Shown here: positions 1-64,000 of the stretch, piece by piece
Position numbering within the stretch: the first letter of the stretch is position 1
How the letters are laid out: each line of letters begins with the position of its first letter
Source: Gluconobacter aidae
GTDB taxonomy: Bacteria; Pseudomonadota; Alphaproteobacteria; Acetobacterales; Acetobacteraceae
Length of the DNA stretch: 64,000 nucleotides
NCBI RefSeq assembly: GCF_009547075.1
Contig: NZ_WIPH01000003.1
Location: 124,001-188,000, forward strand
Reading direction: 5' to 3'
The notes under the pieces: generated by a model
What the model saw: only the letters and a program-made list of their open reading frames with translations
What the model was told of the DNA's origin: nothing
Database searches by the model: none
Translations under genes and position numbers: made by a program

Positions 1-1
1 C

Positions 2-487
2 AACGGTGCCGTTTCGGGCTGGCTGAACAGCGGAAAATGCGAGGGGACGGACGTCCTGCTGTCGCCGCCTGCCGGCAATTTCGTGTTGCCCGAAAAGGTC
101 GAAGGACCGCTGGCGTTTGTCTGTGCCGGGATCGGCATTACGCCGATGATCGGGATGCTGGAAGCGCTGGCCCAGCCCGGTGTCACAACGCCCGTTCATG
201 TCGTGCAGATCGCCCATTCCGCGGAGACCGCGCCGTTTGCGGAGCGTCTGGCCGAGCTGTCCGGCAGTTCGGCAGGGCGCATCCGGGTGGTCACGCGCCT
301 GACGGAGAAAGACGGGCGCCCGACCGCCGCCTGGGTGGCCGGGCAGTTGTCCAACGGAGTCGAGACCTATCTGTGTGGTCCGACAGGCTTCATGCGTGAC
401 ATGGTGCACGGCCTGCCGACAGCCGGCGTTCCGGCCGGGCGTCTGCGTTACGAGACGTTCGGACCGGATACCGGGGTAACGGACTGA
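2..487 (+). CDS. hmp: Flavohemoprotein-like NAD(P)H/FAD reductase domain (C-terminal part)
   Basis: The reading frame is open from the left edge, so the start lies outside the window. The visible 161 residues are the reductase end of a ferredoxin-reductase-type flavoprotein: an SPPAGNF segment at the end of the FAD domain, the NAD-binding CAGIGITPM motif, YLCGPTGFM, and a terminal YETFGP. That order and ending match the C terminus of bacterial flavohemoglobin (Hmp, nitric oxide dioxygenase), which oxidises NO to nitrate with NADH. The globin domain is not visible, so a stand-alone Hmp-type reductase cannot be excluded. The stop is TGA. The next gene, azoR, converges on it with only 13 bases between them. 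Confidence 0.75.
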   Translation, partial: NGAVSGWLNSGKCEGTDVLLSPPAGNFVLPEKVEGPLAFVCAGIGITPMIGMLEALAQPGVTTPVHVVQIAHSAETAPFAERLAELSGSSAGRIRVVTRLTEKDGRPTAAWVAGQLSNGVETYLCGPTGFMRDMVHGLPTAGVPAGRLRYETFGPDTGVTD

Positions 488-500
488 CGCAAAGGGCTGA

Positions 501-1109
501 TTAAAGCGCGCCGGCCTTCTGTTCCGCATCCGACAGGATGCGGGCACGGTCGGCGCCACCATTCGTGGCCAGACCCTCGGCCTCGATCACGGTGATGTCC
601 GTGACGCCCATCATGCCGAACACGGCTTTCAGATAGGTCACCTGATGCTCGAAGGCGGCGGCCGGAGAGCCTTCGCCATAAAGACCGCCGCGAGCCACTG
701 CGAGCACGATCTTCTTGCCCTTTGCGAGACCTTCGATTGCGCCGCCGGACGTGTAGCGGAATGTCTGGCCCGCCACCATGATGCGGTCGATCCAGGATTT
801 GAGCTGGCTGGGAATCGACAGGTTGTACATCGGCACGCCGATGACGAGGATATCGGCGGCCTTGAAATCCTTCATGGCCCTGGCACTGGCGACCAGTTCA
901 GGGCGGGCCGACACATCCGGCGTCAGCTCCTTGCCGAGCCAGGACAGGGCCTCGACGTCCAGATGCGGCAGCGGATCGCTGGCGAGATCAAGGGACGTGA
1001 CCTCAAGGGACGGATCCTTTTTGCGGAACTGCGCGACAGCGGCGGCACTGACCTGACGGCTGGCGGAGCTGTCACCGAGGATGCTGGAATCGATGTGGAG
1101 AAGTTTCAT
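501..1109 (-). CDS. azoR: FMN-dependent NADH-azoreductase / quinone reductase
   Basis: This 202-residue flavodoxin-fold protein begins MKLLHIDSS and carries the FMN-binding VPMYNLSIPSQLKSWID segment and the AVARGGLYG loop of AzoR enzymes. Its length is typical of the family. AzoR works as a cytoplasmic dimer that uses NADH to reduce quinones and azo compounds by two electrons and protects against thiol or quinone stress. The start at 1109 matches the conserved N terminus. It is transcribed away from an HxlR-type regulator at 1201; that pairing is common for quinone-responsive control and suggests local regulation. The physiological substrate is not shown by the sequence. Confidence 0.92.
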   Translation of the reverse strand: MKLLHIDSSILGDSSASRQVSAAAVAQFRKKDPSLEVTSLDLASDPLPHLDVEALSWLGKELTPDVSARPELVASARAMKDFKAADILVIGVPMYNLSIPSQLKSWIDRIMVAGQTFRYTSGGAIEGLAKGKKIVLAVARGGLYGEGSPAAAFEHQVTYLKAVFGMMGVTDITVIEAEGLATNGGADRARILSDAEQKAGAL

Positions 1110-1121
1110 TTTGATCTTTCC

Positions 1122-1156
1122 GGTTCCTGATCGTAACCAGCACCAGATAAGGAACC
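1122..1156. promoter_or_regulatory. Inverted repeat in the azoR/HxlR divergent promoter
   Basis: Seven-base arms GGTTCCT (1122-1128) and AGGAACC (1150-1156) are exact inverted repeats separated by 21 bases in the 91-base gap between the divergent azoR and HxlR genes. The position suits an operator for the HxlR regulator, but this is inference from position and symmetry only. Confidence 0.35.
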
Positions 1157-1200
1157 TTTGAACCCCGCCGCAAGAAGGCACATTCCGGAGCCATAGGCAC

Positions 1201-1614
1201 ATGGATGTTCGCGTCAGCGAGACCGCTCTTTCCCCACCCTCGCCAGACTGCACGCAGAACAGCGATGCCTGTGCCGTCATCCGCTCCATTCTGGCGCGCA
1301 CGACGGACAAGTGGAGCATCCTGATCGTCAAGTCGCTCGGGCGCGGGCCACACCGTTTCAGCGAACTGCGCCGCGCGATCGACGGGATTTCACAGCGGAT
1401 GCTGACCCTGACCCTGCGCAATCTGGAACGCGATGGCCTCGTGCTGCGGACCGTCACCCCAACGACTCCGCCGCGCGTGGATTATGAGCTGACGACGCTC
1501 GGGGAGTCGCTGTGGACGCTGACCGAAGCCTTTGGTCAGTGGGCGCTGTCCAACCGTCCCGAAATCGAGGCGGCCCGCGCCCGTTTCGATGCCCGGCTTG
1601 AAGCCGATCTCTGA
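1201..1614 (+). CDS. HxlR-family winged-helix transcriptional regulator
   Basis: This is a 137-residue protein with the HxlR core: a Cys-containing N-terminal region (TQNSDACAVI), then DKWSILIVKSL, the recognition-helix region GISQRMLTLTLRNLERDGLV, and the wing with PPRVDYELT. HxlR proteins are dimeric repressors or activators that often sense quinones, aldehydes or oxidants through cysteines; two cysteines lie near the N terminus here (TQNSDAC and PDC). Divergence from azoR suggests it controls that gene and itself. It is followed after 24 bases by dapB on the same strand, probably by chance. Confidence 0.88.
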   Translation: MDVRVSETALSPPSPDCTQNSDACAVIRSILARTTDKWSILIVKSLGRGPHRFSELRRAIDGISQRMLTLTLRNLERDGLVLRTVTPTTPPRVDYELTTLGESLWTLTEAFGQWALSNRPEIEAARARFDARLEADL

Positions 1615-1638
1615 TTTTTCCGTTCTGATGGACCAACC

Positions 1639-2385
1639 ATGACCCAGATTTCCGCTCCCCGTATTGGTATCGCCGGCATTACGGGCCGGCTTGGAACGCT
1701 CTGTGCCGAAGAAGCAGGCAACGCCCTTGTCGGCGGCCTGTCCCGCACCGCAAACGCCCAGCGCAACATCACCACCGATCCCGCCGCACTTGCGAAACGC
1801 TGCGATGTGGTGATCGATGTCAGCCATGCTTCGACCGTCCCGGCTCATGCGGCAGCTTTCGCACAGGCCGGATGCGCGTGGGTTCTGGGAACCACGGGAC
1901 TCGATCAGGGCGCGCAGGACGCCGTGAACGCGGCGGCGCAGCATATTCCCGTTCTTCAGGCCGCCAATTTCTCCCCGGCGCTGACGCTGTTTCTGGAACT
2001 GGCGCGGCAGCTTGGCGCGGGACTGCCGGATTATGATGCGGAAATCCTAGAGGTTCATCATCGCCAGAAACTGGACGCCCCGTCCGGCACGGCGCTGGCG
2101 ATTGGCCGGGGTGTGGCGGAAGGACGTGGTGTCAGGCTCGAGGACGTGGCCCGGACCGACCAGAACGGCCGCCGTCCGGAGGGGGCGATCGGATTCGCGT
2201 CCCTGCGCGGCGGGCAGATCGTGGGCGAACACGACCTCGTCCTGATGGCGGCGGACGAACAGATCACCCTGTCTCACCGCGCGCTGGACCGGAGGGTCTT
2301 CGCCAGAGGCGCGATGCTGGCCGCAAGATGGCTAGCCGGACGCCCCGCCGGCCTCTACACAATGGCCGACGCTTTAAAACGCTAA
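1639..2385 (+). CDS. dapB: 4-hydroxy-tetrahydrodipicolinate reductase
   Basis: This 248-residue cytoplasmic enzyme reduces 4-hydroxy-tetrahydrodipicolinate with NAD(P)H in the lysine and meso-diaminopimelate pathway. Visible signs are the N-terminal Rossmann motif GIAGITGRLG, the GTTGL segment, the NFSPALTLF segment, and the catalytic/substrate region EVHHRQKLDAPSGTAL. The conserved EHD...LSHRA stretch follows. The length is close to the family norm. The ATG at 1639 begins MTQISAPRIGIAG. A 50-bp palindromic repeat starts six bases after the stop. Confidence 0.97.
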   Translation: MTQISAPRIGIAGITGRLGTLCAEEAGNALVGGLSRTANAQRNITTDPAALAKRCDVVIDVSHASTVPAHAAAFAQAGCAWVLGTTGLDQGAQDAVNAAAQHIPVLQAANFSPALTLFLELARQLGAGLPDYDAEILEVHHRQKLDAPSGTALAIGRGVAEGRGVRLEDVARTDQNGRRPEGAIGFASLRGGQIVGEHDLVLMAADEQITLSHRALDRRVFARGAMLAARWLAGRPAGLYTMADALKR

Positions 2386-2390
2386 CCAAA

Positions 2391-2440
2391 AAACAGGGTG
2401 CAGGGATCAAGATCCCTGCCGGGCCCGGGCAGAGCCCGGA
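2391..2440 (+). repeat. Dispersed intergenic palindromic repeat, copy 1
   Basis: This 50-bp element lies between dapB and the converging xylitol dehydrogenase gene. It contains two consecutive hairpins: GCAGGGATC...GATCCCTGC and CCGGGC...GCCCGG. A second copy, 48 of 50 bases identical and in inverted orientation, sits at 43437-43486. Both copies are just after a stop codon in a convergent gap, which suggests a REP-like or terminator-like mobile repeat. Confidence 0.8.
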
Positions 2441-2449
2441 CTCCCCCGA

Positions 2450-3238
2450 TCAACCCCCGGCAATAGGCAGGTTCACACCCGTCATGAAGCTGGAATCATC
2501 CCCAAGCAGGAACGCCACCACACCGGGGATCTCGTTGATGTCGCCATAGCGGCGCATCGGAACGCTGCCGATCATCTGCTGGGCCACAACCTTGGGATCG
2601 GTGGAGAAATACTGGCTTCCGACCTTTGCCTGAAGCTCGACCTGACGCTCCCACATGAAGCCGGGGCCCATGTAACCGGGGCTGATGGCGTTCACGCGGA
2701 TGTTGTAGGGAGCGAGATCCAGCGCGGCGGTTTCGGTCAGGGCAATGATGGCGCCCTTGGACGCGCCATAGGCGGCCATGTTCGGCGGTCCCTTCACACC
2801 GGCCATGCTGGCGGTATTGACGACGCGACCGTAGTTCTGCGCGATCATCCGGCGCGAAACGGCCTTGAGGACGTGGAAGGCACCGGTGACGTTGATCGTC
2901 AGCACACGTGCGAAATCGTCGGACGGATAGTCCTGAACGGGGGCGAAAGCACCCTGATAGCCGGCATTGTTGAACAGGAAGTCGATCTTCCCGAAATCCC
3001 GGACCACGGTATCCACGGTCTGGATCACGGCCTCTTCGGATGTGACGTCACAGACATAGGAGCGGGCTTCGACGCCCTTTTCACGGACGGAGACTTCCGC
3101 CTTTTCCAGGGCCTCGCGGTTCATGTCCAGAAGGGCTATGGCCGTGCCCTCTTCTGCCAGACGAAGGGCGGTCGCAAGACCGATATTGCCACCCGCGCCG
3201 GTGACCAGACAGACTTTACCGTTAAACTTCTTCGACAT
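2450..3238 (-). CDS. xdh: NAD-dependent xylitol dehydrogenase (short-chain dehydrogenase)
   Basis: This 262-residue classical short-chain dehydrogenase has the cofactor motif TGAGGNIG near residue 13, the NNAG motif, catalytic Ser in NTASMAG, and YGASK with catalytic Tyr and Lys. An acidic Asp after the second beta strand (LLDMNRE) favours NAD over NADP. From memory the sequence is almost the same as the characterised G. oxydans xylitol dehydrogenase, which interconverts xylitol and D-xylulose in the cytoplasm. The ATG at 3238 gives the known N terminus MSKKFNGKVC; longer upstream starts are not supported. It converges with dapB. The identification rests on recognition, not a search. Confidence 0.9.
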   Translation of the reverse strand: MSKKFNGKVCLVTGAGGNIGLATALRLAEEGTAIALLDMNREALEKAEVSVREKGVEARSYVCDVTSEEAVIQTVDTVVRDFGKIDFLFNNAGYQGAFAPVQDYPSDDFARVLTINVTGAFHVLKAVSRRMIAQNYGRVVNTASMAGVKGPPNMAAYGASKGAIIALTETAALDLAPYNIRVNAISPGYMGPGFMWERQVELQAKVGSQYFSTDPKVVAQQMIGSVPMRRYGDINEIPGVVAFLLGDDSSFMTGVNLPIAGG

Positions 3239-3540
3239 TTCCGAATGCCTCAAACTCTGTTTTTCCCGGAACCGCACCCGTGACGGACAGCAGGGGTCGC
3301 GGGAACACGAACGCAGCATGGACGGTGTCGTTGAAAAATGAAACGGGGGCGCCGACTCTCTTTTTTGTGATCTCACGGCGATTTTCGGGACTGTCCCGCA
3401 GAAAACCGCGTTCAGACCCCATGCAGCCCCTTGACCCTTGCGACCAATTCCGCCAAGCCGTCACCTCCCTGAATGCCACAGCCTGTCTGCCAAGACACCC
3501 TGTGGCCCTTCTCACCACTCATTCCCTGCGAGGTCCCTGA
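3239..3540. other. Intergenic region between xdh and metK
   Basis: About 300 bases hold the divergent promoters of the xylitol dehydrogenase gene and metK. I looked for a SAM-responsive leader before metK and did not recognise a known SAM riboswitch consensus. No convincing gene is visible. Confidence 0.4.
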
Positions 3541-4725
<1,185 letters not shown>

Positions 4726-4754
4726 GTCTCAACCGGTAATCTGGCAGAAAACCC

Positions 4755-5450
4755 CTGGTCGAGTCTCTCAAACCCCAGCCGGAGCGGCTTTATGGCCGCC
4801 AGCGCGGCCATCCGCTCCGGGCCCGGCAGCAGCACCTTCTTGAGAAGGCGCTGCCCCGGCTTTCCTTCACTTCACCGGAAAATCCCGCCGCGGGATTCTC
4901 CGATGCGGTTTCGCGTGTCTTTCTCGAAATCGGTTTTGGCGGCGGCGAACATGCCATCGGCCAGTCCGAACTGAACCCGGATGTCGGCTATATCGCCTCC
5001 GAGGTCTTCGAGAACGGCCTGTGCTCCCTGCTGTCGCGCCTTGTGCCTGAAGGTGAGGAAGACACGGCCACGCCGCCTCCCCATTTCCGCATCTGGGCCG
5101 AAGATGCCCGCCTGCTGCTCAAGGACATGCCCGATGCGTGTCTGGACCGGGCGTATCTGATGTTCCCGGACCCGTGGCCCAAGGCCCGGCATGCCAAACG
5201 CCGCTTCGTGCATCCGGAAAACATCAAGCAGATGCACCGCGTCCTGAAACCCGGCGCCATCTGGCGCGTCGCCAGTGACCATCCCGTCTACCAGGAATGG
5301 GTCACGGAGGTGATGGGCAAACAGGACCTGTTCGATGCGCCGCCCCCGGCCAAGGAACGTCCGGATGGCTGGTCGCCCACACGCTATGAGGCCAAGGCCT
5401 TCCGCGAAGGGCGCGTGCCGTTCTACTGGACTTTCACGCGCCGCCCCTGA
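4755..5450 (+). CDS. trmB: tRNA (guanine-N7-)-methyltransferase; start codon unresolved
   Basis: TrmB methylates G46 of tRNA using SAM. The family pattern is clear: RLYGRQRGHPLRPGQ at the N terminus, the SAM-binding EIGFGGGEH motif, YLMFPDPWPKARHAKRR, and SPTRYEAKAFREGR near the end. The frame is blocked by a stop at 4737-4739, and between it and the conserved RLYGR codons (from 4785) there is no ATG, GTG or TTG. The first canonical start in frame is GTG at 5043, which would remove the SAM-binding motif. CTG at 4755 is the only near-canonical start, so I use it tentatively. A sequencing error or frameshift near 4740-4780 is also possible. Confidence 0.85.
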   Translation: MVESLKPQPERLYGRQRGHPLRARQQHLLEKALPRLSFTSPENPAAGFSDAVSRVFLEIGFGGGEHAIGQSELNPDVGYIASEVFENGLCSLLSRLVPEGEEDTATPPPHFRIWAEDARLLLKDMPDACLDRAYLMFPDPWPKARHAKRRFVHPENIKQMHRVLKPGAIWRVASDHPVYQEWVTEVMGKQDLFDAPPPAKERPDGWSPTRYEAKAFREGRVPFYWTFTRRP

Positions 5451-5489
5451 ACTCTCCAATCCCGTTATCACAGCGAGTGTCCTGACATC

Positions 5490-7130
5490 ATGACCCAGAT
5501 CGAACGCGAAGAAATGGAATTCGATGTCGTGGTGGTCGGTGGCGGTCCCGCCGGTCTGTCCGCCGCGATCCGCCTGAAGCAGCTCGCGCCGGACGCGGGC
5601 GTCTGCCTGATCGAGAAAGGTAGCGAGATCGGGGCGCATATCGTCTCGGGCGCGGTGATCGAACCGCGCAGTCTCGACGAGCTTCTGCCGAACTGGCGGG
5701 ATCTGGGTGCGCCGCTGCGGACGCAGGTTACGGAAGAGCGGATGCTGTTCCTAACCGAAACGCGCTCCTTCGCCGTTCCGTATCTGGACCGCGTGATGCC
5801 GCAGATGGCCAATCACGGGAACTATGTCGTCTCGCTCGGCGAAGTCTGCCGCTGGCTCGGCGAGCAGGCCGAAGCCCTTGGCGTGGAAATCTATCCGGGC
5901 TTCTCGGGCGCGGAACTGTTCATCGAGGACAACCGCGTTGCCGGCGTCGTCACGGGTGACATGGGCATCGAACGCAACGGCGAGCACGGGCCGAACTTCA
6001 CGCCCGGCATGATCCTGCGGGCAAAGCAGACCATCCTGACCGAAGGCGCGCGCGGCTCCCTGACCGGCCATGCCATGAAGCGTTTCGGGCTGCGCAAGGG
6101 CATTGATCCGCAGACCTATGGCCTCGGCGTCAAGGAAGTCTGGGAAATCCCGGCGGAAAAGCACCGTCCCGGCCTCGTGCAGCATAGTTTCGGCTGGCCG
6201 CTTGATGACCATACCTATGGTGGTGCCTGGCTCTATCATTTCGGGGAAAATCTGGTCAGCTTCGGCTTCGTGACCGGCCTCGATTACGCCAACACCTATC
6301 TCTCCCCGTTCGAAGAAATGCAGCGCACCAAGCTGCACCCGGCCTTCCTGGAGCACTTCGAAGGCGGCAAGCGCCTGATCTACGGCGCGCGCGCCCTGTC
6401 CGAAGGCGGATTCCAGTCCATTCCGCGCCTGACCTTCCCCGGCGGCGTTCTGGCTGGTGACTCGGCGGGCTTCCTTAACGTGCCCAAGATCAAGGGCACA
6501 CATACGGCCATGAAATCCGGCATGATCGCGGCTGAGGCCGTGGCCGAGGCTCTGGAAAAGGATAGGAAAGAAGCCGCCAGCATGACGGCGCGCGTCCAGC
6601 AGTCCTGGCTGTGGTCCGAACTGCGCGACGTCCGCAACATCCGCCCGGCTTTCGCGAAATGGGGCATGAAGCTCGGCGCGATTTATGCGGGCATCGACAG
6701 CATGATCCTGCGCGGCCGTGCGCCCTGGACGCTGCATCACCCACATGCCGATAACGAGACGCTGCGTCCCGCTTCGGTGTGCACGAAAATCGATTATCCC
6801 AAGCCCGACGGGAAGATCACCTTCGATCGCGTCAGCTCGGTCTTTCTGAGCGGAACAAACCATGAGGAAAACCAGCCGGTTCACCTTAAGCTCCGCAACG
6901 AGGCCATCTGGCGCACCGTCAATCATGACGTGTTCGATTCGCCGGAGAGCCGCTACTGCCCGGCTGGTGTGTATGAACAGGAACAGAAGGGCGAAAACGC
7001 CTGGCAGCTTCGGATCAACGCCCAGAACTGCGTGCACTGCAAGACCTGCGACATCAAGGACCCGACACAGAATATCGACTGGTGCACGCCCGAAGGTGGC
7101 GGCGGTCCGAACTATCCGGTCGGGATGTAA
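5490..7130 (+). CDS. Electron transfer flavoprotein-ubiquinone oxidoreductase
   Basis: This 546-residue protein passes electrons from reduced ETF to ubiquinone at the inner membrane. It starts with the FAD motif VVVGGGPAGLSAAIRL, contains GDSAGFLNVPKIKGTHTAMKSGM, and ends with a ferredoxin-like domain holding the 4Fe-4S cysteines (YCPAGVY, CVHCKTCDIKDPTQNIDWC). Length and domain order match complete ETF-QO. It is followed by etfB and etfA on the same strand, forming a compact ETF module. No acyl-CoA or other donor dehydrogenase is next to it, so the electron source cannot be read from this window. Confidence 0.95.
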   Translation: MTQIEREEMEFDVVVVGGGPAGLSAAIRLKQLAPDAGVCLIEKGSEIGAHIVSGAVIEPRSLDELLPNWRDLGAPLRTQVTEERMLFLTETRSFAVPYLDRVMPQMANHGNYVVSLGEVCRWLGEQAEALGVEIYPGFSGAELFIEDNRVAGVVTGDMGIERNGEHGPNFTPGMILRAKQTILTEGARGSLTGHAMKRFGLRKGIDPQTYGLGVKEVWEIPAEKHRPGLVQHSFGWPLDDHTYGGAWLYHFGENLVSFGFVTGLDYANTYLSPFEEMQRTKLHPAFLEHFEGGKRLIYGARALSEGGFQSIPRLTFPGGVLAGDSAGFLNVPKIKGTHTAMKSGMIAAEAVAEALEKDRKEAASMTARVQQSWLWSELRDVRNIRPAFAKWGMKLGAIYAGIDSMILRGRAPWTLHHPHADNETLRPASVCTKIDYPKPDGKITFDRVSSVFLSGTNHEENQPVHLKLRNEAIWRTVNHDVFDSPESRYCPAGVYEQEQKGENAWQLRINAQNCVHCKTCDIKDPTQNIDWCTPEGGGGPNYPVGM

Positions 7131-7236
7131 TTTTCTTCCCGCAAAAGGGCACGGCCAGAGCGGAATGTGACTTTTCCGGTCAGTCCCGCTACGGTGGCGC
7201 CCGTTTTTGTGGCGGCGACAGCAGCGAAAGATGACG

Positions 7237-7986
7237 ATGAAAGTTCTGGTCCCAGTCAAACGGGTGGTCGATTACAACGTCAAGGTACGTGTAGCGGCCG
7301 ATGGCAGCGGTGTCGAAACGCAGGGCGTGAAAATGTCCATGAATCCGTTCGACGAAATCGCAGTCGAAGAAGCAGTGCGCCTTCGTGAAAAAGGCGCGGC
7401 CAAGGAAGTCGTGGCCGTGACCATCGGCGCACAGGCCGCGCAGGACGTGCTGCGTACGGCCATGGCGATGGGCGCGGACCGCGCCATTCTCGTCCGCACG
7501 GACGACACGCTTGAGCCGCGCGCCGTGGCCAACGTGCTCAAGGCCATTGCCACGCGCGAGGACGCCGGTCTGATCTGCATGGGCAAGCAGGCGATCGACG
7601 ACGACATGAACGCTACGGGCCAGATTCTGGCCGCGAAGCTCGGCTGGCCGCAGGGCACGTTCGCCAGCGCTGTGACGGTTGCCGATGGCCGTATCGAAGT
7701 TGCCCGCGAGATTGATGGCGGCACGGAAGTCGTGTCCCTCACACTCCCGGCCGTGATCACGGCGGATCTGCGCCTTAACGAACCGCGCTATGCGTCCCTA
7801 CCGAACATCATGAAGGCCCGCAAGAAGCCGCTTGAGACGATCGAGATCGACAGCCTCGGCGTCGATACGGCCTCGCGCCTGACGGTGGTTTCCGTGGCCG
7901 AGCCGTCCGAGCGCAAGGAAGGCGTGAAGGTGAACAGCGCGGCCGAACTGGTCGAGAAGCTCAAGACAGAAGCGAAGGTGATCTGA
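7237..7986 (+). CDS. etfB: Electron transfer flavoprotein beta subunit
   Basis: From [17 protein letters not shown] this is a 249-residue EtfB, the usual length. It carries [16 protein letters not shown] and the AMP-binding region [14 protein letters not shown], with the family signature [29 protein letters not shown]. EtfB binds AMP and pairs with EtfA, which holds FAD. Another ATG at 7231 would add two residues; a GAAAG stretch is better spaced for 7237. Its TGA stop overlaps the etfA ATG by one base at 7986, so translation is probably coupled. Confidence 0.95.
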
Positions 7987-8891
7987 TGACCGCTCTTGTT
8001 CTGGTTGAAGTCGAAAACGGCGCGGTCCGTCAGGCTTCCCGTTCGGCTGTTGCCGCGGCCTCCCGCTTCGGTGCCGTCGATGCCATCGTGTTCGGAGACG
8101 GCGCGGAAGCCGCTGCCGCCCTGCCGGGTGTGACGCGCGTTCTCAGCGTGCCGGCTCTGGTCAACGATCTGGCCGAGCCCGCCGCCGACCTGCTGGCCGC
8201 CCGCGCGAAAGACTACAGCCACATCGTGGCCGCAGCCTCCGCCACCGGTAAGAATATCCTGCCGCGTCTGGCAGGTTTGCTGGACGTGCAGCCCATCCCC
8301 GATGTGGTCGAGATCAAGGACGCCGACACCTTCGTGCGCCCGATCTATGCCGGTAACGCCCTGGCAACGGTCCGCTCTTCCGACAGCATCAAGGTGCTGA
8401 CGATCCGCGGCTCCAATTTCGATCCGATCGCGGCCGAGGGTGGCTCCGCCACGGTTGAGACAATCGAAGCTCCGGCCAGCGAGAAGTCCGTCTTCGTGAA
8501 GGTCGAGCTTTCGGCCTCCGACCGTCCGGAACTGGAATCCGCCCGCGTGGTGATTTCCGGCGGCAAGGGCATGAAGGACGCTGCGAACTTCAAGCTGCTC
8601 GAACCCATCGCCGACAAGCTGAACGCCGCCATCGGCGCATCGCGTGCGGCCGTGGATTCCGGCTTTGCCCCGAACGAGATGCAGGTCGGCCAGACCGGCA
8701 AGATCGTGGCACCGGAACTCTATATCGCCGTGGGTCTGTCCGGTGCGATCCAGCATCTGGCGGGCATGAAGGACAGCCGCGTCATCGTGGCCATCAATAC
8801 CGATCCGGAAGCCCCGATTTTCAAGGTCGCCGATTATGGGGTCGTGGGCGATCTGTTCGAAGTCCTGCCGGAGCTTGAAAAAGCGCTGTAA
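7986..8891 (+). CDS. etfA: Electron transfer flavoprotein alpha subunit
   Basis: This 301-residue EtfA shows the C-terminal FAD-binding domain: a [11 protein letters not shown] segment, [30 protein letters not shown], the [13 protein letters not shown] segment, and [21 protein letters not shown]. It forms the soluble heterodimer with EtfB that shuttles electrons to ETF-QO, encoded just upstream. The first base of its ATG is the last base of the etfB stop. A strong intrinsic terminator follows, so the module ends here. Confidence 0.96.
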
Positions 8892-8913
8892 GGCATTCTT
8901 TTCCTGCAACGGC

Positions 8914-8950
8914 AAAAAAGGGGCGCCCCATGACGGGACGCCCCTTTTTT
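8914..8950 (+). terminator. Intrinsic terminator after etfA
   Basis: A hairpin with arms GGGGCG (8920-8925) and CGCCCC (8939-8944), flanked by A6 and T6 runs, lies 22 bases after etfA. The T run makes it a standard rho-independent terminator on the plus strand. Confidence 0.9.
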
Positions 8951-9027
8951 CATGACAGGACCTGACAGAGGTTTAACTGGCTCTCCGGCACCCATGAGGC
9001 ACTCTTCAGGGCACGGAGACACCCATC

Positions 9028-9735
9028 ATGACCCTGCGTAAGTTCGCCCGAGACATCCTGTCCTGCCTGCCCGTTCTACTGGGCTTCCTGACCATTCATA
9101 CGGCCCTTGCCGCGGCCTACATCGTGCCCTCGGCCTCGATGGAGCCGACACTGATGATCGGGGACCAGATTGGCGTCATTGTGCCCAGCTATGGTCTCAG
9201 CACCGCCAACCTGCCTTTCGGTCCTGCCCTGAAGCCGCATGACAGCAGCGGAAGACGCCTCTTCGGACACCTGCCCCATCGCGGAGACGTGGTCGTGTTC
9301 CGCGCACCCGCCAACCTGCACCAGACATGGGTCAAACGCGTCATCGGACTGCCGGGCGACACGGTGGCTCTGGTGCATGGCCGGGTCATCCTGAACGGAA
9401 CGGTGCTTCCATGGAAAGACATGGGACCAACCCGCGAAGAAAGCCGAAAGAACGTCTGGCGTGCGGCAGAACGCTATGAAGAAACCCTGCCGGGCAACAG
9501 ACACCACGACATTCTTAAAATGGCGCAGGACGGAGACCTGGACAACATCGCCCCCTTCACCGTTCCCGCAAACCACCTGTTCGTCATGGGCGACAATCGG
9601 GACAATTCCGCCGACTCGCGGGTCAGCGTAGCGGATGGGGGCGTCGGGCTTCTTCCCGTCTGGAACCTTCAGGGAGAAGCCCGTGCCGTCCTGTGGTCAT
9701 GGCGGGATATTAGCAGAACGGCGCTCGTTCTCTGA
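9028..9735 (+). CDS. lepB: Signal peptidase I (LepB type)
   Basis: This 235-residue protein has one N-terminal membrane segment (about residues 10-32), then the catalytic serine motif PSASMEPTL (Ser37), the TWVKRVIGLPGD box with the general-base Lys103, and FVMGDNRDNSADSR (box E). These are the hallmarks of signal peptidase I, which removes Sec signal peptides on the periplasmic face. It is a single gene rather than part of the usual lepB-rnc-era cluster, so it may be a second copy. The start at 9028 leaves a short cytoplasmic N terminus. Confidence 0.9.
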   Translation: MTLRKFARDILSCLPVLLGFLTIHTALAAAYIVPSASMEPTLMIGDQIGVIVPSYGLSTANLPFGPALKPHDSSGRRLFGHLPHRGDVVVFRAPANLHQTWVKRVIGLPGDTVALVHGRVILNGTVLPWKDMGPTREESRKNVWRAAERYEETLPGNRHHDILKMAQDGDLDNIAPFTVPANHLFVMGDNRDNSADSRVSVADGGVGLLPVWNLQGEARAVLWSWRDISRTALVL

Positions 9736-9795
9736 TTTTTCGCTCCAGCCCTCTTGCAGGAAAGCGTTAACCCCTGTAGGAGAAGCGCCGTCGGC

Positions 9796-9872
9796 CGGAG
9801 TGTAGCTCAGCCTGGTAGAGCACTGTGTTCGGGACGCAGGGGCCGGAGGTTCGAATCCTCTCACTCCGACCA
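9796..9872 (+). tRNA. tRNA-Pro (CGG)
   Basis: A 77-base cloverleaf is readable: acceptor arms CGGAGTG and CACTCCG, D-loop AGCTCAGCCTGGTAGAGC, anticodon loop TTCGGGA with anticodon CGG, T-arm GGAGGTTCGAATCCTC, and an encoded CCA end. Confidence 0.95.
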
Positions 9873-9945
9873 GCCGATAATTTTTCCAGAAATCGCTGAT
9901 ACAGTTTCTTGGCCTCAGGCCAGCGCATCTCTGCGCCTGAAACGC

Positions 9946-9977
9946 AGAAAAATGCCCCCTCCCTTTCGGGAGAGGGC
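9946..9977 (-). terminator. Intrinsic terminator after levansucrase
   Basis: On the minus strand a ten-pair stem (GCCCTCTCCC with GGGAGGGGGC, one G-U pair) closed by a GAAA tetraloop is followed by ATTTTTC. It starts about ten bases after the levansucrase stop. Confidence 0.85.
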
Positions 9978-9986
9978 AAATTGGCT

Positions 9987-11297
9987 TCAGGAACGCTTGT
10001 CCCAGGCCGAAGAAGTCGGCCACACGCCCTGGGCGTAGACCTGACCATAAGCATGGACTTCCGTCAGGAAGGTGCGCTCACCGTCGAGAACGATCTTCAC
10101 CGTCGGCGCCAGCGTGCCGCCGATGCGATAGGTCGTCGGGTCCTGCGGATCAGCCGAGCCGGGTTGCGGCAGGGTGTCGATGAAGGACTGCACGTAACCG
10201 GCGGGATCAACGAAGTGCGAATAGGTCTCATACGGCGCCGAAGACGGATTTCCAAGCACGAGGCCGGAGCCGTTCAGCGGAGCATACGGGCCGAAAATGC
10301 CGTTGCGCGACACGAAGCCATACACGCCATCCGGACCCGTGCTGTTGCCGGTAAAGGTGGAGTGATGGGAGATCGTGAACAGATAGGTCAGACCGTCCTG
10401 GAACACGACATGGGGGCGTTCCGTCTGGTCATTGACGCCGAGCGCGGTGACAAGCGCCGGCAGCATTTCCCACTGTGAGAAATCACCCTTGGTGGAGTCG
10501 GATTTCAGACGCGCAATACCGATGGCGGCCGCACCATACTGCGCACCGGCCGGAACGGTCGTGGCCGGCGGCACGAGGCCCATCTCGTCGGAGCCAATGG
10601 TGAAATCACCACGCATACCCGGAACATTGCCTTCGAACAGGGCGTAGATCTGGTTGTCGTCCGGGTTACGGAAAATGTGCGGATCGCGGAAGTCCCAGTA
10701 CTGGTCCTCAACGATGTTGGCGTAGTTCACGCCGTCCGCCTGGAACATGTCCGTGCAGACATCGAAGCCCTCGAACCACACGCCGTTGGCATCCGCGAGA
10801 ATACGGCCCGTCGTGTAGGACGGAACGGACTCGGACGGGGTGTCATTGACGGAGGTGTAGAACAGATCGACCGTGCTGCCGCTGTTCTCGCGCATGACTG
10901 CGCAGCCGGACCATTCCCAGCTGCGGGAGTTGGCGCCTTCCTTGATGACACGACCGCCGAACTTCCAGTCCGCGCCATTGCCGGTGCGGCTGTAGTAGTA
11001 GCCGATATAGGAATAGTTGTTGCGGCTGTGCCAGCCCTCAACCGTATCGCCCGTTGCAGAGCGGTCGGCCACGAGGGCGAACATGACGTACCAGCCCTTG
11101 AAGGTCACGGTCTTGCCGTGGATGTCGCGCAGCAGCCAGGTATCCCACTGCCACACATCGGAATCGATGACCGGGAAAGCATAGTCGATGACCGGCATGG
11201 TCGTCGTCGGATCATCGGTATGAATCTTCATTGCGTCAGCGATCGTCCAGCGCGAACTTGCCCGGGTTGCGCTCTGCTTGCTGGAAACAGCGTTCAT
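9987..11297 (-). CDS. Levansucrase (GH68)
   Basis: This 436-residue glycoside hydrolase family 68 enzyme splits sucrose and builds fructan (levan). All three catalytic elements are present: nucleophile Asp52 in WQWDTW, transition-state stabiliser Asp205 in FRDPHIF, and general acid/base Glu293 in DQTERPH. The start at 11297 gives MNAVSSKQSATRASS, with no Sec signal peptide; this is the pattern of Gram-negative levansucrases of the Zymomonas/Erwinia kind rather than the signal-bearing type. No levanase or exporter gene is adjacent. The enzyme could alternatively be an inulosucrase; the family is certain but product linkage is not. Confidence 0.93.
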   Translation of the reverse strand: MNAVSSKQSATRASSRWTIADAMKIHTDDPTTTMPVIDYAFPVIDSDVWQWDTWLLRDIHGKTVTFKGWYVMFALVADRSATGDTVEGWHSRNNYSYIGYYYSRTGNGADWKFGGRVIKEGANSRSWEWSGCAVMRENSGSTVDLFYTSVNDTPSESVPSYTTGRILADANGVWFEGFDVCTDMFQADGVNYANIVEDQYWDFRDPHIFRNPDDNQIYALFEGNVPGMRGDFTIGSDEMGLVPPATTVPAGAQYGAAAIGIARLKSDSTKGDFSQWEMLPALVTALGVNDQTERPHVVFQDGLTYLFTISHHSTFTGNSTGPDGVYGFVSRNGIFGPYAPLNGSGLVLGNPSSAPYETYSHFVDPAGYVQSFIDTLPQPGSADPQDPTTYRIGGTLAPTVKIVLDGERTFLTEVHAYGQVYAQGVWPTSSAWDKRS

Positions 11298-11628
11298 GAT
11301 TTTTCCCGTAAATGAAATTTGGAAAGAGTCAGACGATCTCCAGTAACCGGAAGAACATCGGCTACTGGAGATCGAACAGAAGAGACGGTCGAAATCCTGC
11401 CCTGAGCCGCAATATTTATGCAGGAAAACGTGTCTTGCTTCTGACGTACGCAACAAAAAAAAAGCCGCTCCCCAAGGGATTGGCCTTTATGGAAATCATT
11501 CTGTGAAATTGCGTTCTGAACCGGTTTTTTTTGACTATGTTTTATGGCTCAGTGCCACAGTTATAGGAAAAAGATGCGCGCAATGCAAGCTAAATAAAAT
11601 CCGCCGGTCTTTCCGGCCCCAGGATCAC
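11298..11628. other. AT-rich intergenic region upstream of levansucrase
   Basis: About 330 bases, much richer in A and T than the neighbouring genes, separate levansucrase from the hemH terminator. On the minus strand a TATAAC hexamer at about 11562-11567 is 17 bases downstream of TTGCAT, a possible promoter that would give a long 5' leader. No gene is seen. Confidence 0.35.
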
Positions 11629-11657
11629 AAAAAAAACCCACCCGGTAGCGGGTGGGG
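11629..11657 (-). terminator. Intrinsic terminator after hemH
   Basis: On the minus strand the arms CCCACCCG (paired positions 11649-11656) and CGGGTGGG (11637-11644) form a perfect eight-pair stem followed by a run of T. It is placed about 30 bases after the hemH stop. Confidence 0.9.
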
Positions 11658-11686
11658 TTCTGAGAAAAGCTGAGAAGCGGGAAGAC

Positions 11687-12718
11687 TCAGACGCGCTGAA
11701 AGCCTGCCATGGCAGAGCGGGACAGGTCTTCGAGAAGATCGATCGCTCCTTTCGAGTCGTTCAGGCACGGCACGAGGGCAAACTCTTCACCTCCCGCTTC
11801 CATGAATTCCTCCCGAAGTTCGTTTCCGATCTCATCCAGCGTCTCGAGACAATCCACCATGAAGCCAGGCATGATGACGGCAATCTTCGTGGTTCCCTGG
11901 GCCGGCAGGGCTTTGACGAAGGGCGCCGTATAAGGCTGGACCCATTCCAGCGGTCCAAAACGGGACTGGAACGTCAGGGGCATCTGCTCTTCGCTCAGCC
12001 CCAGCGCCTGACGCAGAGCCGAAATCGTGCGTTCGCACTCATCGCGATAAGTGTCGCCCTTTTCGATACAGATCTTGGGAAGACCATGAAACGACGCCAC
12101 GATCTGCTGCGGCTTGAAGCTCAGACCCGCAAGCGTATCCTGCACGGACGTCTCGAGAGCGCGTATGAAAGCAGGACGATCCGGAAAGGACGGAACCGTC
12201 AAAACGGCGGGCTGACGGCGAAGACGCATGAGTGCGCGAAAAAGCTGATCGTTCGCCGTTGCGGTCGTTGTCGCGGAATACTGTGGATAGAGGGGGATAC
12301 TGATAATCCGGTCACAGCCCTGATCCATCAGACTTTCAAGAGCTTTTGTGACGGATGGGCGGCCATAGCGCATGCCCCATTCCACCGGGACACCTTCGGC
12401 TTTGAGCCGTTCAGCAAGACCTTCGGCCTGTCTGCGCGTATAAACCCGCAGCGGGGAAGCATTTTCTTCCCTGTGCCAGATCCTCGCGTAATTTGCGCCG
12501 CTGGCAAAGGGACGTTTTGTCAGGATGATGCCCTGCAGAATGGGCTGCCAGATCAGGGGGGGACTCTCGATGACGCGACGGTCAGAGAGAAATTCGCTCA
12601 GATATCGCCTTACCGAAAAATAGCCTGTGTCATCAGGCGTTCCGAGATTGATAAGGAGAATACCGGTCCGGCCTTCTGGCGGAGGAGCGATACGGGGTGT
12701 TTTGTGAAGAAATGCCAT
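11687..12718 (-). CDS. hemH: Ferrochelatase
   Basis: This 343-residue enzyme inserts Fe(2+) into protoporphyrin IX, the last step of protoheme synthesis. Key stretches are ILLINLGTPDDTGYFSVRRYLSEFLSDRRVI at the N terminus, PLYPQYSATTTATA, the active-site VASFHGLPKICIEKGD with the metal-handling His, TFQSRFGPLEWVQPYT, and PGFMVDCLETLDEIG. The ATG at 12718 is preceded by AGAGGG at good spacing, so I prefer it over an in-frame codon at 12745. A small membrane protein gene lies upstream on the same strand. Confidence 0.96.
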   Translation of the reverse strand: MAFLHKTPRIAPPPEGRTGILLINLGTPDDTGYFSVRRYLSEFLSDRRVIESPPLIWQPILQGIILTKRPFASGANYARIWHREENASPLRVYTRRQAEGLAERLKAEGVPVEWGMRYGRPSVTKALESLMDQGCDRIISIPLYPQYSATTTATANDQLFRALMRLRRQPAVLTVPSFPDRPAFIRALETSVQDTLAGLSFKPQQIVASFHGLPKICIEKGDTYRDECERTISALRQALGLSEEQMPLTFQSRFGPLEWVQPYTAPFVKALPAQGTTKIAVIMPGFMVDCLETLDEIGNELREEFMEAGGEEFALVPCLNDSKGAIDLLEDLSRSAMAGFQRV

Positions 12719-12796
12719 AGTGCCCTCTACTGTGGAACCGGGCACCGACTTAGGAAAGAGGGAAAGCGTCCGGAGATACGCGCCCCTTGCGGGACG

Positions 12797-12928
12797 CTAT
12801 CGTCGATGCCTTACCTTCGCATAGGAAACATCCGGTTTCCGGGTCCCTTGCAGCAAAGTATAGGCAAACACCGCAACAGCGACGGTCATGGGACCAACAT
12901 ACGGCAGAAGAGTATTCGTCAGAGCCAT
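12797..12928 (-). CDS. 43-residue putative membrane protein
   Basis: A short frame from ATG at 12928 to TAG at 12797 encodes 43 residues beginning MALTNTLLPYVGPMTVAVAV. A near-perfect ribosome binding site, AAAGGAGG, lies six bases before the ATG. Residues about 8-26 form one hydrophobic segment, followed by a basic tail (KVRHRR). I do not recognise a family. It is on the same strand as hemH, 78 bases upstream of it, and could share its transcript. Confidence 0.55.
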   Translation of the reverse strand: MALTNTLLPYVGPMTVAVAVFAYTLLQGTRKPDVSYAKVRHRR

Positions 12929-13177
12929 ACTTGCCTCCTTTGAGCCTTTGGAAAAGATTTTCTGGTAGGCTCGATTCAGAGATTGAGCACATCCTCCCCG
13001 CGTTTCAACAAAAAAAATCAGAATTCTTCAAAAAACATTCAAAGAAATGAAATATCCAAATTCTTTCAAAGGGTTATAAGAATACGACTCTGCATGATCT
13101 TGTCGTCTAAAGGCAACCATCCCATCTCGAAGCTGTTACAGACACACCATCTGATTTTGAAACAAGGTTTTCCAGAC

Positions 13178-13600
13178 ATGGCTACACAGGATCCCGTTAT
13201 TTACGTTGTTGCTGACGGCGAAAAAGCCCGCTTCCTGCGCCTCGAAGGGGCACAGCTGCGCACCATTGCAAGCTTCGACCTGCACAAGGGCTCCAATGCG
13301 GAAACGGATGTCGGCTCCATCAAGGCGCCCCGTGAAAATCCGCATGAGCAGCTCAAGGAGCACTTCACACGCGATCTGGCCGCCCACATCAACAAGGCCG
13401 CACAGAACAGCGATGTCGAGGGCATCCTGCTTGTCGCTCCTGCTCAGGCTTCGCACGAAATCCGCGAGCATCTCGACAAGCCGACAAGCAAGAAACTTTT
13501 CAAGACGCTGGTCAAGGACCTCGTCAACACGCCGGACCATGACCTTCTGAAGCATCTCGACCGCCCCGAAACCGGCTGGCCCGAACTCGCTTCCGTCTGA
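13178..13600 (+). CDS. Host attachment family protein
   Basis: This 140-residue protein begins MATQDPVIYVVADGEKARFL and has the conserved features of the host-attachment (AtsE-like) family: an N-terminal beta strand with ADGEKARFL, a central ENPHEQLKEHFTRDLAAHIN stretch, GILLVAPAQASHEIREHL, and a C-terminal LVKDLVNTPDHDLLKHL. The family name comes from plant-associated bacteria, but many members occur in non-pathogens and the molecular role is not established. It is probably cytoplasmic, as no signal peptide is visible. It stands alone, convergent with murQ. Confidence 0.85.
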   Translation: MATQDPVIYVVADGEKARFLRLEGAQLRTIASFDLHKGSNAETDVGSIKAPRENPHEQLKEHFTRDLAAHINKAAQNSDVEGILLVAPAQASHEIREHLDKPTSKKLFKTLVKDLVNTPDHDLLKHLDRPETGWPELASV

Positions 13601-13613
13601 TTCCGCCCAGACC

Positions 13614-13689
13614 TGCGGGAGGGCTTTCAACAGCCTTCCCGCAACGCAGGGCTGCTTCGATCGTTTTCGATCAGAACAATGGCAGCCCT
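13614..13689. repeat. Two adjacent inverted repeats between convergent genes
   Basis: Between the host-attachment gene and murQ there is a 12-pair hairpin (arms 13614-13625 and 13632-13643, one G-U pair), then a second inverted repeat with arms AGGGCTGC (13648-13655) and GCAGCCCT (13682-13689) that encloses an inner GATCG/CGATC pair. Neither is followed by a T run. They may act as a two-way transcription barrier or as a cruciform. Confidence 0.6.
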
Positions 13690-13696
13690 GAAGACT

Positions 13697-14587
13697 TCAG
13701 ATCCGTATGGCAAGCGCCAGATGCAGATCGTCCTGACAACGCTTCAAAAGCGGCTCAATCTCCGGCAGAGCAACCCCGTGCCTGAGCAGAACAGCGCGTT
13801 TCGTATTCCCCTGCGCCATTTTCAGGGCTTCACGCGCCTCTTCGGCCGTTCCGCCGGCCAGTTCCATGACCATTCGTTCCGCCCGGGCCTGAAGCTTGTC
13901 GTTGCTGATGCGCATATCCACCATGCGACCACGATAGACGTGCCCCAGCCGCGTCATCAGCGCCGTGGAAAACAGGTTCAGCGTGACTTTCTGTGCAGTC
14001 CCGGCGGCCATGCGCGTTGACCCGGCCAGAACCTCGGCACCCGTCGGGATGCAGATGCCGAACTCCGCTTCCTGTAGCAGACGCGATTCCGGATTGCCGC
14101 TGACACCGATCGTCAGCGCCCCTATTTCCCGTCCGACCTGCACGATGGCGCAGGTATAGGGCGTGTTACCGCTCGCCGCGACGCCGATCACCACGTCATG
14201 TTCATTGGGATGGTGCTCCATGAGATCAAGCCGCGCCTGATCTTCCCGGTCTTCCGCTCCCTCGGCGGCCTGGGTCGTCGCCCCGGCCCCGCCAGCCAGC
14301 AGTAGAACGAGTTTCTCCGGAGCCAGCCCAAAGGTCGGCGTCAGTTCAACACCGTCCTGCAATCCGATGCGCCCGGACGTCCCCGCCCCCGCATAGACCA
14401 GCCGTCCACCAGCCTGAAGCCGGGGAACAGCGGCCTCGACGGCCCGCTCGATGGACGGCAATGCCTCCCCGACACGGTCCAGAGCCGCCTTCTGGGACGT
14501 CAGAAGCCGGTCCAACAGAGCATCGAGCGACAGGCGCTCGATATCCTCATTGGCCGCAAGAACCGTTTCCGTGCGCGAGGCCGTCAT
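13697..14587 (-). CDS. murQ: N-acetylmuramic acid 6-phosphate etherase
   Basis: This 296-residue SIS-domain protein cleaves the lactyl ether of MurNAc-6-phosphate, giving GlcNAc-6-phosphate and lactate in cell wall recycling. Motifs seen are GRLVYAGAGTSGRIG, the DGVELTPTFG segment, GAEDREDQA, VVIGVAASGNTPYT and EVLAGSTRMAAGTAQK, with the C-terminal UBA-like tail. The length matches the family. The ATG overlaps the asd stop by four bases, implying translational coupling even though the two pathways share only peptidoglycan supply. Confidence 0.95.
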   Translation of the reverse strand: MTASRTETVLAANEDIERLSLDALLDRLLTSQKAALDRVGEALPSIERAVEAAVPRLQAGGRLVYAGAGTSGRIGLQDGVELTPTFGLAPEKLVLLLAGGAGATTQAAEGAEDREDQARLDLMEHHPNEHDVVIGVAASGNTPYTCAIVQVGREIGALTIGVSGNPESRLLQEAEFGICIPTGAEVLAGSTRMAAGTAQKVTLNLFSTALMTRLGHVYRGRMVDMRISNDKLQARAERMVMELAGGTAEEAREALKMAQGNTKRAVLLRHGVALPEIEPLLKRCQDDLHLALAIRI

Positions 14588-15651
14588 TCGACCCCGTCTT
14601 CATCCGGGATTTCATTGCGGCGGAAAAGCTGCCCGTCCTTCAGAAGTCCCTGCTCGACGATGCTTTCCGCAATCTGGACCGCATTGAGAGCCGCGCCCTT
14701 GCGAAGATTGTCGGACACGCACCACAGCGCCAGACCGTTCTCGACCGACGGATCAATCCGCAGACGGGAGACATACGTCGCATCCTCGCCCACACATTCA
14801 ATCGGGGTGACGTAGCCACCATCCTCGCGCTCATCGCGCAGGATCACGCCCGACGCCTTGCGCAACGCCTCGCGGGCCTTCTTCAGATCAACCGGCTTCT
14901 CGCACTCGATGCTGATGGCCTCGGAGTGACCGATAAACACCGGCACGCGCACGCAGGTCGCCAGAACCTTGATGTCCGGGTCCATGATCTTGCGGGTTTC
15001 GACGGCCATCTTCCATTCTTCCTTGGTCGCACCGTCGTCCATGAAACGGTCGATATGGGGAATGACGTTGAAGGCAATCTGCTTGGTGAACTGAGCGACC
15101 GTCGGCGGATCGTTGACGAAGGTGCCCTTGGTCTGGGCGAACAGCTCGTCCATTCCGTCCTTGCCCGCGCCTGACACGGCCTGATAGGTCGAAACCACGA
15201 TCCTCTTGATGCGGAACAGGTCATGCAGCGGCTTAAGCGCCACGAGCATCTGCGCGGTCGAGCAGTTCGGATTGGCGATGATGCCCCGGCTGGCCTTGCC
15301 AATGGCGGCTGCATTCACTTCCGGCACGATCAGCGGGATTCCCGGCTCCATACGGAAATGGGACGTGTTGTCGATCACGACGCATCCGGCAGCCGCAGCC
15401 TTGGGCGCATAAACGGCCGAAATCGCTCCACCCGGGGAGAACAGCGCGATATCCCAGCCCTTGAAATCGAACGTCTCAAGGTTCTGAACCTTCAGGACCG
15501 TCTTGTCCCCGAAGGAAATCTCGCGTCCCGCCGAACGCGGGGAGGCCAGCGCCACAACCTCATCGACCGGAAACTCCCGCTCCGCCAGAATTCGCAGCAG
15601 TTCACGCCCCACCGCACCCGTGGCGCCAACAACCGCAACCCGATAACCCAT
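14584..15651 (-). CDS. asd: Aspartate-semialdehyde dehydrogenase
   Basis: This 355-residue enzyme reduces aspartyl phosphate to aspartate semialdehyde for lysine, diaminopimelate, threonine and methionine synthesis. It shows the N-terminal NADP-binding GATGAVGRELL, SPRSAG, FSPGG, the catalytic cysteine in NPNCSTAQM, and STYQAVSGAGKDGMDEL. The length is normal. The downstream murQ overlaps its stop codon by four bases. It follows a 2OG-Fe(II) oxygenase gene on the same strand by 23 bases. Confidence 0.96.
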   Translation of the reverse strand: MGYRVAVVGATGAVGRELLRILAEREFPVDEVVALASPRSAGREISFGDKTVLKVQNLETFDFKGWDIALFSPGGAISAVYAPKAAAAGCVVIDNTSHFRMEPGIPLIVPEVNAAAIGKASRGIIANPNCSTAQMLVALKPLHDLFRIKRIVVSTYQAVSGAGKDGMDELFAQTKGTFVNDPPTVAQFTKQIAFNVIPHIDRFMDDGATKEEWKMAVETRKIMDPDIKVLATCVRVPVFIGHSEAISIECEKPVDLKKAREALRKASGVILRDEREDGGYVTPIECVGEDATYVSRLRIDPSVENGLALWCVSDNLRKGAALNAVQIAESIVEQGLLKDGQLFRRNEIPDEDGVE

Positions 15652-15674
15652 GATCTTTTCCCGTTCCCTGAAAA

Positions 15675-16313
15675 TCAGCCCGAAAAGGGCAGACGCTTTA
15701 CCAGCGCCGACAGACGGTGCCGCCGCAGTTCGTAGCGGGCCTTGCGCCCCGTCGCCATATAGTTGAGCTGGATCGCATAGCGCGTTCCGACAAACTGCCG
15801 GTGTCCGTGCCAGGTGGCCGGACCGTTCGGAAACACCAGAAGCGTTCCTTCCGCGGGCGTCACCTCGACGTCGAAATCCTCGACGTCATCCGGCCCGTTC
15901 AGCAGCCGCAGACAGCCATCGCGCGAGGCCCAGTCTTCCCCGCGCGGATTGAGATACAGCAGGATCGTGACCAGCTTGGCTTCCGAATCCCGATGGATCC
16001 GCCCGTCCTTTTCCCGCGTGCGCCCGCGCACCGTCAGCATGGTCGGCGCATCCGTCAGATCCAGCCCGAATTTCTCCGCCACCAACGCCTTGAGCTTCGG
16101 CCCCTGCAACTCCGCAATCATGCCCGCAACACGCGGCGTCAGCTTCAGGGCTTCCGGCGGAAAGGAGCCACCGGATTTCATTTCCGGCAGATCGGAGACA
16201 ACCGCCTTCAGATCATCGTTGCCAATGAAATGCGGCACCACCAGATGCGGAAACGGTTTTTCCGCAACGGGTGCGCTCTCGAACGCATCATAATCAAGAG
16301 AAATCCTGCTCAT
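15675..16313 (-). CDS. 2OG-Fe(II) oxygenase family protein
   Basis: This 212-residue protein resembles prolyl 4-hydroxylase/SM-20-type dioxygenases. Metal ligands are visible as HRDS (His and Asp of the HxD motif) in RIHRDSEAKLVTILLYLN, and a distal His in GPATWHGHRQFVGTRYAIQLNYM, with an Arg expected to hold the 2-oxoglutarate carboxylate. The double-stranded beta-helix core spans roughly residues 95-190. The substrate is unknown. The ATG at 16313 gives a standard soluble N terminus. It lies directly upstream of asd-murQ on the same strand. Confidence 0.82.
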   Translation of the reverse strand: MSRISLDYDAFESAPVAEKPFPHLVVPHFIGNDDLKAVVSDLPEMKSGGSFPPEALKLTPRVAGMIAELQGPKLKALVAEKFGLDLTDAPTMLTVRGRTREKDGRIHRDSEAKLVTILLYLNPRGEDWASRDGCLRLLNGPDDVEDFDVEVTPAEGTLLVFPNGPATWHGHRQFVGTRYAIQLNYMATGRKARYELRRHRLSALVKRLPFSG

Positions 16314-16393
16314 GGCGCGGAAGGCTAGACGCGGCCCACGCCGGCGACAAGGCCTATTCCACGCATGTGAGACCTGCCTTCTGCGAAAGAATA

Positions 16394-16729
16394 TTACCCC
16401 CGCAGCGGCTTATGCGTCCTGACTATCCGGCTCGTCGCCAGATAACGGACATATCCTGCTCCCAGACGGTTCGCACCCCCCGTGCAGACATGAGGCCCTG
16501 GAAAAAGCGGCAGCTTTCCGCTCCAGGCCGTATGGAGAAGACGCGGGTCAGTCCGACATTCCAGCAGCCGGCGATCCACGCCCGACTGCCCGACATCATC
16601 CGTCAGAACCGTATGAACAGACATCTCACCCTGGCGCAGGCTCTCCGCTGCGGCCGGAAGGGCGGCCAGAGGACCCGTCAGGACAAGCAGATTTCCTATC
16701 ATCGTCGCCAGAAACAGCAGAGCACGCAT
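16394..16729 (-). CDS. Small secreted protein of unknown function
   Basis: A 111-residue protein starts at ATG 16729, with GGGAG eight bases upstream. The first 28 residues form a convincing signal peptide (MRALLFLATM, hydrophobic core, then LAALPAAAES). The mature part has two cysteines, in LLECRTD and HVCTGG, that could form a disulfide. An alternative ATG at 16744 adds five residues but has a poorer ribosome binding site. I do not recognise a family. It faces the divergent hydrolase gene at 16901. Confidence 0.55.
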   Translation of the reverse strand: MRALLFLATMIGNLLVLTGPLAALPAAAESLRQGEMSVHTVLTDDVGQSGVDRRLLECRTDPRLLHTAWSGKLPLFPGPHVCTGGANRLGAGYVRYLATSRIVRTHKPLRG

Positions 16730-16900
16730 CTGCGGAACTCCCATCTCGACAAAGGCCGGCTCATGACCGGTCACTGCACATGACGCGTCCGGAGGCTGAA
16801 AAGTTGCGGCAGCTTTGTGGCGGAGCGAACAGATTTTCGCCTTTATACAGTCTGACCACTGACTCCAGACTGAATTCCCCCTGCCAAGGCCTATCCTGCG

Positions 16901-17863
16901 ATGACGACCCGTCCCCTCGTACTCCCCGAACTCCTCCCGCTCCTTGAAGAGATCCCCACTGTCGATCTGTCGGCGGACTCCCTGCCCGGGTTTCGCGCCG
17001 GACTCGAACAGGCGGCCGGGCAGTCCTTTCTTCAAGCCGAGGACTATCCCGTCACGCTCGAACGGCTGAGCATTCCGGAGTCGGACCACACCCCCGCCAT
17101 CCGCCTTTTTACGGTCCGCCCCCGCAAAGAGTCTGCGGCTGCGCGACCGGTTCTCCTTCATCTGCATGGTGGTGGCTATTTCGCGGGCCAGCCCGAACTG
17201 ACCGCAACCCAGCTCTGCCAGTTCGCACAGGAACTGGACTGCGTGGTCATCTCCCCGGATTACCGCCTGACCCCGGAACACCCTTTCCCGGCGGCGCTCG
17301 AAGACGCCTACGCCACTCTGTGCTGGATCACGCGTAACGCCGACACTCTCGGCATTGATCCCGCCCGCATCGGCCTGACGGGCGAAAGTGCGGGGGGCGG
17401 CCTTGCAGCCGGGCTTGCCCTTCTGAACCGGGACCGTGAGGGGCCTGAAATCCTGTTCCAGAATCTGGTCTATCCCGTGCTCGACGACCATACGGTTACG
17501 GGCCAGCCTGATACCTCCCCCGTGGGCGGTGAGTTCCTGTGGACGCGCACCAGCAATACTTTCATGTGGACCGCCCTCCTCAATCCCGTAGCGCCCGGCT
17601 CGGCTGACGTCTCACCCTATGCCGCCCCCGCCCGCGCCACTGACCTGTCCCGCCTGCCCCCGGTCTATCTGTCCGTGGGGGCGCTGGATCTGTTTCTGGA
17701 CGAGGATCTCGCCTATGCGCGACGTCTGATCCATCAGGGTGTCGCCGTGGAACTGGAAATCGTGCCCGGCGCCTGCCATATCTTCGACCAGACAGACACA
17801 CCGGTCGCCAAACGGTCCATCGCCCGCAGGATTGATGCCATGAAGCGCGGGTTCGGTCTCTGA
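16901..17863 (+). CDS. Alpha/beta hydrolase (hormone-sensitive-lipase-like esterase)
   Basis: This 320-residue protein has the HSL-family signature: oxyanion-hole HGGGYF, nucleophile elbow GLTGESAGGG, catalytic Asp in SVGALDLFLDE, and the terminal His in GACHIFDQ. Enzymes of this class hydrolyse short acyl esters and related substrates, so an esterase role is likely but the substrate is unknown. There is no signal peptide, so it is probably cytoplasmic. It ends 78 bases before sucA. Confidence 0.88.
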   Translation: MTTRPLVLPELLPLLEEIPTVDLSADSLPGFRAGLEQAAGQSFLQAEDYPVTLERLSIPESDHTPAIRLFTVRPRKESAAARPVLLHLHGGGYFAGQPELTATQLCQFAQELDCVVISPDYRLTPEHPFPAALEDAYATLCWITRNADTLGIDPARIGLTGESAGGGLAAGLALLNRDREGPEILFQNLVYPVLDDHTVTGQPDTSPVGGEFLWTRTSNTFMWTALLNPVAPGSADVSPYAAPARATDLSRLPPVYLSVGALDLFLDEDLAYARRLIHQGVAVELEIVPGACHIFDQTDTPVAKRSIARRIDAMKRGFGL

Positions 17864-17941
17864 CCGGGCAGATGCTGCCCGGGTGACACAAAACGCGACC
17901 ACAAGACAGGACCCGGGACCGGGGACACAGGAGACGAGTTC

Positions 17942-20626
17942 ATGGGCGACCATCGCGATGACCGGGACGCCATCAATGGCGAAAACACCGTCTATCTGGC
18001 GGAGCTGCACACGCGCTGGCAGCACGACCCGGCTTCGGTGGACCCGGCCTTCGCGTCCCTGTTCGAAACACTCGGCTCCGAACGGCTGTCCGGCCCGGAC
18101 ACGACCGTCCAGACCAACGACGCGACCGACGCCAGCGCCGAGAGCCTGAAATTCGCCTATCGCCTGCGCGGACATGCCATCGCCAAACTGGACCCGCTCG
18201 GCCTGGCACCAGTCCCCGACATTGCCGAACTGAACCCGCCCAGAGCCGACCGGGACCTGATCGCCCGCCTGCGCCGTGCCTATTGCGGCACCACGGCCGC
18301 CGAGTTCATGCATCTTCAGGACCCCGCCCAGCGCCAGTGGTGGATCGACCGTCTGGAGACGGCGGTTCCCGGCCCGTCGCTGGACCAGAAGCGCCTCCTC
18401 CTCGCCCTGACCCGCGCCGAAGCCTTCGAGCAGTTCTGCCAGAAGCGCTTCATGGGCATGCGTCGTTTTGGCCTTGAAGGCGGCGAAAGCGTCATCGTCG
18501 CTCTGCGCACCCTGATTGATGCCGCCGCACAGGACGACGTGCGGTCCGTCTCGCTCGGCATGCCCCATCGCGGCCGTCTGAACGTGATGGCCAACATCCT
18601 GCGCAAACCGTTTGCCGCCATTTTCAGCGAATTCGCCGGCGCGTCCTTCAAGCCCGACACCATTCAGGGCTCGGGCGATGTCAAATACCATCTCGGCACC
18701 GCCACGACGCTCGAACATGCGGGCCACACCGTCCGCATCTCGCTCCTGCCCAACCCCTCGCATCTGGAAGCGGTGGACCCCGTCGTGCTTGGCCGCGTCC
18801 GCGCCGACCAGGATCGCGAGAAAGACCACGACCGCCAGCACCATCTGGGCATCCTCGTCCACGGTGACGCCGCCTTCGCCGGTCAGGGCGTCGTGTACGA
18901 AACCCTCAGCCTCTCGAAGCTGGAAGGCTACCGGACGGGCGGCACGGTTCACGTCATCATCAACAACCAGATCGGCTTCACCACCGTCCAGTCCGACGCC
19001 CATTCCGGCATCCACAACACCGACATCGCCAAATCCGTTCAGGCCCCGATCCTGCACGTCAACGGCGACGATCCCGAAGCCGTCTCCCGCTGTGCTTTTC
19101 TGGCGCATGAATGGCGCCGCACCTTCCAGTCCGACATCGTGCTGGACGTGGTCTGCTATCGGCGTCACGGCCATAATGAAGCCGACGAACCCGCCTTCAC
19201 GCAGCCCGCGATGGTCCACGCCATCCAGTCCCGCCCCACAACGCGCAGTCTTTACGCCCGGCATCTGGTTCGCACTGGCGTCATGACCGAAGCCGAGGTC
19301 GAGGAGATGTGGAACCACTTCCAGAACCGTCTGGAAGAACAGTTCGAAAAATCCAAGACCTATCATCCCGACGGCACGGACTGGCTGGACGGCCCCGAAG
19401 ACCCCACCCGCCTTCAGGATGAGCAGGACCGTATCCAGCCCATGACCGGCGTGCCACTTCGCCGCCTGCAGGATGTCGGAGACGCCATCGGCACGATCCC
19501 CGAAGGGCTGGCCGTCCATCCGCGTCTGGCCCGCCAGATCACGGCGCGCGGCAAGGCCGTCGGCGATGGTGGTCCACTCGACTGGGCCACGGCGGAAGCC
19601 CTCGCTTTCGGCACCCTGTCCATGGACGGCCACCCCGTCCGCCTGTCAGGTCAGGACAGCCGTCGCGGCACGTTCAGCCAGCGTCACGCGGTGCTGTTCG
19701 ATCAGGACACAGGCCGCGAAGACACGCCCCTGACCCATATCGCGCCCCATCAGGCCCCACTGAACATCTGGAATTCTCCGCTCTCCGAATACGCCGTTCT
19801 CGGCTTCGAATACGGCTATTCCCTCGGAAATCCCGAAGCTCTGGTTCTGTGGGAAGCGCAGTTCGGCGATTTCACCAACGGCGCGCAGATCATCCTCGAC
19901 CAGTTCATCGCCTCGGGCGAAACCAAGTGGCTGCGAACCTCCGGCCTGACCCTGCTTCTGCCGCATGGCTATGAAGGCGGCGGCCCGGAACACTCTTCCG
20001 CCCGCCCCGAGCGCATCCTTCAGCTTTGCGCCGAAAACAACATGCGCGTGTGCAACATCACGACACCCGCAAACTACTTCCACGCCCTGCGCCGCCAGAT
20101 CGCGCGCCGCTGCCGCAAGCCGCTGGTCGTTTTCACGCCCAAATCCCTGCTGCGCAACAAAGACGCGGTTTCGATGCTGGACGCCATGGGACCGCATACG
20201 CGCTTCCAGCCCGTCATCGCGGACCCGGCGAAGGAAGACGGCGCACGGCGTATCATCCTGTGCACCGGCAAGGTCTATTATGATCTCGTGACCGAACGGA
20301 CGCGCCAGAACCGTGAAGACGTCGCCATCATCCGTGTCGAGCAGCTCTATCCCTTCCCACATCATGCCCTGATGGAACAGCTTGGCCGCCACCCGGACGC
20401 GGAACAGGTTCTGTGGTGCCAGGAAGAGCCGCAGAACAACGGCGCCTGGATTTTCGTGGACCGTCGCATCGAACGCGCCCTGCGCGGCTGCGGCCATCGC
20501 GTGCAGCGCCCGGACTATGTCGGTCGCGACAGCGCGGCTTCTCCCGCAACAGGACTACCAGGCGTGCATGCCGCCCAGCAGGAAAAACTGGTTCAGGACG
20601 CTCTGTCCTGCACCTTCCCGGCCTGA
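17942..20626 (+). CDS. sucA: 2-oxoglutarate dehydrogenase E1 component
   Basis: This 894-residue thiamine-diphosphate enzyme decarboxylates 2-oxoglutarate and passes the succinyl group to E2. Signs are the N-terminal NTVYLAELHTRWQHDP segment, GLEGGESVI, SLGMPHRGRLNVMANIL, the GSGDVKYHLG segment, the ThDP-binding NGDDPEAV to INNQIGFTT region, and the C-terminal pyrimidine-binding half with LFEYG-like GFEYGYSL and HGYEGGGPEHSSARPERILQL. AGGAGA stands before the ATG. No sucB or lpd follows; the next gene is an oppositely oriented mini-lipoprotein, so E2 and E3 must be encoded elsewhere. Confidence 0.95.
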   Translation: MGDHRDDRDAINGENTVYLAELHTRWQHDPASVDPAFASLFETLGSERLSGPDTTVQTNDATDASAESLKFAYRLRGHAIAKLDPLGLAPVPDIAELNPPRADRDLIARLRRAYCGTTAAEFMHLQDPAQRQWWIDRLETAVPGPSLDQKRLLLALTRAEAFEQFCQKRFMGMRRFGLEGGESVIVALRTLIDAAAQDDVRSVSLGMPHRGRLNVMANILRKPFAAIFSEFAGASFKPDTIQGSGDVKYHLGTATTLEHAGHTVRISLLPNPSHLEAVDPVVLGRVRADQDREKDHDRQHHLGILVHGDAAFAGQGVVYETLSLSKLEGYRTGGTVHVIINNQIGFTTVQSDAHSGIHNTDIAKSVQAPILHVNGDDPEAVSRCAFLAHEWRRTFQSDIVLDVVCYRRHGHNEADEPAFTQPAMVHAIQSRPTTRSLYARHLVRTGVMTEAEVEEMWNHFQNRLEEQFEKSKTYHPDGTDWLDGPEDPTRLQDEQDRIQPMTGVPLRRLQDVGDAIGTIPEGLAVHPRLARQITARGKAVGDGGPLDWATAEALAFGTLSMDGHPVRLSGQDSRRGTFSQRHAVLFDQDTGREDTPLTHIAPHQAPLNIWNSPLSEYAVLGFEYGYSLGNPEALVLWEAQFGDFTNGAQIILDQFIASGETKWLRTSGLTLLLPHGYEGGGPEHSSARPERILQLCAENNMRVCNITTPANYFHALRRQIARRCRKPLVVFTPKSLLRNKDAVSMLDAMGPHTRFQPVIADPAKEDGARRIILCTGKVYYDLVTERTRQNREDVAIIRVEQLYPFPHHALMEQLGRHPDAEQVLWCQEEPQNNGAWIFVDRRIERALRGCGHRVQRPDYVGRDSAASPATGLPGVHAAQQEKLVQDALSCTFPA

Positions 20627-20633
20627 GAAAAAC

Positions 20634-20795
20634 TCAGGTCGGACCACCCTGATAACCGTAGCTGCTCCGGCCCGCCCCGACATTTCCGTAGCCATCGCCA
20701 CGGAACTGCCGCGATCCCTGACCACCATAATCCGGGCCACAAGCCGCAAGAGCTGCCAGCAGCGCAAGCGCCACCCCAATCCGAACGCGCGTCAT
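20634..20795 (-). CDS. 53-residue putative lipoprotein
   Basis: A short frame from ATG 20795 to TGA 20634 encodes 53 residues starting MTRVRIGVALALLAALAACG. This is a compact signal peptide with lipobox LAAC, so Cys19 would be lipidated. The mature part is Gly/Tyr/Ser-rich with no cysteines. AGAGGAAG precedes the ATG at suitable spacing. It converges on sucA with only seven bases between the stops. No family is recognised; it resembles small outer-membrane lipoproteins. Confidence 0.6.
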   Translation of the reverse strand: MTRVRIGVALALLAALAACGPDYGGQGSRQFRGDGYGNVGAGRSSYGYQGGPT

Positions 20796-20907
20796 CAGCG
20801 CTTCCTCTTATTATCGTTTCCTCGCGTCACACTACGCCGCCACAACGCCTCGCGCCACAGCCTGTCCGGTTAAAGGCTGCATGGTATTTTCAGAATTTAC
20901 AGAAAAA

Positions 20908-20983
20908 TGGTGAACCGGCTGGGACTCGAACCCAGGACCATTCGATTAAAAGTCGAATGCTCTACCAACTGAGCTACCGGTTC
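20908..20983 (-). tRNA. tRNA-Lys (TTT)
   Basis: On the minus strand a 76-base cloverleaf is visible: acceptor arms GAACCGG and CCGGTTC, D-arm AGCTCAGTTGGTAGAGC, anticodon loop CTTTTAA with anticodon TTT, T-arm CTGGGTTCGAGTCCCAG, and encoded CCA. Confidence 0.95.
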
Positions 20984-21175
20984 ATCCGCACGCTGGCTAC
21001 CCCACAACCCATGAGGGCGTCAACCTTGCTACCTGGAAAAACAGGTTTCGTCCCCATCCGCCTGACAACGCGCCCCTCGCTCCATGGTCTCCCGCGCTGA
21101 AAGAGGCTATGGGCGCGACGTCCTTCGTTTCCTGACAGGATCCACCCCGTTTTCAATCCCGAAAGGAAGGAACAG

Positions 21176-21598
21176 ATGCCCATAGAGATTCTTCCCGGCC
21201 TCCGGCTTGAAGATGACGAACTGAAAGTCACCTATATCCTGGCCTCCGGTCCGGGAGGACAGAACGTCAACAAGGTGGCCACGGCCGCACAGCTCCGGTT
21301 CGATGCCGCGCGCTCTCCGTCCCTGTCAGACCGGATCCGGACACGCCTGATTGAACTCGCAGGCAGCCGTGCGACCCAGAATGGCGAGATCATCATCACG
21401 GGTCGCCGTTTTCGCACACAGCAGAGAAACCGTGAGGACGTCATCGAACGCCTGGCAGAGATGATCCGCAAGGCGGCTCACCGCCCCATTTTCCGCGTGG
21501 CCACCCGTCCCGGAAGAGCAGCCCGGCAGCGTCGCCTTGACGGAAAATCACACCGGGCCAGCATCAAGCGCAACCGCAAGGTCCGCCTGGACGACTGA
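21176..21598 (+). CDS. arfB: Alternative ribosome-rescue factor / peptidyl-tRNA hydrolase ArfB
   Basis: This 140-residue protein has the catalytic GGQ motif at residues 27-29 in ASGPGGQNVNKVATAA and a basic C-terminal tail (RLDGKSHRASIKRNRKVR), the two hallmarks of ArfB/YaeJ. It enters the empty mRNA channel of stalled ribosomes with its tail and hydrolyses peptidyl-tRNA. It is too short to be release factor 1 or 2 and lacks their codon-recognition domains. The start at 21176 has AGGAAGGAAC upstream. Confidence 0.95.
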   Translation: MPIEILPGLRLEDDELKVTYILASGPGGQNVNKVATAAQLRFDAARSPSLSDRIRTRLIELAGSRATQNGEIIITGRRFRTQQRNREDVIERLAEMIRKAAHRPIFRVATRPGRAARQRRLDGKSHRASIKRNRKVRLDD

Positions 21599-21739
21599 CA
21601 CAGATCGGTGCGGTAAAGTAACAAGACGATCCTTCCCTACAGCGCTGCTGGCGCCTCGCATCCCTGTAATCAGAAATATATTTCCCAAAGCATATTTCTT
21701 TCGAAATTTCATTCCCCGTTTTTAAGAAGTACAAACATT

Positions 21740-21759
21740 TTGTTGTATTTTTACAACAA
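21740..21759. promoter_or_regulatory. Perfect palindrome upstream of the TonB receptor
   Basis: TTGTTGTA (21740-21747) and TACAACAA (21752-21759) are exact inverted repeats around four T residues, about 120 bases before the TonB-dependent receptor start, in a strongly AT-rich region. It looks like a repressor operator. It is not a clear Fur box. Confidence 0.45.
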
Positions 21760-21880
21760 TCCGGAAAACTGTTGCAAGAATCATTTTTGCTGCTTTCACG
21801 TAACGAAATCTTCTCATTACTATCCCCAAAACCCCCTCTGAACCCAAGAGCGGCGTCTCATGGAGGTATAGATAGTAATA

Positions 21881-24523
21881 ATGAAATACCGGCATCGCAT
21901 CTCCCTGCTTGTAACGACGGCAGTTTCCGTCATGCCCTGCATGTCTGCCCTGGCCGCAACCACCACGGCGCATCCCGTCACACGCCATCACAGCGCGAAA
22001 CCCGGCAGCGCCGCTCACAGTGCTGCCCATCCTGCGGCTGCGACGGCCACACCCGCCGTTGCCGCACCACGCAAGAAGAAGACGGACGTCAATTTCACCG
22101 GCGAAGCCGAGACAATCAACGTCACCACCGGGACCCATGCGACCAACCGCAAGGCCCGCGAAAGCTCGTCCCCTGTCAGCGTGATTTCGGCTGCAACATT
22201 GCGCCACTCCGGCATGATGAACGTCGCGGATGCCCTGACCCGGACCTATGCCTCCATCAACGTGCAGGCCATGGGCGCGGATTCCTCAGCCCTGACATCC
22301 TCCATCCAGATGCGCGGCCTCGGCCCGAACGAAGTTCTGGTGCTGGTGGATGGCAAGCGCCGCCACAACACGGCCAACATCACGGCCGATGCCGGCCCGC
22401 AGTTCGGCTCCACGGGTGCTGATCTGAACACGATCCCCGCCAGCGCCATCGACCATATCGAAGTGCTGGAAGACGGTGCCGCCGCGATGTACGGCTCCGA
22501 CGCCATTGCCGGCGTGGTGAATATCATCACCAAGAAGCAGGCTCACGGCATGCACACTTCGGTGCAGACCGGTGCGAACGCCTATAACGGCGACGGCTGG
22601 CAGTACAAGGTGGATGCCGATGGTGGCGTAAAATGGGGCAATGACGGCTACCTGCACATCAGCGGCGAAGTCTACCACACCGACCACATGGTCGTCGGCG
22701 CACGCGACCACCGCCTGATCGGAAGCTGGCCCAACAACGCCACCACGACCGGATATTATAACGGTGTCGTTCCGAACGCGATGAACGTGCCCGCTGATTC
22801 CAACAAGATCATGAGCACGCCCGAAGAAACCCGCGAAAGCCTCGCCATCGATTTCGGCAAGACCATTACCGAAGGCGTGAATTTCTACGGCCTCATCACC
22901 TACATGCACCGCCATGGCGAAGCGTACGAAAACTACCGGACCCCGGCGATCGCGCCGACCATGTACCCGGCTGGCTTCTCCCCGCTCGAAACATCGGAAG
23001 AGAACGATTACGCCGCCACGCTCGGCCTCAAAGGCGACAATTTCTTTGGGTTCGACTGGGACCTGAGCACCACTTATGGTGCTGACGGCAACAAGATCGG
23101 CAACAAGAACACCGCCAATACAGGCATGCTCGCCAGCACCTGCTCGACCGATCCGACATCGTCCTATTATTCGACCGATGGCTGCGGCTGGTCGCCCAGC
23201 TCCACGCGCGCCGAGACCTATCGCATGGCGCAGTGGACCAACAATCTGGACTTCCGCCGCCAGTTCAACATTGCCCATACCGTTCCGATGACGCTGGCTT
23301 TCGGTGGCGAGCATCGCCTCGAAACCTATCAGATCAAGGCCGGCACGCCCCCGTCCTATGAACTGGGCGGGACGCAGGGCTATGCCGGTCTCGGCCCCAA
23401 CAGTGCCGGCAACTGGAGCCGCGACATCTGGGCGGCCTATGTCGATGGCGACTTCCACCCGCTCAAGCACTGGGATCTCGATTTCGCCGGGCGTTTCGAG
23501 CACTACACCGATGTCGGCAACACGGAGAACGGCAAGGTCTCGACCCGTTATGACGTGACCAGCAAGATTGCGCTTCGTGGCACGATCAGCACCGGCTTCC
23601 GTGCGCCCACCCTGGCCGAGCAGCACTACAGCGCCATGAACGTGGATCCGACCGGCGCCTCCGGCCTACTGCCCGTCAGTTCAACGGCCGCCCGTGTCCT
23701 GGGTGCAAGCGCACTGAAACCGGAACGTTCCGTCAGTGCCAGCGGCGGTATCGTCGTGGAGCCGGTGAAGAACTTCCACGTGGAAGCGGATGTCTACCAG
23801 ATCAATCTGCGTGACCGCATCGTGGGTGGTGGCACCGTCAAGGGCGAGTCCGCCATCGAGGCCATCGAGGCCATGGGATACTCCCTGCCCCTCAACAGCA
23901 TCACGGCCGACAACGTATCCGCGTACTACATGACCAACGGCGCCAGCACCCGCACGCAGGGTCTGGATATCAAGGCGGACTACATGATCCGCTTCCACAA
24001 TGCCGGGAACCTGAACCTCAGCATGGCACTGGACCTGAACCGCACCCGCCTGCACCACAACGGTACCGACACCAACGGCAATCCGCTGCTGAATGCGCAG
24101 AACATCGCCTACATCACGACCGCCTACCCGCGCAGCAAGATCATCCTGAACGCGCTGTACACGGTCGGAAAATGGGACTTCAACGTCCGCCAGACACGGT
24201 ATGGCGAAACCACGTCCATGCTGACCTACTATGACTGGGCGGACAAGACGCTCCCCTGCCCGAGCGGTGGAAGCCTAGCCTATTCCAACAGCTGCTTTGC
24301 GCAGTTCAAGAATACGCCGCGCTGGCTGACGGATATCGAAGTCGGCTACCGCTTCAACAGCAACTGGCATCTGGCGATCGGCGCGAACAACATCTTCAAC
24401 GTCCGCCCCCGTCGCGTCCCGCAGGTCAATAACTCCCGCGGCGCCCAGATCTACGATCAGTTCTCGCTGCAGGTGCCCATCACCGGCGGTTACTACTACG
24501 GACGGATCAACGCCAACTTCTGA
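21881..24523 (+). CDS. TonB-dependent outer-membrane receptor
   Basis: This 880-residue receptor has an N-terminal signal peptide ending near SALAAT, a His/Ala/Pro-rich linker (about residues 25-65), then the plug domain with SVISAATLRHSGMMNVADAL, QMRGLGPNEVLVLVDGKRR, and EVLEDGAAAMYGSDAIAGVVNIITKK. The beta-barrel ends in NANF with the terminal Phe needed for outer-membrane insertion. Such receptors import ferric siderophores, vitamins or sugars with TonB energy; the substrate is unknown. GGAGG is 13 bases before the ATG. A terminator follows the stop. Confidence 0.93.
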   Translation: MKYRHRISLLVTTAVSVMPCMSALAATTTAHPVTRHHSAKPGSAAHSAAHPAAATATPAVAAPRKKKTDVNFTGEAETINVTTGTHATNRKARESSSPVSVISAATLRHSGMMNVADALTRTYASINVQAMGADSSALTSSIQMRGLGPNEVLVLVDGKRRHNTANITADAGPQFGSTGADLNTIPASAIDHIEVLEDGAAAMYGSDAIAGVVNIITKKQAHGMHTSVQTGANAYNGDGWQYKVDADGGVKWGNDGYLHISGEVYHTDHMVVGARDHRLIGSWPNNATTTGYYNGVVPNAMNVPADSNKIMSTPEETRESLAIDFGKTITEGVNFYGLITYMHRHGEAYENYRTPAIAPTMYPAGFSPLETSEENDYAATLGLKGDNFFGFDWDLSTTYGADGNKIGNKNTANTGMLASTCSTDPTSSYYSTDGCGWSPSSTRAETYRMAQWTNNLDFRRQFNIAHTVPMTLAFGGEHRLETYQIKAGTPPSYELGGTQGYAGLGPNSAGNWSRDIWAAYVDGDFHPLKHWDLDFAGRFEHYTDVGNTENGKVSTRYDVTSKIALRGTISTGFRAPTLAEQHYSAMNVDPTGASGLLPVSSTAARVLGASALKPERSVSASGGIVVEPVKNFHVEADVYQINLRDRIVGGGTVKGESAIEAIEAMGYSLPLNSITADNVSAYYMTNGASTRTQGLDIKADYMIRFHNAGNLNLSMALDLNRTRLHHNGTDTNGNPLLNAQNIAYITTAYPRSKIILNALYTVGKWDFNVRQTRYGETTSMLTYYDWADKTLPCPSGGSLAYSNSCFAQFKNTPRWLTDIEVGYRFNSNWHLAIGANNIFNVRPRRVPQVNNSRGAQIYDQFSLQVPITGGYYYGRINANF

Positions 24524-24548
24524 ACCCGCTCCCAGACTGTCCCACAGG

Positions 24549-24580
24549 AAAAGGCGTCCCATACAGGGGCGCCTTTTCTC
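24549..24580 (+). terminator. Intrinsic terminator after the TonB receptor
   Basis: Arms AAAAGGCG (24549-24556) and CGCCTTTT (24570-24577) form a hairpin ending in T residues 26 bases after the receptor stop. Confidence 0.85.
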
Positions 24581-24618
24581 GTTGGGGCCGTGCCCTACGC
24601 CATACGGGGAAAATGGAC

Positions 24619-24655
24619 AAAAAAAAGCCCCACCCCCGAAGGGATGAGGCTTTTT
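24619..24655 (-). terminator. Intrinsic terminator after the Hint-domain gene
   Basis: On the minus strand the AAGCCTCATCCC and GGGGTGGGGCTT arms around TTCG, followed by a T8 run, form a terminator 21 bases after the Hint-protein stop. Confidence 0.85.
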
Positions 24656-24675
24656 CCGTTTCAGACCGTCTGGTC

Positions 24676-27600
24676 TCAGGCGGTGTGAGCCGTTTCGGCT
24701 TCACCTTCAGAAGCCAGAATGTACGGACCTGCTGCCAGAACCTGAATGGCCAGCATGCCGAGGCTGTTCGGCTGGCGGGCTGTCAGGGACAGCACGGCGT
24801 TGCCGTTGGTCCAGCGGGCGGCCGCATCGTCCTGAACGTCCCAGCCTGCCAGACCGGCATCGGTCAGATGCTGATCGATGCGGATCGTATCGCCCGAGTC
24901 GAACAGCGTGACGTCACCCACCAGAACGCCAAGCTGACGACGGTCATCCATGAACGGTCCGACCGTCTCGCTCGGACGGAAGGTACGGGACACAAGGCGC
25001 ACTTCCGTCACATCGGACGGGATCATGAACATCGCGCGACCATTGGCCGTCCGGACCAGATGGATGGTCTGGCCCGTGCTGGTGACGAGGTGCAGACCGG
25101 ACTCTTCGGTCAGGGCCGGAGCCTCGATGATATTCTCAAGACCGGCTGCGATGGCCCGGGCCTCGATCTCACGGAAGACTGGTTCGACCACCTCGCGGCT
25201 GACAACCAGCGGGGCTGCCGCGTCGTCGTTCCAGTTACGCTCGCGACCACCCAGCGAAACGACCGTGCCCTCCTGACGGAAGGAGCGGCGGTTGCCCGTG
25301 TCGAGATAGCTCTCGGTCAGCATGCCGTCAGCCATGATGACCGAATGCTCCGCCGTTTCCACATGAAAATAATCGTAAGCGGCAAAGGCGCGGTCATAGA
25401 TCACCGAACGGCCGTTCACGAGCATACGGGCGGGTATGAAGCCGCCGTTGATGAACAGGCAGTGTTCCGGCGTGACGAGCATGTCCTTGTAAGGCACGCC
25501 CTGTGCAATCGCATCCTTCATGATCCGGACCGGGTAACCGGCTTCCGCATCGCCCAGGCCCGTTCTCGCGACCTTATGTGCCCGTCCGATCCAGCTCACG
25601 GTCCGCTCGATGGCTTCGCCGTTGACAAAAGCCACCACAGCACTGCCCAGACGCAGGGTTTCAACCGCGACATCCCCTTCCGGTGTGCGGATCATGCTGC
25701 CCGCCAGGAAACAGGGAGCATTGCTGCTGTCTTCCACGATCCAGCCATTGCTGCCGTCCTGAACGAGGGACGCATGGAGGGCGGGAACGAAGCCGTCAGC
25801 CGTGTGGATGTTGCCGTATGTCAGCTCGCGGCCGTCGGCCAGCGTGATCGTCAGCGTGTAGGAGCCGTCATTATTCGGCGTATAGGTGGCTGCCGTGGGA
25901 GCGGAAGACACGCCGGAAATACCGAAATGCGTGTTGGCCGAGACCCCGTTGATGACAACACCCTGGCTGTTGGTGGAGTCGTTATGCAGGTAGCCGTTGG
26001 CTTCAACGTAAACCGTGTTCACCGAGTTCGGATCAACATTGATGGTGTTGATGCTCTCGCCCGGATTCAGGAAGAGGCTGCTGCCCTGCGACAGGTTGAC
26101 CGTACCGCCGTTGATCCAGATCGGATCGCTGACACTTCCCAGCGTGGCGTTGATCAGATTGATCGTGCCACCGTTGTTCACGCTGTTTCCATCGAACACG
26201 ACGTTGTTGTCGTTGTTCATGATCGTGATCGTACCGTCGTCACGGTTCATCGTAACGCCGCCGAGTTCGACCTGCGATGGCGTGTTAATAACGATTGTGC
26301 CGTCGTTTTCGAAACCCGCGGTTGCGAAAACATAACCGCTATAGCCGCTGCCACCCTGCGCGGTGATTTCCAGCGTACTGTTCTGCCAGACGCTGAGACT
26401 GCGGATCTGGTTGTAGGACGGGGCATTGGCGACGACGGTATTCGGCGTGGTGTTGCCGTAATAACCGACATTGACATCCGCGTTCTGCTGGCTCTGCGGA
26501 ACAGCATTACCGCTGAAGGAACTGTCGGACGTATCAACCACATGGCCCTGATCGTCGTAGAGCGTCCAGTTCTTCGGGTCGTACCAGTCGCCACCCGTTG
26601 ACGGGCCTGTCCAGCGCCAGCTGCCGTCATGCTGGTGATAGCTGACGCTGTTGGTGCTGTACTGGGACGTGTCTCCACCAGCACTTGCGGCAGCAGCGGC
26701 TGTAGAGGCCATCTGCTGATGCAGGTCGCTGGTGGTATAGGAAGCCGGAGCGGTTGCCGTGCCGGCATCCTCGATCAGCCAGCCCTTGGAACCATCCTGC
26801 ACGATCGTCGCCTGCGCGGCGGGCGTGTAGCCCTTTGCCATATTGACGGTCGGATAGGTGATGGAATGGCCGTTATCGAGAGTGATCGTCAGGCTATAAG
26901 ACCCGTCGGAATTCTCGGTATAGGTAGCGGCTGCCGGCTTGGAAGAACCGCTCAGAATGCCGAAATGGGTGTTTTCGGAAACGCCATTGATGGTGACGCC
27001 CTGAACAGACCCACTGTCATTCGAATAACGGTCGTTGACATACAGCGTATTGGTGGTCGCCGGATCAACATTGATCGTGGAACCTTCGCCATACAGGTTC
27101 GCAACGAGCGTGCTGTCCTGCTGGAGATTGATCGTACCACCGGCGACCGTCACAGGAGACGTCACGCTGCCGAGGGACGAGTTGATCAGGTTCAGCGTGC
27201 CGTTGTTCAGCTGCCCGTCGTCAAACGTCACGTTCCCATCATTATTCATGATCGTCAGGGTACCGTCGCCAGCGGTGACGCCACCGAGTTCGACCTTGGA
27301 CGGCGTGTCGATGATGAGTGTGCCGTAGTTTTCCACCCCGGCCGTTGCGAAAACGTTTCCGTTGTCGCCCTGAGCGGTGATTTTCAGGGTGCTGTTCTGC
27401 CAGATGCTGAGGCTGCGGATCTGGTTGTAAAGCACGGCATTCGAAACAACCACGCTCGGAGTATTGTCGGAGGAACCGACATTGACATCAGCATTCTGCT
27501 CGCTCTGGGGAATAGCGCAGCCACTGAAGGAGGCGCCGGTCGTATCGACGGGATTTCCAGCGTCGCTCAGAACCCAGTTGCTCGGATCGGACCAGTCGCC

Positions 27601-27726
27601 ACCCGTGGCAGGCCCAACCCAGCGCCATGCGTAATCACGGTTATGGAAGCTGGTTTCGTCGCTGTTGTACTGGATGGTTTCGCTGCCGGGGGGCAGGGCG
27701 TCATTGACGTTGGACGTATCGGCCAT
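24676..27726 (-). CDS. Large repeat protein with C-terminal Hint domain
   Basis: This 1016-residue protein has two internal copies of a roughly 300-residue beta-rich module (about 19-322 and 356-668). Each starts with WRW.GP.TGGDW.DP.NW, then QNADVNVG, YNQIRSLS.WQNSTL.ITAQG, VELGGVT and INGVS.NTHFGI. A Hint domain starts at Cys672 (PCFLAGSMIRTPEGDVAVETL) and includes TPEHCLFING. The fold of the modules suggests a parallel beta-helix. No Sec signal peptide is visible from ATG 27726, which has GGAAGA upstream. The Hint family covers intein-like self-processing domains; whether this one cleaves is unknown. It is probably exported or surface-bound by a route not shown here. Confidence 0.8.
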   Translation of the reverse strand: MADTSNVNDALPPGSETIQYNSDETSFHNRDYAWRWVGPATGGDWSDPSNWVLSDAGNPVDTTGASFSGCAIPQSEQNADVNVGSSDNTPSVVVSNAVLYNQIRSLSIWQNSTLKITAQGDNGNVFATAGVENYGTLIIDTPSKVELGGVTAGDGTLTIMNNDGNVTFDDGQLNNGTLNLINSSLGSVTSPVTVAGGTINLQQDSTLVANLYGEGSTINVDPATTNTLYVNDRYSNDSGSVQGVTINGVSENTHFGILSGSSKPAAATYTENSDGSYSLTITLDNGHSITYPTVNMAKGYTPAAQATIVQDGSKGWLIEDAGTATAPASYTTSDLHQQMASTAAAAASAGGDTSQYSTNSVSYHQHDGSWRWTGPSTGGDWYDPKNWTLYDDQGHVVDTSDSSFSGNAVPQSQQNADVNVGYYGNTTPNTVVANAPSYNQIRSLSVWQNSTLEITAQGGSGYSGYVFATAGFENDGTIVINTPSQVELGGVTMNRDDGTITIMNNDNNVVFDGNSVNNGGTINLINATLGSVSDPIWINGGTVNLSQGSSLFLNPGESINTINVDPNSVNTVYVEANGYLHNDSTNSQGVVINGVSANTHFGISGVSSAPTAATYTPNNDGSYTLTITLADGRELTYGNIHTADGFVPALHASLVQDGSNGWIVEDSSNAPCFLAGSMIRTPEGDVAVETLRLGSAVVAFVNGEAIERTVSWIGRAHKVARTGLGDAEAGYPVRIMKDAIAQGVPYKDMLVTPEHCLFINGGFIPARMLVNGRSVIYDRAFAAYDYFHVETAEHSVIMADGMLTESYLDTGNRRSFRQEGTVVSLGGRERNWNDDAAAPLVVSREVVEPVFREIEARAIAAGLENIIEAPALTEESGLHLVTSTGQTIHLVRTANGRAMFMIPSDVTEVRLVSRTFRPSETVGPFMDDRRQLGVLVGDVTLFDSGDTIRIDQHLTDAGLAGWDVQDDAAARWTNGNAVLSLTARQPNSLGMLAIQVLAAGPYILASEGEAETAHTA

Positions 27727-28000
27727 GATGAGATCTTCCAGAAAGATGACCGGCGCAGACGTGCCGGGGATATATTTTGGAATTACTAACCATGCCATAT
27801 GGCTTCATCAAGTTAATAATATGCAAACTCTAACCCGTATTGCGCACAAACTCGTGAAAATTCTGGACACATGACATTTCCGGCCCAAGGGGGAATCAGG
27901 AACTTCCACGACAGGACAGCCCCCTTCAGGAGCCGGGTGTGGCGTGATGGCGACGCATGCGGTATGCTGGAAAAACCGAATTCTAGCGTGGTGACCTGTC

Positions 28001-30808
28001 TTGACCGAGCTGACCGAGCCGACTGATCTGACCCCTTCCGGCCGTCTTCCTGTGACGATCGAGGAGGAAATGCGCTCCTCCTATCTGGCCTATGCGATGT
28101 CCGTGATCGTATCGCGCGCGCTGCCGGATGTGCGGGACGGTCTGAAGCCGGTCCATCGCCGTATTCTCTATGCCATGCGCGAAAGCGGCTTCACGGCCGA
28201 CAAGCCTTATCGCAAATCGGCCCGTGCGGTCGGTGACGTGATGGGTAAATACCATCCGCATGGTGACAGCTCGATCTATGACGCCATGGTCCGGATGGCG
28301 CAGCACTGGTCCATGCGCGTCAAGCTGATCGACGGTCAGGGCAATTTCGGCTCGGTCGATGGCGATAGCCCGGCCGCCATGCGTTATACCGAGGCCCGTC
28401 TGGCCAAGGCGTCGTCCTTCCTGCTGGACGATATCGACCGCGATACGGTCGATTTCCAGCCGAACTATGATGAAAGCGAGAACGAGCCGAAGGTCCTTCC
28501 GGCTGTCTTCCCGAACCTGCTCGTCAATGGCGCGGCCGGTATTGCCGTCGGCATGGCGACCAACATCCCGACGCATAATCCGGGTGAGGTCATTGACGCC
28601 ACGCTGGCCATGATCGCCAATCCGGCCATCGAACTCGACGAACTGATGCAGATCATCCCGGGTCCGGATTTCCCGACGGGTGGCATCATCATGGGCCGCA
28701 GCGGCATCCGTCGCGCCTATGAGACGGGTCGCGGCTCCATTCCGGTGCGCGCACGCGCCGAAATCGAGGAAATCCGCAAGGACCGTCAGGCCATTATCAT
28801 CACCGAGATCCCGTATCAGGTGAACAAGGCCACGTTGCAGGAAAAAATCGCCGATCTGGTACGGTCCAAGGAAATCGAAGGCATTTCCGACATCCGCGAC
28901 GAGTCCGACCGTTCGGGTATGCGTGTTGTCATCGAACTCAAGCGCGATGCGACCCCGGATGTGGTGCTGAACCAGCTCTACCGCTTCACGCAGCTTCAGA
29001 CGTCCTTCAGCGCCAACATGCTGGCACTCGACGACGGCAAGCCGCGGACGATGGGCCTCAAGGACATCCTGGAAGCCTTCCTGCGGTTCCGCGAAGAAGT
29101 CATTCTGCGCCGCGCCCGGTTTGATCTGAACAAGGCCCGCGACCGCGGACATCTGCTGGTCGGTCTGGTTCTGGCCGTCGCCAATATCGATGAGGTCATC
29201 GCGCTGATCCGTGCGGCACCGGACGCCGCCACGGCCCGTGAATCGCTGATGGCGCGGGAGTGGGACGCTTCGGAAGTCGTCCCGCTGCTGGAACTGATCC
29301 ATGACGAGGGCAATGTCATCATCGATGGCAAGGTCCGTCTGACGGAAGCGCAGGCGCGCGGTATTCTTGAACTGCGCCTGCAACGCCTGACGGGTCTGGA
29401 GCGCGAGAAAATCCAGGGCGAACTGGGCGAAGTCGCGCAGAAGATCGGCGAACTGCTGGCCATTATCGAGAGCCGCCCGCGCCGCATGGAAGTCATGCGC
29501 GAAGAGCTTCTGGCCGCCCGTGCGGAAGTCGCCACACCGCGTGTGACGGAAATTTCCGACGCACTCGGTGACCAGACGGATGAAAGCCTGATCGAACCGG
29601 GCCAGATGGTCGTCACCATCACGCGCGACGGCTTCATCAAGCGCACGCCGCTGGAGGTCTTCCGCTCCCAGAACCGGGGCGGCCGTGGCCGCACGGCCTC
29701 CGGGCGCCGTGGGGACGATATCATCGTCCGCAGCTTCAATGCGCACACGCATCAGTGGGTGATGTTCTTCTCCTCGGGCGGCAAGGCCTACAGGATGAAG
29801 GTCTGGCACCTGCCGGAAGCCGCGCCGACCGCCAAGGGCCGCGCGCTGGTCAATCTGCTGCCCGAACTGGGAACGGACTCCATCACGGCCGTCCTTCCGC
29901 TGCCGCAGGACGAGGATCTGTGGGAAGACCTGCACCTCGCCTTCGCCACGGCCAGCGGTAATGTGCGCCGCAACCGTCTGAGCGATTTCCGCAATATCCG
30001 CGCGTCCGGCCTGATCGCCATGAAACTGGATGAGGGCGACTCCCTCATCGGCGTGGCGACCTGCCGTGAAGGTCAGGACGTCTTCCTGGCGACGAAGAAT
30101 GCGCGCTGCATCCGCTTCCAGATCACGGACGAAACACTGCGCGTATTCGCCGGCCGTGGCAGCACGGGCGTGCGCGGCATCCGTCTGGGCGAGGGCGATG
30201 CGGTCATCTCGCTGTGCATCCTCAATCACGTGGATGCCAGCGTCGAGGAACGTGCGGCCTATCTGCGCATGGCCAATGCCAAGCGCCGCGCCGAAAATGC
30301 CGCTCTGGATGACAGCGCCGAGGACGAGACCGTTTCCGGCGATGAGGAAACCGTCGAGATCACGGGCGATCTGACGCAGGAGCGTTTCGAGGAACTGGAG
30401 CAGCAGGAGGAAATCCTCCTGACCGTAACGGATGGCGGCTTCGGCCGTCGCTCCTCGGCTTATGACTACCGCGTGTCGGGCCGTGGTGGTCAGGGCATCA
30501 CCAACATGACCTTCTCCGCGAACCGTCGCGGCAAGGAAGTGGTGGGCACCCTGCCGACGCTCGATGGCACGGACGTCATGCTGGTGACGGATACGGGCCG
30601 CCTGATCCGCCTGCCGGTGTCGCAGGTCCGTGTCATGTCCCGTCAGGCCAGCGGTGTGACGCTGTTCCGCCTGAATGACAGCGAAACGGTCATCTGCGTG
30701 TTCCCTGTTCTCGAAGACGACACGGAAGAAGGCGATACCGACGAGCCCGCTTCGGACGCGGCTCCCGAAGCCCCCTCCGCAGGTGACGATGCTGCACCTG
30801 ACGCCTGA
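28001..30808 (+). CDS. gyrA: DNA gyrase subunit A
   Basis: This 935-residue subunit introduces negative supercoils with GyrB. Visible are the N-terminal [22 protein letters not shown], the resistance-determining region [12 protein letters not shown] with Ser90 and Asp94 (both the usual susceptible residues), the catalytic Tyr129 in [10 protein letters not shown], and the C-terminal wrapping domain starting with the GyrA-box-like QNRGGRG. The C terminus is acidic. The start is TTG at 28001; upstream frame has no better start, though ATG codons occur downstream. coaD begins one base after its stop. Confidence 0.96.
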
Positions 30809-30809
30809 G

Positions 30810-31319
30810 ATGCGGACTGATCCGCGTGTCGGGTTTTATCCTGGCACGTTCGATCCGGTCACGTTCGGGCATCTTGACATCATCCACAGGGCCTCGGCCC
30901 TGTTCGACCGGCTTCTGGTCGGCGTAGCGGTCAATGAAGGCAAGCAGCCGCTGCTGGATCTGGACGCGCGCCTTGCCGCCCTGCGCCATGAAGTGGACAA
31001 GCTGCCTCATGGCGGGCGGATCGAGGTCGTGGGCTTCGATACGCTGCTGGTCGATGCCGTCCGCCAGGCGGGCGCAGGCACGGTCGTGCGCGGACTGCGG
31101 TCCGGCGGGGACTTCGACTATGAAAGCCAGCTTTCCGGCGCGCTGCGTCGTCTGGCGCCGGAAATCGAGACGGTCTTCCTGCTGTCTTCTGAAGAACATC
31201 GCAGCACGGCCAGCAGGATCGTGAAGGAAATCGCGCGGCTGGGGGGCGATATTTCTCCCTTCGTCAGCGAAGATGTTGCACGTATCGTCTTGTCGAAACT
31301 GGGCCGAGGGCCGACATAG
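30810..31319 (+). CDS. coaD: Phosphopantetheine adenylyltransferase
   Basis: This 169-residue enzyme transfers AMP from ATP to 4'-phosphopantetheine in coenzyme A synthesis. It shows GFYPGTFDPVTFGHLDII (nucleotidylyltransferase T.GH motif), VVRGLRSGGDFDYESQL, and the ATP-binding SSEEHRSTASRIVKEIARLGGDI. I start it at ATG 30810, one base after the gyrA stop, because this gives the family N terminus; an in-frame ATG at 30789 overlaps gyrA. Translation is probably coupled to gyrA. Confidence 0.95.
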   Translation: MRTDPRVGFYPGTFDPVTFGHLDIIHRASALFDRLLVGVAVNEGKQPLLDLDARLAALRHEVDKLPHGGRIEVVGFDTLLVDAVRQAGAGTVVRGLRSGGDFDYESQLSGALRRLAPEIETVFLLSSEEHRSTASRIVKEIARLGGDISPFVSEDVARIVLSKLGRGPT

Positions 31320-31350
31320 GAATCTTCAATGTTTTCTGGAAGGTTCCAAG

Positions 31351-31836
31351 ATGTCCGATACTGCAGTGCCCGACGGCAACAAGCTGGTTTTCGAACTCAA
31401 GACTGGCAAGGTCGTCATCGAGCTGCGCCCTGACCTGGCCCCGCTGGCGTGCGAGCGCCTCAAGCTCCTGGCCACCGAAGGGTTCTATAACGGCGTGGCA
31501 TTCCATCGCGTGATCGAGGGCTTCATGGCCCAGGGTGGCGATCCGACGGGAACCGGCACGAGTGGCAGCTCCTATCCGGACCTCAAGGCCGAATTCACGG
31601 ACAAGGCCAAGTTCGAGCGCGGCACGGTGGGCATGGCCCGCACGATGGCCCCGCACTCCGCCAACAGCCAGTTCTTCATCATGTTCGCTGACAGCCCGCA
31701 TCTGAACGGTCAGTACACGATCGTCGGCAAGGTGATCGAAGGCATGGAATACGTGGACCAGATCAAGCGCGGTTCGGGCGCCGGCGGCGTGGTCAAGGAC
31801 CCCGACACCATTCTCAAGGCTTACGTCGAAGCCTGA
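31351..31836 (+). CDS. ppiB: Peptidyl-prolyl cis-trans isomerase (cyclophilin)
   Basis: This 161-residue cyclophilin carries FYNGVAFHRVIEGFMAQGGDPTGTGTSG, GTVGMAR, NSQFFIMFADSPHLNGQYTIVGKVIEG, all core active-site elements of the fold (Arg of FHRV, QFF, HLNG). There is no signal peptide, so it is the cytoplasmic form that speeds proline isomerisation during folding. It follows coaD by 31 bases and is closed by a terminator. Confidence 0.94.
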   Translation: MSDTAVPDGNKLVFELKTGKVVIELRPDLAPLACERLKLLATEGFYNGVAFHRVIEGFMAQGGDPTGTGTSGSSYPDLKAEFTDKAKFERGTVGMARTMAPHSANSQFFIMFADSPHLNGQYTIVGKVIEGMEYVDQIKRGSGAGGVVKDPDTILKAYVEA

Positions 31837-31863
31837 GTCCCGCTGAAAAGCAGGAATACGGAA

Positions 31864-31895
31864 AGGCCGGTGCAGGAATGCGCCGACCTTTTTTA
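31864..31895 (+). terminator. Intrinsic terminator after ppiB
   Basis: The arms GGCCGGTGC and GCGCCGACC (one G-U pair and one mismatch) form a hairpin followed by six T residues about 30 bases after the ppiB stop. Confidence 0.8.
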
Positions 31896-31923
31896 TTGCC
31901 TTTTCCCGGACGAGCGCATCCCC

Positions 31924-32098
31924 GGTTCATAAGTGATGCTTATGAACCGATAGACACTTAAGATTTCACTTTCCCTTTTCAGAATCGCATGGTCACCACG
32001 ATCAGAAAAGGAAACTGCGGTCTTTTAAGACCCGGCCTGAGGGCTGACGGAAAAGCCCCGCCATGGCGGATGTCGGCTGAAATCCGCCATTTTTTATC
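31924..32098 (+). other. Cluster of inverted repeats ending in a plus-strand terminator
   Basis: Between ppiB and the intron there are, in order, a perfect ten-pair repeat GGTTCATAAG/CTTATGAACC (31924-31948), a CCTTTTC/GAAAAGG pair, GGTCTT/AAGACC, and a TGGCGGAT/ATCCGCCA hairpin followed by six T residues (about 32061-32094). The last is a plus-strand terminator although ppiB already has one. The block could be a small RNA gene, or decayed flanks. No coding frame with a ribosome binding site was seen. Confidence 0.45.
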
Positions 32099-32172
32099 TG
32101 CTACCCGTTTTTTCTGACAGGAGTAGGGTAGGATACGTGGTCCCAAGATGGGTTTCCCGTTATCCCCCCTCC

Positions 32173-32206
32173 GAACCGGACTTGCAGTTTTCGCCGCATC
32201 CGGCTC
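32173..32206 (-). ncRNA. Group II intron domain V
   Basis: A 34-base hairpin on the minus strand begins GAGCCGGATGCGG and ends AAGTCCGGTTC, with a GAAA loop and the catalytic AGC triad near its base. This is the most conserved part of group II ribozymes and fixes the identity of the element. Confidence 0.92.
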
Positions 32207-32219
32207 TCCATTTGCAGTA

Positions 32220-34076
32220 TTAAGCAGCAAAGCGATTATCCGGCAGTTTCCCACGATGAAGGTCGGTGTGACAGGATTTGCAAAGCACCAATGTTTTGCG
32301 TTGCCGCTGGATCATCAGTTGCTTCCACTTTTCTGTCCCCTTTGAGACATCCTTCAGTTTCCTGACATGATGGATCTCAAAAGGTCCGTTTTCATCGCCG
32401 CAATATTCACACCGATTCGCACCTAAACGCGTTAGAAGCTCAGACCGTCCATCAAAATTGAAGAGGTTGGGCTTTTTATCCACGTTCATAGGAATGTCAG
32501 ACTTTCTCCGATCTATCAGTGAATAGACGCGAAGATAGTTGATTTCCCCATTTTTCTCGAATCTCAAGGAGCGACCATCGTTCCTTATTCGCCGAAACCA
32601 CTTCGCCCATGTTTCGCCATGCTTCCGTCCCAAGGTTTTGTAGAGACTGATGTGAGCCATCCACTCCAACTTGTTCAGGTAGTATTTTGGAGCAAGAGAG
32701 TAGTAGTTTGCAAATCCTCGCAATTCTGAGTTGAATTTCGAGACGATTTCAAAATCTGAAAGATTTGTCATCATGATCCGCGCCCGAATGTCCTTCAGGC
32801 CAGTGTCATAAGTTCCGTAACCACATTTCTGTGCGAAATTCCGGATTCGATCTTCCGGCACAGACAGGTGAATGTGGGACGTAACAGTGCGTTTTGTCGC
32901 ATAGACATCACGTCCTGCTGCCGTTCCAACCTTACACTTCATCTGCTTGGGCATGATGCGAGCCGTAATTCCGTAACCCAGAAATAACGCTCCTTTATCG
33001 AGAGCGCCCAGCCGGGATTTCTCCCGAGATACAGTCAACTTGAGCGATTTCTCAACGAAATCAGTCACGTCGGCCATAATCTGTGTGGTTTCTTCTTTTG
33101 TGCCGATTATACCGATCAGGAAGTCGTCTGCGTATCGCACATAGTGCAATCGCTTGAACTCCGGATCATGCATATCCACACTTGGAAGGGTTCTCAGCTT
33201 TTTGCTCAGTTCTTCCATTTCGGCCAGGTAGATCACTGACTTTTCATGGGTTTCCCCATGCTGTCGGATGAACTCCCTGCGACGCCCGATTTGGTAGATG
33301 AGTGCCCTATACTCCTTGTTGGGCTTTCTTCGCTTTCCCTTGTTGAAGGCGCGTATCTTCTCGTCCATGAACTTATCGAGTTCATGGAGATAAATATTTG
33401 CCAGAATTGGAGAGATTACGCCTCCTTGCGGTGTTCCCGTGTAGGTTGCGTTGTACTTCCAATTCTCAAGGTAGCCCGCCTTGAGAAACAGTTCGATCAG
33501 CTTGATGAAAGCCTTATCGTCGATTTGGGCTTCCAGAATACTGATCAGTTTTTCATGGTCGATGCTGTCGAAGTATCCCTTGATGTCAACTTCGCATATC
33601 CATTTCGTTCCCTTCCAGCTATCGACGATTTCCAGTAGTGCGGTATGGCATGATCGACTCGGCCGAAAACCATGTGAGCGTTCTGTGAAGATCGGCTCAT
33701 AAATGATTTCCAGTAGAGTGCGGGCAACCTCCTGCACCAGTTTGTCGTTTCCAGTTGGTATACCCAAAGGGCGTTTCTTCCCGTTGGGATTTTTAGGGTC
33801 CTTCAGGATATACATCCTACGGACAGGTTTAGGACGATAGCTGCCGTCTCTTATGGAGGCCATAAGGTCTTGCAGTCGTCCCATGCCAAAACCGTCCAGC
33901 GTATTGTCATCTACACCTCGGGTCAGAGCCCCTCGGTTCGATTGAATACGTGCGTAGGCCGTCAGCCACAAATCCTCATGATTTCTCATGATTTTGTGTA
34001 GCTTTTTGACCTTCGCGCCTGAGCGGACTGCTCCACTGACGCCTTCCAAAGCTCTGCTGGTTCGATCGGACAGCAC
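32220..34076 (-). CDS. ltrA: Group II intron reverse transcriptase/maturase with HNH endonuclease
   Basis: This intron-encoded protein of about 618 residues has the RT palm with EVDIKGYFDSIDHEKL, TPQGGVISPILANIYLHELD, and the YADD catalytic motif in LHYVRYADDFLIG. A maturase (X) domain follows, then a C-terminal HNH endonuclease with CEYCGDENGPFEIHHV and CKSCHTDLH. It aids splicing and retrohoming. An AAGGGAGG ribosome binding site lies just before GTG 34076, so I use that start; ATG at 34097 is an alternative that would put the site inside the gene. The frame is intact, so the element may be active. Confidence 0.93.
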   Translation of the reverse strand: MLSDRTSRALEGVSGAVRSGAKVKKLHKIMRNHEDLWLTAYARIQSNRGALTRGVDDNTLDGFGMGRLQDLMASIRDGSYRPKPVRRMYILKDPKNPNGKKRPLGIPTGNDKLVQEVARTLLEIIYEPIFTERSHGFRPSRSCHTALLEIVDSWKGTKWICEVDIKGYFDSIDHEKLISILEAQIDDKAFIKLIELFLKAGYLENWKYNATYTGTPQGGVISPILANIYLHELDKFMDEKIRAFNKGKRRKPNKEYRALIYQIGRRREFIRQHGETHEKSVIYLAEMEELSKKLRTLPSVDMHDPEFKRLHYVRYADDFLIGIIGTKEETTQIMADVTDFVEKSLKLTVSREKSRLGALDKGALFLGYGITARIMPKQMKCKVGTAAGRDVYATKRTVTSHIHLSVPEDRIRNFAQKCGYGTYDTGLKDIRARIMMTNLSDFEIVSKFNSELRGFANYYSLAPKYYLNKLEWMAHISLYKTLGRKHGETWAKWFRRIRNDGRSLRFEKNGEINYLRVYSLIDRRKSDIPMNVDKKPNLFNFDGRSELLTRLGANRCEYCGDENGPFEIHHVRKLKDVSKGTEKWKQLMIQRQRKTLVLCKSCHTDLHRGKLPDNRFAA

Positions 34077-34690
34077 TGACTGCCCTCCCTTCATCATCAG
34101 AAAGCGTTACTACAAACTGCTTTCCTTCCCCCTTACCTCGCCGGGTTTCACAGCCATTGCTGCCTGCTTATACCGTCGTTTCAGGCCGGATTGGATACCG
34201 GCTGCAAGGCCCATTACGACCCCACGTTGGGTACTATGAAAGCTCCGTCACCATATTGGTCAGCAAGTTGACCAACTTAGGCGATCCCGCATTTCCAACC
34301 ACTCAAGTCGTCGCATTTAGGTTCCGCATTCAATCCTTGACCACCCTCGCCGGGCAGGTGTCAGAGACATCAGGTGAGACGGCGTTCTAATCTCTCCGTC
34401 TCAATCTCCGAGATGGCGTCTCAACAGTCCTACGCCATCAACATCCCAAGTTCACTCAGATCTACGATTCAACCAATCCAGGCTTAACCTTGTGCGACTT
34501 GCAATGACGCCCGCTTGCTCGACTGCTTTGCCGCGCTGCGCCTTTTCCTGACATGCTACTTTCCCCCTTCGGCTTTCGCCGATTACAGCCTGTTGCCAGA
34601 CAGAGGTAGGTCAGGCTTGCAATGGACATCCTGATAGTCCATAATCACGATTGCGCGTAAGTGCTTGAAATGGCTAGCAAAACGGCGCAC

Positions 34691-35257
34691 TCAGAACGGG
34701 ATTTCGTCGTCCAGATCGTTGTCCGGCGGGGCATCCCAGCCACCATTGCTGCCACCCGAGCGGTTTCCACCCGAAGCACTGCCCGTGTTCCCGCGGGAGC
34801 CACCGCCGAAACCACCCGAGCCGCCCCGGCTTCCGCCGCCGAAGCCGCCACCACCGCCATAGCCACCACCGTTGTCAAAACCGCCATCATCGCCGCCACC
34901 GCCGCGATTGCTGTCGATCAGCACCAGGTCGCCGCGGAAACGGTCGATCACGACTTCGGTCGTGTATTTTTCCTGGCCGGACTGGTCGGTCCACTTCCGG
35001 GTGCGGAGTTCGCCCTCGATATAAACCTTGCGGCCCTTGCGCAGGTAACGCTCGGCAACATCGGCCGTGCGCTCGTTGAAGATCACCACGCGATGCCACT
35101 CGGTGCGCTCCTTGCGCTCACCCGACTGCTTGTCGTTCCAGGTATCGGACGTCGCAACGGTCAGGTTGACGATCTTCGCCCCCGACTGCGTGTTGCGGAC
35201 TTCCGGGTCCTTGCCCAGATTTCCGACCAGAATCACCTTGTTGACGCTGCCTGCCAT
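34691..35257 (-). CDS. ssb: Single-stranded DNA-binding protein
   Basis: This 188-residue SSB has an OB-fold domain ([65 protein letters not shown]), a long Gly/Ser-rich linker, and the acidic C-terminal tip DDEIPF that recruits repair and replication partners. It coats single-stranded DNA as a tetramer. The start at 35257 gives the family N terminus. It is divergent from uvrA. A group II intron begins on the base after its stop codon, leaving the coding sequence intact but separating it from its original downstream sequence. Confidence 0.96.
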
Positions 35258-35388
35258 TCCCGTCCCAACCAATTTTCTCGAATTGTTCTTTTCATCCTAT
35301 CCTAAACGCCCATCTATAATTGATCCAGCGTCCTTCTTGGGGCGTTTCAGCTTTCACAATCGCCTTTTCTCCATATTCCGGGGTCTCC

Positions 35389-38436
<3,048 letters not shown>

Positions 38437-38484
38437 ACCGGATTAAATCCGTCAAAACAAAACGGTTCAGACGAAAAACAAGCC

Positions 38485-38565
38485 CCTCCCTCTTTGACCG
38501 ATATTTTGTCGGGGATGAGGGAGGCATTGCCGGTCTGGCAGCACCGATGATTTAAATCTGCCAGA
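38485..38565. promoter_or_regulatory. Two hairpins between uvrA and panB
   Basis: Arms CCTCCCTC (38485-38492) and GAGGGAGG (38517-38524) enclose an inner CCGA/TCGG pair; then TCTGGCAG (38534-38541) and CTGCCAGA (38558-38565) form a second repeat. There is no T run, so these may be a uvrA 3' structure or part of the panB leader. Confidence 0.4.
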
Positions 38566-38652
38566 TTATTCTGCAAGGCACTGTAGATCCAAGATATAAC
38601 AGCGCCTACATGCCGGCTATCATAGAAATTTTTAAAGGCAGAAGGATAAATC

Positions 38653-39492
38653 GTGATCAAACGGCAGACAGTTGATGGTATCCGCAAAATGAAGGTCGCT
38701 GGCGAAAGAATTCCGATGCTGACCGTCTATGACTACCCTTCTGCCCTGATCGCCGAACGGGCGGGTATTCCGATGCTGTTGGTCGGAGATTCCGCCGGAA
38801 TGGTGGTGCATGGTTATGACACCACATTACCAATGACTGTGGATGACATGATTCTTCATGCAAAAATGGTGACACGCGCCAGCCGTTCAGCACTCGTCGT
38901 GGTTGATCTCCCGTTCATGAGTTATGCGACTATGCCGGATGCCATCTCTTCGGCCCGCCGCGTCATGCAGGAAGGTGGAGGACAGGCGATCAAGCTGGAA
39001 GGTGGCCAAGAAATCCTCCCCATGGTGAATCACCTGACCGCCATGGGCGTCCCCGTCATGGGACATCTTGGTCTGACGCCTCAGGCACAGCATCAAATCG
39101 GGCTAAAAGTTCAAGCACGCGAAGCCTCAGCGGCACGGCAACTTCTGGATGATGCTGTGGCGCTGGAGCAGGCTGGCGCATTTGCGATTGTCCTCGAAGT
39201 CGTTCCGGCTCCTCTGGCTGAAGTCATTACAAAGCGGCTGTCTATTCCCGTCATCGGGATTGGCGCAGGACCACATTGTGATGGAGAAGTACAAGTCTGG
39301 CACGACATTCTTGGGCTCTATGACAACAAGACGCCTCGACACGCCAAACGCTTTGCAGAGATTGGCGCAGCTATTGAAAAAACGGTCAGGGAATATGCTG
39401 AGGATGTTCGCGCCGGCGTATTCCCAACCAGTGCACAAAGTGCCTCCATGCCGCTGGACACTCTGAATGAGGTTTTAACGGCTGACTGCTAA
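38653..39492 (+). CDS. panB: 3-methyl-2-oxobutanoate hydroxymethyltransferase
   Basis: This 279-residue enzyme adds a hydroxymethyl group to 2-oxoisovalerate from methylene-tetrahydrofolate, the first step to pantoate and coenzyme A. Motifs include MLTVYDYPSALIAERAGIPMLLVGDSAGMVVHGYDTTLPMTVDDM, AIKLEGG, and IPVIGIGAGPHCDGEVQVWHD. The start is GTG 38653 with AAGGAT upstream. The gene is visibly poorer in G and C and uses A/T-ending codons more than its neighbours, which suggests transfer or a recent replacement. No panC is beside it. Confidence 0.94.
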   Translation: MIKRQTVDGIRKMKVAGERIPMLTVYDYPSALIAERAGIPMLLVGDSAGMVVHGYDTTLPMTVDDMILHAKMVTRASRSALVVVDLPFMSYATMPDAISSARRVMQEGGGQAIKLEGGQEILPMVNHLTAMGVPVMGHLGLTPQAQHQIGLKVQAREASAARQLLDDAVALEQAGAFAIVLEVVPAPLAEVITKRLSIPVIGIGAGPHCDGEVQVWHDILGLYDNKTPRHAKRFAEIGAAIEKTVREYAEDVRAGVFPTSAQSASMPLDTLNEVLTADC

Positions 39493-39585
39493 CAAAGGTC
39501 AGCTTTCAAAAAAACCATTCCAATCCCGTGCGTTGCCAAGATGACGGCGAAAGAAGCCGATAATGATTTGGGCACATAACATCAA

Positions 39586-39609
39586 GCCGTTCCCCTAATC
39601 GGGAACGGC
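39586..39609. repeat. Perfect nine-pair hairpin between panB and trhO
   Basis: GCCGTTCCC and GGGAACGGC are exact inverted repeats around a six-base loop, in the gap of convergent panB and trhO. No T run follows on either strand, so a terminator role is possible but not proven. Confidence 0.5.
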
Positions 39610-39647
39610 AATCAAGCTGAGTATAGAGAAGTATCTTTTCTTCTCAC

Positions 39648-40589
39648 TTATTTCTGCCGAACCCCCAGATGCCCAACCTGCCGCGCCTGAGCCAGCGCTT
39701 CCTGCCGCTCACGCTCGGCATAGCGATGGCGCTGCTCTTCCGTGCGTTCGTTATGGCAATGCGGGCACGACACACCCTGTACGAACAGAGCCGAAGCCTT
39801 GTCCTTGTCACTCAATGGACGACGACAGGCATGGCACACGTCATAAGTCCCGACCTCAAGCCCGTGCTTCACCGACACACGCTGGTCGAACACGAAGCAC
39901 TCGCCTTCCCACAGACTCTCTTCCTCGGGCACGGTCTCCAGATATTTCAGGATGCCGCCCTTGAGGTGATAGACTTCATCCACACCTTCCGCCAGCGCAA
40001 AGGACGTTGATTTTTCGCAGCGGATACCGCCCGTGCAGAACATCGCGATCTTCGGCAGACGGCCTTCCGCTTCCAGTTCCTGCCGACGCTTACGGAACCA
40101 TTCGGGAAATTCGCGGAATGATTTCGTCTTGGGATCTTCCGCGCCTTTGAACGTCCCAATCGCCACTTCATAATCGTTGCGCGTATCAATCAGGATCGTA
40201 TCCGGATCGGAAATCAGCGCGTTCCAGTCTTCCGGCGCCACATACCGCCCCACGCCCTGAAGCGGGTCGATATCCGGCTCGCCCATCGTGACGATTTCCT
40301 TTTTCAGCCGCACCTTCATGCGGCGGAACGGCAGTTCAGGCGCGCGGGAGTCCTTGCTTTCCAGTTCCGCACAGCCCGGAAGTGCACGGATATGCGCCAT
40401 CACGCGCTCCATGCCCTCATCCGTCCCGGCAATCGTCCCGTTGATCCCTTCGCGCGCCAGAAGCAGAATCCCCCTGATCCCCTCACGCTCACACAGGTCC
40501 AGCAACGGCCCGCGCAATGCGGCAGGGTCGGCGAACGGCGTAAAATGATACAGCGCGACAATACGGATCGGTTCGAGAATATCGGACAT
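39648..40589 (-). CDS. trhO: tRNA uridine(34) hydroxylase, rhodanese family
   Basis: This 313-residue protein (TrhO/YceA) has an N-terminal domain ([37 protein letters not shown]), a rhodanese domain with [23 protein letters not shown] and the active-site loop [13 protein letters not shown] containing Cys, and a C-terminal cysteine-rich tail ([18 protein letters not shown]) that may bind zinc. TrhO hydroxylates U34 to ho5U in some tRNAs using oxygen. The start at 40589 gives [13 protein letters not shown]. It faces guanine deaminase across an intergenic gap. Confidence 0.9.
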
Positions 40590-40936
40590 GAGGCAGGCAT
40601 CCGGCGACCGGGACCGCAGACACAGCCGCGATCGGATGAAAAAGACAGCCCCGCAGATATCAGGGCCAAAGCCGTCATGCCAGCCCCGCCCCCCAGAAGC
40701 ACAACTTTTGCCCCATATCCGAAAGGCATGATCCCGTCGCTGCTCCTGACACTTGCCCGGCCGCCCGAATTTCCCCAGTTCGGCATCATGGACGGAGACT
40801 CCAGGTTCAGGCCGAAGAACGCACCAGAAGCCGGATCTTCCGGTCCGTGTTGCAAGCCACTCCCACACCGGCTGCCCATCGCCTCCTGCACACAAACCCG
40901 CTCCCCGCACTGAAATCCCTGCGCTAAGGTACCCGC
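40590..40936. other. Intergenic region between trhO and guanine deaminase
   Basis: About 350 bases contain the divergent promoters. Frames in this stretch have no convincing ribosome binding site or family pattern, so I see no gene here. Confidence 0.35.
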
Positions 40937-42244
40937 ATGACCCAGATCCGAGCCATTCGCGGTCCCATCCTGACTTTCCATGCCGATCCCTTCACCACCG
41001 ATCCCATGGACGCCCTGCATCACGAGCCCGATGGTCTGATCCTGACGGAAAACGGCCGCATCACCGCCGTCGGTCCCTGGGACAGTCTGCGCGACACCAT
41101 CCCTGCCGGAACGCCCCTCGACCACTATCCCGACATGCTGATTTCCGCGGGCATGATCGACACGCACGTCCATTACCCGCAGCTTCCGGTCATCGCGTCT
41201 TACGGTGAACAGCTTCTGGAATGGCTGGAAAGCTACGTCTTCCCCGCCGAAGCCCGCTACGCCGACATCGCCTATGCCCGCACTGTCGCCAGGCAGTTCC
41301 TGATCGAACTCCTGCGCGTCGGCACTACGACGGCCGCCGTGTACTGCACGGTCCACCCCCAGTCCGTGGACGCATTCTTTGAGGAATCCGAACGCCTCAA
41401 CACCTGCATGATCGCAGGCAAGGTCCTGATGGACCGCAACGCCCCAGAGAGCCTGCGCGATACCGCCCAGAGAGGCTACGACCAGTCTGCGGACCTCATC
41501 GCACGCTGGCATAATCGCGGACGCCAGCTTTACGCCGTCACTCCCCGCTTCGCTCCCACCAGCACCCCCGAACAGCTCGATCTCGCAGGCGCCCTCCTCG
41601 CCACAAAACCCGATCTGTTCATGCAGACGCATCTGCTCGAAAACCGCTCCGAAATCGCCTGGGTCCGCGAGCTTTTCCCCGATCGCAGCTCCTATCTGGA
41701 CGTATACGACAAGGCCGGTCTCCTGCGTCCCCGCGCCATTCTCGCCCATGCTGTCCACGCCGAAGAAGCCGACTTCCAGCGCTGTCACGACACCGGCTGC
41801 TCCATCGCGCACTGTCCCGGCTCGAACCAGTTCCTCGGCAGCGGATCTTTCCCGCTCTTTGAGGCCCTCAAACCCGAACGTCGCGTGCCCGTCGGCATCG
41901 GCAGCGATATCGGCGCCGGACCCTCGCTATCGCTGCTTCAGGTTCTCTCCGACGCCTACAAGGTCGCACAGGGCCTCCAGACCAGACTTCATCCCGCGCA
42001 GGGACTGTGGCTCGCCACGGCGGGAGGTGCACAGTCTCTCGGCCTCGAAGAGCGGATCGGCAATATTCGACCCGGCCTCTACGCCGATCTCTGCGTTTTC
42101 GACCCTGCCGCCACGCCGCTGGGCCGGATTCGGTCCCAGACCGCCGAAACCCTCGCCGACCGCCTGTTCGCCCTCACCATGCTGGGCGACGATCGCAGCA
42201 TCGCCGCCACCTATGTCGCCGGACAGTTGCTCCACCGGAGATAA
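40937..42244 (+). CDS. guaD: Guanine deaminase
   Basis: This 435-residue amidohydrolase converts guanine to xanthine and ammonia. It has the metal motif [14 protein letters not shown], the GTTTAAVY segment, [12 protein letters not shown], a further His in [24 protein letters not shown] and the catalytic Asp in [11 protein letters not shown], all typical of GuaD. The length matches. It is cytoplasmic. It is separated by one gene from the urate operon, so it may feed xanthine to the same route, although no xanthine dehydrogenase is in the window. Confidence 0.94.
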
Positions 42245-42441
42245 AGCAACATGACGGCACAGGAGCATATCAGCGTCATAAACAGACACTGAGTGTAATT
42301 TTTTCTTTGACTCGGAAAAATTTTGAACTCTAGGGGTATCTTAATTATTTTTCAGAGTCGCAGCGGTAATACTGATCAGAGTATTTAATCTGCGAGAATA
42401 CTCCGGCTCACCCTCGGGCTCGCGACATAAAAGCAGGCGCC

Positions 42442-43428
42442 ATGCACCCTCCGGCCCATACCGCATTCCGCTGCGGCTTCCTGATTTTCCTGGGAGTGGC
42501 ACTGTCCTTCGCTGCTGCCACAGGTTTTCCCGAAAAAGCGCATGCCGCCGGGAGCACAGATACAACGCCCAGCGTGACGCTCGGCAATGACGGGAACAGC
42601 ACCGGACACTCCATGTTCCGCACCCTCTTTGACGGACAGCGCGCGCTCGGCACCAGCGGACTTTCTTCGCTCGAAGGCGCCAGCGGCGGCGGCATCGCAA
42701 GCTGGGCCACCATCAGCGGCTATGGCTCCAACAAAAGCGCGGGCATGGCCCTGCACTACAGCTATGTGAACCTCACCAGCTACTGGGACCAGAACGTCGG
42801 CGCGTCGATGGGCTTCTTCGACCGCGTCGAGATCTCCTACACGCACAATTTCTTCCAGACCCGCGGCACCGGCGCAAAACTCGGCATCGGCAACGGCTAC
42901 CAGTTCGACCTTGATGTCGCGGGCGCGAAAGTCCGCCTCTTCGGGCATATTGCCGACAATACCCTGATCCCGCAGGTCGCCATCGGCGGCATGTACAAAC
43001 ATGACAGCGACGGCAAGGTCATCCACGAAGTCGGCTCGAAACATACCGATGGCGGGGACGCCTATCTCGCCGTGACCAAGCTGTTTCCGAAAATCGGCAT
43101 CCTGATCGACACCACCGTCCGCTTCACCAAGGGCAACCAGTGGGGCATTCTCGGTTTCGGCGGGGATCAGGACAACAATTATCACGCCCAGTTCGAAGGC
43201 TCTCTCGGCTATCTGCCCTCCTTCATCCCCGGACTGGTGGTCGGCGTGGAATATCGCACCAAACCCCGCAACCAGCGCTTCACCGATGAAAGCAACTGGT
43301 TCGACGTCTACACCAGCTATTTCGTCAACAAACACCTGAACGTCACGCTGGCCTATGTGTCGCTGGGCACGATCGCGACGTATAAAAATCAGACGGGCTT
43401 CTATTTTTCCGCGCAGACCGGCTTCTGA
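42442..43428 (+). CDS. DUF3034-family putative outer-membrane protein
   Basis: This 328-residue protein has an N-terminal signal peptide (cleavage near AHAAGST) and an amphipathic beta-strand pattern ending in Phe (AQTGF), as expected for an outer-membrane barrel. Repeated aromatic girdle residues and the DLDVAGAKVRLFG and GNQWGILGFGGDQDNNYHAQFEGSLGYLPSF segments fit the DUF3034 family as I recall it. The function is unknown. It lies between guaD and the urate operon, converging on the permease gene, with a copy of the 50-bp repeat right after its stop. Confidence 0.65.
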   Translation: MHPPAHTAFRCGFLIFLGVALSFAAATGFPEKAHAAGSTDTTPSVTLGNDGNSTGHSMFRTLFDGQRALGTSGLSSLEGASGGGIASWATISGYGSNKSAGMALHYSYVNLTSYWDQNVGASMGFFDRVEISYTHNFFQTRGTGAKLGIGNGYQFDLDVAGAKVRLFGHIADNTLIPQVAIGGMYKHDSDGKVIHEVGSKHTDGGDAYLAVTKLFPKIGILIDTTVRFTKGNQWGILGFGGDQDNNYHAQFEGSLGYLPSFIPGLVVGVEYRTKPRNQRFTDESNWFDVYTSYFVNKHLNVTLAYVSLGTIATYKNQTGFYFSAQTGF

Positions 43429-43436
43429 AGGGGCGA

Positions 43437-43486
43437 TCCGGGCTCTGCCCGGACCCGGCAGGGATCTCGATCCCTGCACCCTGTTT
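43437..43486 (-). repeat. Dispersed intergenic palindromic repeat, copy 2
   Basis: This is 48 of 50 bases identical to the element at 2391-2440, in the opposite orientation. It starts eight bases after the DUF3034-family gene stop and contains the same two hairpins. Differences are at two positions only (one in a loop). Confidence 0.8.
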
Positions 43487-43545
43487 TATGAATCGGTGTC
43501 CAGAGCCCACGGCCTCTGGCGGGTTTCAGGACAGAGCCCTGAGCC

Positions 43546-44949
43546 TCACCCTTCGCGGATACGCTCGTCGATCAAAGACTCACGCGGCACATCCGTGGCA
43601 TGGGCCGCCTCATGAATCGTCCGCTTCACATTGAAAATCAGATGCAGCGAAATCGCTGACAGCGATCCAAGTGTAATTCCGCTTCCAAAAACGATCTTCG
43701 CCCACATCGGAAACGTGTCGGAGATATGCGGCTGGGCCGTCGCGAGCATGCTCAGTCCGATGCTGGTCCCAACGATAATCACGTTGCTCTGCCGGTTGAA
43801 ATCCACCCGCGAGAGGGTCTGCACGCCGACCACGGCCACGGTTGCGAACATCGCCAGCGCAGCCCCGCCCAGAACCGGCAGCGGCACCGCAGCCACCAGC
43901 GCGCCCAGACGCGGCAGACAGCCCAGCAGCATCATGATGACCGCCGCCGCCGCCACGACCCAGCGGCTCTTCACCGCCGTCATCCGCACCAGACCGACAT
44001 TCTCGGCAAAACACGTATAGGGAAACGAGTTGAGCACCCCACCGAGCATGGTCGCGATCCCATCGGCCCGAAGCGTGCGGGCAATATCTTCGGACGTGAT
44101 CGGCTTGTCCACGATTTCGCCCGTCGCATAGACGTTGCCAATCGTCTCGATCATGGAAATCGTCATGACGATCACCATCGACAGGATCGAGACCGGATGA
44201 AACGTCGGCATCCCGAAATAGAAGGGATGCGTGATGGACAGAAGCGGCGCGGACGCCACATCCCCGAAATTCGCATCGCCCAGTATCCAGGCCACCACCG
44301 TCCCGAGCACCAGTCCGATCAGCACGGCAATCGTGGCAATAAACCCGCGAAACAGCCGCTGGATCACCAGAATGGAGGCCAGTGTTCCAAGCCCGTACCA
44401 GATGCTCCGCAGCGGAACATGGTCCTGCATGACGGACGGACTGGCCCCCGACACAATGTCATTCGCCGCAACCGGCAACAGCGCCAGACCAATGATGAGA
44501 ATGATGGACCCCGTCACCACCGGCGGGAAAAACCGCACCAGCCCGGCGAAATGCCGCGCCATCAGGAACGTCACGAACCCCGCCACGATGACGGAGCCGT
44601 AAATGGACAGCAGCCCTGGCGTCCCGCCGCCCACAGCAGAGCCAATGGCGATCATCGGCCCCACGGCCGTGAACGTCACGCCCTGCAACAGCGGCAGCCG
44701 AACCCCGACCGGTCCGAACCCCACCGCCTGAAGCAGCGAAGCAATCCCGCAGGTGAACAGATCCGCATCAATCAGATGGATCAGCGTCTCGCGCGGCAGA
44801 TGCAGCGCGCCCGCTACGAGGATCGGCACGATGACCGCCGCCGAATAGAACGCCAGCACATGCTGCAACCCATAGGCCCCAAGCCGCCAGACCGGCAGTT
44901 TCTCGTCAACGGGATGCAGACCGGTCATCGCGGCGTTCTCGGCAGTCAT
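43546..44949 (-). CDS. Nucleobase:cation symporter 2 (purine/urate permease)
   Basis: This 467-residue inner-membrane protein belongs to the NCS2 xanthine/uracil/urate family: twelve or more hydrophobic segments, YGLQHVLAFY near the N terminus, the central GNVYATGEIVDKPI stretch, and NSFPYTCFAENVGLVRMT, the substrate-motif helix in which the usual Gln (QN) reads Glu (EN). It is the last gene of the urate operon, after hiuH, so urate or xanthine uptake is the best guess. The substrate cannot be proven from sequence. Confidence 0.85.
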   Translation of the reverse strand: MTAENAAMTGLHPVDEKLPVWRLGAYGLQHVLAFYSAAVIVPILVAGALHLPRETLIHLIDADLFTCGIASLLQAVGFGPVGVRLPLLQGVTFTAVGPMIAIGSAVGGGTPGLLSIYGSVIVAGFVTFLMARHFAGLVRFFPPVVTGSIILIIGLALLPVAANDIVSGASPSVMQDHVPLRSIWYGLGTLASILVIQRLFRGFIATIAVLIGLVLGTVVAWILGDANFGDVASAPLLSITHPFYFGMPTFHPVSILSMVIVMTISMIETIGNVYATGEIVDKPITSEDIARTLRADGIATMLGGVLNSFPYTCFAENVGLVRMTAVKSRWVVAAAAVIMMLLGCLPRLGALVAAVPLPVLGGAALAMFATVAVVGVQTLSRVDFNRQSNVIIVGTSIGLSMLATAQPHISDTFPMWAKIVFGSGITLGSLSAISLHLIFNVKRTIHEAAHATDVPRESLIDERIREG

Positions 44950-44958
44950 GAAAAGCCC

Positions 44959-45291
44959 TCAGCTTCCGCGATAGGTGGAATATCCGAACGGCGCCGCCAG
45001 CAGCGGCACATGTGCATGTGTTTCCGCCGCCAGCCCGAACACGATCGGCACCACATCCAGAAACGGCGGATCAGACAGAACCTGCCCGCCTTTGCGGAAG
45101 TAATCGCCAATCCGGAACTCCAGACAATACGTCCCTTTCGGAAGCGCAACATCCCGCAGTTCCGGGCAACGCCCATCCGAATTGGTCTGGCCTTCGAACA
45201 GAACCTGCTCTCCCTGCAACAGACGCAGGCTCACACCCGCGGCAGGCTTCCCGGACACCGTATCGAGAACATGCGTGGACAGAGAACTCAT
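44959..45291 (-). CDS. hiuH: 5-hydroxyisourate hydrolase
   Basis: This 110-residue transthyretin-like enzyme has the family start LSTHVLDTVSGKPAAGVSL, a conserved Arg/Lys pattern in FRIGDYFRKGG, and the C-terminal signature PFGYSTYRGS. It opens 5-hydroxyisourate to OHCU in urate catabolism. It overlaps the uraD stop by four bases and is followed by the permease, so the genes are coupled. No signal peptide is visible, so it is cytoplasmic. Confidence 0.94.
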   Translation of the reverse strand: MSSLSTHVLDTVSGKPAAGVSLRLLQGEQVLFEGQTNSDGRCPELRDVALPKGTYCLEFRIGDYFRKGGQVLSDPPFLDVVPIVFGLAAETHAHVPLLAAPFGYSTYRGS

Positions 45292-45812
45292 GCCGTCACC
45301 AGATCTTTCAGACGAAGTCCTGCAATCGCATCAATCTGCGTCAGCGCCTCGGTCAGTTCCTGTTCGGGAGTGCCAGAAAGACGGCGCTCCATTTCATCCA
45401 TAATGACGGTTTTCGCCGCTTTTCCGGGTGCAGCGACCTTGCGCACGCAGATCACGAACGGCATGGAAAACCGCGCACGATACGCATCATTCAAGCCCCG
45501 GAACCGCTCATATTCCGCAGGCGTCAGACGATCCAGTCCGGCCGAAGCCTGTTCCGAGGCGGAATGTTCCGTCAGATCCGGATCAATCCCGGCCCGGTGC
45601 CCGAGTTCCGGATGCGCCCGCACCAGCGCAAGCTGCGCCTCCACGCCCGTAGACCGCACGACTTGCGCAAACGCGGACAGCATCGCGTCCCCATCCGCAA
45701 AAGGCCGTGCTTTCAACGCCCCGTCCGCCACCCAGGGCGAATGTTCGTAAAGCCCGCCGAACTGCGCCACAAACGCCTCGGCCGACAGTGCATTGACGTC
45801 CGAAATCTTCAT
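45288..45812 (-). CDS. uraD: 2-oxo-4-hydroxy-4-carboxy-5-ureidoimidazoline decarboxylase
   Basis: This 174-residue OHCU decarboxylase contains the catalytic His motif YEHSPWVAD and the family stretch RAHPELGHRAG with PFVICVRK. It turns OHCU into S-allantoin. Both ends overlap neighbours by four bases (puuE upstream, hiuH downstream), so it is part of one translation-coupled operon. Confidence 0.94.
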   Translation of the reverse strand: MKISDVNALSAEAFVAQFGGLYEHSPWVADGALKARPFADGDAMLSAFAQVVRSTGVEAQLALVRAHPELGHRAGIDPDLTEHSASEQASAGLDRLTPAEYERFRGLNDAYRARFSMPFVICVRKVAAPGKAAKTVIMDEMERRLSGTPEQELTEALTQIDAIAGLRLKDLVTA

Positions 45813-46708
45813 GCCGGATGCACAGACTGCCAGTGCCGCGCAATATCCAGCCGCGTCGCCACCCAGACCTCTTCATGCTTCTGGATATGCTCCAGAAACT
45901 TCAGCAGCCCCAGCGCCCGCGCCGGCTTGCCCGCCAGACGGCAATGCAGCCCGATCGACATCATCCGTCCACCCTCACGATACAGCATGTCAAACGCATC
46001 ACGCAGATAGACGAAGAACTGCTCACCTTCCGTAAAACCGTTCAGCGCCGCGAACTTCATGTCATTCGCGTCCAGCGTATACGGCACGATCAGCTGCGCC
46101 CGGCCCTGGGTCCGGTCATAATACGGCAGATCATCCGCATAGGAATCCGCATCATAAACAAACCCGCCTTCCTCCGCGACCAGACGCGCCGTGTTCGGGC
46201 TCGTGCGCCCCTGATACCAGCCCAGCGGCCGCTCCCCCGTCACTTCGGTATGCAGCGCAATCGCCTCGCGGATATACGCCCGCTCCACATCCTCAGGGAA
46301 ATCCTGATAATCAATCCAGCGCAGACCATGGGAGGCAATTTCCCAGCCACTCTCCTTCATGGCCGCCACGGCATCCGGATTGCGAGCCAGCGCCTTCGCC
46401 ACACCAAACACCGTCACCGGCATCCCGGCAGCATCGAACAGACGCCGCAGCCGCCAGAACCCGGCCCGGCTGCCATATTCGTACAGGCTTTCCATCTGCG
46501 CACAGCGCGCGCCGATAATGGATTTCGTGCCGATCATTTCGGACAGGAACGCTTCCGATCCCGCATCGCCATGCAGAACCGAGTTTTCCGCGCCTTCCTC
46601 GTAATTGATGACGAACTGCACGGCGATACGCGCGCCATTCGGCCATTTCGGATCAGGCGGCGTGCGGCCATAGCCGATCATGTCCCTCGGATAGCTGTCC
46701 TGCGTCAT
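45809..46708 (-). CDS. puuE: PuuE-type allantoinase (polysaccharide deacetylase fold)
   Basis: This 299-residue protein resembles PuuE, a metal-independent allantoinase of the polysaccharide deacetylase fold. Conserved stretches are YPRDMIGYGRTPPDPKWPNGARIAVQFVINYEEGAEN, EYGSRAGFWRLRRLF, ASHGLRWIDYQDF and YQGRTSPNTARLVAEEGGFVYDADSYADDLPYY. It hydrolyses allantoin to allantoate. The ATG at 46708 has AGAAGGGAG upstream; an in-frame TTG at 46726 is less likely. It lies between the monooxygenase and uraD genes in the operon. Confidence 0.92.
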   Translation of the reverse strand: MTQDSYPRDMIGYGRTPPDPKWPNGARIAVQFVINYEEGAENSVLHGDAGSEAFLSEMIGTKSIIGARCAQMESLYEYGSRAGFWRLRRLFDAAGMPVTVFGVAKALARNPDAVAAMKESGWEIASHGLRWIDYQDFPEDVERAYIREAIALHTEVTGERPLGWYQGRTSPNTARLVAEEGGFVYDADSYADDLPYYDRTQGRAQLIVPYTLDANDMKFAALNGFTEGEQFFVYLRDAFDMLYREGGRMMSIGLHCRLAGKPARALGLLKFLEHIQKHEEVWVATRLDIARHWQSVHPA

Positions 46709-46722
46709 GGGCGTCTCCCTTC

Positions 46723-48168
46723 TCAAAGCACCGGCGGATCGAGACTGACGAGTTCTTCCGTGTCATAGGCCAGAAGGCTCGCCAGATGCTTCTCCCCGTC
46801 CTCCACGAACAGATCCCGCGCAATGCCCCGCGCCAGTTTCTCCACGCCAAAACGCATCCCGCTGATGGACGCCCCCGAAAGCCCCATGCTCGGCATGGCA
46901 CCGAACGTGAAGTTGTAGATCGCCGCCAGCATCGGCGCCTTCGGATCGGACGCATCCTTCGGCAGGAACTGGAACCGCGCTCCCAGATAGGGATGGCTGC
47001 CCAGAAGCTCGCTTTCCTCACCGGCGGGCGGCGTGAAATGATCGCGCCACAGCATGACCGAAGACGCAAAATCCCGCGTTTCCGGACGCTGCGACAGGTC
47101 GATCGTGAACCCCGTCCCGATGATCAGGAAATCAAAACGCATCTCGCCCTGCGGCGTCGTCACCACGACCTCGTCCCCGTCCATCCGCGTTGCCGTCCAG
47201 GGCATTCCGGGATGGAAGGCGAAGTTCTCATGACGGCGGCAGCGCCAGAACGTGTCCTGCGGCGGCGGCTGGTTCAGGCTGTAGATCTGGCGCATGAAAC
47301 GCCAGCGCGTCAGGTCCGGCAGTTCCGAAAAATGCGCGAGAAAGCCCGCATTTTCCATCCAGCGATACGGATTAATGGCCGGGATCTTCGCCCGCCGCAG
47401 GCACAGATCCACCCGCCCCGCGCCCTTTTCCAGCGCCGTCGCAGCATTGTCGAACGCCGAGGCCCCGGCCCCCAGAACGCCGATCCGCTTGCCCTTCAGC
47501 GCTTCAAAATCAATGTCTTCATGCGTGTGGGCATAAACGGATTTCGGCAACGTCTCGGAAATGAAGGACGGCACATGCCACGTCCCGCCGCCGTCAATGC
47601 CCGTCGCCAGAACCATCCGCCGTGCCAGACGCACCGTTTCCTGACCGGCCGCATTGCGGAACGTTAGCCGCAGCAGCCCCTCGTCCCAGCCGACATGCAC
47701 CAGTTCCTGATCGTTCACGACCGGGATGTCGAGCGTCTGCCGCACCCAGTCCAGATAGGCCTGCCAGTCATGGCGGGAAATCTTGTCCAGATCCTCCCAC
47801 GCCTGCGCGCTGTAACGCGCCTCGAACCAGGATTGCGGCGTGAGACTGGGAATGCCCAGATCCGGCCCGGTCACATGCTTGGGCGTGCGCAGCGTAATCA
47901 TGCGCGCAAACGTCATCCACGGCCCTTCGCCGCCTTTGGAAGCCTTTTCAAAAACTTCCACATTGGTCACACCCTGCCGGCGCAGACCGAAGCAGGACGT
48001 GATGCCCCCCTGTCCAGCGCCGATGATGGCCACATCCAGAACCGCCTTCCCGTCCCGCTCCTGCGTCAGGCTCCAGTTGCCGGTCGCATAGCGGATTTTC
48101 GCCAGGTCCTCCCGCACACGCTCCGAAAGCGCGGTCAGAGCATCGACGGGAGAAACGGTGGATGTCAT
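46723..48168 (-). CDS. FAD/NAD(P)H-dependent monooxygenase of a urate operon
   Basis: This 481-residue flavoprotein has two Rossmann motifs: GAGQGG at residues 50-55 (FAD) and GVLGAGASAFDNA around residue 230 (NAD(P)H), with a terminal LATG-type element (LATGID). This is the layout of a class B-like flavin monooxygenase or N-hydroxylase. It is first in an operon encoding every step from hydroxyisourate to allantoate and no uricase is present, so it probably oxidises urate, as described for the FAD-dependent HpyO/HpxO enzymes. I recall HpyO has a related architecture but could not check it. The start ATG is 48168. Confidence 0.75.
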   Translation of the reverse strand: MTSTVSPVDALTALSERVREDLAKIRYATGNWSLTQERDGKAVLDVAIIGAGQGGITSCFGLRRQGVTNVEVFEKASKGGEGPWMTFARMITLRTPKHVTGPDLGIPSLTPQSWFEARYSAQAWEDLDKISRHDWQAYLDWVRQTLDIPVVNDQELVHVGWDEGLLRLTFRNAAGQETVRLARRMVLATGIDGGGTWHVPSFISETLPKSVYAHTHEDIDFEALKGKRIGVLGAGASAFDNAATALEKGAGRVDLCLRRAKIPAINPYRWMENAGFLAHFSELPDLTRWRFMRQIYSLNQPPPQDTFWRCRRHENFAFHPGMPWTATRMDGDEVVVTTPQGEMRFDFLIIGTGFTIDLSQRPETRDFASSVMLWRDHFTPPAGEESELLGSHPYLGARFQFLPKDASDPKAPMLAAIYNFTFGAMPSMGLSGASISGMRFGVEKLARGIARDLFVEDGEKHLASLLAYDTEELVSLDPPVL

Positions 48169-48242
48169 GTGGTCAAATCCCAAAAACCGGTACGGACAAA
48201 GCAGCATCCGGCCGCCGCCAGAGCACCTTTCCGCAACAAAAT

Positions 48243-48257
48243 GACAGGTCACCTGTC
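48243..48257. promoter_or_regulatory. Palindrome in the urate operon/LysR promoter
   Basis: GACAGGT and ACCTGTC form a perfect palindrome around one C, midway between the divergent urate operon and the LysR gene. The position suits an operator for the LysR protein or another purine-responsive regulator. Confidence 0.4.
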
Positions 48258-48340
48258 GGTCGGGATAGTTTCATACCGCTGTAAGGGCGTATACTTCATA
48301 AAAACGCATCTCCCGTTCGCAAAAAGAGAGCAGTTCTTCC

Positions 48341-49264
48341 ATGCCTGTCTTCTCACGCTTCCTGCGTTACTTCCTTGCCGTCGCCCAGCACGGATCGATC
48401 CGACGCGCTTCCGAACATCTGCGCATCGCCGCCTCGGCCATCGACCGGCAGATCCTCCAGGGCGAGGAGTCTCTCGGCACACCCCTGTTCGAACGCCTCC
48501 CCAGCGGCCTGCGCCTGACGGCGACGGGCGAACTTCTCTATGCTCACGGCAAGCAGTGGTCGCGGGACCTGACCAATATGTGCGTCCAGATCGAGGACAT
48601 GCGCGGCCTGCGCCGGGGACAGGTGGACATCGCCGTCCCGGACGCCCTGACCCGCGGCTTTCTGCCCCGCCTGCTGCGCGCCATGCGCACGACCCATCCC
48701 GGCATCACGATATCGACCCATGTTCTCGACAACAGCCGTATCCAGAGCACCCTGATCGACGGCTCGGTCGATGTCGCGCTCCTTCTCAACCCGACGCACG
48801 CCAAGGGCCTTCTCGTCCGGGCCCACAAGGATTTTCCGCTCGGTTTCGTCTGCCTGCCCAACCATCCCGTCGCGGAACGTAAAAGCGCCCGTTTCAGCCT
48901 GGCGATGAATTATCCCATGATCATGCCAGAACCCCCGCTCGCCCTTCACCGACAGATCGAAATTCTCGAAATCGACAGCAATCTCGATATCCATGCCGCT
49001 GCCGCTTCCGACAACATCCAGATGATCAAGTCCCTGGTTCGTGAAGGCGTCGGACTCGGCATCCTCAGCGCACTCGACGTCATGGAAGAGGTCACGCGCG
49101 GCGAACTGGCCTTCATTCCGATTTCCAACCACGACGTCGCCCCCCTGACGCTCGCCCTGTGCGTAGACCATTCCCGCCAGCTTTCGGGCGCCGCGCGGCT
49201 CGTGATTTCCGAACTCGAAAAAGAGTTCCTCTCTCCTCCTGCAACACCCCTCTCTACGACCTGA
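48341..49264 (+). CDS. LysR-family transcriptional regulator
   Basis: This 307-residue protein has the N-terminal helix-turn-helix (FLRYFLAVAQHGSIRRASEHLRIAASAIDRQILQGEESLGTPLFERLPSGLRLTATGE) and a C-terminal periplasmic-binding-like effector domain. It is divergent from the urate operon across about 170 bases, which usually means it controls the operon, probably in response to a purine intermediate. The ligand is unknown. Confidence 0.9.
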   Translation: MPVFSRFLRYFLAVAQHGSIRRASEHLRIAASAIDRQILQGEESLGTPLFERLPSGLRLTATGELLYAHGKQWSRDLTNMCVQIEDMRGLRRGQVDIAVPDALTRGFLPRLLRAMRTTHPGITISTHVLDNSRIQSTLIDGSVDVALLLNPTHAKGLLVRAHKDFPLGFVCLPNHPVAERKSARFSLAMNYPMIMPEPPLALHRQIEILEIDSNLDIHAAAASDNIQMIKSLVREGVGLGILSALDVMEEVTRGELAFIPISNHDVAPLTLALCVDHSRQLSGAARLVISELEKEFLSPPATPLSTT

Positions 49265-49456
49265 TTTCCGGCCACGCAAAACCGCATCATATGGGAGACA
49301 TGGACTGTCACATTTTTGCATCAACCTAAAAACGGCAATGCTTCGGTCTGCATTTTATCTTTGATGGGAATAGGCCATCCGTTTTACATCCACGTTTCGA
49401 ATAAATACCGTTCCCAAAGTGAACCTTTCGTTTCCACAGGACAGGAGCCCGGCAGC

Positions 49457-51784
49457 ATGAAAGACAACTCTCGTTCACCGAGCTATCGACGCCAGCTCCT
49501 CGCGGTCACCTGTCTCGCTGGAAGCATGCTCGTCGCTCTTGGCGCGACAGCACGCGCCGCACAGCCTGCGAAACACCACACTCCGCGCCATCATGCCGCC
49601 AGCCGCAACGCGCCAAAAACCGTCCGGGCACCGTCGCGTTCGACCGCCACACCCCGCATCCACGCGCTTGACGCCTCCGCTGCCGAAACGGTCTCCGTCA
49701 CGTCCTCGCGCCGCGCCCTGAACGGCGGCGGCGGCATGATGCGCGTCGAAACCGCGCCACATGCCGTGCAGACCGTCACGAAGGAATTCATCAACATGCG
49801 CGCGCCGACCAGCACGGCGCTTGATCTGATCCAGAACCTGCCGAGCCTCAATGTTACGACGCCGGATTCGTCAGGCATGGAAGGCGGACAGATCCAGTCC
49901 CGCGGCCTGACCGATCTGGACATGGGCCTGATGGTGGACGGCGCCCCCGCCGCAGCCGCCAAGTATCTGAGCGAAAACGTCGATTCCGAGAACCTTGAGA
50001 GCGTCAGCGTCACGCCGGGCTCCTCCGCGACGGATCTTCCCGTCATGTCGGCCGCCGGTGGTGTCATGGCCGAAGAAACCCGCACCCCGTCGCACAAGCG
50101 CGGCGGACTGATCGACTTCTCCTACGGCACCAACAACCTGTCGCGCGAGTTCATCCGCCTCGAATCCGGCGAGATCGGCCATAGCGGCGTGCGCGGCTAT
50201 TTCTCGTTCTCCAACACACATGCCCGGTCGTGGATGGGTGCTGGCATCAACCAGCGCAAGCACATCGATTTCGGCCTCCAGAAAGACTGGAAGAACGGCT
50301 CCAATGCCAAGTTCTTCCTGTCCTGGAACTCGGCCGACTTCATCATCGACAACTACCCGACCTCCGACCAGTTCTTCCGCTACAAGCACACCGGTCAGGG
50401 CTACGGCCGCACGAACGACAAGACGAGCAACAACTACTGGGGCAACAACAACGATCACTGGAACCAGATCTTCATCTCGGCTCCGGTCCATATTGCCCTG
50501 CCATCCCGCCTGTCGCTCGACATCCATCCCTATTTCAGCTTCGGACAGGGCTGGGACGCGTCGCCTGACGGCACCACCACCGATTCAAGCGGCGTAACAC
50601 GGGGTCTGACCAGCTACTTCCTGCAAAACGAATACCGCTCGGTCGGTACGGTCGCGAAACTCAACTGGGAAATCGACCGTCACAACACGTTCTCGGTCGG
50701 CTACTGGTATGAAAACACCCAGACGATCCAGTCCTATCCCACCAGCTACCAGATGGCGGATGGCAACGCGGCCAGCCCGAACAATGCGGCCTATCTGATT
50801 TCCGCAGGCGACAAACAGACCGCCGGATATGAGATCCACTCGTTGTTCGTGCATGACACCGCCAAGTATTTCAACGACCACCTGACGGTGGACGCCGGAT
50901 TCAAGTTCGTCATGACGAATATCTGGAACAGGGATTATTACGACCGTCAGGAAGCCAACCGCACGGCCCCCCTGCCGCAGCTTTCGATCGGCTATCGCAT
51001 CAACAACCACCATCAGGTCTACCTGAACGTGGAAGGCGATTACCGTCAGCCCAGCGCAGTCGATCTCGGCTGGCTGTACACCAGTGTCGCGATCCCCAAA
51101 AACCAGTATTCCATCAAGGAAGAACTCGGCTACCGGTATCATGACGACCACATCATCGCCGACGTCGCCTTCTTCAACTACAACGTCACGAACCGCATCG
51201 TGGACCAGTATGTCGGCATGAACAGTTACAAGCCGTTCAATATCGGCAGCCAGCAGATGCGCGGATTTGACGTGATGGTCGCGGCACGCCCGATCCATGG
51301 CTTCAGCCCCTACGCCTCGGTCGAATACCTGCACGCCACCCAGGACAGCAACGTCTTCGATCCGTATCTGAACACGATGCTGCATTCAAAGGGCACACAG
51401 GCTGTCATGGCCCCGCATGTCATCGCGAATTTTGGCCTGACCTACACCTACAAAGGCTTCTTCGCGAACGGCTCCGTCCACTACACCGGACCTCAATCCG
51501 TCAGCATCGCCGGCGACCAGCGCATTCCGGGCTACGTCACCGATACGCTCTCGATGGGTTATCACTTCAAGCCCTTCATGTTCGCGCAGTCCCCGACCTT
51601 CCGCCTGAACTTCACCAACCTCACCGGCTCCGTCGTCCGCACCGGCGCCATGGGCGCGGTCTACAGCGCCAAGGACCCGAGCACGGTCTACAGCGGCAAC
51701 ATGGCGTCCTATACCGGCTACGGAAACTCCTTCATGGTCGCTCCGCGTTTCACCATGACAGGCACGGTCTCCACCGCCTTCTGA
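49457..51784 (+). CDS. TonB-dependent outer-membrane receptor
   Basis: This 775-residue receptor starts at ATG 49457 and has a signal peptide ending near ARAA, a His/Ala/Thr-rich linker, a plug domain with ETVSVTSSRRALNGG, the QNLPSLNVTTPDSSGMEGGQIQSRGLTDLDMGLMVDGAPA region, and a barrel with a terminal Phe (TVSTAF). The linker is much like that of the receptor at 21881, but the plug signature lies in a divergent group. The substrate is unknown. It is followed by a cupin gene 100 bases on. Confidence 0.92.
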   Translation: MKDNSRSPSYRRQLLAVTCLAGSMLVALGATARAAQPAKHHTPRHHAASRNAPKTVRAPSRSTATPRIHALDASAAETVSVTSSRRALNGGGGMMRVETAPHAVQTVTKEFINMRAPTSTALDLIQNLPSLNVTTPDSSGMEGGQIQSRGLTDLDMGLMVDGAPAAAAKYLSENVDSENLESVSVTPGSSATDLPVMSAAGGVMAEETRTPSHKRGGLIDFSYGTNNLSREFIRLESGEIGHSGVRGYFSFSNTHARSWMGAGINQRKHIDFGLQKDWKNGSNAKFFLSWNSADFIIDNYPTSDQFFRYKHTGQGYGRTNDKTSNNYWGNNNDHWNQIFISAPVHIALPSRLSLDIHPYFSFGQGWDASPDGTTTDSSGVTRGLTSYFLQNEYRSVGTVAKLNWEIDRHNTFSVGYWYENTQTIQSYPTSYQMADGNAASPNNAAYLISAGDKQTAGYEIHSLFVHDTAKYFNDHLTVDAGFKFVMTNIWNRDYYDRQEANRTAPLPQLSIGYRINNHHQVYLNVEGDYRQPSAVDLGWLYTSVAIPKNQYSIKEELGYRYHDDHIIADVAFFNYNVTNRIVDQYVGMNSYKPFNIGSQQMRGFDVMVAARPIHGFSPYASVEYLHATQDSNVFDPYLNTMLHSKGTQAVMAPHVIANFGLTYTYKGFFANGSVHYTGPQSVSIAGDQRIPGYVTDTLSMGYHFKPFMFAQSPTFRLNFTNLTGSVVRTGAMGAVYSAKDPSTVYSGNMASYTGYGNSFMVAPRFTMTGTVSTAF

Positions 51785-51886
51785 CGGGAAGGAGCAGGGA
51801 GCATTCCCTGCCCCAAAACCACGTCTCCTCCGATGCGTTCCTGCAACACGCCCCCACATCCCCGTGGAACGGAGGAGACCCCCCCA

Positions 51887-52432
51887 ATGCCCTTCGGCAT
51901 GATTCCCAGAAAACAGTCCGCCAGTTCAGCCCTGCTTCTCGGCACGGCACTCGCACTCACACCACCCGCACTCTTCTCGGTGGCCTACGCTGCCCCGATG
52001 CCGACCGAAGCCGCACAGGACAACTCTGGCGTTACGACCATCCAGAGTTCTGACGCTGTAAAATGGCAGCCCGCGCCCCCCATGTTCCCGCACGGAACAA
52101 AAATCGCCGTCCTGACCGGCGACACCACAAAACCCGGTCCTTTCACCCTGCGCGTCATGATGCCGTCGGGTTCCTTCATTCCGCCCCATACCCATAATCT
52201 GGACGAAATGCTGACCGTCATCAGCGGCAATATCCAGCATTACGTGGGCCAGAACATCGCCACGACACAGCAACGCGCGCTCGGCCCAGGCGGTTTCGTC
52301 CACCTGCCGGTCAACGTCCCGCATGCCATCAAGGCCGGAAGTCAGGGCGCAGTACTTCAGGTTTCGGGAACAGGGCCCTTCAGCATGGCCTACGTCAACC
52401 CACAGGACGACCCGCGCAACACAGGCCGCTGA
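51887..52432 (+). CDS. Exported cupin-domain protein
   Basis: This 181-residue protein has a signal peptide (MPFGMIPRK... through SVAYAAP) and a single cupin domain with the metal-binding pattern PPHTHNLDEMLTVISGNI and a second His in LPVNVPHAI. GGAGGAG sits just before the ATG. Such proteins are metal-binding barrels with varied roles; the substrate cannot be read here. A strong two-way terminator follows. Confidence 0.8.
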   Translation: MPFGMIPRKQSASSALLLGTALALTPPALFSVAYAAPMPTEAAQDNSGVTTIQSSDAVKWQPAPPMFPHGTKIAVLTGDTTKPGPFTLRVMMPSGSFIPPHTHNLDEMLTVISGNIQHYVGQNIATTQQRALGPGGFVHLPVNVPHAIKAGSQGAVLQVSGTGPFSMAYVNPQDDPRNTGR

Positions 52433-52447
52433 AAGCCGACAGACATG

Positions 52448-52484
52448 AAAAAACCCTGTTTCCAGAACGGAAACAGGGTTTTTT
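52448..52484. terminator. Bidirectional intrinsic terminator
   Basis: AAAAAACCCTGTTTCC and its exact inverse GGAAACAGGGTTTTTT form a 16-pair hairpin with a five-base loop between the convergent cupin and DsbD genes. It can terminate from both sides. Confidence 0.93.
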
Positions 52485-52507
52485 CAACGCTCAGGGAAAC
52501 GATCCCC

Positions 52508-54613
52508 TCATTTCCCGATCGTCGAGAGCACGATCCCCGGCGTCAGGATCTGAGGCAGCACGACGCCCTCCTGATGCGGCGCATAATACATATAGAACGG
52601 CACACCATCGCGCCCATGCGCCTTGAGGAACGCACCGATCGCCGCATTGCGGTTCGTCCAGTCCCCCTTGAGGAACACGATCTTTCGGTCCCGGAACGCC
52701 TGCTGAACGGATGGCACATCCAGCGCCACACGCTCATTGACCATGCAGGTGATGCACCATGACGCCGTCATGTCGATGAACACCGGCTTGCCCTGCGCCC
52801 GAAGCTCGGCCAGACGCGCCTCCGAGAACGGCTCGATCCCGGCCTCCGAAGCGCCCGTAACCACAGGAGCAGGCGCGGCCCGCAGCCCCTGCGCCAGCGA
52901 GGCCCCACAAACCACAACACACAGCACAGCCACGATCCGGCAGAACGCCACCGTCCCACGGCCGCCCTCCAGCATGGACCGACGCTGCCCAACACCATAA
53001 ATCCAGCCCGCAAAGCCCAGAAGCACAACGCCCCCGGCCGTCAGCGCCACAAACGTCACGCCCCGCTGGATTGCCGCAACCCAGAGCAGCCATACACAGG
53101 TCGCAAACAGCGGAAACGCCAGAACCTGCTTGAGAATACCCATCCAGGCCCCCGGCTTTGGCATCCGCGATGCCACACCTGGAACACCGGCCACGAGAAT
53201 ATAAGGAAATGCCAGCCCAAGCCCCATCGACAGGAACACCAGAACCCCCATCACCGGCGGCCCACCCAGAGCCCCGGCAATGGCAACGCCCATGAACGGC
53301 GCCGTGCAGGGCGTCGCCACGATAACCGCCAGCAGGCCCGTCATCATGTCCCCGCTGCGGCCACCGCCGGTCTGCACCTGACCCAGACGCCCGGCGCTGA
53401 CTTCAAACACACCCAGCAGGTTCAGGCCCATCAGGAACAGCAGCCAGCACACGCCGACCACAAATCCCGGCGATTGGAACTGAAAGCCCCATCCTGCCGC
53501 AGACCCGGCCAGACGCAGCCCGATCATGACAATGCCCAGCGCCGCGAACGCTCCCGTCACACCCAGCGTGTAGAACAGCGCGCTCTGAAGCTGCGCCCCC
53601 CGTCCGGCACCGCCCATCTTCGCCAGAGACAGCGCCTTCATCGCCAGAACCGGAAACACACACGGCATCAGGTTCAGGATCAGCCCGCCCACAAATGCAA
53701 AGAGCAGAACCCGCAGCCAACCCGCGCCCGTCGGCACGTCCGAAGCCGGTGCCGCATCCGCCTGCACAGGAGCCGCAGCAGACGCCCCCCCAACCGGCCG
53801 CGCCTCGATCTGCAACGGGCTTTCCTGCCCCGCCGCATCCTTGAGCACGACAACACCTGCAAGCGGCCTGTCCCGATGCGCCGATTTCAGGAATTTCAGC
53901 CTCAGCGTCAATTGCCCGTCCGACACATGCAGCTTCTGATCCGCCACCTGATCGATCACGCCCCCGTCCTGCGGCAGGAACCACGCCTGCGACACGGACG
54001 CCGCAGACAGCCCCTTGCCCGACAGCGTCAGAACGCCATCCGCAGAAACACTGGCCGCAAACGGTGAGACCACCGGCATGGCAGCCTCCGCCTTGCGGAA
54101 CAGGTCCGCCTGCGGGCCGCCTTCCGGCACATCGGCTGTCGAATCCGGTAACGTCAGTGTAAAATCGCCGCTCTCTGGAATGCAGACCTGCGCGCAGACA
54201 AGCCATTCCGCATGGGCATGAAGCGTCGTCCCGCCAGAACCCTTGAGAACCAGATCCTCCGGCAGCGTCACCTCATTGACATAGGCATAGGACATGAGGC
54301 CGCCCTCACTGATCCGCACCGGCACCGGCCAATGGATCGGACCGCCCTTGCCCGTCGCACCACCATCGGCAGTCACGTCCAGCGTCGGCGTGTCCCCGGC
54401 ATCTCCCGGATTGATCCAGTAGGTATGCCAGCCCGGCTTGAGCTGAAGTCGCAGCCCGACCCGCAGATGCTGGTCCGGCCCGACCGCATCACGATCCGTG
54501 ACAAGCGTCGCGGTGTCGTTCGCGGACGTAACCGGCACACTTTCCGCCGCCAGCGCGGACACGGATCCCAGACCCAGAACCCCTGACAGAAGCAGGGCCG
54601 ACATGCTGAACAT
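52508..54613 (-). CDS. dsbD: DsbD-type thiol:disulfide interchange protein
   Basis: This protein of about 701 residues has a signal peptide (SALLLSGVLGLGSVSALAA), an N-terminal periplasmic domain with WLVCAQVCIPESG cysteines, a block of eight membrane segments including NLMPCVFPVLAMKAL and VIVATPCTAPFMG cysteines, and a C-terminal thioredoxin domain with WCITC. It carries reducing power from cytoplasmic thioredoxin to the periplasm. The fold order matches DsbD/ScsB proteins. The start is uncertain: ATG 54613 or ATG 54604 are both possible; a TTG at 54622 is less likely. Its partner proteins are not next to it. Confidence 0.9.
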   Translation of the reverse strand: MFSMSALLLSGVLGLGSVSALAAESVPVTSANDTATLVTDRDAVGPDQHLRVGLRLQLKPGWHTYWINPGDAGDTPTLDVTADGGATGKGGPIHWPVPVRISEGGLMSYAYVNEVTLPEDLVLKGSGGTTLHAHAEWLVCAQVCIPESGDFTLTLPDSTADVPEGGPQADLFRKAEAAMPVVSPFAASVSADGVLTLSGKGLSAASVSQAWFLPQDGGVIDQVADQKLHVSDGQLTLRLKFLKSAHRDRPLAGVVVLKDAAGQESPLQIEARPVGGASAAAPVQADAAPASDVPTGAGWLRVLLFAFVGGLILNLMPCVFPVLAMKALSLAKMGGAGRGAQLQSALFYTLGVTGAFAALGIVMIGLRLAGSAAGWGFQFQSPGFVVGVCWLLFLMGLNLLGVFEVSAGRLGQVQTGGGRSGDMMTGLLAVIVATPCTAPFMGVAIAGALGGPPVMGVLVFLSMGLGLAFPYILVAGVPGVASRMPKPGAWMGILKQVLAFPLFATCVWLLWVAAIQRGVTFVALTAGGVVLLGFAGWIYGVGQRRSMLEGGRGTVAFCRIVAVLCVVVCGASLAQGLRAAPAPVVTGASEAGIEPFSEARLAELRAQGKPVFIDMTASWCITCMVNERVALDVPSVQQAFRDRKIVFLKGDWTNRNAAIGAFLKAHGRDGVPFYMYYAPHQEGVVLPQILTPGIVLSTIGK

Positions 54614-54678
54614 TCGATGCAAGGCAGGCTCATTCCACGTTTTCAGAAGACAGTCTTCACCATATCACTGACTGAAAC

Positions 54679-54719
54679 GAAAAGCAGGACCCTTCCGGTC
54701 GTGAAACCGAAAGGCCCTG
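54679..54719 (-). terminator. Probable terminator after the PRISE-type reductase
   Basis: On the minus strand a CAGG...CCTG stem with an inner TTCGGT/ACCGGA helix is followed by CTTTTC. It lies about 12 bases after the stop of the reductase gene. Confidence 0.6.
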
Positions 54720-54730
54720 TAAACCCCGTG

Positions 54731-55834
54731 TTACGGGATCAGCTTCTCAGCCCGCAGCCGCGTGAACAGGTCGGTGAAAGAGTCCGGCGTATACTGGTAT
54801 CCCGCAAACCCCGCGAGGCGGCTTTTGCTCATATCCGTCACACATTCGACCGGCCGCCCCAGATCCGCATCCGTGTGCCAGGCCGAAGCCAGCCGTTCGA
54901 TCCGGCTTTCCGCAAGCCCGTATTCTGCTGCAATCCGTTCCCAGAGTTCCACATCCCCCGAAAGCGTCTCTTCAAGAGACGTCGCATGGCCGGGATACGG
55001 CGCCGCCTCGATTCCAAACCACTCCGCCAGACGCGGCCAGAGCCATTTCCAGCGAAACACATCCCCGTTCACGATATTGAACGCCTGATTGCGTCCCCCC
55101 GCATCGGTCGAGGCCCAGAAAAGCTGCCGCGCCAGTTGCCGCGCATCGGTCAGATCCGTCAGGGCGTTCCACTGCACGGGAGATCCCGGAAAGACGAAAG
55201 GCCGCCCGGTCTCGCGGCAGATCGTCGCATAGACCGCCAGCGTGCTGCCCATGTTCATCGCGTTTCCAACCGCATAGCCGATCACGGTATGCGGACGATG
55301 CACGCTCCACGAAAAACCGTGCCGGGCGGCGGCTTCATAAAGCGCGTCTTCCTGATCGTAATAGAAGTTCGACAGATCCAGACGGGGCGCGTCTTCGCGG
55401 AACGGCGTCACCGGCGGCTCGCCGGACGCATAGGATTCGAACGGACCAAGATAATGCTTCATGCCCGTCGTCAGCGCCGCATGAACCAGACGCCCCGGCT
55501 CCGGCAGGGCCTGAAACACATTGCGGATCATCGCCGAATTGACGCGGCAGTTCTCTTCTTCCGTCTCCTGACGCAGCCAGGAGCAGAAGAACACATGGCT
55601 CGGCCGCAGATCCCGCAGCGCATGGGTCAGCGCCGGCAGATCCAGCAGATCGGCCTCAACCGGCAGCACGCCCGCCATGTCATGACGCGGCCTGCGCGCC
55701 AGACCATGCACGGTCCAGCCTTCGGCCACGAGACGCGCCGCAATGTTCTGGCCAACAATACCGGTCGCCCCGACAACAAGCGCGGTCCGGGCAGAAGCTC
55801 CGGCAGAAACAGAGACGGGAGCAGAAGAGGCCAT
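54731..55834 (-). CDS. PRISE-type short-chain reductase
   Basis: This 367-residue NAD(P)-dependent protein has the Rossmann motif VVGATGIVGQNIA, the catalytic Tyr in YYDQEDALY, and NVFQALPEPGRLVHAALTTGMKHYLGPFE, all features of the progesterone 5-beta-reductase/iridoid synthase-like family, which reduces activated enones. The substrate in this organism is unknown. The start ATG at 55834 gives MASSAPVSVSAGASARTALVVGATG. It is divergent from an HxlR regulator at 55944, and a GGCAC palindrome sits between them. Confidence 0.8.
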   Translation of the reverse strand: MASSAPVSVSAGASARTALVVGATGIVGQNIAARLVAEGWTVHGLARRPRHDMAGVLPVEADLLDLPALTHALRDLRPSHVFFCSWLRQETEEENCRVNSAMIRNVFQALPEPGRLVHAALTTGMKHYLGPFESYASGEPPVTPFREDAPRLDLSNFYYDQEDALYEAAARHGFSWSVHRPHTVIGYAVGNAMNMGSTLAVYATICRETGRPFVFPGSPVQWNALTDLTDARQLARQLFWASTDAGGRNQAFNIVNGDVFRWKWLWPRLAEWFGIEAAPYPGHATSLEETLSGDVELWERIAAEYGLAESRIERLASAWHTDADLGRPVECVTDMSKSRLAGFAGYQYTPDSFTDLFTRLRAEKLIP

Positions 55835-55902
55835 GGGATTTTTCCTTTGCAGACAAGAGGGTCTGCTCCACATCTGGGAAAGCATCCGCATTTCCGCCAG
55901 AC

Positions 55903-55918
55903 GGCACCTTTTTGTGCC
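55903..55918. promoter_or_regulatory. Palindrome in the PRISE reductase/HxlR promoter
   Basis: GGCAC (55903-55907) and GTGCC (55914-55918) are exact inverse arms around CTTTTT, between the two divergent genes. This is a candidate HxlR operator. Confidence 0.35.
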
Positions 55919-55943
55919 CTGGCGACCAGAAGGTTTCCAATCC

Positions 55944-56333
55944 ATGACCCCGCCACTGCCCGAACATTACCGTCAGGCGCCCTTTGCCGAAGACTGCGCG
56001 CCGCGCCGGATCCTGAGGCTTTTCAGCGGAAAATGGACCACCATGATCCTGCACACGCTACATCTTCTGGGCGGCACGGCACGTCCCGGAAAGCTCCAGC
56101 GCAGCATTCCCGGCCTGTCGAAAAAAATGATGACCCAGACCCTGCGCGAACTCGAAACGCAGGGCCTCATCCGCCGCAACGTCCGGCAGATCATGCCGCC
56201 CCATGTCGATTACAGCCTGACGGAACTCGGGAAGACCTTCGTCGAACCGGTCGAACTGCTCTATCACTGGGCCATCCGCAACGCCGACGCCCTCGACCGT
56301 CTCACGCAGCACGATGCGCCCCATCCCGAATGA
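55944..56333 (+). CDS. HxlR-family transcriptional regulator
   Basis: This 129-residue protein has the HxlR winged-helix core: a Cys in AEDCAPRRIL, GKWTTMILHTL, GLSKKMMTQTLRELETQGLI, and the wing with PPHVDYSLTELG. It probably senses a redox or electrophile signal through its single Cys. It is divergent from the PRISE-type reductase at 54731-55834 and probably controls that gene. The ATG at 55944 fits the family N terminus. Confidence 0.87.
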   Translation: MTPPLPEHYRQAPFAEDCAPRRILRLFSGKWTTMILHTLHLLGGTARPGKLQRSIPGLSKKMMTQTLRELETQGLIRRNVRQIMPPHVDYSLTELGKTFVEPVELLYHWAIRNADALDRLTQHDAPHPE

Positions 56334-56411
56334 AGAGGGTAGGACAGGACCGCTCCCCTGTGCCATGTTCGCAGCACCAGACCGCGTAATTTCCAAGGAC
56401 TCACCAGACCG

Positions 56412-58862
56412 ATGCCGTCGATCCCCCGTCCCGACCCGTCTCCATCGTCTTCCGCACGAACCGGACGCGCCGTCGCCGGCATCTTCCTCTTTCTGCTCCT
56501 CGGTGTCCTGACCCTGCTTCCAGCCCGGGCGGCCGACACCGCTGCCCCGCTCAACCAGCAGGAAGCGCAGCAACTCCTCAACGTCCTGAACAATCCGAAG
56601 GAGCGGGACGCCTTCACCCACACGCTTTCCCTGATGGCCCGCGGCCTTCAGGTCGAGACGTCAGCCCCCGCCGCCTCTGTCGCGGCTCCGGCCGCGGCAC
56701 CCGCCAAGCCCATGTCGGAAGTTTCTCCCGATATCCATACCGGCCTGAGCAGCATCCGTCTTCAGGCGCTGGGCTATTTGCACAATTTCCTGGGCCTGTT
56801 CAGCAATCTCGGAATCGTTGGTCGCTGGGCACGCCATACGCTCGCATCCGCCGATACCCGAACCACGATCCTGCATGCATTTGCGGGCGGGTTCATCACC
56901 ATGCTCTGCGGTGTCGCCCTTGAACGGGTCGTCGCCCTCAGCCTGCGCAAACCTCTCCGCCAGCTCACCCAGAACGCAGAAGACCGCGAGCACCGTGCGA
57001 CAGCGAAACCGGACAGCTCCGTCCCCTCCGAACCGATCGTGGACGACTCAAGCCAGACCCGCGCCGCCGACCAGCGGCGACAGGTCGAGACCCTGCGGTT
57101 CCTCGCCCGCGTTCCCTACGCGCTGGGGCATTTCGCGCTGAAGGCCATTCCGGTCCTGGCCTTCCTGGCCGTCGCCTATCTCGCCGTGCTGGTCCTGCCC
57201 TGGAGCGAGAAGACCGACAACGTCATCATGACGCTCGCCAACTGCTATGCCGCGGCGCGGATCCTCTATCTTTTCGTTGAAACCGGTTTCGCACCCCGCT
57301 CGCCGACCATCCGCCTTCTGCCCGCGACGGATGCGACGGCTTTTCTGCTGACCCGCTGGTGGAACGTGCTGGTCGCCGCGCCCGCCATCGTCTTCTGCCT
57401 TTCCACACTGGGCGGACAGTTCAACCTCTCGCCGCGCGGCACGAATGCGATGATCCGCGGCGTGGTCCTGATCGAGCACATCCTGATCGCCATCTTCATC
57501 TGGCGGATCCGGCATCTCGTCAGCCGCGCGCTCCAGCCGCGCAACGTTCCCAATACGGCGATGTGGACCTTCCTCGTCGCCATCGCCCGGCTGTGGTGGG
57601 TGCCAGCCATGTTTCTCGACATCTCGCTCTGGATCGTCTGGGCCGCGCATCTGCCCGGCGGCTATCGCTGGATCCTCGACACCACCGGCATCACCATCGG
57701 GATTCTCGTCGCCTCCCGTCTCGTGGCCGTTCTGGCCTACGGACTTCAGGACCGGTTTTTCCGCATCAATCCGGTCCTGACGGAACGCTTTCCCGATCTT
57801 CAGAAACGCGCCGACCGCTATTATCCGTTCGCCCGCAAGATCCTCACCGGCGTGCTGCTTTTCCTGACCCTGATCGCCATGACCGAAGCCTGGGGCCTGC
57901 CCACGTTCGGCTTCTTCATGCACAACGCCGTCGGCCGCCACCTGCTGGATGCCGCCCTGACGATGCTGATCGCCCTCAGCGTGGCCGTCACGATCTGGGA
58001 AATCATCAACGCTCTTCTCAGCCAGCAGCTCAACCGCTTCGAAAATTCGGATCAGATCTCCCGCGCGACGCGCCTGCGGACCGTCATGCCGATCATTCGC
58101 ACCGTGCTCCTGGCGGTCATCATCATCATCGTCGCGGTCACGACGCTCTCGCAGATTGGCATCAACGTCACCCCGCTGCTCACCGGCGCAGGCATCATGG
58201 GCGCCGCCATCGCCTTCGGTTCGCAAAGCCTGGTCAAGGACTTCATTACGGGCTTCTTCATGCTCGTCGAGGACGCCATCCAGGTCGGCGACTGGGTGAC
58301 GACCAGCGGCGTCGCGGGAACCGTGGAAAACCTGTCCATTCGCACGGTCAAGGTCCGGGACTTCGATGGCGACCTGCATATTATCCCGTTCTCGTCCGTC
58401 TCCTCCATTGCCAACACGGCCCGCGGCTATAACCAGATCGTCATCCGCCAGCAGGTCGACAATTCGGAGGATCTGCCCCGCGTTGTCGGCCTGATGACCA
58501 ATACCATCAAGGAAATGCAGCAGGACGCTGTGTTCGGCCCCCTGCTGCTGACGGGCTATAACGATCTCGGCGTGGATACCAGCGACAGCAACGGCGCGGT
58601 CCTGATCGGAACGGTGCGCACGGCGCCCATGATGAAATGGAAGGTCAAACGCGAATTTTACCGCCGCGTCGCCAACCGCTTCGCGGAAGCCGGGGTCAAG
58701 TTCTACACACCGACGTCCTACTCCACGACACCGCCCGGCAACGCCATGCGCATCGCCGCGGATGTCACCCTGCCGAAACCGGCCAATGACGGCCCTTCAG
58801 ACCTCGCAGCCGGGAAAACCGTTCCCGAAAGCAGCACACCAGACGATCACAAACCTGCCTGA
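56412..58862 (+). CDS. Large MscS-family mechanosensitive channel
   Basis: This 816-residue protein has an N-terminal signal or first membrane segment (GIFLFLLLGVLTLLPARA), a periplasmic part, a set of further membrane helices, then the MscS core: TPLLTGAGIMGAAIAFGSQSLVKDFITGFFMLVEDAIQVGDWV, followed by VAGTVENLSIRTVKVRDFDGDLHIIPFSSV. Its length fits the YbiO/YnaI-like large MscS forms, which release solutes on hypo-osmotic shock. The gene stands alone. Confidence 0.9.
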   Translation: MPSIPRPDPSPSSSARTGRAVAGIFLFLLLGVLTLLPARAADTAAPLNQQEAQQLLNVLNNPKERDAFTHTLSLMARGLQVETSAPAASVAAPAAAPAKPMSEVSPDIHTGLSSIRLQALGYLHNFLGLFSNLGIVGRWARHTLASADTRTTILHAFAGGFITMLCGVALERVVALSLRKPLRQLTQNAEDREHRATAKPDSSVPSEPIVDDSSQTRAADQRRQVETLRFLARVPYALGHFALKAIPVLAFLAVAYLAVLVLPWSEKTDNVIMTLANCYAAARILYLFVETGFAPRSPTIRLLPATDATAFLLTRWWNVLVAAPAIVFCLSTLGGQFNLSPRGTNAMIRGVVLIEHILIAIFIWRIRHLVSRALQPRNVPNTAMWTFLVAIARLWWVPAMFLDISLWIVWAAHLPGGYRWILDTTGITIGILVASRLVAVLAYGLQDRFFRINPVLTERFPDLQKRADRYYPFARKILTGVLLFLTLIAMTEAWGLPTFGFFMHNAVGRHLLDAALTMLIALSVAVTIWEIINALLSQQLNRFENSDQISRATRLRTVMPIIRTVLLAVIIIIVAVTTLSQIGINVTPLLTGAGIMGAAIAFGSQSLVKDFITGFFMLVEDAIQVGDWVTTSGVAGTVENLSIRTVKVRDFDGDLHIIPFSSVSSIANTARGYNQIVIRQQVDNSEDLPRVVGLMTNTIKEMQQDAVFGPLLLTGYNDLGVDTSDSNGAVLIGTVRTAPMMKWKVKREFYRRVANRFAEAGVKFYTPTSYSTTPPGNAMRIAADVTLPKPANDGPSDLAAGKTVPESSTPDDHKPA

Positions 58863-58902
58863 GCCCGGTCGGCCCCGCTCAGGGGCCGACCCGAGTCCCT
58901 GT

Positions 58903-59100
58903 TTATCTCGTCAGCATCAACCTGAGCACACGCCTCCAGCGTGGAAGACCTTCCGCTTCCCATCGGCGCATCAGAGCCCGGTCGGCTGCCAGCGCATTGC
59001 GCATTATCGGCGACACCGCAAAACGCTCCTGTTTCGACGCGCCCTCGCGCTTCAGTCTGCGCCGTTCACGCGCGACCACGACATTTCTCAGAAAGCCCAT
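58903..59100 (-). CDS. 65-residue basic protein, unknown function
   Basis: A short frame from ATG 59100 to the stop at 58903 encodes 65 residues starting MGFLRNVVVARERRRLKREG. It is preceded by a perfect AAGGAGG ribosome binding site. It is rich in Arg, and residues 28-62 form one or two amphipathic helices. No family is recognised. It converges with the MscS gene and diverges from the membrane protein gene at 59303. Confidence 0.6.
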   Translation of the reverse strand: MGFLRNVVVARERRRLKREGASKQERFAVSPIMRNALAADRALMRRWEAEGLPRWRRVLRLMLTR

Positions 59101-59302
59101 GGCTCCTCCTTCCCTGCCAAAATCCGCCCCGGAATTATTAATCAATTAAATAAAGTCTTGCATTATTATGCGCGCAAGTTCATTCTGCGCCAACAATATC
59201 AGAAATCTTCCTCCCGTTTCCACGAGACGATTTCCCGGCCCAACACTTTCTCCGGCCTCGCATCGCCCGCCGATCGGTGAGGATCTGTCAAGGAATCCAG
59301 CG

Positions 59303-59626
59303 ATGTCTCTAACCCTGGTGACGTCAGCCCCCTCCACCCCGGATCACACGTCTCCGGAAACCGGTCCCCAGACACAGCCCCAGACACAATCCATGTCTCC
59401 GCCCGATCCGGACACCCTCGCCGAAAAGAACCGTCAGGAAGAGCAGGTTCTCAAAAAACGCTTCATCGGCATGGTTCTCGGTCTCGTCTTCGCGCATGTC
59501 TACGTGGCGCTTGCCCTCGCCTATTCCTACATGGACGACCACAACCATCTGCATACCTGCTGGCTGCCCCTGCTGGGTGCCTTCATCTGCGGGATGATTT
59601 TCGTCTTCCACGTCTCCATCTCGTAA
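59303..59626 (+). CDS. 107-residue membrane protein, unknown function
   Basis: This protein has a polar Thr/Pro/Gln-rich N terminus (about residues 1-48), then two hydrophobic helices (GMVLGLVFAHVYVALALAYSY and CWLPLLGAFICGMIFVFHV) joined by a His-rich loop (MDDHNHLHT). AAGGA is located before the ATG. No family is recognised. It leads a run of three genes on the plus strand, with gaps of 14 and 10 bases, so they probably share a transcript. Confidence 0.7.
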   Translation: MSLTLVTSAPSTPDHTSPETGPQTQPQTQSMSPPDPDTLAEKNRQEEQVLKKRFIGMVLGLVFAHVYVALALAYSYMDDHNHLHTCWLPLLGAFICGMIFVFHVSIS

Positions 59627-59640
59627 GCCGGAGAACACCC

Positions 59641-59865
59641 ATGACCCATACAGTCCGCCGCGCCTGGCTTCAGCCTTTCCTGTCCACGACATTGTGGACC
59701 CTCGTCCTGATCGACATCGCCGTGATGACCTATCTGGAAAATCAGGATTTCTTCAAGGATTACGCCGGCTGGGCCTGGCCCTCCGTCCTGATTACCGGAA
59801 TCATCGGCTACTTCATCGGCCCCGCGATCGACAGGCTTTTTTCCAGAAAGTCCGCAAGCCGATAG
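59641..59865 (+). CDS. 74-residue membrane protein, unknown function
   Basis: This protein has two hydrophobic segments (LSTTLWTLVLIDIAVMTYL and SVLITGIIGYFIGPAIDRLF) and a basic C terminus (RLFSRKSASR). It is 14 bases after the 107-residue gene and 10 bases before the possible toxin-immunity fusion. No family is recognised. A GGAG lies 9 bases before its ATG. Confidence 0.65.
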   Translation: MTHTVRRAWLQPFLSTTLWTLVLIDIAVMTYLENQDFFKDYAGWAWPSVLITGIIGYFIGPAIDRLFSRKSASR

Positions 59866-59875
59866 TGTTCCAGGA

Positions 59876-60592
59876 ATGACCGTTCCATCAAACCTGCCTG
59901 ATCCGGAATACCGTCGCCTCTTTCCCCAACTGGCCAGCTACGGCGCCGGCCCATTCGGGGAGGATGTCGATACATTCGGCGACACCCTGATGGACGTCAT
60001 TCAGGACGTGACGGAAACCCGAACGTTCCTCACCCGGGCCGCCGCCATCCGCGAACTCGAAACCCTGCTGGCCTGTAACGAGACCGATCTGGCCCGGATC
60101 ACATGGGCTCTGATCGCCTTCGATCCGCTCGCCCGGTTCAATGAACCGGCTCCGTTTCCCAGCCTGAGCCACTTCTGGACAGCCCTGTTACGAAACCTCG
60201 AAACCGGGCCACCGCCATGGCCGGATACTGCAAGGCGCCAGCTCGGGGGCTGCGTTATGGAGCGGCATATCGCCCCGACAGAAGCCGACATCAAAGCGCG
60301 GTTTGCCGACGAAAAGCTCCGGTCCGTCTCCTTCTTCCAGACAAAGGAAAACGCAGAGCATGCCATTCTCCAGACGCTTCAGAGCAACGCGGACGCAATC
60401 GACGCATGGCTTGCCGAAACGCCTGACGGCATGCGCGAGAGCTTCGAGCAGGATTTTCCCGAAGGCGTCGGCATCGTCATCACGGAACAGGATCGCCGCC
60501 CGACACCCGGCAAAACACTGTCCGTCACCCTGACCAAGCGCGAACTCCGTGGAATGGCCTATTACATTGAGACCATCAGGATCTACGCCTAA
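59876..60592 (+). CDS. Protein with immunity-like N-terminal and RNase A-like C-terminal regions
   Basis: This 238-residue protein has no signal peptide. Residues about 10-110 (FPQLASYGAGPFGEDVDTFGD..., AAIRELETLLA, then a long helical part ending in SLSHFWTALLRNLE) resemble the CdiI_3-type immunity proteins of contact-dependent inhibition. Residues about 124-238 (RHIAPTEADIKAR, SVSFFQTKENAEHAIL, NADAIDAWLA, IVITEQDRRP, LSVTLTKRELRGMAYYIETIRIY) resemble the bacterial RNase A-like toxin fold, with His131, Arg149 and Thr233 at positions where that family has catalytic residues; the usual Tyr two residues after the Thr reads Arg here. Both matches are from memory of the family patterns. No transporter or CdiA is nearby. 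Confidence 0.55.
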   Translation: MTVPSNLPDPEYRRLFPQLASYGAGPFGEDVDTFGDTLMDVIQDVTETRTFLTRAAAIRELETLLACNETDLARITWALIAFDPLARFNEPAPFPSLSHFWTALLRNLETGPPPWPDTARRQLGGCVMERHIAPTEADIKARFADEKLRSVSFFQTKENAEHAILQTLQSNADAIDAWLAETPDGMRESFEQDFPEGVGIVITEQDRRPTPGKTLSVTLTKRELRGMAYYIETIRIYA

Positions 60593-60620
60593 AAAAGGGG
60601 AGCAGACCGCTCCCCCCCTT
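60591..60620 (-). terminator. Intrinsic terminator after the YncE-type gene
   Basis: On the minus strand GGGGAGC and GCTCCCC around GGTCT are followed by a T6 run, a few bases after the beta-propeller gene stop. The stem also overlaps the stop codon of the plus-strand gene. Confidence 0.85.
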
Positions 60621-60627
60621 TCAGACC

Positions 60628-61866
60628 TTACCGCAGAATGCCCGTATGCCCGACGCTGTAGCGTCCCGGCTGCGGCCAGACCGTCAGGCCATGCGGCTCC
60701 GCACCGACCGGGATCTTGTGCATCGCACCCGTATCGGTGTCGATCGCATAGACCACATCATCGAACCGGCCCGACAGCCAGAGCAGCTTGCCGTCCGCGC
60801 TGACATTGCCCATGTCCGGGCTACCGCCACCGGGGATCATCCAGGTCTTGACGACCTTGTCCGTCGCAAAGTCGATGACCGACACGCCACCCGGCCCATG
60901 CTTCGGACCATGAATGCGATGTGAGCCACGATTGGCGACATACATCAGCTTGCCATCACGGCTCGGATACAGGCCATGCGTGCCGATACCCGTCGGGATG
61001 AAGCCGGTCTCCTTGAAGGAATCCCCGTCCACGACGAACACACCGTCCGCCATCATGTCCGCCACATAGAACTTGTGACCGTCCGGCGCCGTCAGGATGT
61101 CCTGTGGCATGCCACCTTTGGACAGCTTCAGCATCCCGATCATCTTCAGGTTCACCGTATCGACCTTGGCGACATAACCGCCGAACTCGCAGGTGAAGAT
61201 CGCGTATTTGCCGTCAATGGAAAAATCAGCGTGATTGACGCCCTTGCATGCCGGCGTCTCGACCGAGCCCTTCAGCTCCATCGTATGCGGATCGCGGAAA
61301 TCCAGACGCTTGTGCGCCTCCGCCACCGTAATCGCGTATTTTCCGTCCGGCGTGAAATACATGTTGTACGGATCATCCACGGCAATGGACGGACCGGGCT
61401 TGGCCGTCGCCGGATTGATCGGCGTGAGCGACCCGTCCGGACGGCCTTCGCTGTTATTCGTCACCCACAGCGTCCGCAGATCCCAGGACGGCACCACATG
61501 CTGCGGCGAATGCCCGACCGGGAACGTGTCCACAACCTGAAAAGACGCCGGATCAATAACGGATACGCTGTCCCCACGCAGGTTCGGCACATAGACGCGG
61601 GCCGGATCATGCGCGATCGCCGGCGAGATATGGGACGGAGTCGTCTCGCTGTAGATGTTCTTCGGGTCGATGACCGGCGGCATGCCCGGGATCGTCTGGA
61701 TACCGGACGCGGCCACAGGCGCCGTTGCGGCGACAGGAACGGACGCATCGGCCGGAACCGGCACCATCGGCGCACTCGGGGAATAGTCCTGCGCATGGGC
61801 CGCGGCAGCTCCCAAGGTAGTTCCCAGCAGCGTCATCGCCACCAGAAGAGGAGTCTTGAAAGTCAT
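60628..61866 (-). CDS. Exported YncE-type beta-propeller protein
   Basis: This 412-residue protein has a signal peptide (MTLLGTTLGAAAAHAQ) and repeated blades with VYVPNLRGDSVSVIDPASFQVVDTFPVGHSPQHVVPS, YNMYFTPDGKYAITVAEA, HKFYVADMMADGVFVVD, and KLLWLSGRFDDVVYAIDT, typical of YVTN/YncE propellers of six or seven blades. Such proteins are often periplasmic and some bind DNA or partner with quinoproteins. The start overlaps the stop of the creatininase-like gene by four bases, so the two are translated together. Confidence 0.85.
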   Translation of the reverse strand: MTFKTPLLVAMTLLGTTLGAAAAHAQDYSPSAPMVPVPADASVPVAATAPVAASGIQTIPGMPPVIDPKNIYSETTPSHISPAIAHDPARVYVPNLRGDSVSVIDPASFQVVDTFPVGHSPQHVVPSWDLRTLWVTNNSEGRPDGSLTPINPATAKPGPSIAVDDPYNMYFTPDGKYAITVAEAHKRLDFRDPHTMELKGSVETPACKGVNHADFSIDGKYAIFTCEFGGYVAKVDTVNLKMIGMLKLSKGGMPQDILTAPDGHKFYVADMMADGVFVVDGDSFKETGFIPTGIGTHGLYPSRDGKLMYVANRGSHRIHGPKHGPGGVSVIDFATDKVVKTWMIPGGGSPDMGNVSADGKLLWLSGRFDDVVYAIDTDTGAMHKIPVGAEPHGLTVWPQPGRYSVGHTGILR

Positions 61867-62720
61867 GGATGGCTCCTTTGGAAAGACTGGATTGCCGCAA
61901 CCGCGGTCCGGATCTGCATCTCCGTGCCGATCCTGCCGAGCCCGGCCGATGCGCGCCGCGGATCGCCACCATAGACGCCATCGGCCGCACCCGGTTTCGG
62001 AGCCTTGCGCAACGCCTCCTGACGCACAAGCGACGGATCGACCGCCAGCATCAGCGACGTATCGCTCAGCTCCGCATGAAGCCCCACCTCAGCCCCATGC
62101 CCCTGCGCACGGAGGGCCTCGGCATACTGGTGGGGAACGACTTCATAGTAATCGCGCAGATAAAGCACGGCTGCCTGACCTTTCCAGGCCCGGTTCAGCT
62201 CCTGCGCCACCTGCGCCATGAAAGACTGGTATCCGCCATGATCGCCCAGCAGCACGATCCGCCGGAAACCCTGAACGCGGAAACTCTCCGCCGCCCCTTT
62301 GAGCAGCCCTTCGAACACGGCAGGCGGCACGGAAATCGTGCCCGGAAACCTCATGTGAGACGTGCGCGGACTCGTCGATCCCTCCGGCACATAGGCCACA
62401 ACGGGGGCCACCAGCATATGCCCGGCCTGAACCGCGATCGTATCGGCCAGAACCTGCGCCCGCACATTATGCTTGCCGACCGCCATGTAAGGGCCGCTCT
62501 GCTCGGTTCCGCCCACGGGAATGATGACGGTATCCGTCCCCGCCTTCACATCCTGCGCCACCTCGGTCCAGCTCCGGCACGCGAATTCGGACTGAAGCGC
62601 CAGACCGCTGCAATGCGCGCCTTCGCCGGCGGTGCTCTGCGCCTGTGCGAACCCCGCAGACAGCCCCACCCCCGCGCAGAACAGGACAGAACGACAGGAC
62701 AGGCGAAGCAGGTTGAACAT
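61863..62720 (-). CDS. Exported creatininase-family protein with altered metal motifs
   Basis: This 285-residue protein has a signal peptide (MFNLLRLSCRSVLFCAGVGLSAGFAQAQ) and the creatininase fold: IPVGGTEQSGPYMAVGKH (the usual EQHG reads EQSG at residues 73-76, and the usual GTD reads GKH), LLGDHGGYQSFMAQVAQELN, and HAELSDTSLML near the end. The family includes creatininase, hydantoin-like hydrolases and MftE-type peptidases. Several metal ligands are replaced, so activity is uncertain. The signal peptide is unusual for this normally cytoplasmic family. It overlaps the YncE gene by four bases. Confidence 0.75.
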   Translation of the reverse strand: MFNLLRLSCRSVLFCAGVGLSAGFAQAQSTAGEGAHCSGLALQSEFACRSWTEVAQDVKAGTDTVIIPVGGTEQSGPYMAVGKHNVRAQVLADTIAVQAGHMLVAPVVAYVPEGSTSPRTSHMRFPGTISVPPAVFEGLLKGAAESFRVQGFRRIVLLGDHGGYQSFMAQVAQELNRAWKGQAAVLYLRDYYEVVPHQYAEALRAQGHGAEVGLHAELSDTSLMLAVDPSLVRQEALRKAPKPGAADGVYGGDPRRASAGLGRIGTEMQIRTAVAAIQSFQRSHP

Positions 62721-62825
62721 CAGGGCCGGAACACCTCTGGCAATGGCTGCCTCTCCCTACTCCATCTTCCACTGTCTTTTCCAGAGGCGGCCTTTCCGCA
62801 AACGCATCATGCAGTATAAGGCAGC

Positions 62826-63323
62826 ATGCCTTTCCCGATTTCCTACGATCCCGATCCCGTCGACAGCGCCGCCCACCTGATCCAGGTCGCGCTCACCCCC
62901 GTTTTCATGCTGTCGGGCATCGGCACCCTCATCAACGTATTCAACACACGGCTGGCCCGCGTCGCCGATCATCTCGAAGACGTGCGCAAGAAACTCGGTA
63001 GCCCGAAAACGGACGACACCCCGGTCGATCCCATCGACAGCCCCGAACGCCTCAAAACCCAGCAGACCCGCCTGCACCGCCGCGTCTTCGTTCTGGATGC
63101 CGCGATTCTCCTCAACGCCATCGGCGGTGCCTCAACCTGCGGTGCGGCCATGGCGCTGTTTGTCGGCTCGATCCGGGACGCTTCGACATCAGCATGGCTG
63201 CTCGCACTTTTCGGCATAGCTCTCGCCTGCACGGTCGGATCGCTGATGTTCTTCCTCGCCGACACCCTGCTGAGCTGGCACGGACTGCGTCGCGACACCG
63301 ATCTGAGCCTCGACGCGGAATAG
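62826..63323 (+). CDS. DUF2721-family membrane protein
   Basis: This 165-residue protein has three membrane segments: PVFMLSGIGTLINVFNTRLARVADHLE (with the conserved TRLARVADR-like motif), a middle helix with LDAAILLNAIGGASTCGAAMALFV, and WLLALFGIALACTVGSLMFFLAD. This layout and motif match DUF2721 as I recall it. The function is unknown. Confidence 0.7.
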   Translation: MPFPISYDPDPVDSAAHLIQVALTPVFMLSGIGTLINVFNTRLARVADHLEDVRKKLGSPKTDDTPVDPIDSPERLKTQQTRLHRRVFVLDAAILLNAIGGASTCGAAMALFVGSIRDASTSAWLLALFGIALACTVGSLMFFLADTLLSWHGLRRDTDLSLDAE

Positions 63324-63498
63324 CCTTCCGCGCAATTTTATTTCAAAAACCACCCGGAACGGTACTCTTTCCCGCAAGAAATCCTGATCTGCAAGCGCAT
63401 CCCGCTTTACTTTAACAAAAGCGAAATAATCGCCCAGCGGGAACAAAAACGGCGTCTCCGCAAAGAAGGCAAAAGTTTAAAAGGCATTTATGCACGGA

Positions 63499-63518
63499 AT
63501 GCAGGGCTGACCCTGCAT
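63499..63518. repeat. Perfect hairpin upstream of the 45-residue gene
   Basis: ATGCAGGG and CCCTGCAT are exact inverted repeats around CTGA, about 90 bases before the start of the 45-residue gene. It may be a leader structure or an operator. Confidence 0.45.
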
Positions 63519-63606
63519 CTGTATTTGTTGCTTTGGACCCCGATTCCGGAGTTTCTCCCGCTGCACGCCGCAAAACGGCAAAGATAACCACACGGAGATT
63601 TTCCAA

Positions 63607-63744
63607 ATGACGTCCATGACCCTGATCCACCTGATCGGCCTTCCCACCAGCCTTCTCGCACAGTTCTCGATGGTTGCTTTCGTTCCGATGATCGGCGCGC
63701 TGATGATTGCTACGGTTGCTTCCGACCGCGTTTCCGAGAGCTGA
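63607..63744 (+). CDS. 45-residue hydrophobic protein
   Basis: A short frame encodes 45 residues, starting MTSMTLIHLIGLPTSLL and with one long hydrophobic segment (roughly residues 20-37, AFVPMIGALMIATVA). CGGAG is nine bases before the ATG. It is followed by a strong terminator, so it has its own transcription unit. No family is recognised; it might be a small membrane regulator. Confidence 0.55.
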   Translation: MTSMTLIHLIGLPTSLLAQFSMVAFVPMIGALMIATVASDRVSES

Positions 63745-63756
63745 TCCCAGTTATCT

Positions 63757-63797
63757 CGGGACAGGCCCGGCCTTCGTGCCGGGCGTCCCGCTTTTTC
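63757..63797 (+). terminator. Intrinsic terminator after the 45-residue gene
   Basis: A long stem (CGGGAC...GCCCGGC with GCCGGGC...GTCCCG, interrupted by an AG bulge) is followed by CTTTTT just after the small gene. Confidence 0.88.
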
Positions 63798-63822
63798 CTC
63801 TCCCGGCTGACGCGGACCGCGC

Positions 63823-63999
63823 TCAGTGCCGGACAGAGAGATAGGAGTCCGGATCCAGCCGGCGGCGCCACAGATCGCACAGCCAGCAACAGCTGATCCC
63901 GACCAGCATGCCGATCGATGTCGACCCGACCCAGTGCGTCGGCAGAAACGACATCATGACTCCCGCCAGACCGGCGATCGTCCAGTTCATCGTTCCCAT
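63823..63999 (-). CDS. Small membrane protein, possibly running past the window edge
   Basis: A minus-strand frame ends with TGA at 63823. ATG codons at 63999 and 63990 give 58 or 55 residues; the frame continues to the window edge, so the true start may be outside. It has one or two hydrophobic segments (IAGLAGVMMSFLP and SIGMLVGISCCWLCDLW) and a basic C terminus. No family is recognised. Confidence 0.5.
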   Translation of the reverse strand: MGTMNWTIAGLAGVMMSFLPTHWVGSTSIGMLVGISCCWLCDLWRRRLDPDSYLSVRH

Positions 64000-64000
64000 C

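Follow-up and report, generated by a model that had tools for sequence, protein, structure and literature searches.

A tightly paired, exported creatininase-fold protein and seven-bladed propeller with remodelled active sites from acetic acid bacteria: a possible copper-linked periplasmic module

Background

The metal ligands of the P. putida creatininase are Glu34, His36, Asp45, His120 and Glu122. For the related protein MftE, the passages on it in PMC10885120 and PMC3023750 contain no list of metal ligands. Among the seven-bladed propellers, thiocyanate dehydrogenase is described in PMC9456337 as holding three coppers in its central tunnel, and the N-terminal part of the YVTN protein Ybp from Asaia appears in the medium when made as a PhoA fusion, according to PMC4670117. 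Both folds are well known; a description of a module that pairs them was not found in open-licence PubMed Central full text (which leaves out subscription papers and preprints), where nothing turned up on the pairing, on a rebuilt creatininase metal site or on the function of the propeller. The main texts of four G. oxydans papers (PMC8602642, PMC12041372, PMC10727944, PMC11302035) likewise yielded nothing relevant to a creatininase or a YVTN/YncE propeller.

The pair described here comes from Gluconobacter aidae and lies in a stretch of 64,000 nucleotides (contig NZ_WIPH01000003.1, positions 124,001 to 188,000), referred to below as the window. Its closest named relatives belong to Gluconobacter species.

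Results and discussion

Gene arrangement and export

The features of the locus, in window coordinates, are as follows.

61863..62720, minus strand: exported creatininase-fold protein of the paired clade, 285 aa, ATG start, with the motifs EQSG...GKH...GDHGG
60628..61866, minus strand: exported seven-bladed YncE-type propeller, 412 aa, ATG start
61863..61866, minus strand: stop/start overlap of 4 bases (ATGA), common to both ORFs
60591..60621, minus strand: terminator-like hairpin, 13 pairs, U-rich 3' arm

The first-pass annotation, which was made from the letters of the window, had described two exported proteins sharing four bases, and both ORFs are indeed found on the minus strand with 61863-61866 in common. 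An identical ATGA junction is present at the Gluconobacter loci L002-L014. Translational coupling through this overlap is likely, and a two-gene operon is the best explanation of the arrangement. The hairpin (-20.7 kcal/mol, z -2.14, with 5 of 200 shuffles equally good) lies within and next to the 35-base gap between the end of the propeller gene and that of the convergent gene; it is absent from the list of a simple consensus terminator scan, and a promoter scan found none. The convergent gene (59876-60592) encodes a protein with a C-terminal bacterial CdiA-CT RNase A domain (PF18431) and a CdiI_2-like N-terminus that scores below threshold, and has matches in only part of the Gluconobacter relatives, in one of which it is shorter. 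The divergent gene upstream of the pair (62826-63323) encodes a DUF2721 protein and occupies the same place in many acetic acid bacteria.

Sec-type signal sequences, as judged by eye, are present at both N-termini (MFNLLRLSCRSVLFCAGVGLSAGFAQAQ and MTFKTPLLVAMTLLGTTLGAAAAHAQ). Over 70 aa, the fragment of Asaia Ybp printed in PMC4670117 aligns with the propeller at 63%, so that the PhoA fusion described in that paper supports export of a propeller orthologue; together with the signal-like N-terminus, it backs the earlier description of the propeller as exported.

Distribution and co-inheritance

In the Acetobacteraceae that carry them, the two genes are inherited together. Among 249 genomes of this family, the creatininase is present in 49 (58 genomes have matches at E <= 1e-20, nine of them distant, at 38-42%) and the propeller in 48 of those 49 (52 genomes match at E <= 1e-30, four through paralogues of 31-35%, which leaves 48 orthologues). 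All 48 propeller-bearing genomes also carry the creatininase, and a single genome, G100, has the creatininase without the propeller. Both matches are located on one contig in 47 of the 48 genomes, at most ~0.6 kb apart as measured between alignment edges; in G267 and G287 the shared contig holds no more than the beginning of the propeller, and in G165 the genes are on different contigs. The neighbourhood survey that the first-pass annotation had proposed has thus been run, and its claim that the pair is conserved together, which it took separate inheritance to refute, stands with 48 of the 49 creatininase genomes.

The pair is also found in other classes and on plasmids. A strong propeller match occurs in three of the 385 genomes of a class sample, namely the source genome, G334 and G338, and in a phylum sample of 398 genomes the propeller is present in 11, nine of which also belong to the 14 that match the creatininase (E <= 1e-25). 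Two genomes of another family, G694 and G797, contain the propeller without the paired creatininase, in a synteny like that around the full pair of G897 (L193, L194). Thirteen creatininase regions were recovered outside the Acetobacteraceae: eight belong to the paired clade (L170-L177), each with a propeller downstream, and the other five (L178-L182) have none. In a quick tree, the 39 paired-type creatininases group together (SH-aLRT 94), one of them, L137 from G100, being without a propeller; 13 sequences with an EQNG motif (SH-aLRT 81) are placed next to this clade, and 23 canonical ones (99) apart from it. An orthologue of the propeller that resembles a lipoprotein is encoded on a plasmid of the actinomycete Embleya (L237, 6824-8023), where the 7 kb to each side contain no match to the creatininase.

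ORF clustering over the neighbourhoods of the pair in acetic acid bacteria (44 loci, made up of the window, 40 regions and three others; L148 was dropped, having no creatininase on the contig) revealed no constant third gene. DUF2721 clustered in at least 15 loci of this set, all such cluster counts being lower bounds, with antisense ORFs picked in some loci. Taken together, the creatininase and the propeller are a genuine and closely paired exported module, whose folds are known and whose active sites have been remodelled.

The creatininase-fold protein

The first gene product belongs to the creatininase family, with a score of 144.7 bits to PF02633 (cut-off 31.3), and each of its 25 PDB matches at E <= 0.001 belongs to the creatininase family. 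Scores to the more specific profiles are below their cut-offs: 88.7 bits to TIGR04448, the creatinine amidohydrolase equivalog (cut-off 235), 61 bits to the MftE equivalog TIGR03964 (172) and 63 bits to NF041098, the IolN 3-dehydro-scyllo-inosose hydrolase (245). The EQSG and GKH motifs align with EQHG...NVD of the P. putida creatininase and with EQHG...D of canonical homologues; EQHG is present in 22 of the 23 sequences of a canonical control set, the pattern giving none for L217. In the alignment to the P. putida enzyme, Glu34 and His120 are kept as E73 and H161, and His36, Asp45 and Glu122 are replaced by Ser75, His84 and Gly163, respectively.

These features are shared by the whole clade. 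In 77 distinct creatininase sequences from paired loci, mostly of Acetobacteraceae with eight from other families, E73, H84, H161, H215 and D220 are each invariant (77/77), Ser75 is present in 76, with one Asn (L176, which has EQNG in place of EQSG), and G163 in 76, with one Ser. Given that the His of GKH is found in 77 and the Ser in 76 of the 77 sequences, EQSG/GKH is not a sequencing slip. Instead, the second metal site of the creatininases appears to have been lost from the paired clade in a coordinated remodelling, and the remaining first site may be a one-metal Glu-His-His triad formed by E73, H84 and H161. Complete loss of metal binding is not implied, because a possible ligand is kept at three of the five positions, and the five invariant residues would point to a working active site. 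The AlphaFold2 model of this protein has a mean pLDDT of 67.8 and a pTM of 0.71, with poorly predicted active-site loops. The PF02633 match and the alignments confirm the first-pass reading of a creatininase fold with EQSG and GKH motifs; the statement that several metal ligands are replaced holds for His36 and Glu122, which are lost, and for Asp45, which is His, and does not extend to total ligand loss, E73, H84 and H161 staying possible ligands.

The propeller

The second gene product matches PF21783 (YNCE) with 68.8 bits (cut-off 27.1). Here too, the specific profiles score below their cut-offs, namely the YncE equivalog NF052280 (33.2 bits, cut-off 400), the PQQ-catabolism propeller TIGR03866 (96.4 bits, cut-off 287.3) and L-NosZ, NF052460 (79.7 bits, cut-off 700), the last match being partial with its best stretch at 171-315.

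The inner-loop residues of the blades, assigned by reading the YVTN repeats, occupy the 'xG' of the PxG motif, which in the seven blades reads Q122-H123, Y167-N168, N211-H212, Q255-D256, H297-G298, D351-M352 and H392-G393. H123, N168, H212, D256, H297, D351 and M352 are each present in all 76 propeller sequences aligned, and H392 in 75, with one gap; E183, E227, M271, R313, R367 and the cysteine pair C207/C226 are likewise found in 76 of 76. The actinobacterial orthologue from Embleya, 49% identical, keeps H123, N168, H212, D256, H297, D351 and H392, and four paralogues at ~31% keep H123, H212, H297, D351 and H392, and not N168 and D256. To judge from the fold, the invariant His, Asp, Asn and Met residues of the inner loops would face the central channel.

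The AlphaFold2 model of the propeller (mean pLDDT 79.4, pTM 0.80) has a good core. Among the matches listed in a VIA-align fold comparison, 1l0q is the best (Z 37.3). The list also has lactonases, with P. aeruginosa PpgL at Z 31.6, a selenium-binding protein, and the copper enzymes thiocyanate dehydrogenase (31.0) and nitrous oxide reductase (30.6), amid many near-equal seven-bladed propellers of other function. The NosZ profile TIGR04246 has no match in the source genome and eight matches over 76 class genomes, none of them above the model cut-off. An hhalign comparison of the propeller with seven of these eight (one with an internal stop was omitted) yields a probability of 2.2% and one local match of 96 columns.

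Copper genes near the pair on plasmids

Plasmid records include 12 that match the propeller, 15 that match the creatininase and 10 that match both. Eight annotated records with both genes (H1-H7 and H9) were read; the stretches from R. jaguaris (H10) and Embleya (H11) are without annotation, and the match in Streptomyces (H12) is partial. Copper or copper-related genes are encoded within 9 kb of the pair in seven of the eight records, in three arrangements (pBVIE02 with pBN2; pBCEN1232; P. fungorum), and neither the four P. fungorum records nor pBVIE02 and pBN2 are mutually independent. In pBCEN1232, the pair adjoins genes for a heavy-metal sensor pair, a copper oxidase, CopC and CopD; pBN2 has a heavy-metal P-type ATPase, a multicopper oxidase and CueR nearby, and pBVIE02 is similar; the P. 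fungorum plasmids carry a cupredoxin and/or CopC/CopD, together with DUF305 and Nramp. In pOLGA1, no copper gene is present within 7 kb of the pair. In pBCEN1232 (191.9 kb), all 10 genes with copper, multicopper or heavy metal in their names lie in a single island at 53.3-67.4 kb, next to the pair at 50.8-52.8 kb; by our own estimate for this one plasmid, a random position would be this close to the island with a chance of ~1 in 10. Further efflux and two-component genes, whose names mention no metal, are located at 161-186 kb.

Burkholderia plasmids often bear metal islands, so the copper link may reflect hitch-hiking. A tblastn search with 16 proteins of the plasmid islands against the chromosomal pair loci retrieves only a generic response regulator and sensor kinase (L118, L176). 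As a clue, the copper neighbourhood is genuine but incomplete, and it may be due to hitch-hiking. The first-pass annotation foresaw neither this context nor the invariant centre of the propeller. Two further loci are of note: in G955, arsenic-type genes appear, by eye, to lie upstream of the pair, and a plasmid of Burkholderia contaminans (L244, 6001-6389) has a creatininase match, split and partial, next to genes for copper resistance, in a stretch that does not match the propeller.

A possible copper-linked periplasmic module and the alternatives

The two genes, their co-inheritance and invariant residues, the copper genes beside them on some plasmids and the export of an orthologue are observed, and we consider them best compatible with an exported, metal-dependent, probably copper-linked periplasmic module (probability roughly 0.38). 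From the folds and the conserved positions we infer which residues face the channel, that a metal is bound and which one, the catalysis and the order of its steps. The propeller would be the core of the module, the mouth of its central channel probably lined by the invariant His, Asp, Asn and Met residues; this set most likely binds a metal, with copper favoured. Solved propellers of the same fold, thiocyanate dehydrogenase and nitrous oxide reductase, use the channel for copper chemistry. The creatininase-fold partner, its second metal site lost, might hold a single metal through Glu73, His84 and His161, and most likely hydrolyses a small molecule that the propeller uses or makes. Copper is the best-supported functional lead, though only moderately so. 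If the link is true, periplasmic copper homeostasis would gain a new component; otherwise, this is still a tightly paired exported system of industrial acetic acid bacteria.

More tentative is the broader proposal of a widespread periplasmic copper module, with a His/Asp/Asn channel site in the propeller and a one-metal (Glu-His-His) hydrolase, carried by acetic acid bacteria on their chromosomes and moved along with the plasmid copper-resistance islands of the Burkholderia group. The near-equal Z scores of propellers of other function, the hhalign probability of 2.2%, pOLGA1 and the chromosomal loci without island genes all count against the copper-linked reading as a whole, as does the propeller without a creatininase in G694, G797 and Embleya (7 kb searched on each side).

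The sister creatininases with EQNG...GKH motifs offer a second handle on the chemistry, through their association with fatty-acid-hydroxylase-type enzymes. A gene of the FA_hydroxylase type (PF04116) is adjacent or fused in 9 of the 13 loci: downstream on the same strand in L139, L142, L143 and L145, upstream in L180, divergent in L140, L141 and L144, and fused in L178 (7639-9501). A Pfam check confirms PF04116 in three of the nine (L139, L178 and L180) and PF02633 in the same ORF of L178. Two of the four paralogous propellers, in which five inner-loop residues are kept, also adjoin such genes:

L198, 3612-4553 with 4563-6617: paralogous propeller and FA_hydroxylase-type gene side by side
L199, 4015-4974 with 5037-6125: paralogous propeller and FA_hydroxylase-type gene side by side

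The same scans find this gene in none of the 23 canonical and none of the 39 paired-type loci, a zero that is valid for this subtype alone because both FA_hydroxylases of the source genome escaped the local HMM and motif scan, and that includes some control stretches with short flanks. These associations would fit an oxidise-then-hydrolyse scheme that is not specific to copper handling, in which the propeller, as an oxidoreductase or lyase, first converts a small compound of the periplasm and its creatininase-type partner then opens what is formed; in the sister systems, a membrane fatty-acid-hydroxylase-type enzyme would perform the first step. However, partners common to sister families are no proof of common chemistry, and with the gaps in the scan this scheme is possible, though we would not expect it to be right.

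Under another alternative, the propeller is the sole working enzyme of the two, and the creatininase-type protein, acting without hydrolysis or as a processing factor, serves to load or mature it. Its appeal lies in the greater similarity of the propeller than of the creatininase in all 26 relatives L002-L027 (75-97% vs 58-93%, several propeller matches omitting the variable N-terminus), in propellers that stand alone and in the change of three of the five metal-site residues. Nevertheless, the five residues invariant in 77 of 77 creatininases point to a working active site, and one of the 49 genomes (G100) has the creatininase-type protein without a propeller, so that a maturation or chaperone role seems improbable.

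It is very unlikely that the propeller is a periplasmic gluconolactonase or another lactonase accompanied by an accessory hydrolase. The score to PF10282 (Lactonase) is above the cut-off of 21.7 in the protein search (25.6 bits) and the fold resembles that of PpgL, but the genome scan gives only 19.6 bits, a strong lactonase (367.7 bits) is encoded elsewhere in the source genome and many seven-bladed propellers give similar Z scores.

Quinoproteins abound in acetic acid bacteria, and the first-pass annotation had considered a link of the pair to the maturation or service of PQQ quinoproteins or to an MftE-like peptide cofactor system, in line with the sub-threshold scores to TIGR03866 and TIGR03964. 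Thirty-two genomes were searched: 29 carry the complete pair, two (G694, G797) have just the propeller and one (G100) just the creatininase. PqqE is above its cut-off in 24 of them, and seven of the eight others carry the complete pair (G095, G150, G206, G260, G796, G897, G955); the mycofactocin radical-SAM profile TIGR03962 exceeds its cut-off in 0 of 32, with two sub-threshold matches. With PqqE below its cut-off in 7 of the 29 pair genomes, although PQQ import is conceivable, with the mycofactocin radical-SAM protein over its cut-off in none of the 32 and without any constant third gene in the neighbourhoods, this link is unlikely and the least credible of all.

Comparison with known systems

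The creatininase-fold protein shares with the creatininase superfamily (PF02633; P. putida creatininase, 1j2t/1q3k; MftE; IolN) the fold, the general order of the motifs and the positions of Glu34 and His120. It differs in being exported, in forming a separate clade and in having Ser in place of His36, His in place of Asp45 and Gly in place of Glu122. Asaia Ybp is, going by its printed fragment, a probable orthologue of the propeller; in PMC4670117, just its N-terminal fragment was used, as a secretion signal, and no creatininase is mentioned.

With the YncE-type YVTN propellers (PF21783; E. coli YncE and the surface-layer protein 1l0q), the propeller has in common the seven YVTN blades, but in five of its blades the PxG glycine of the 1l0q repeats gives way to His, Asn, Asp or Met, and in the remaining two the x of the motif is His. 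The lactonase-type nitrous oxide reductase (L-NosZ, NF052460) shares part of its HMM with the propeller, far below the cut-off. With the copper-channel propellers, nitrous oxide reductase and thiocyanate dehydrogenase, the seven-bladed fold is common, whereas the inner loops here present a set of their own, four His together with Asp, Asn and Met.
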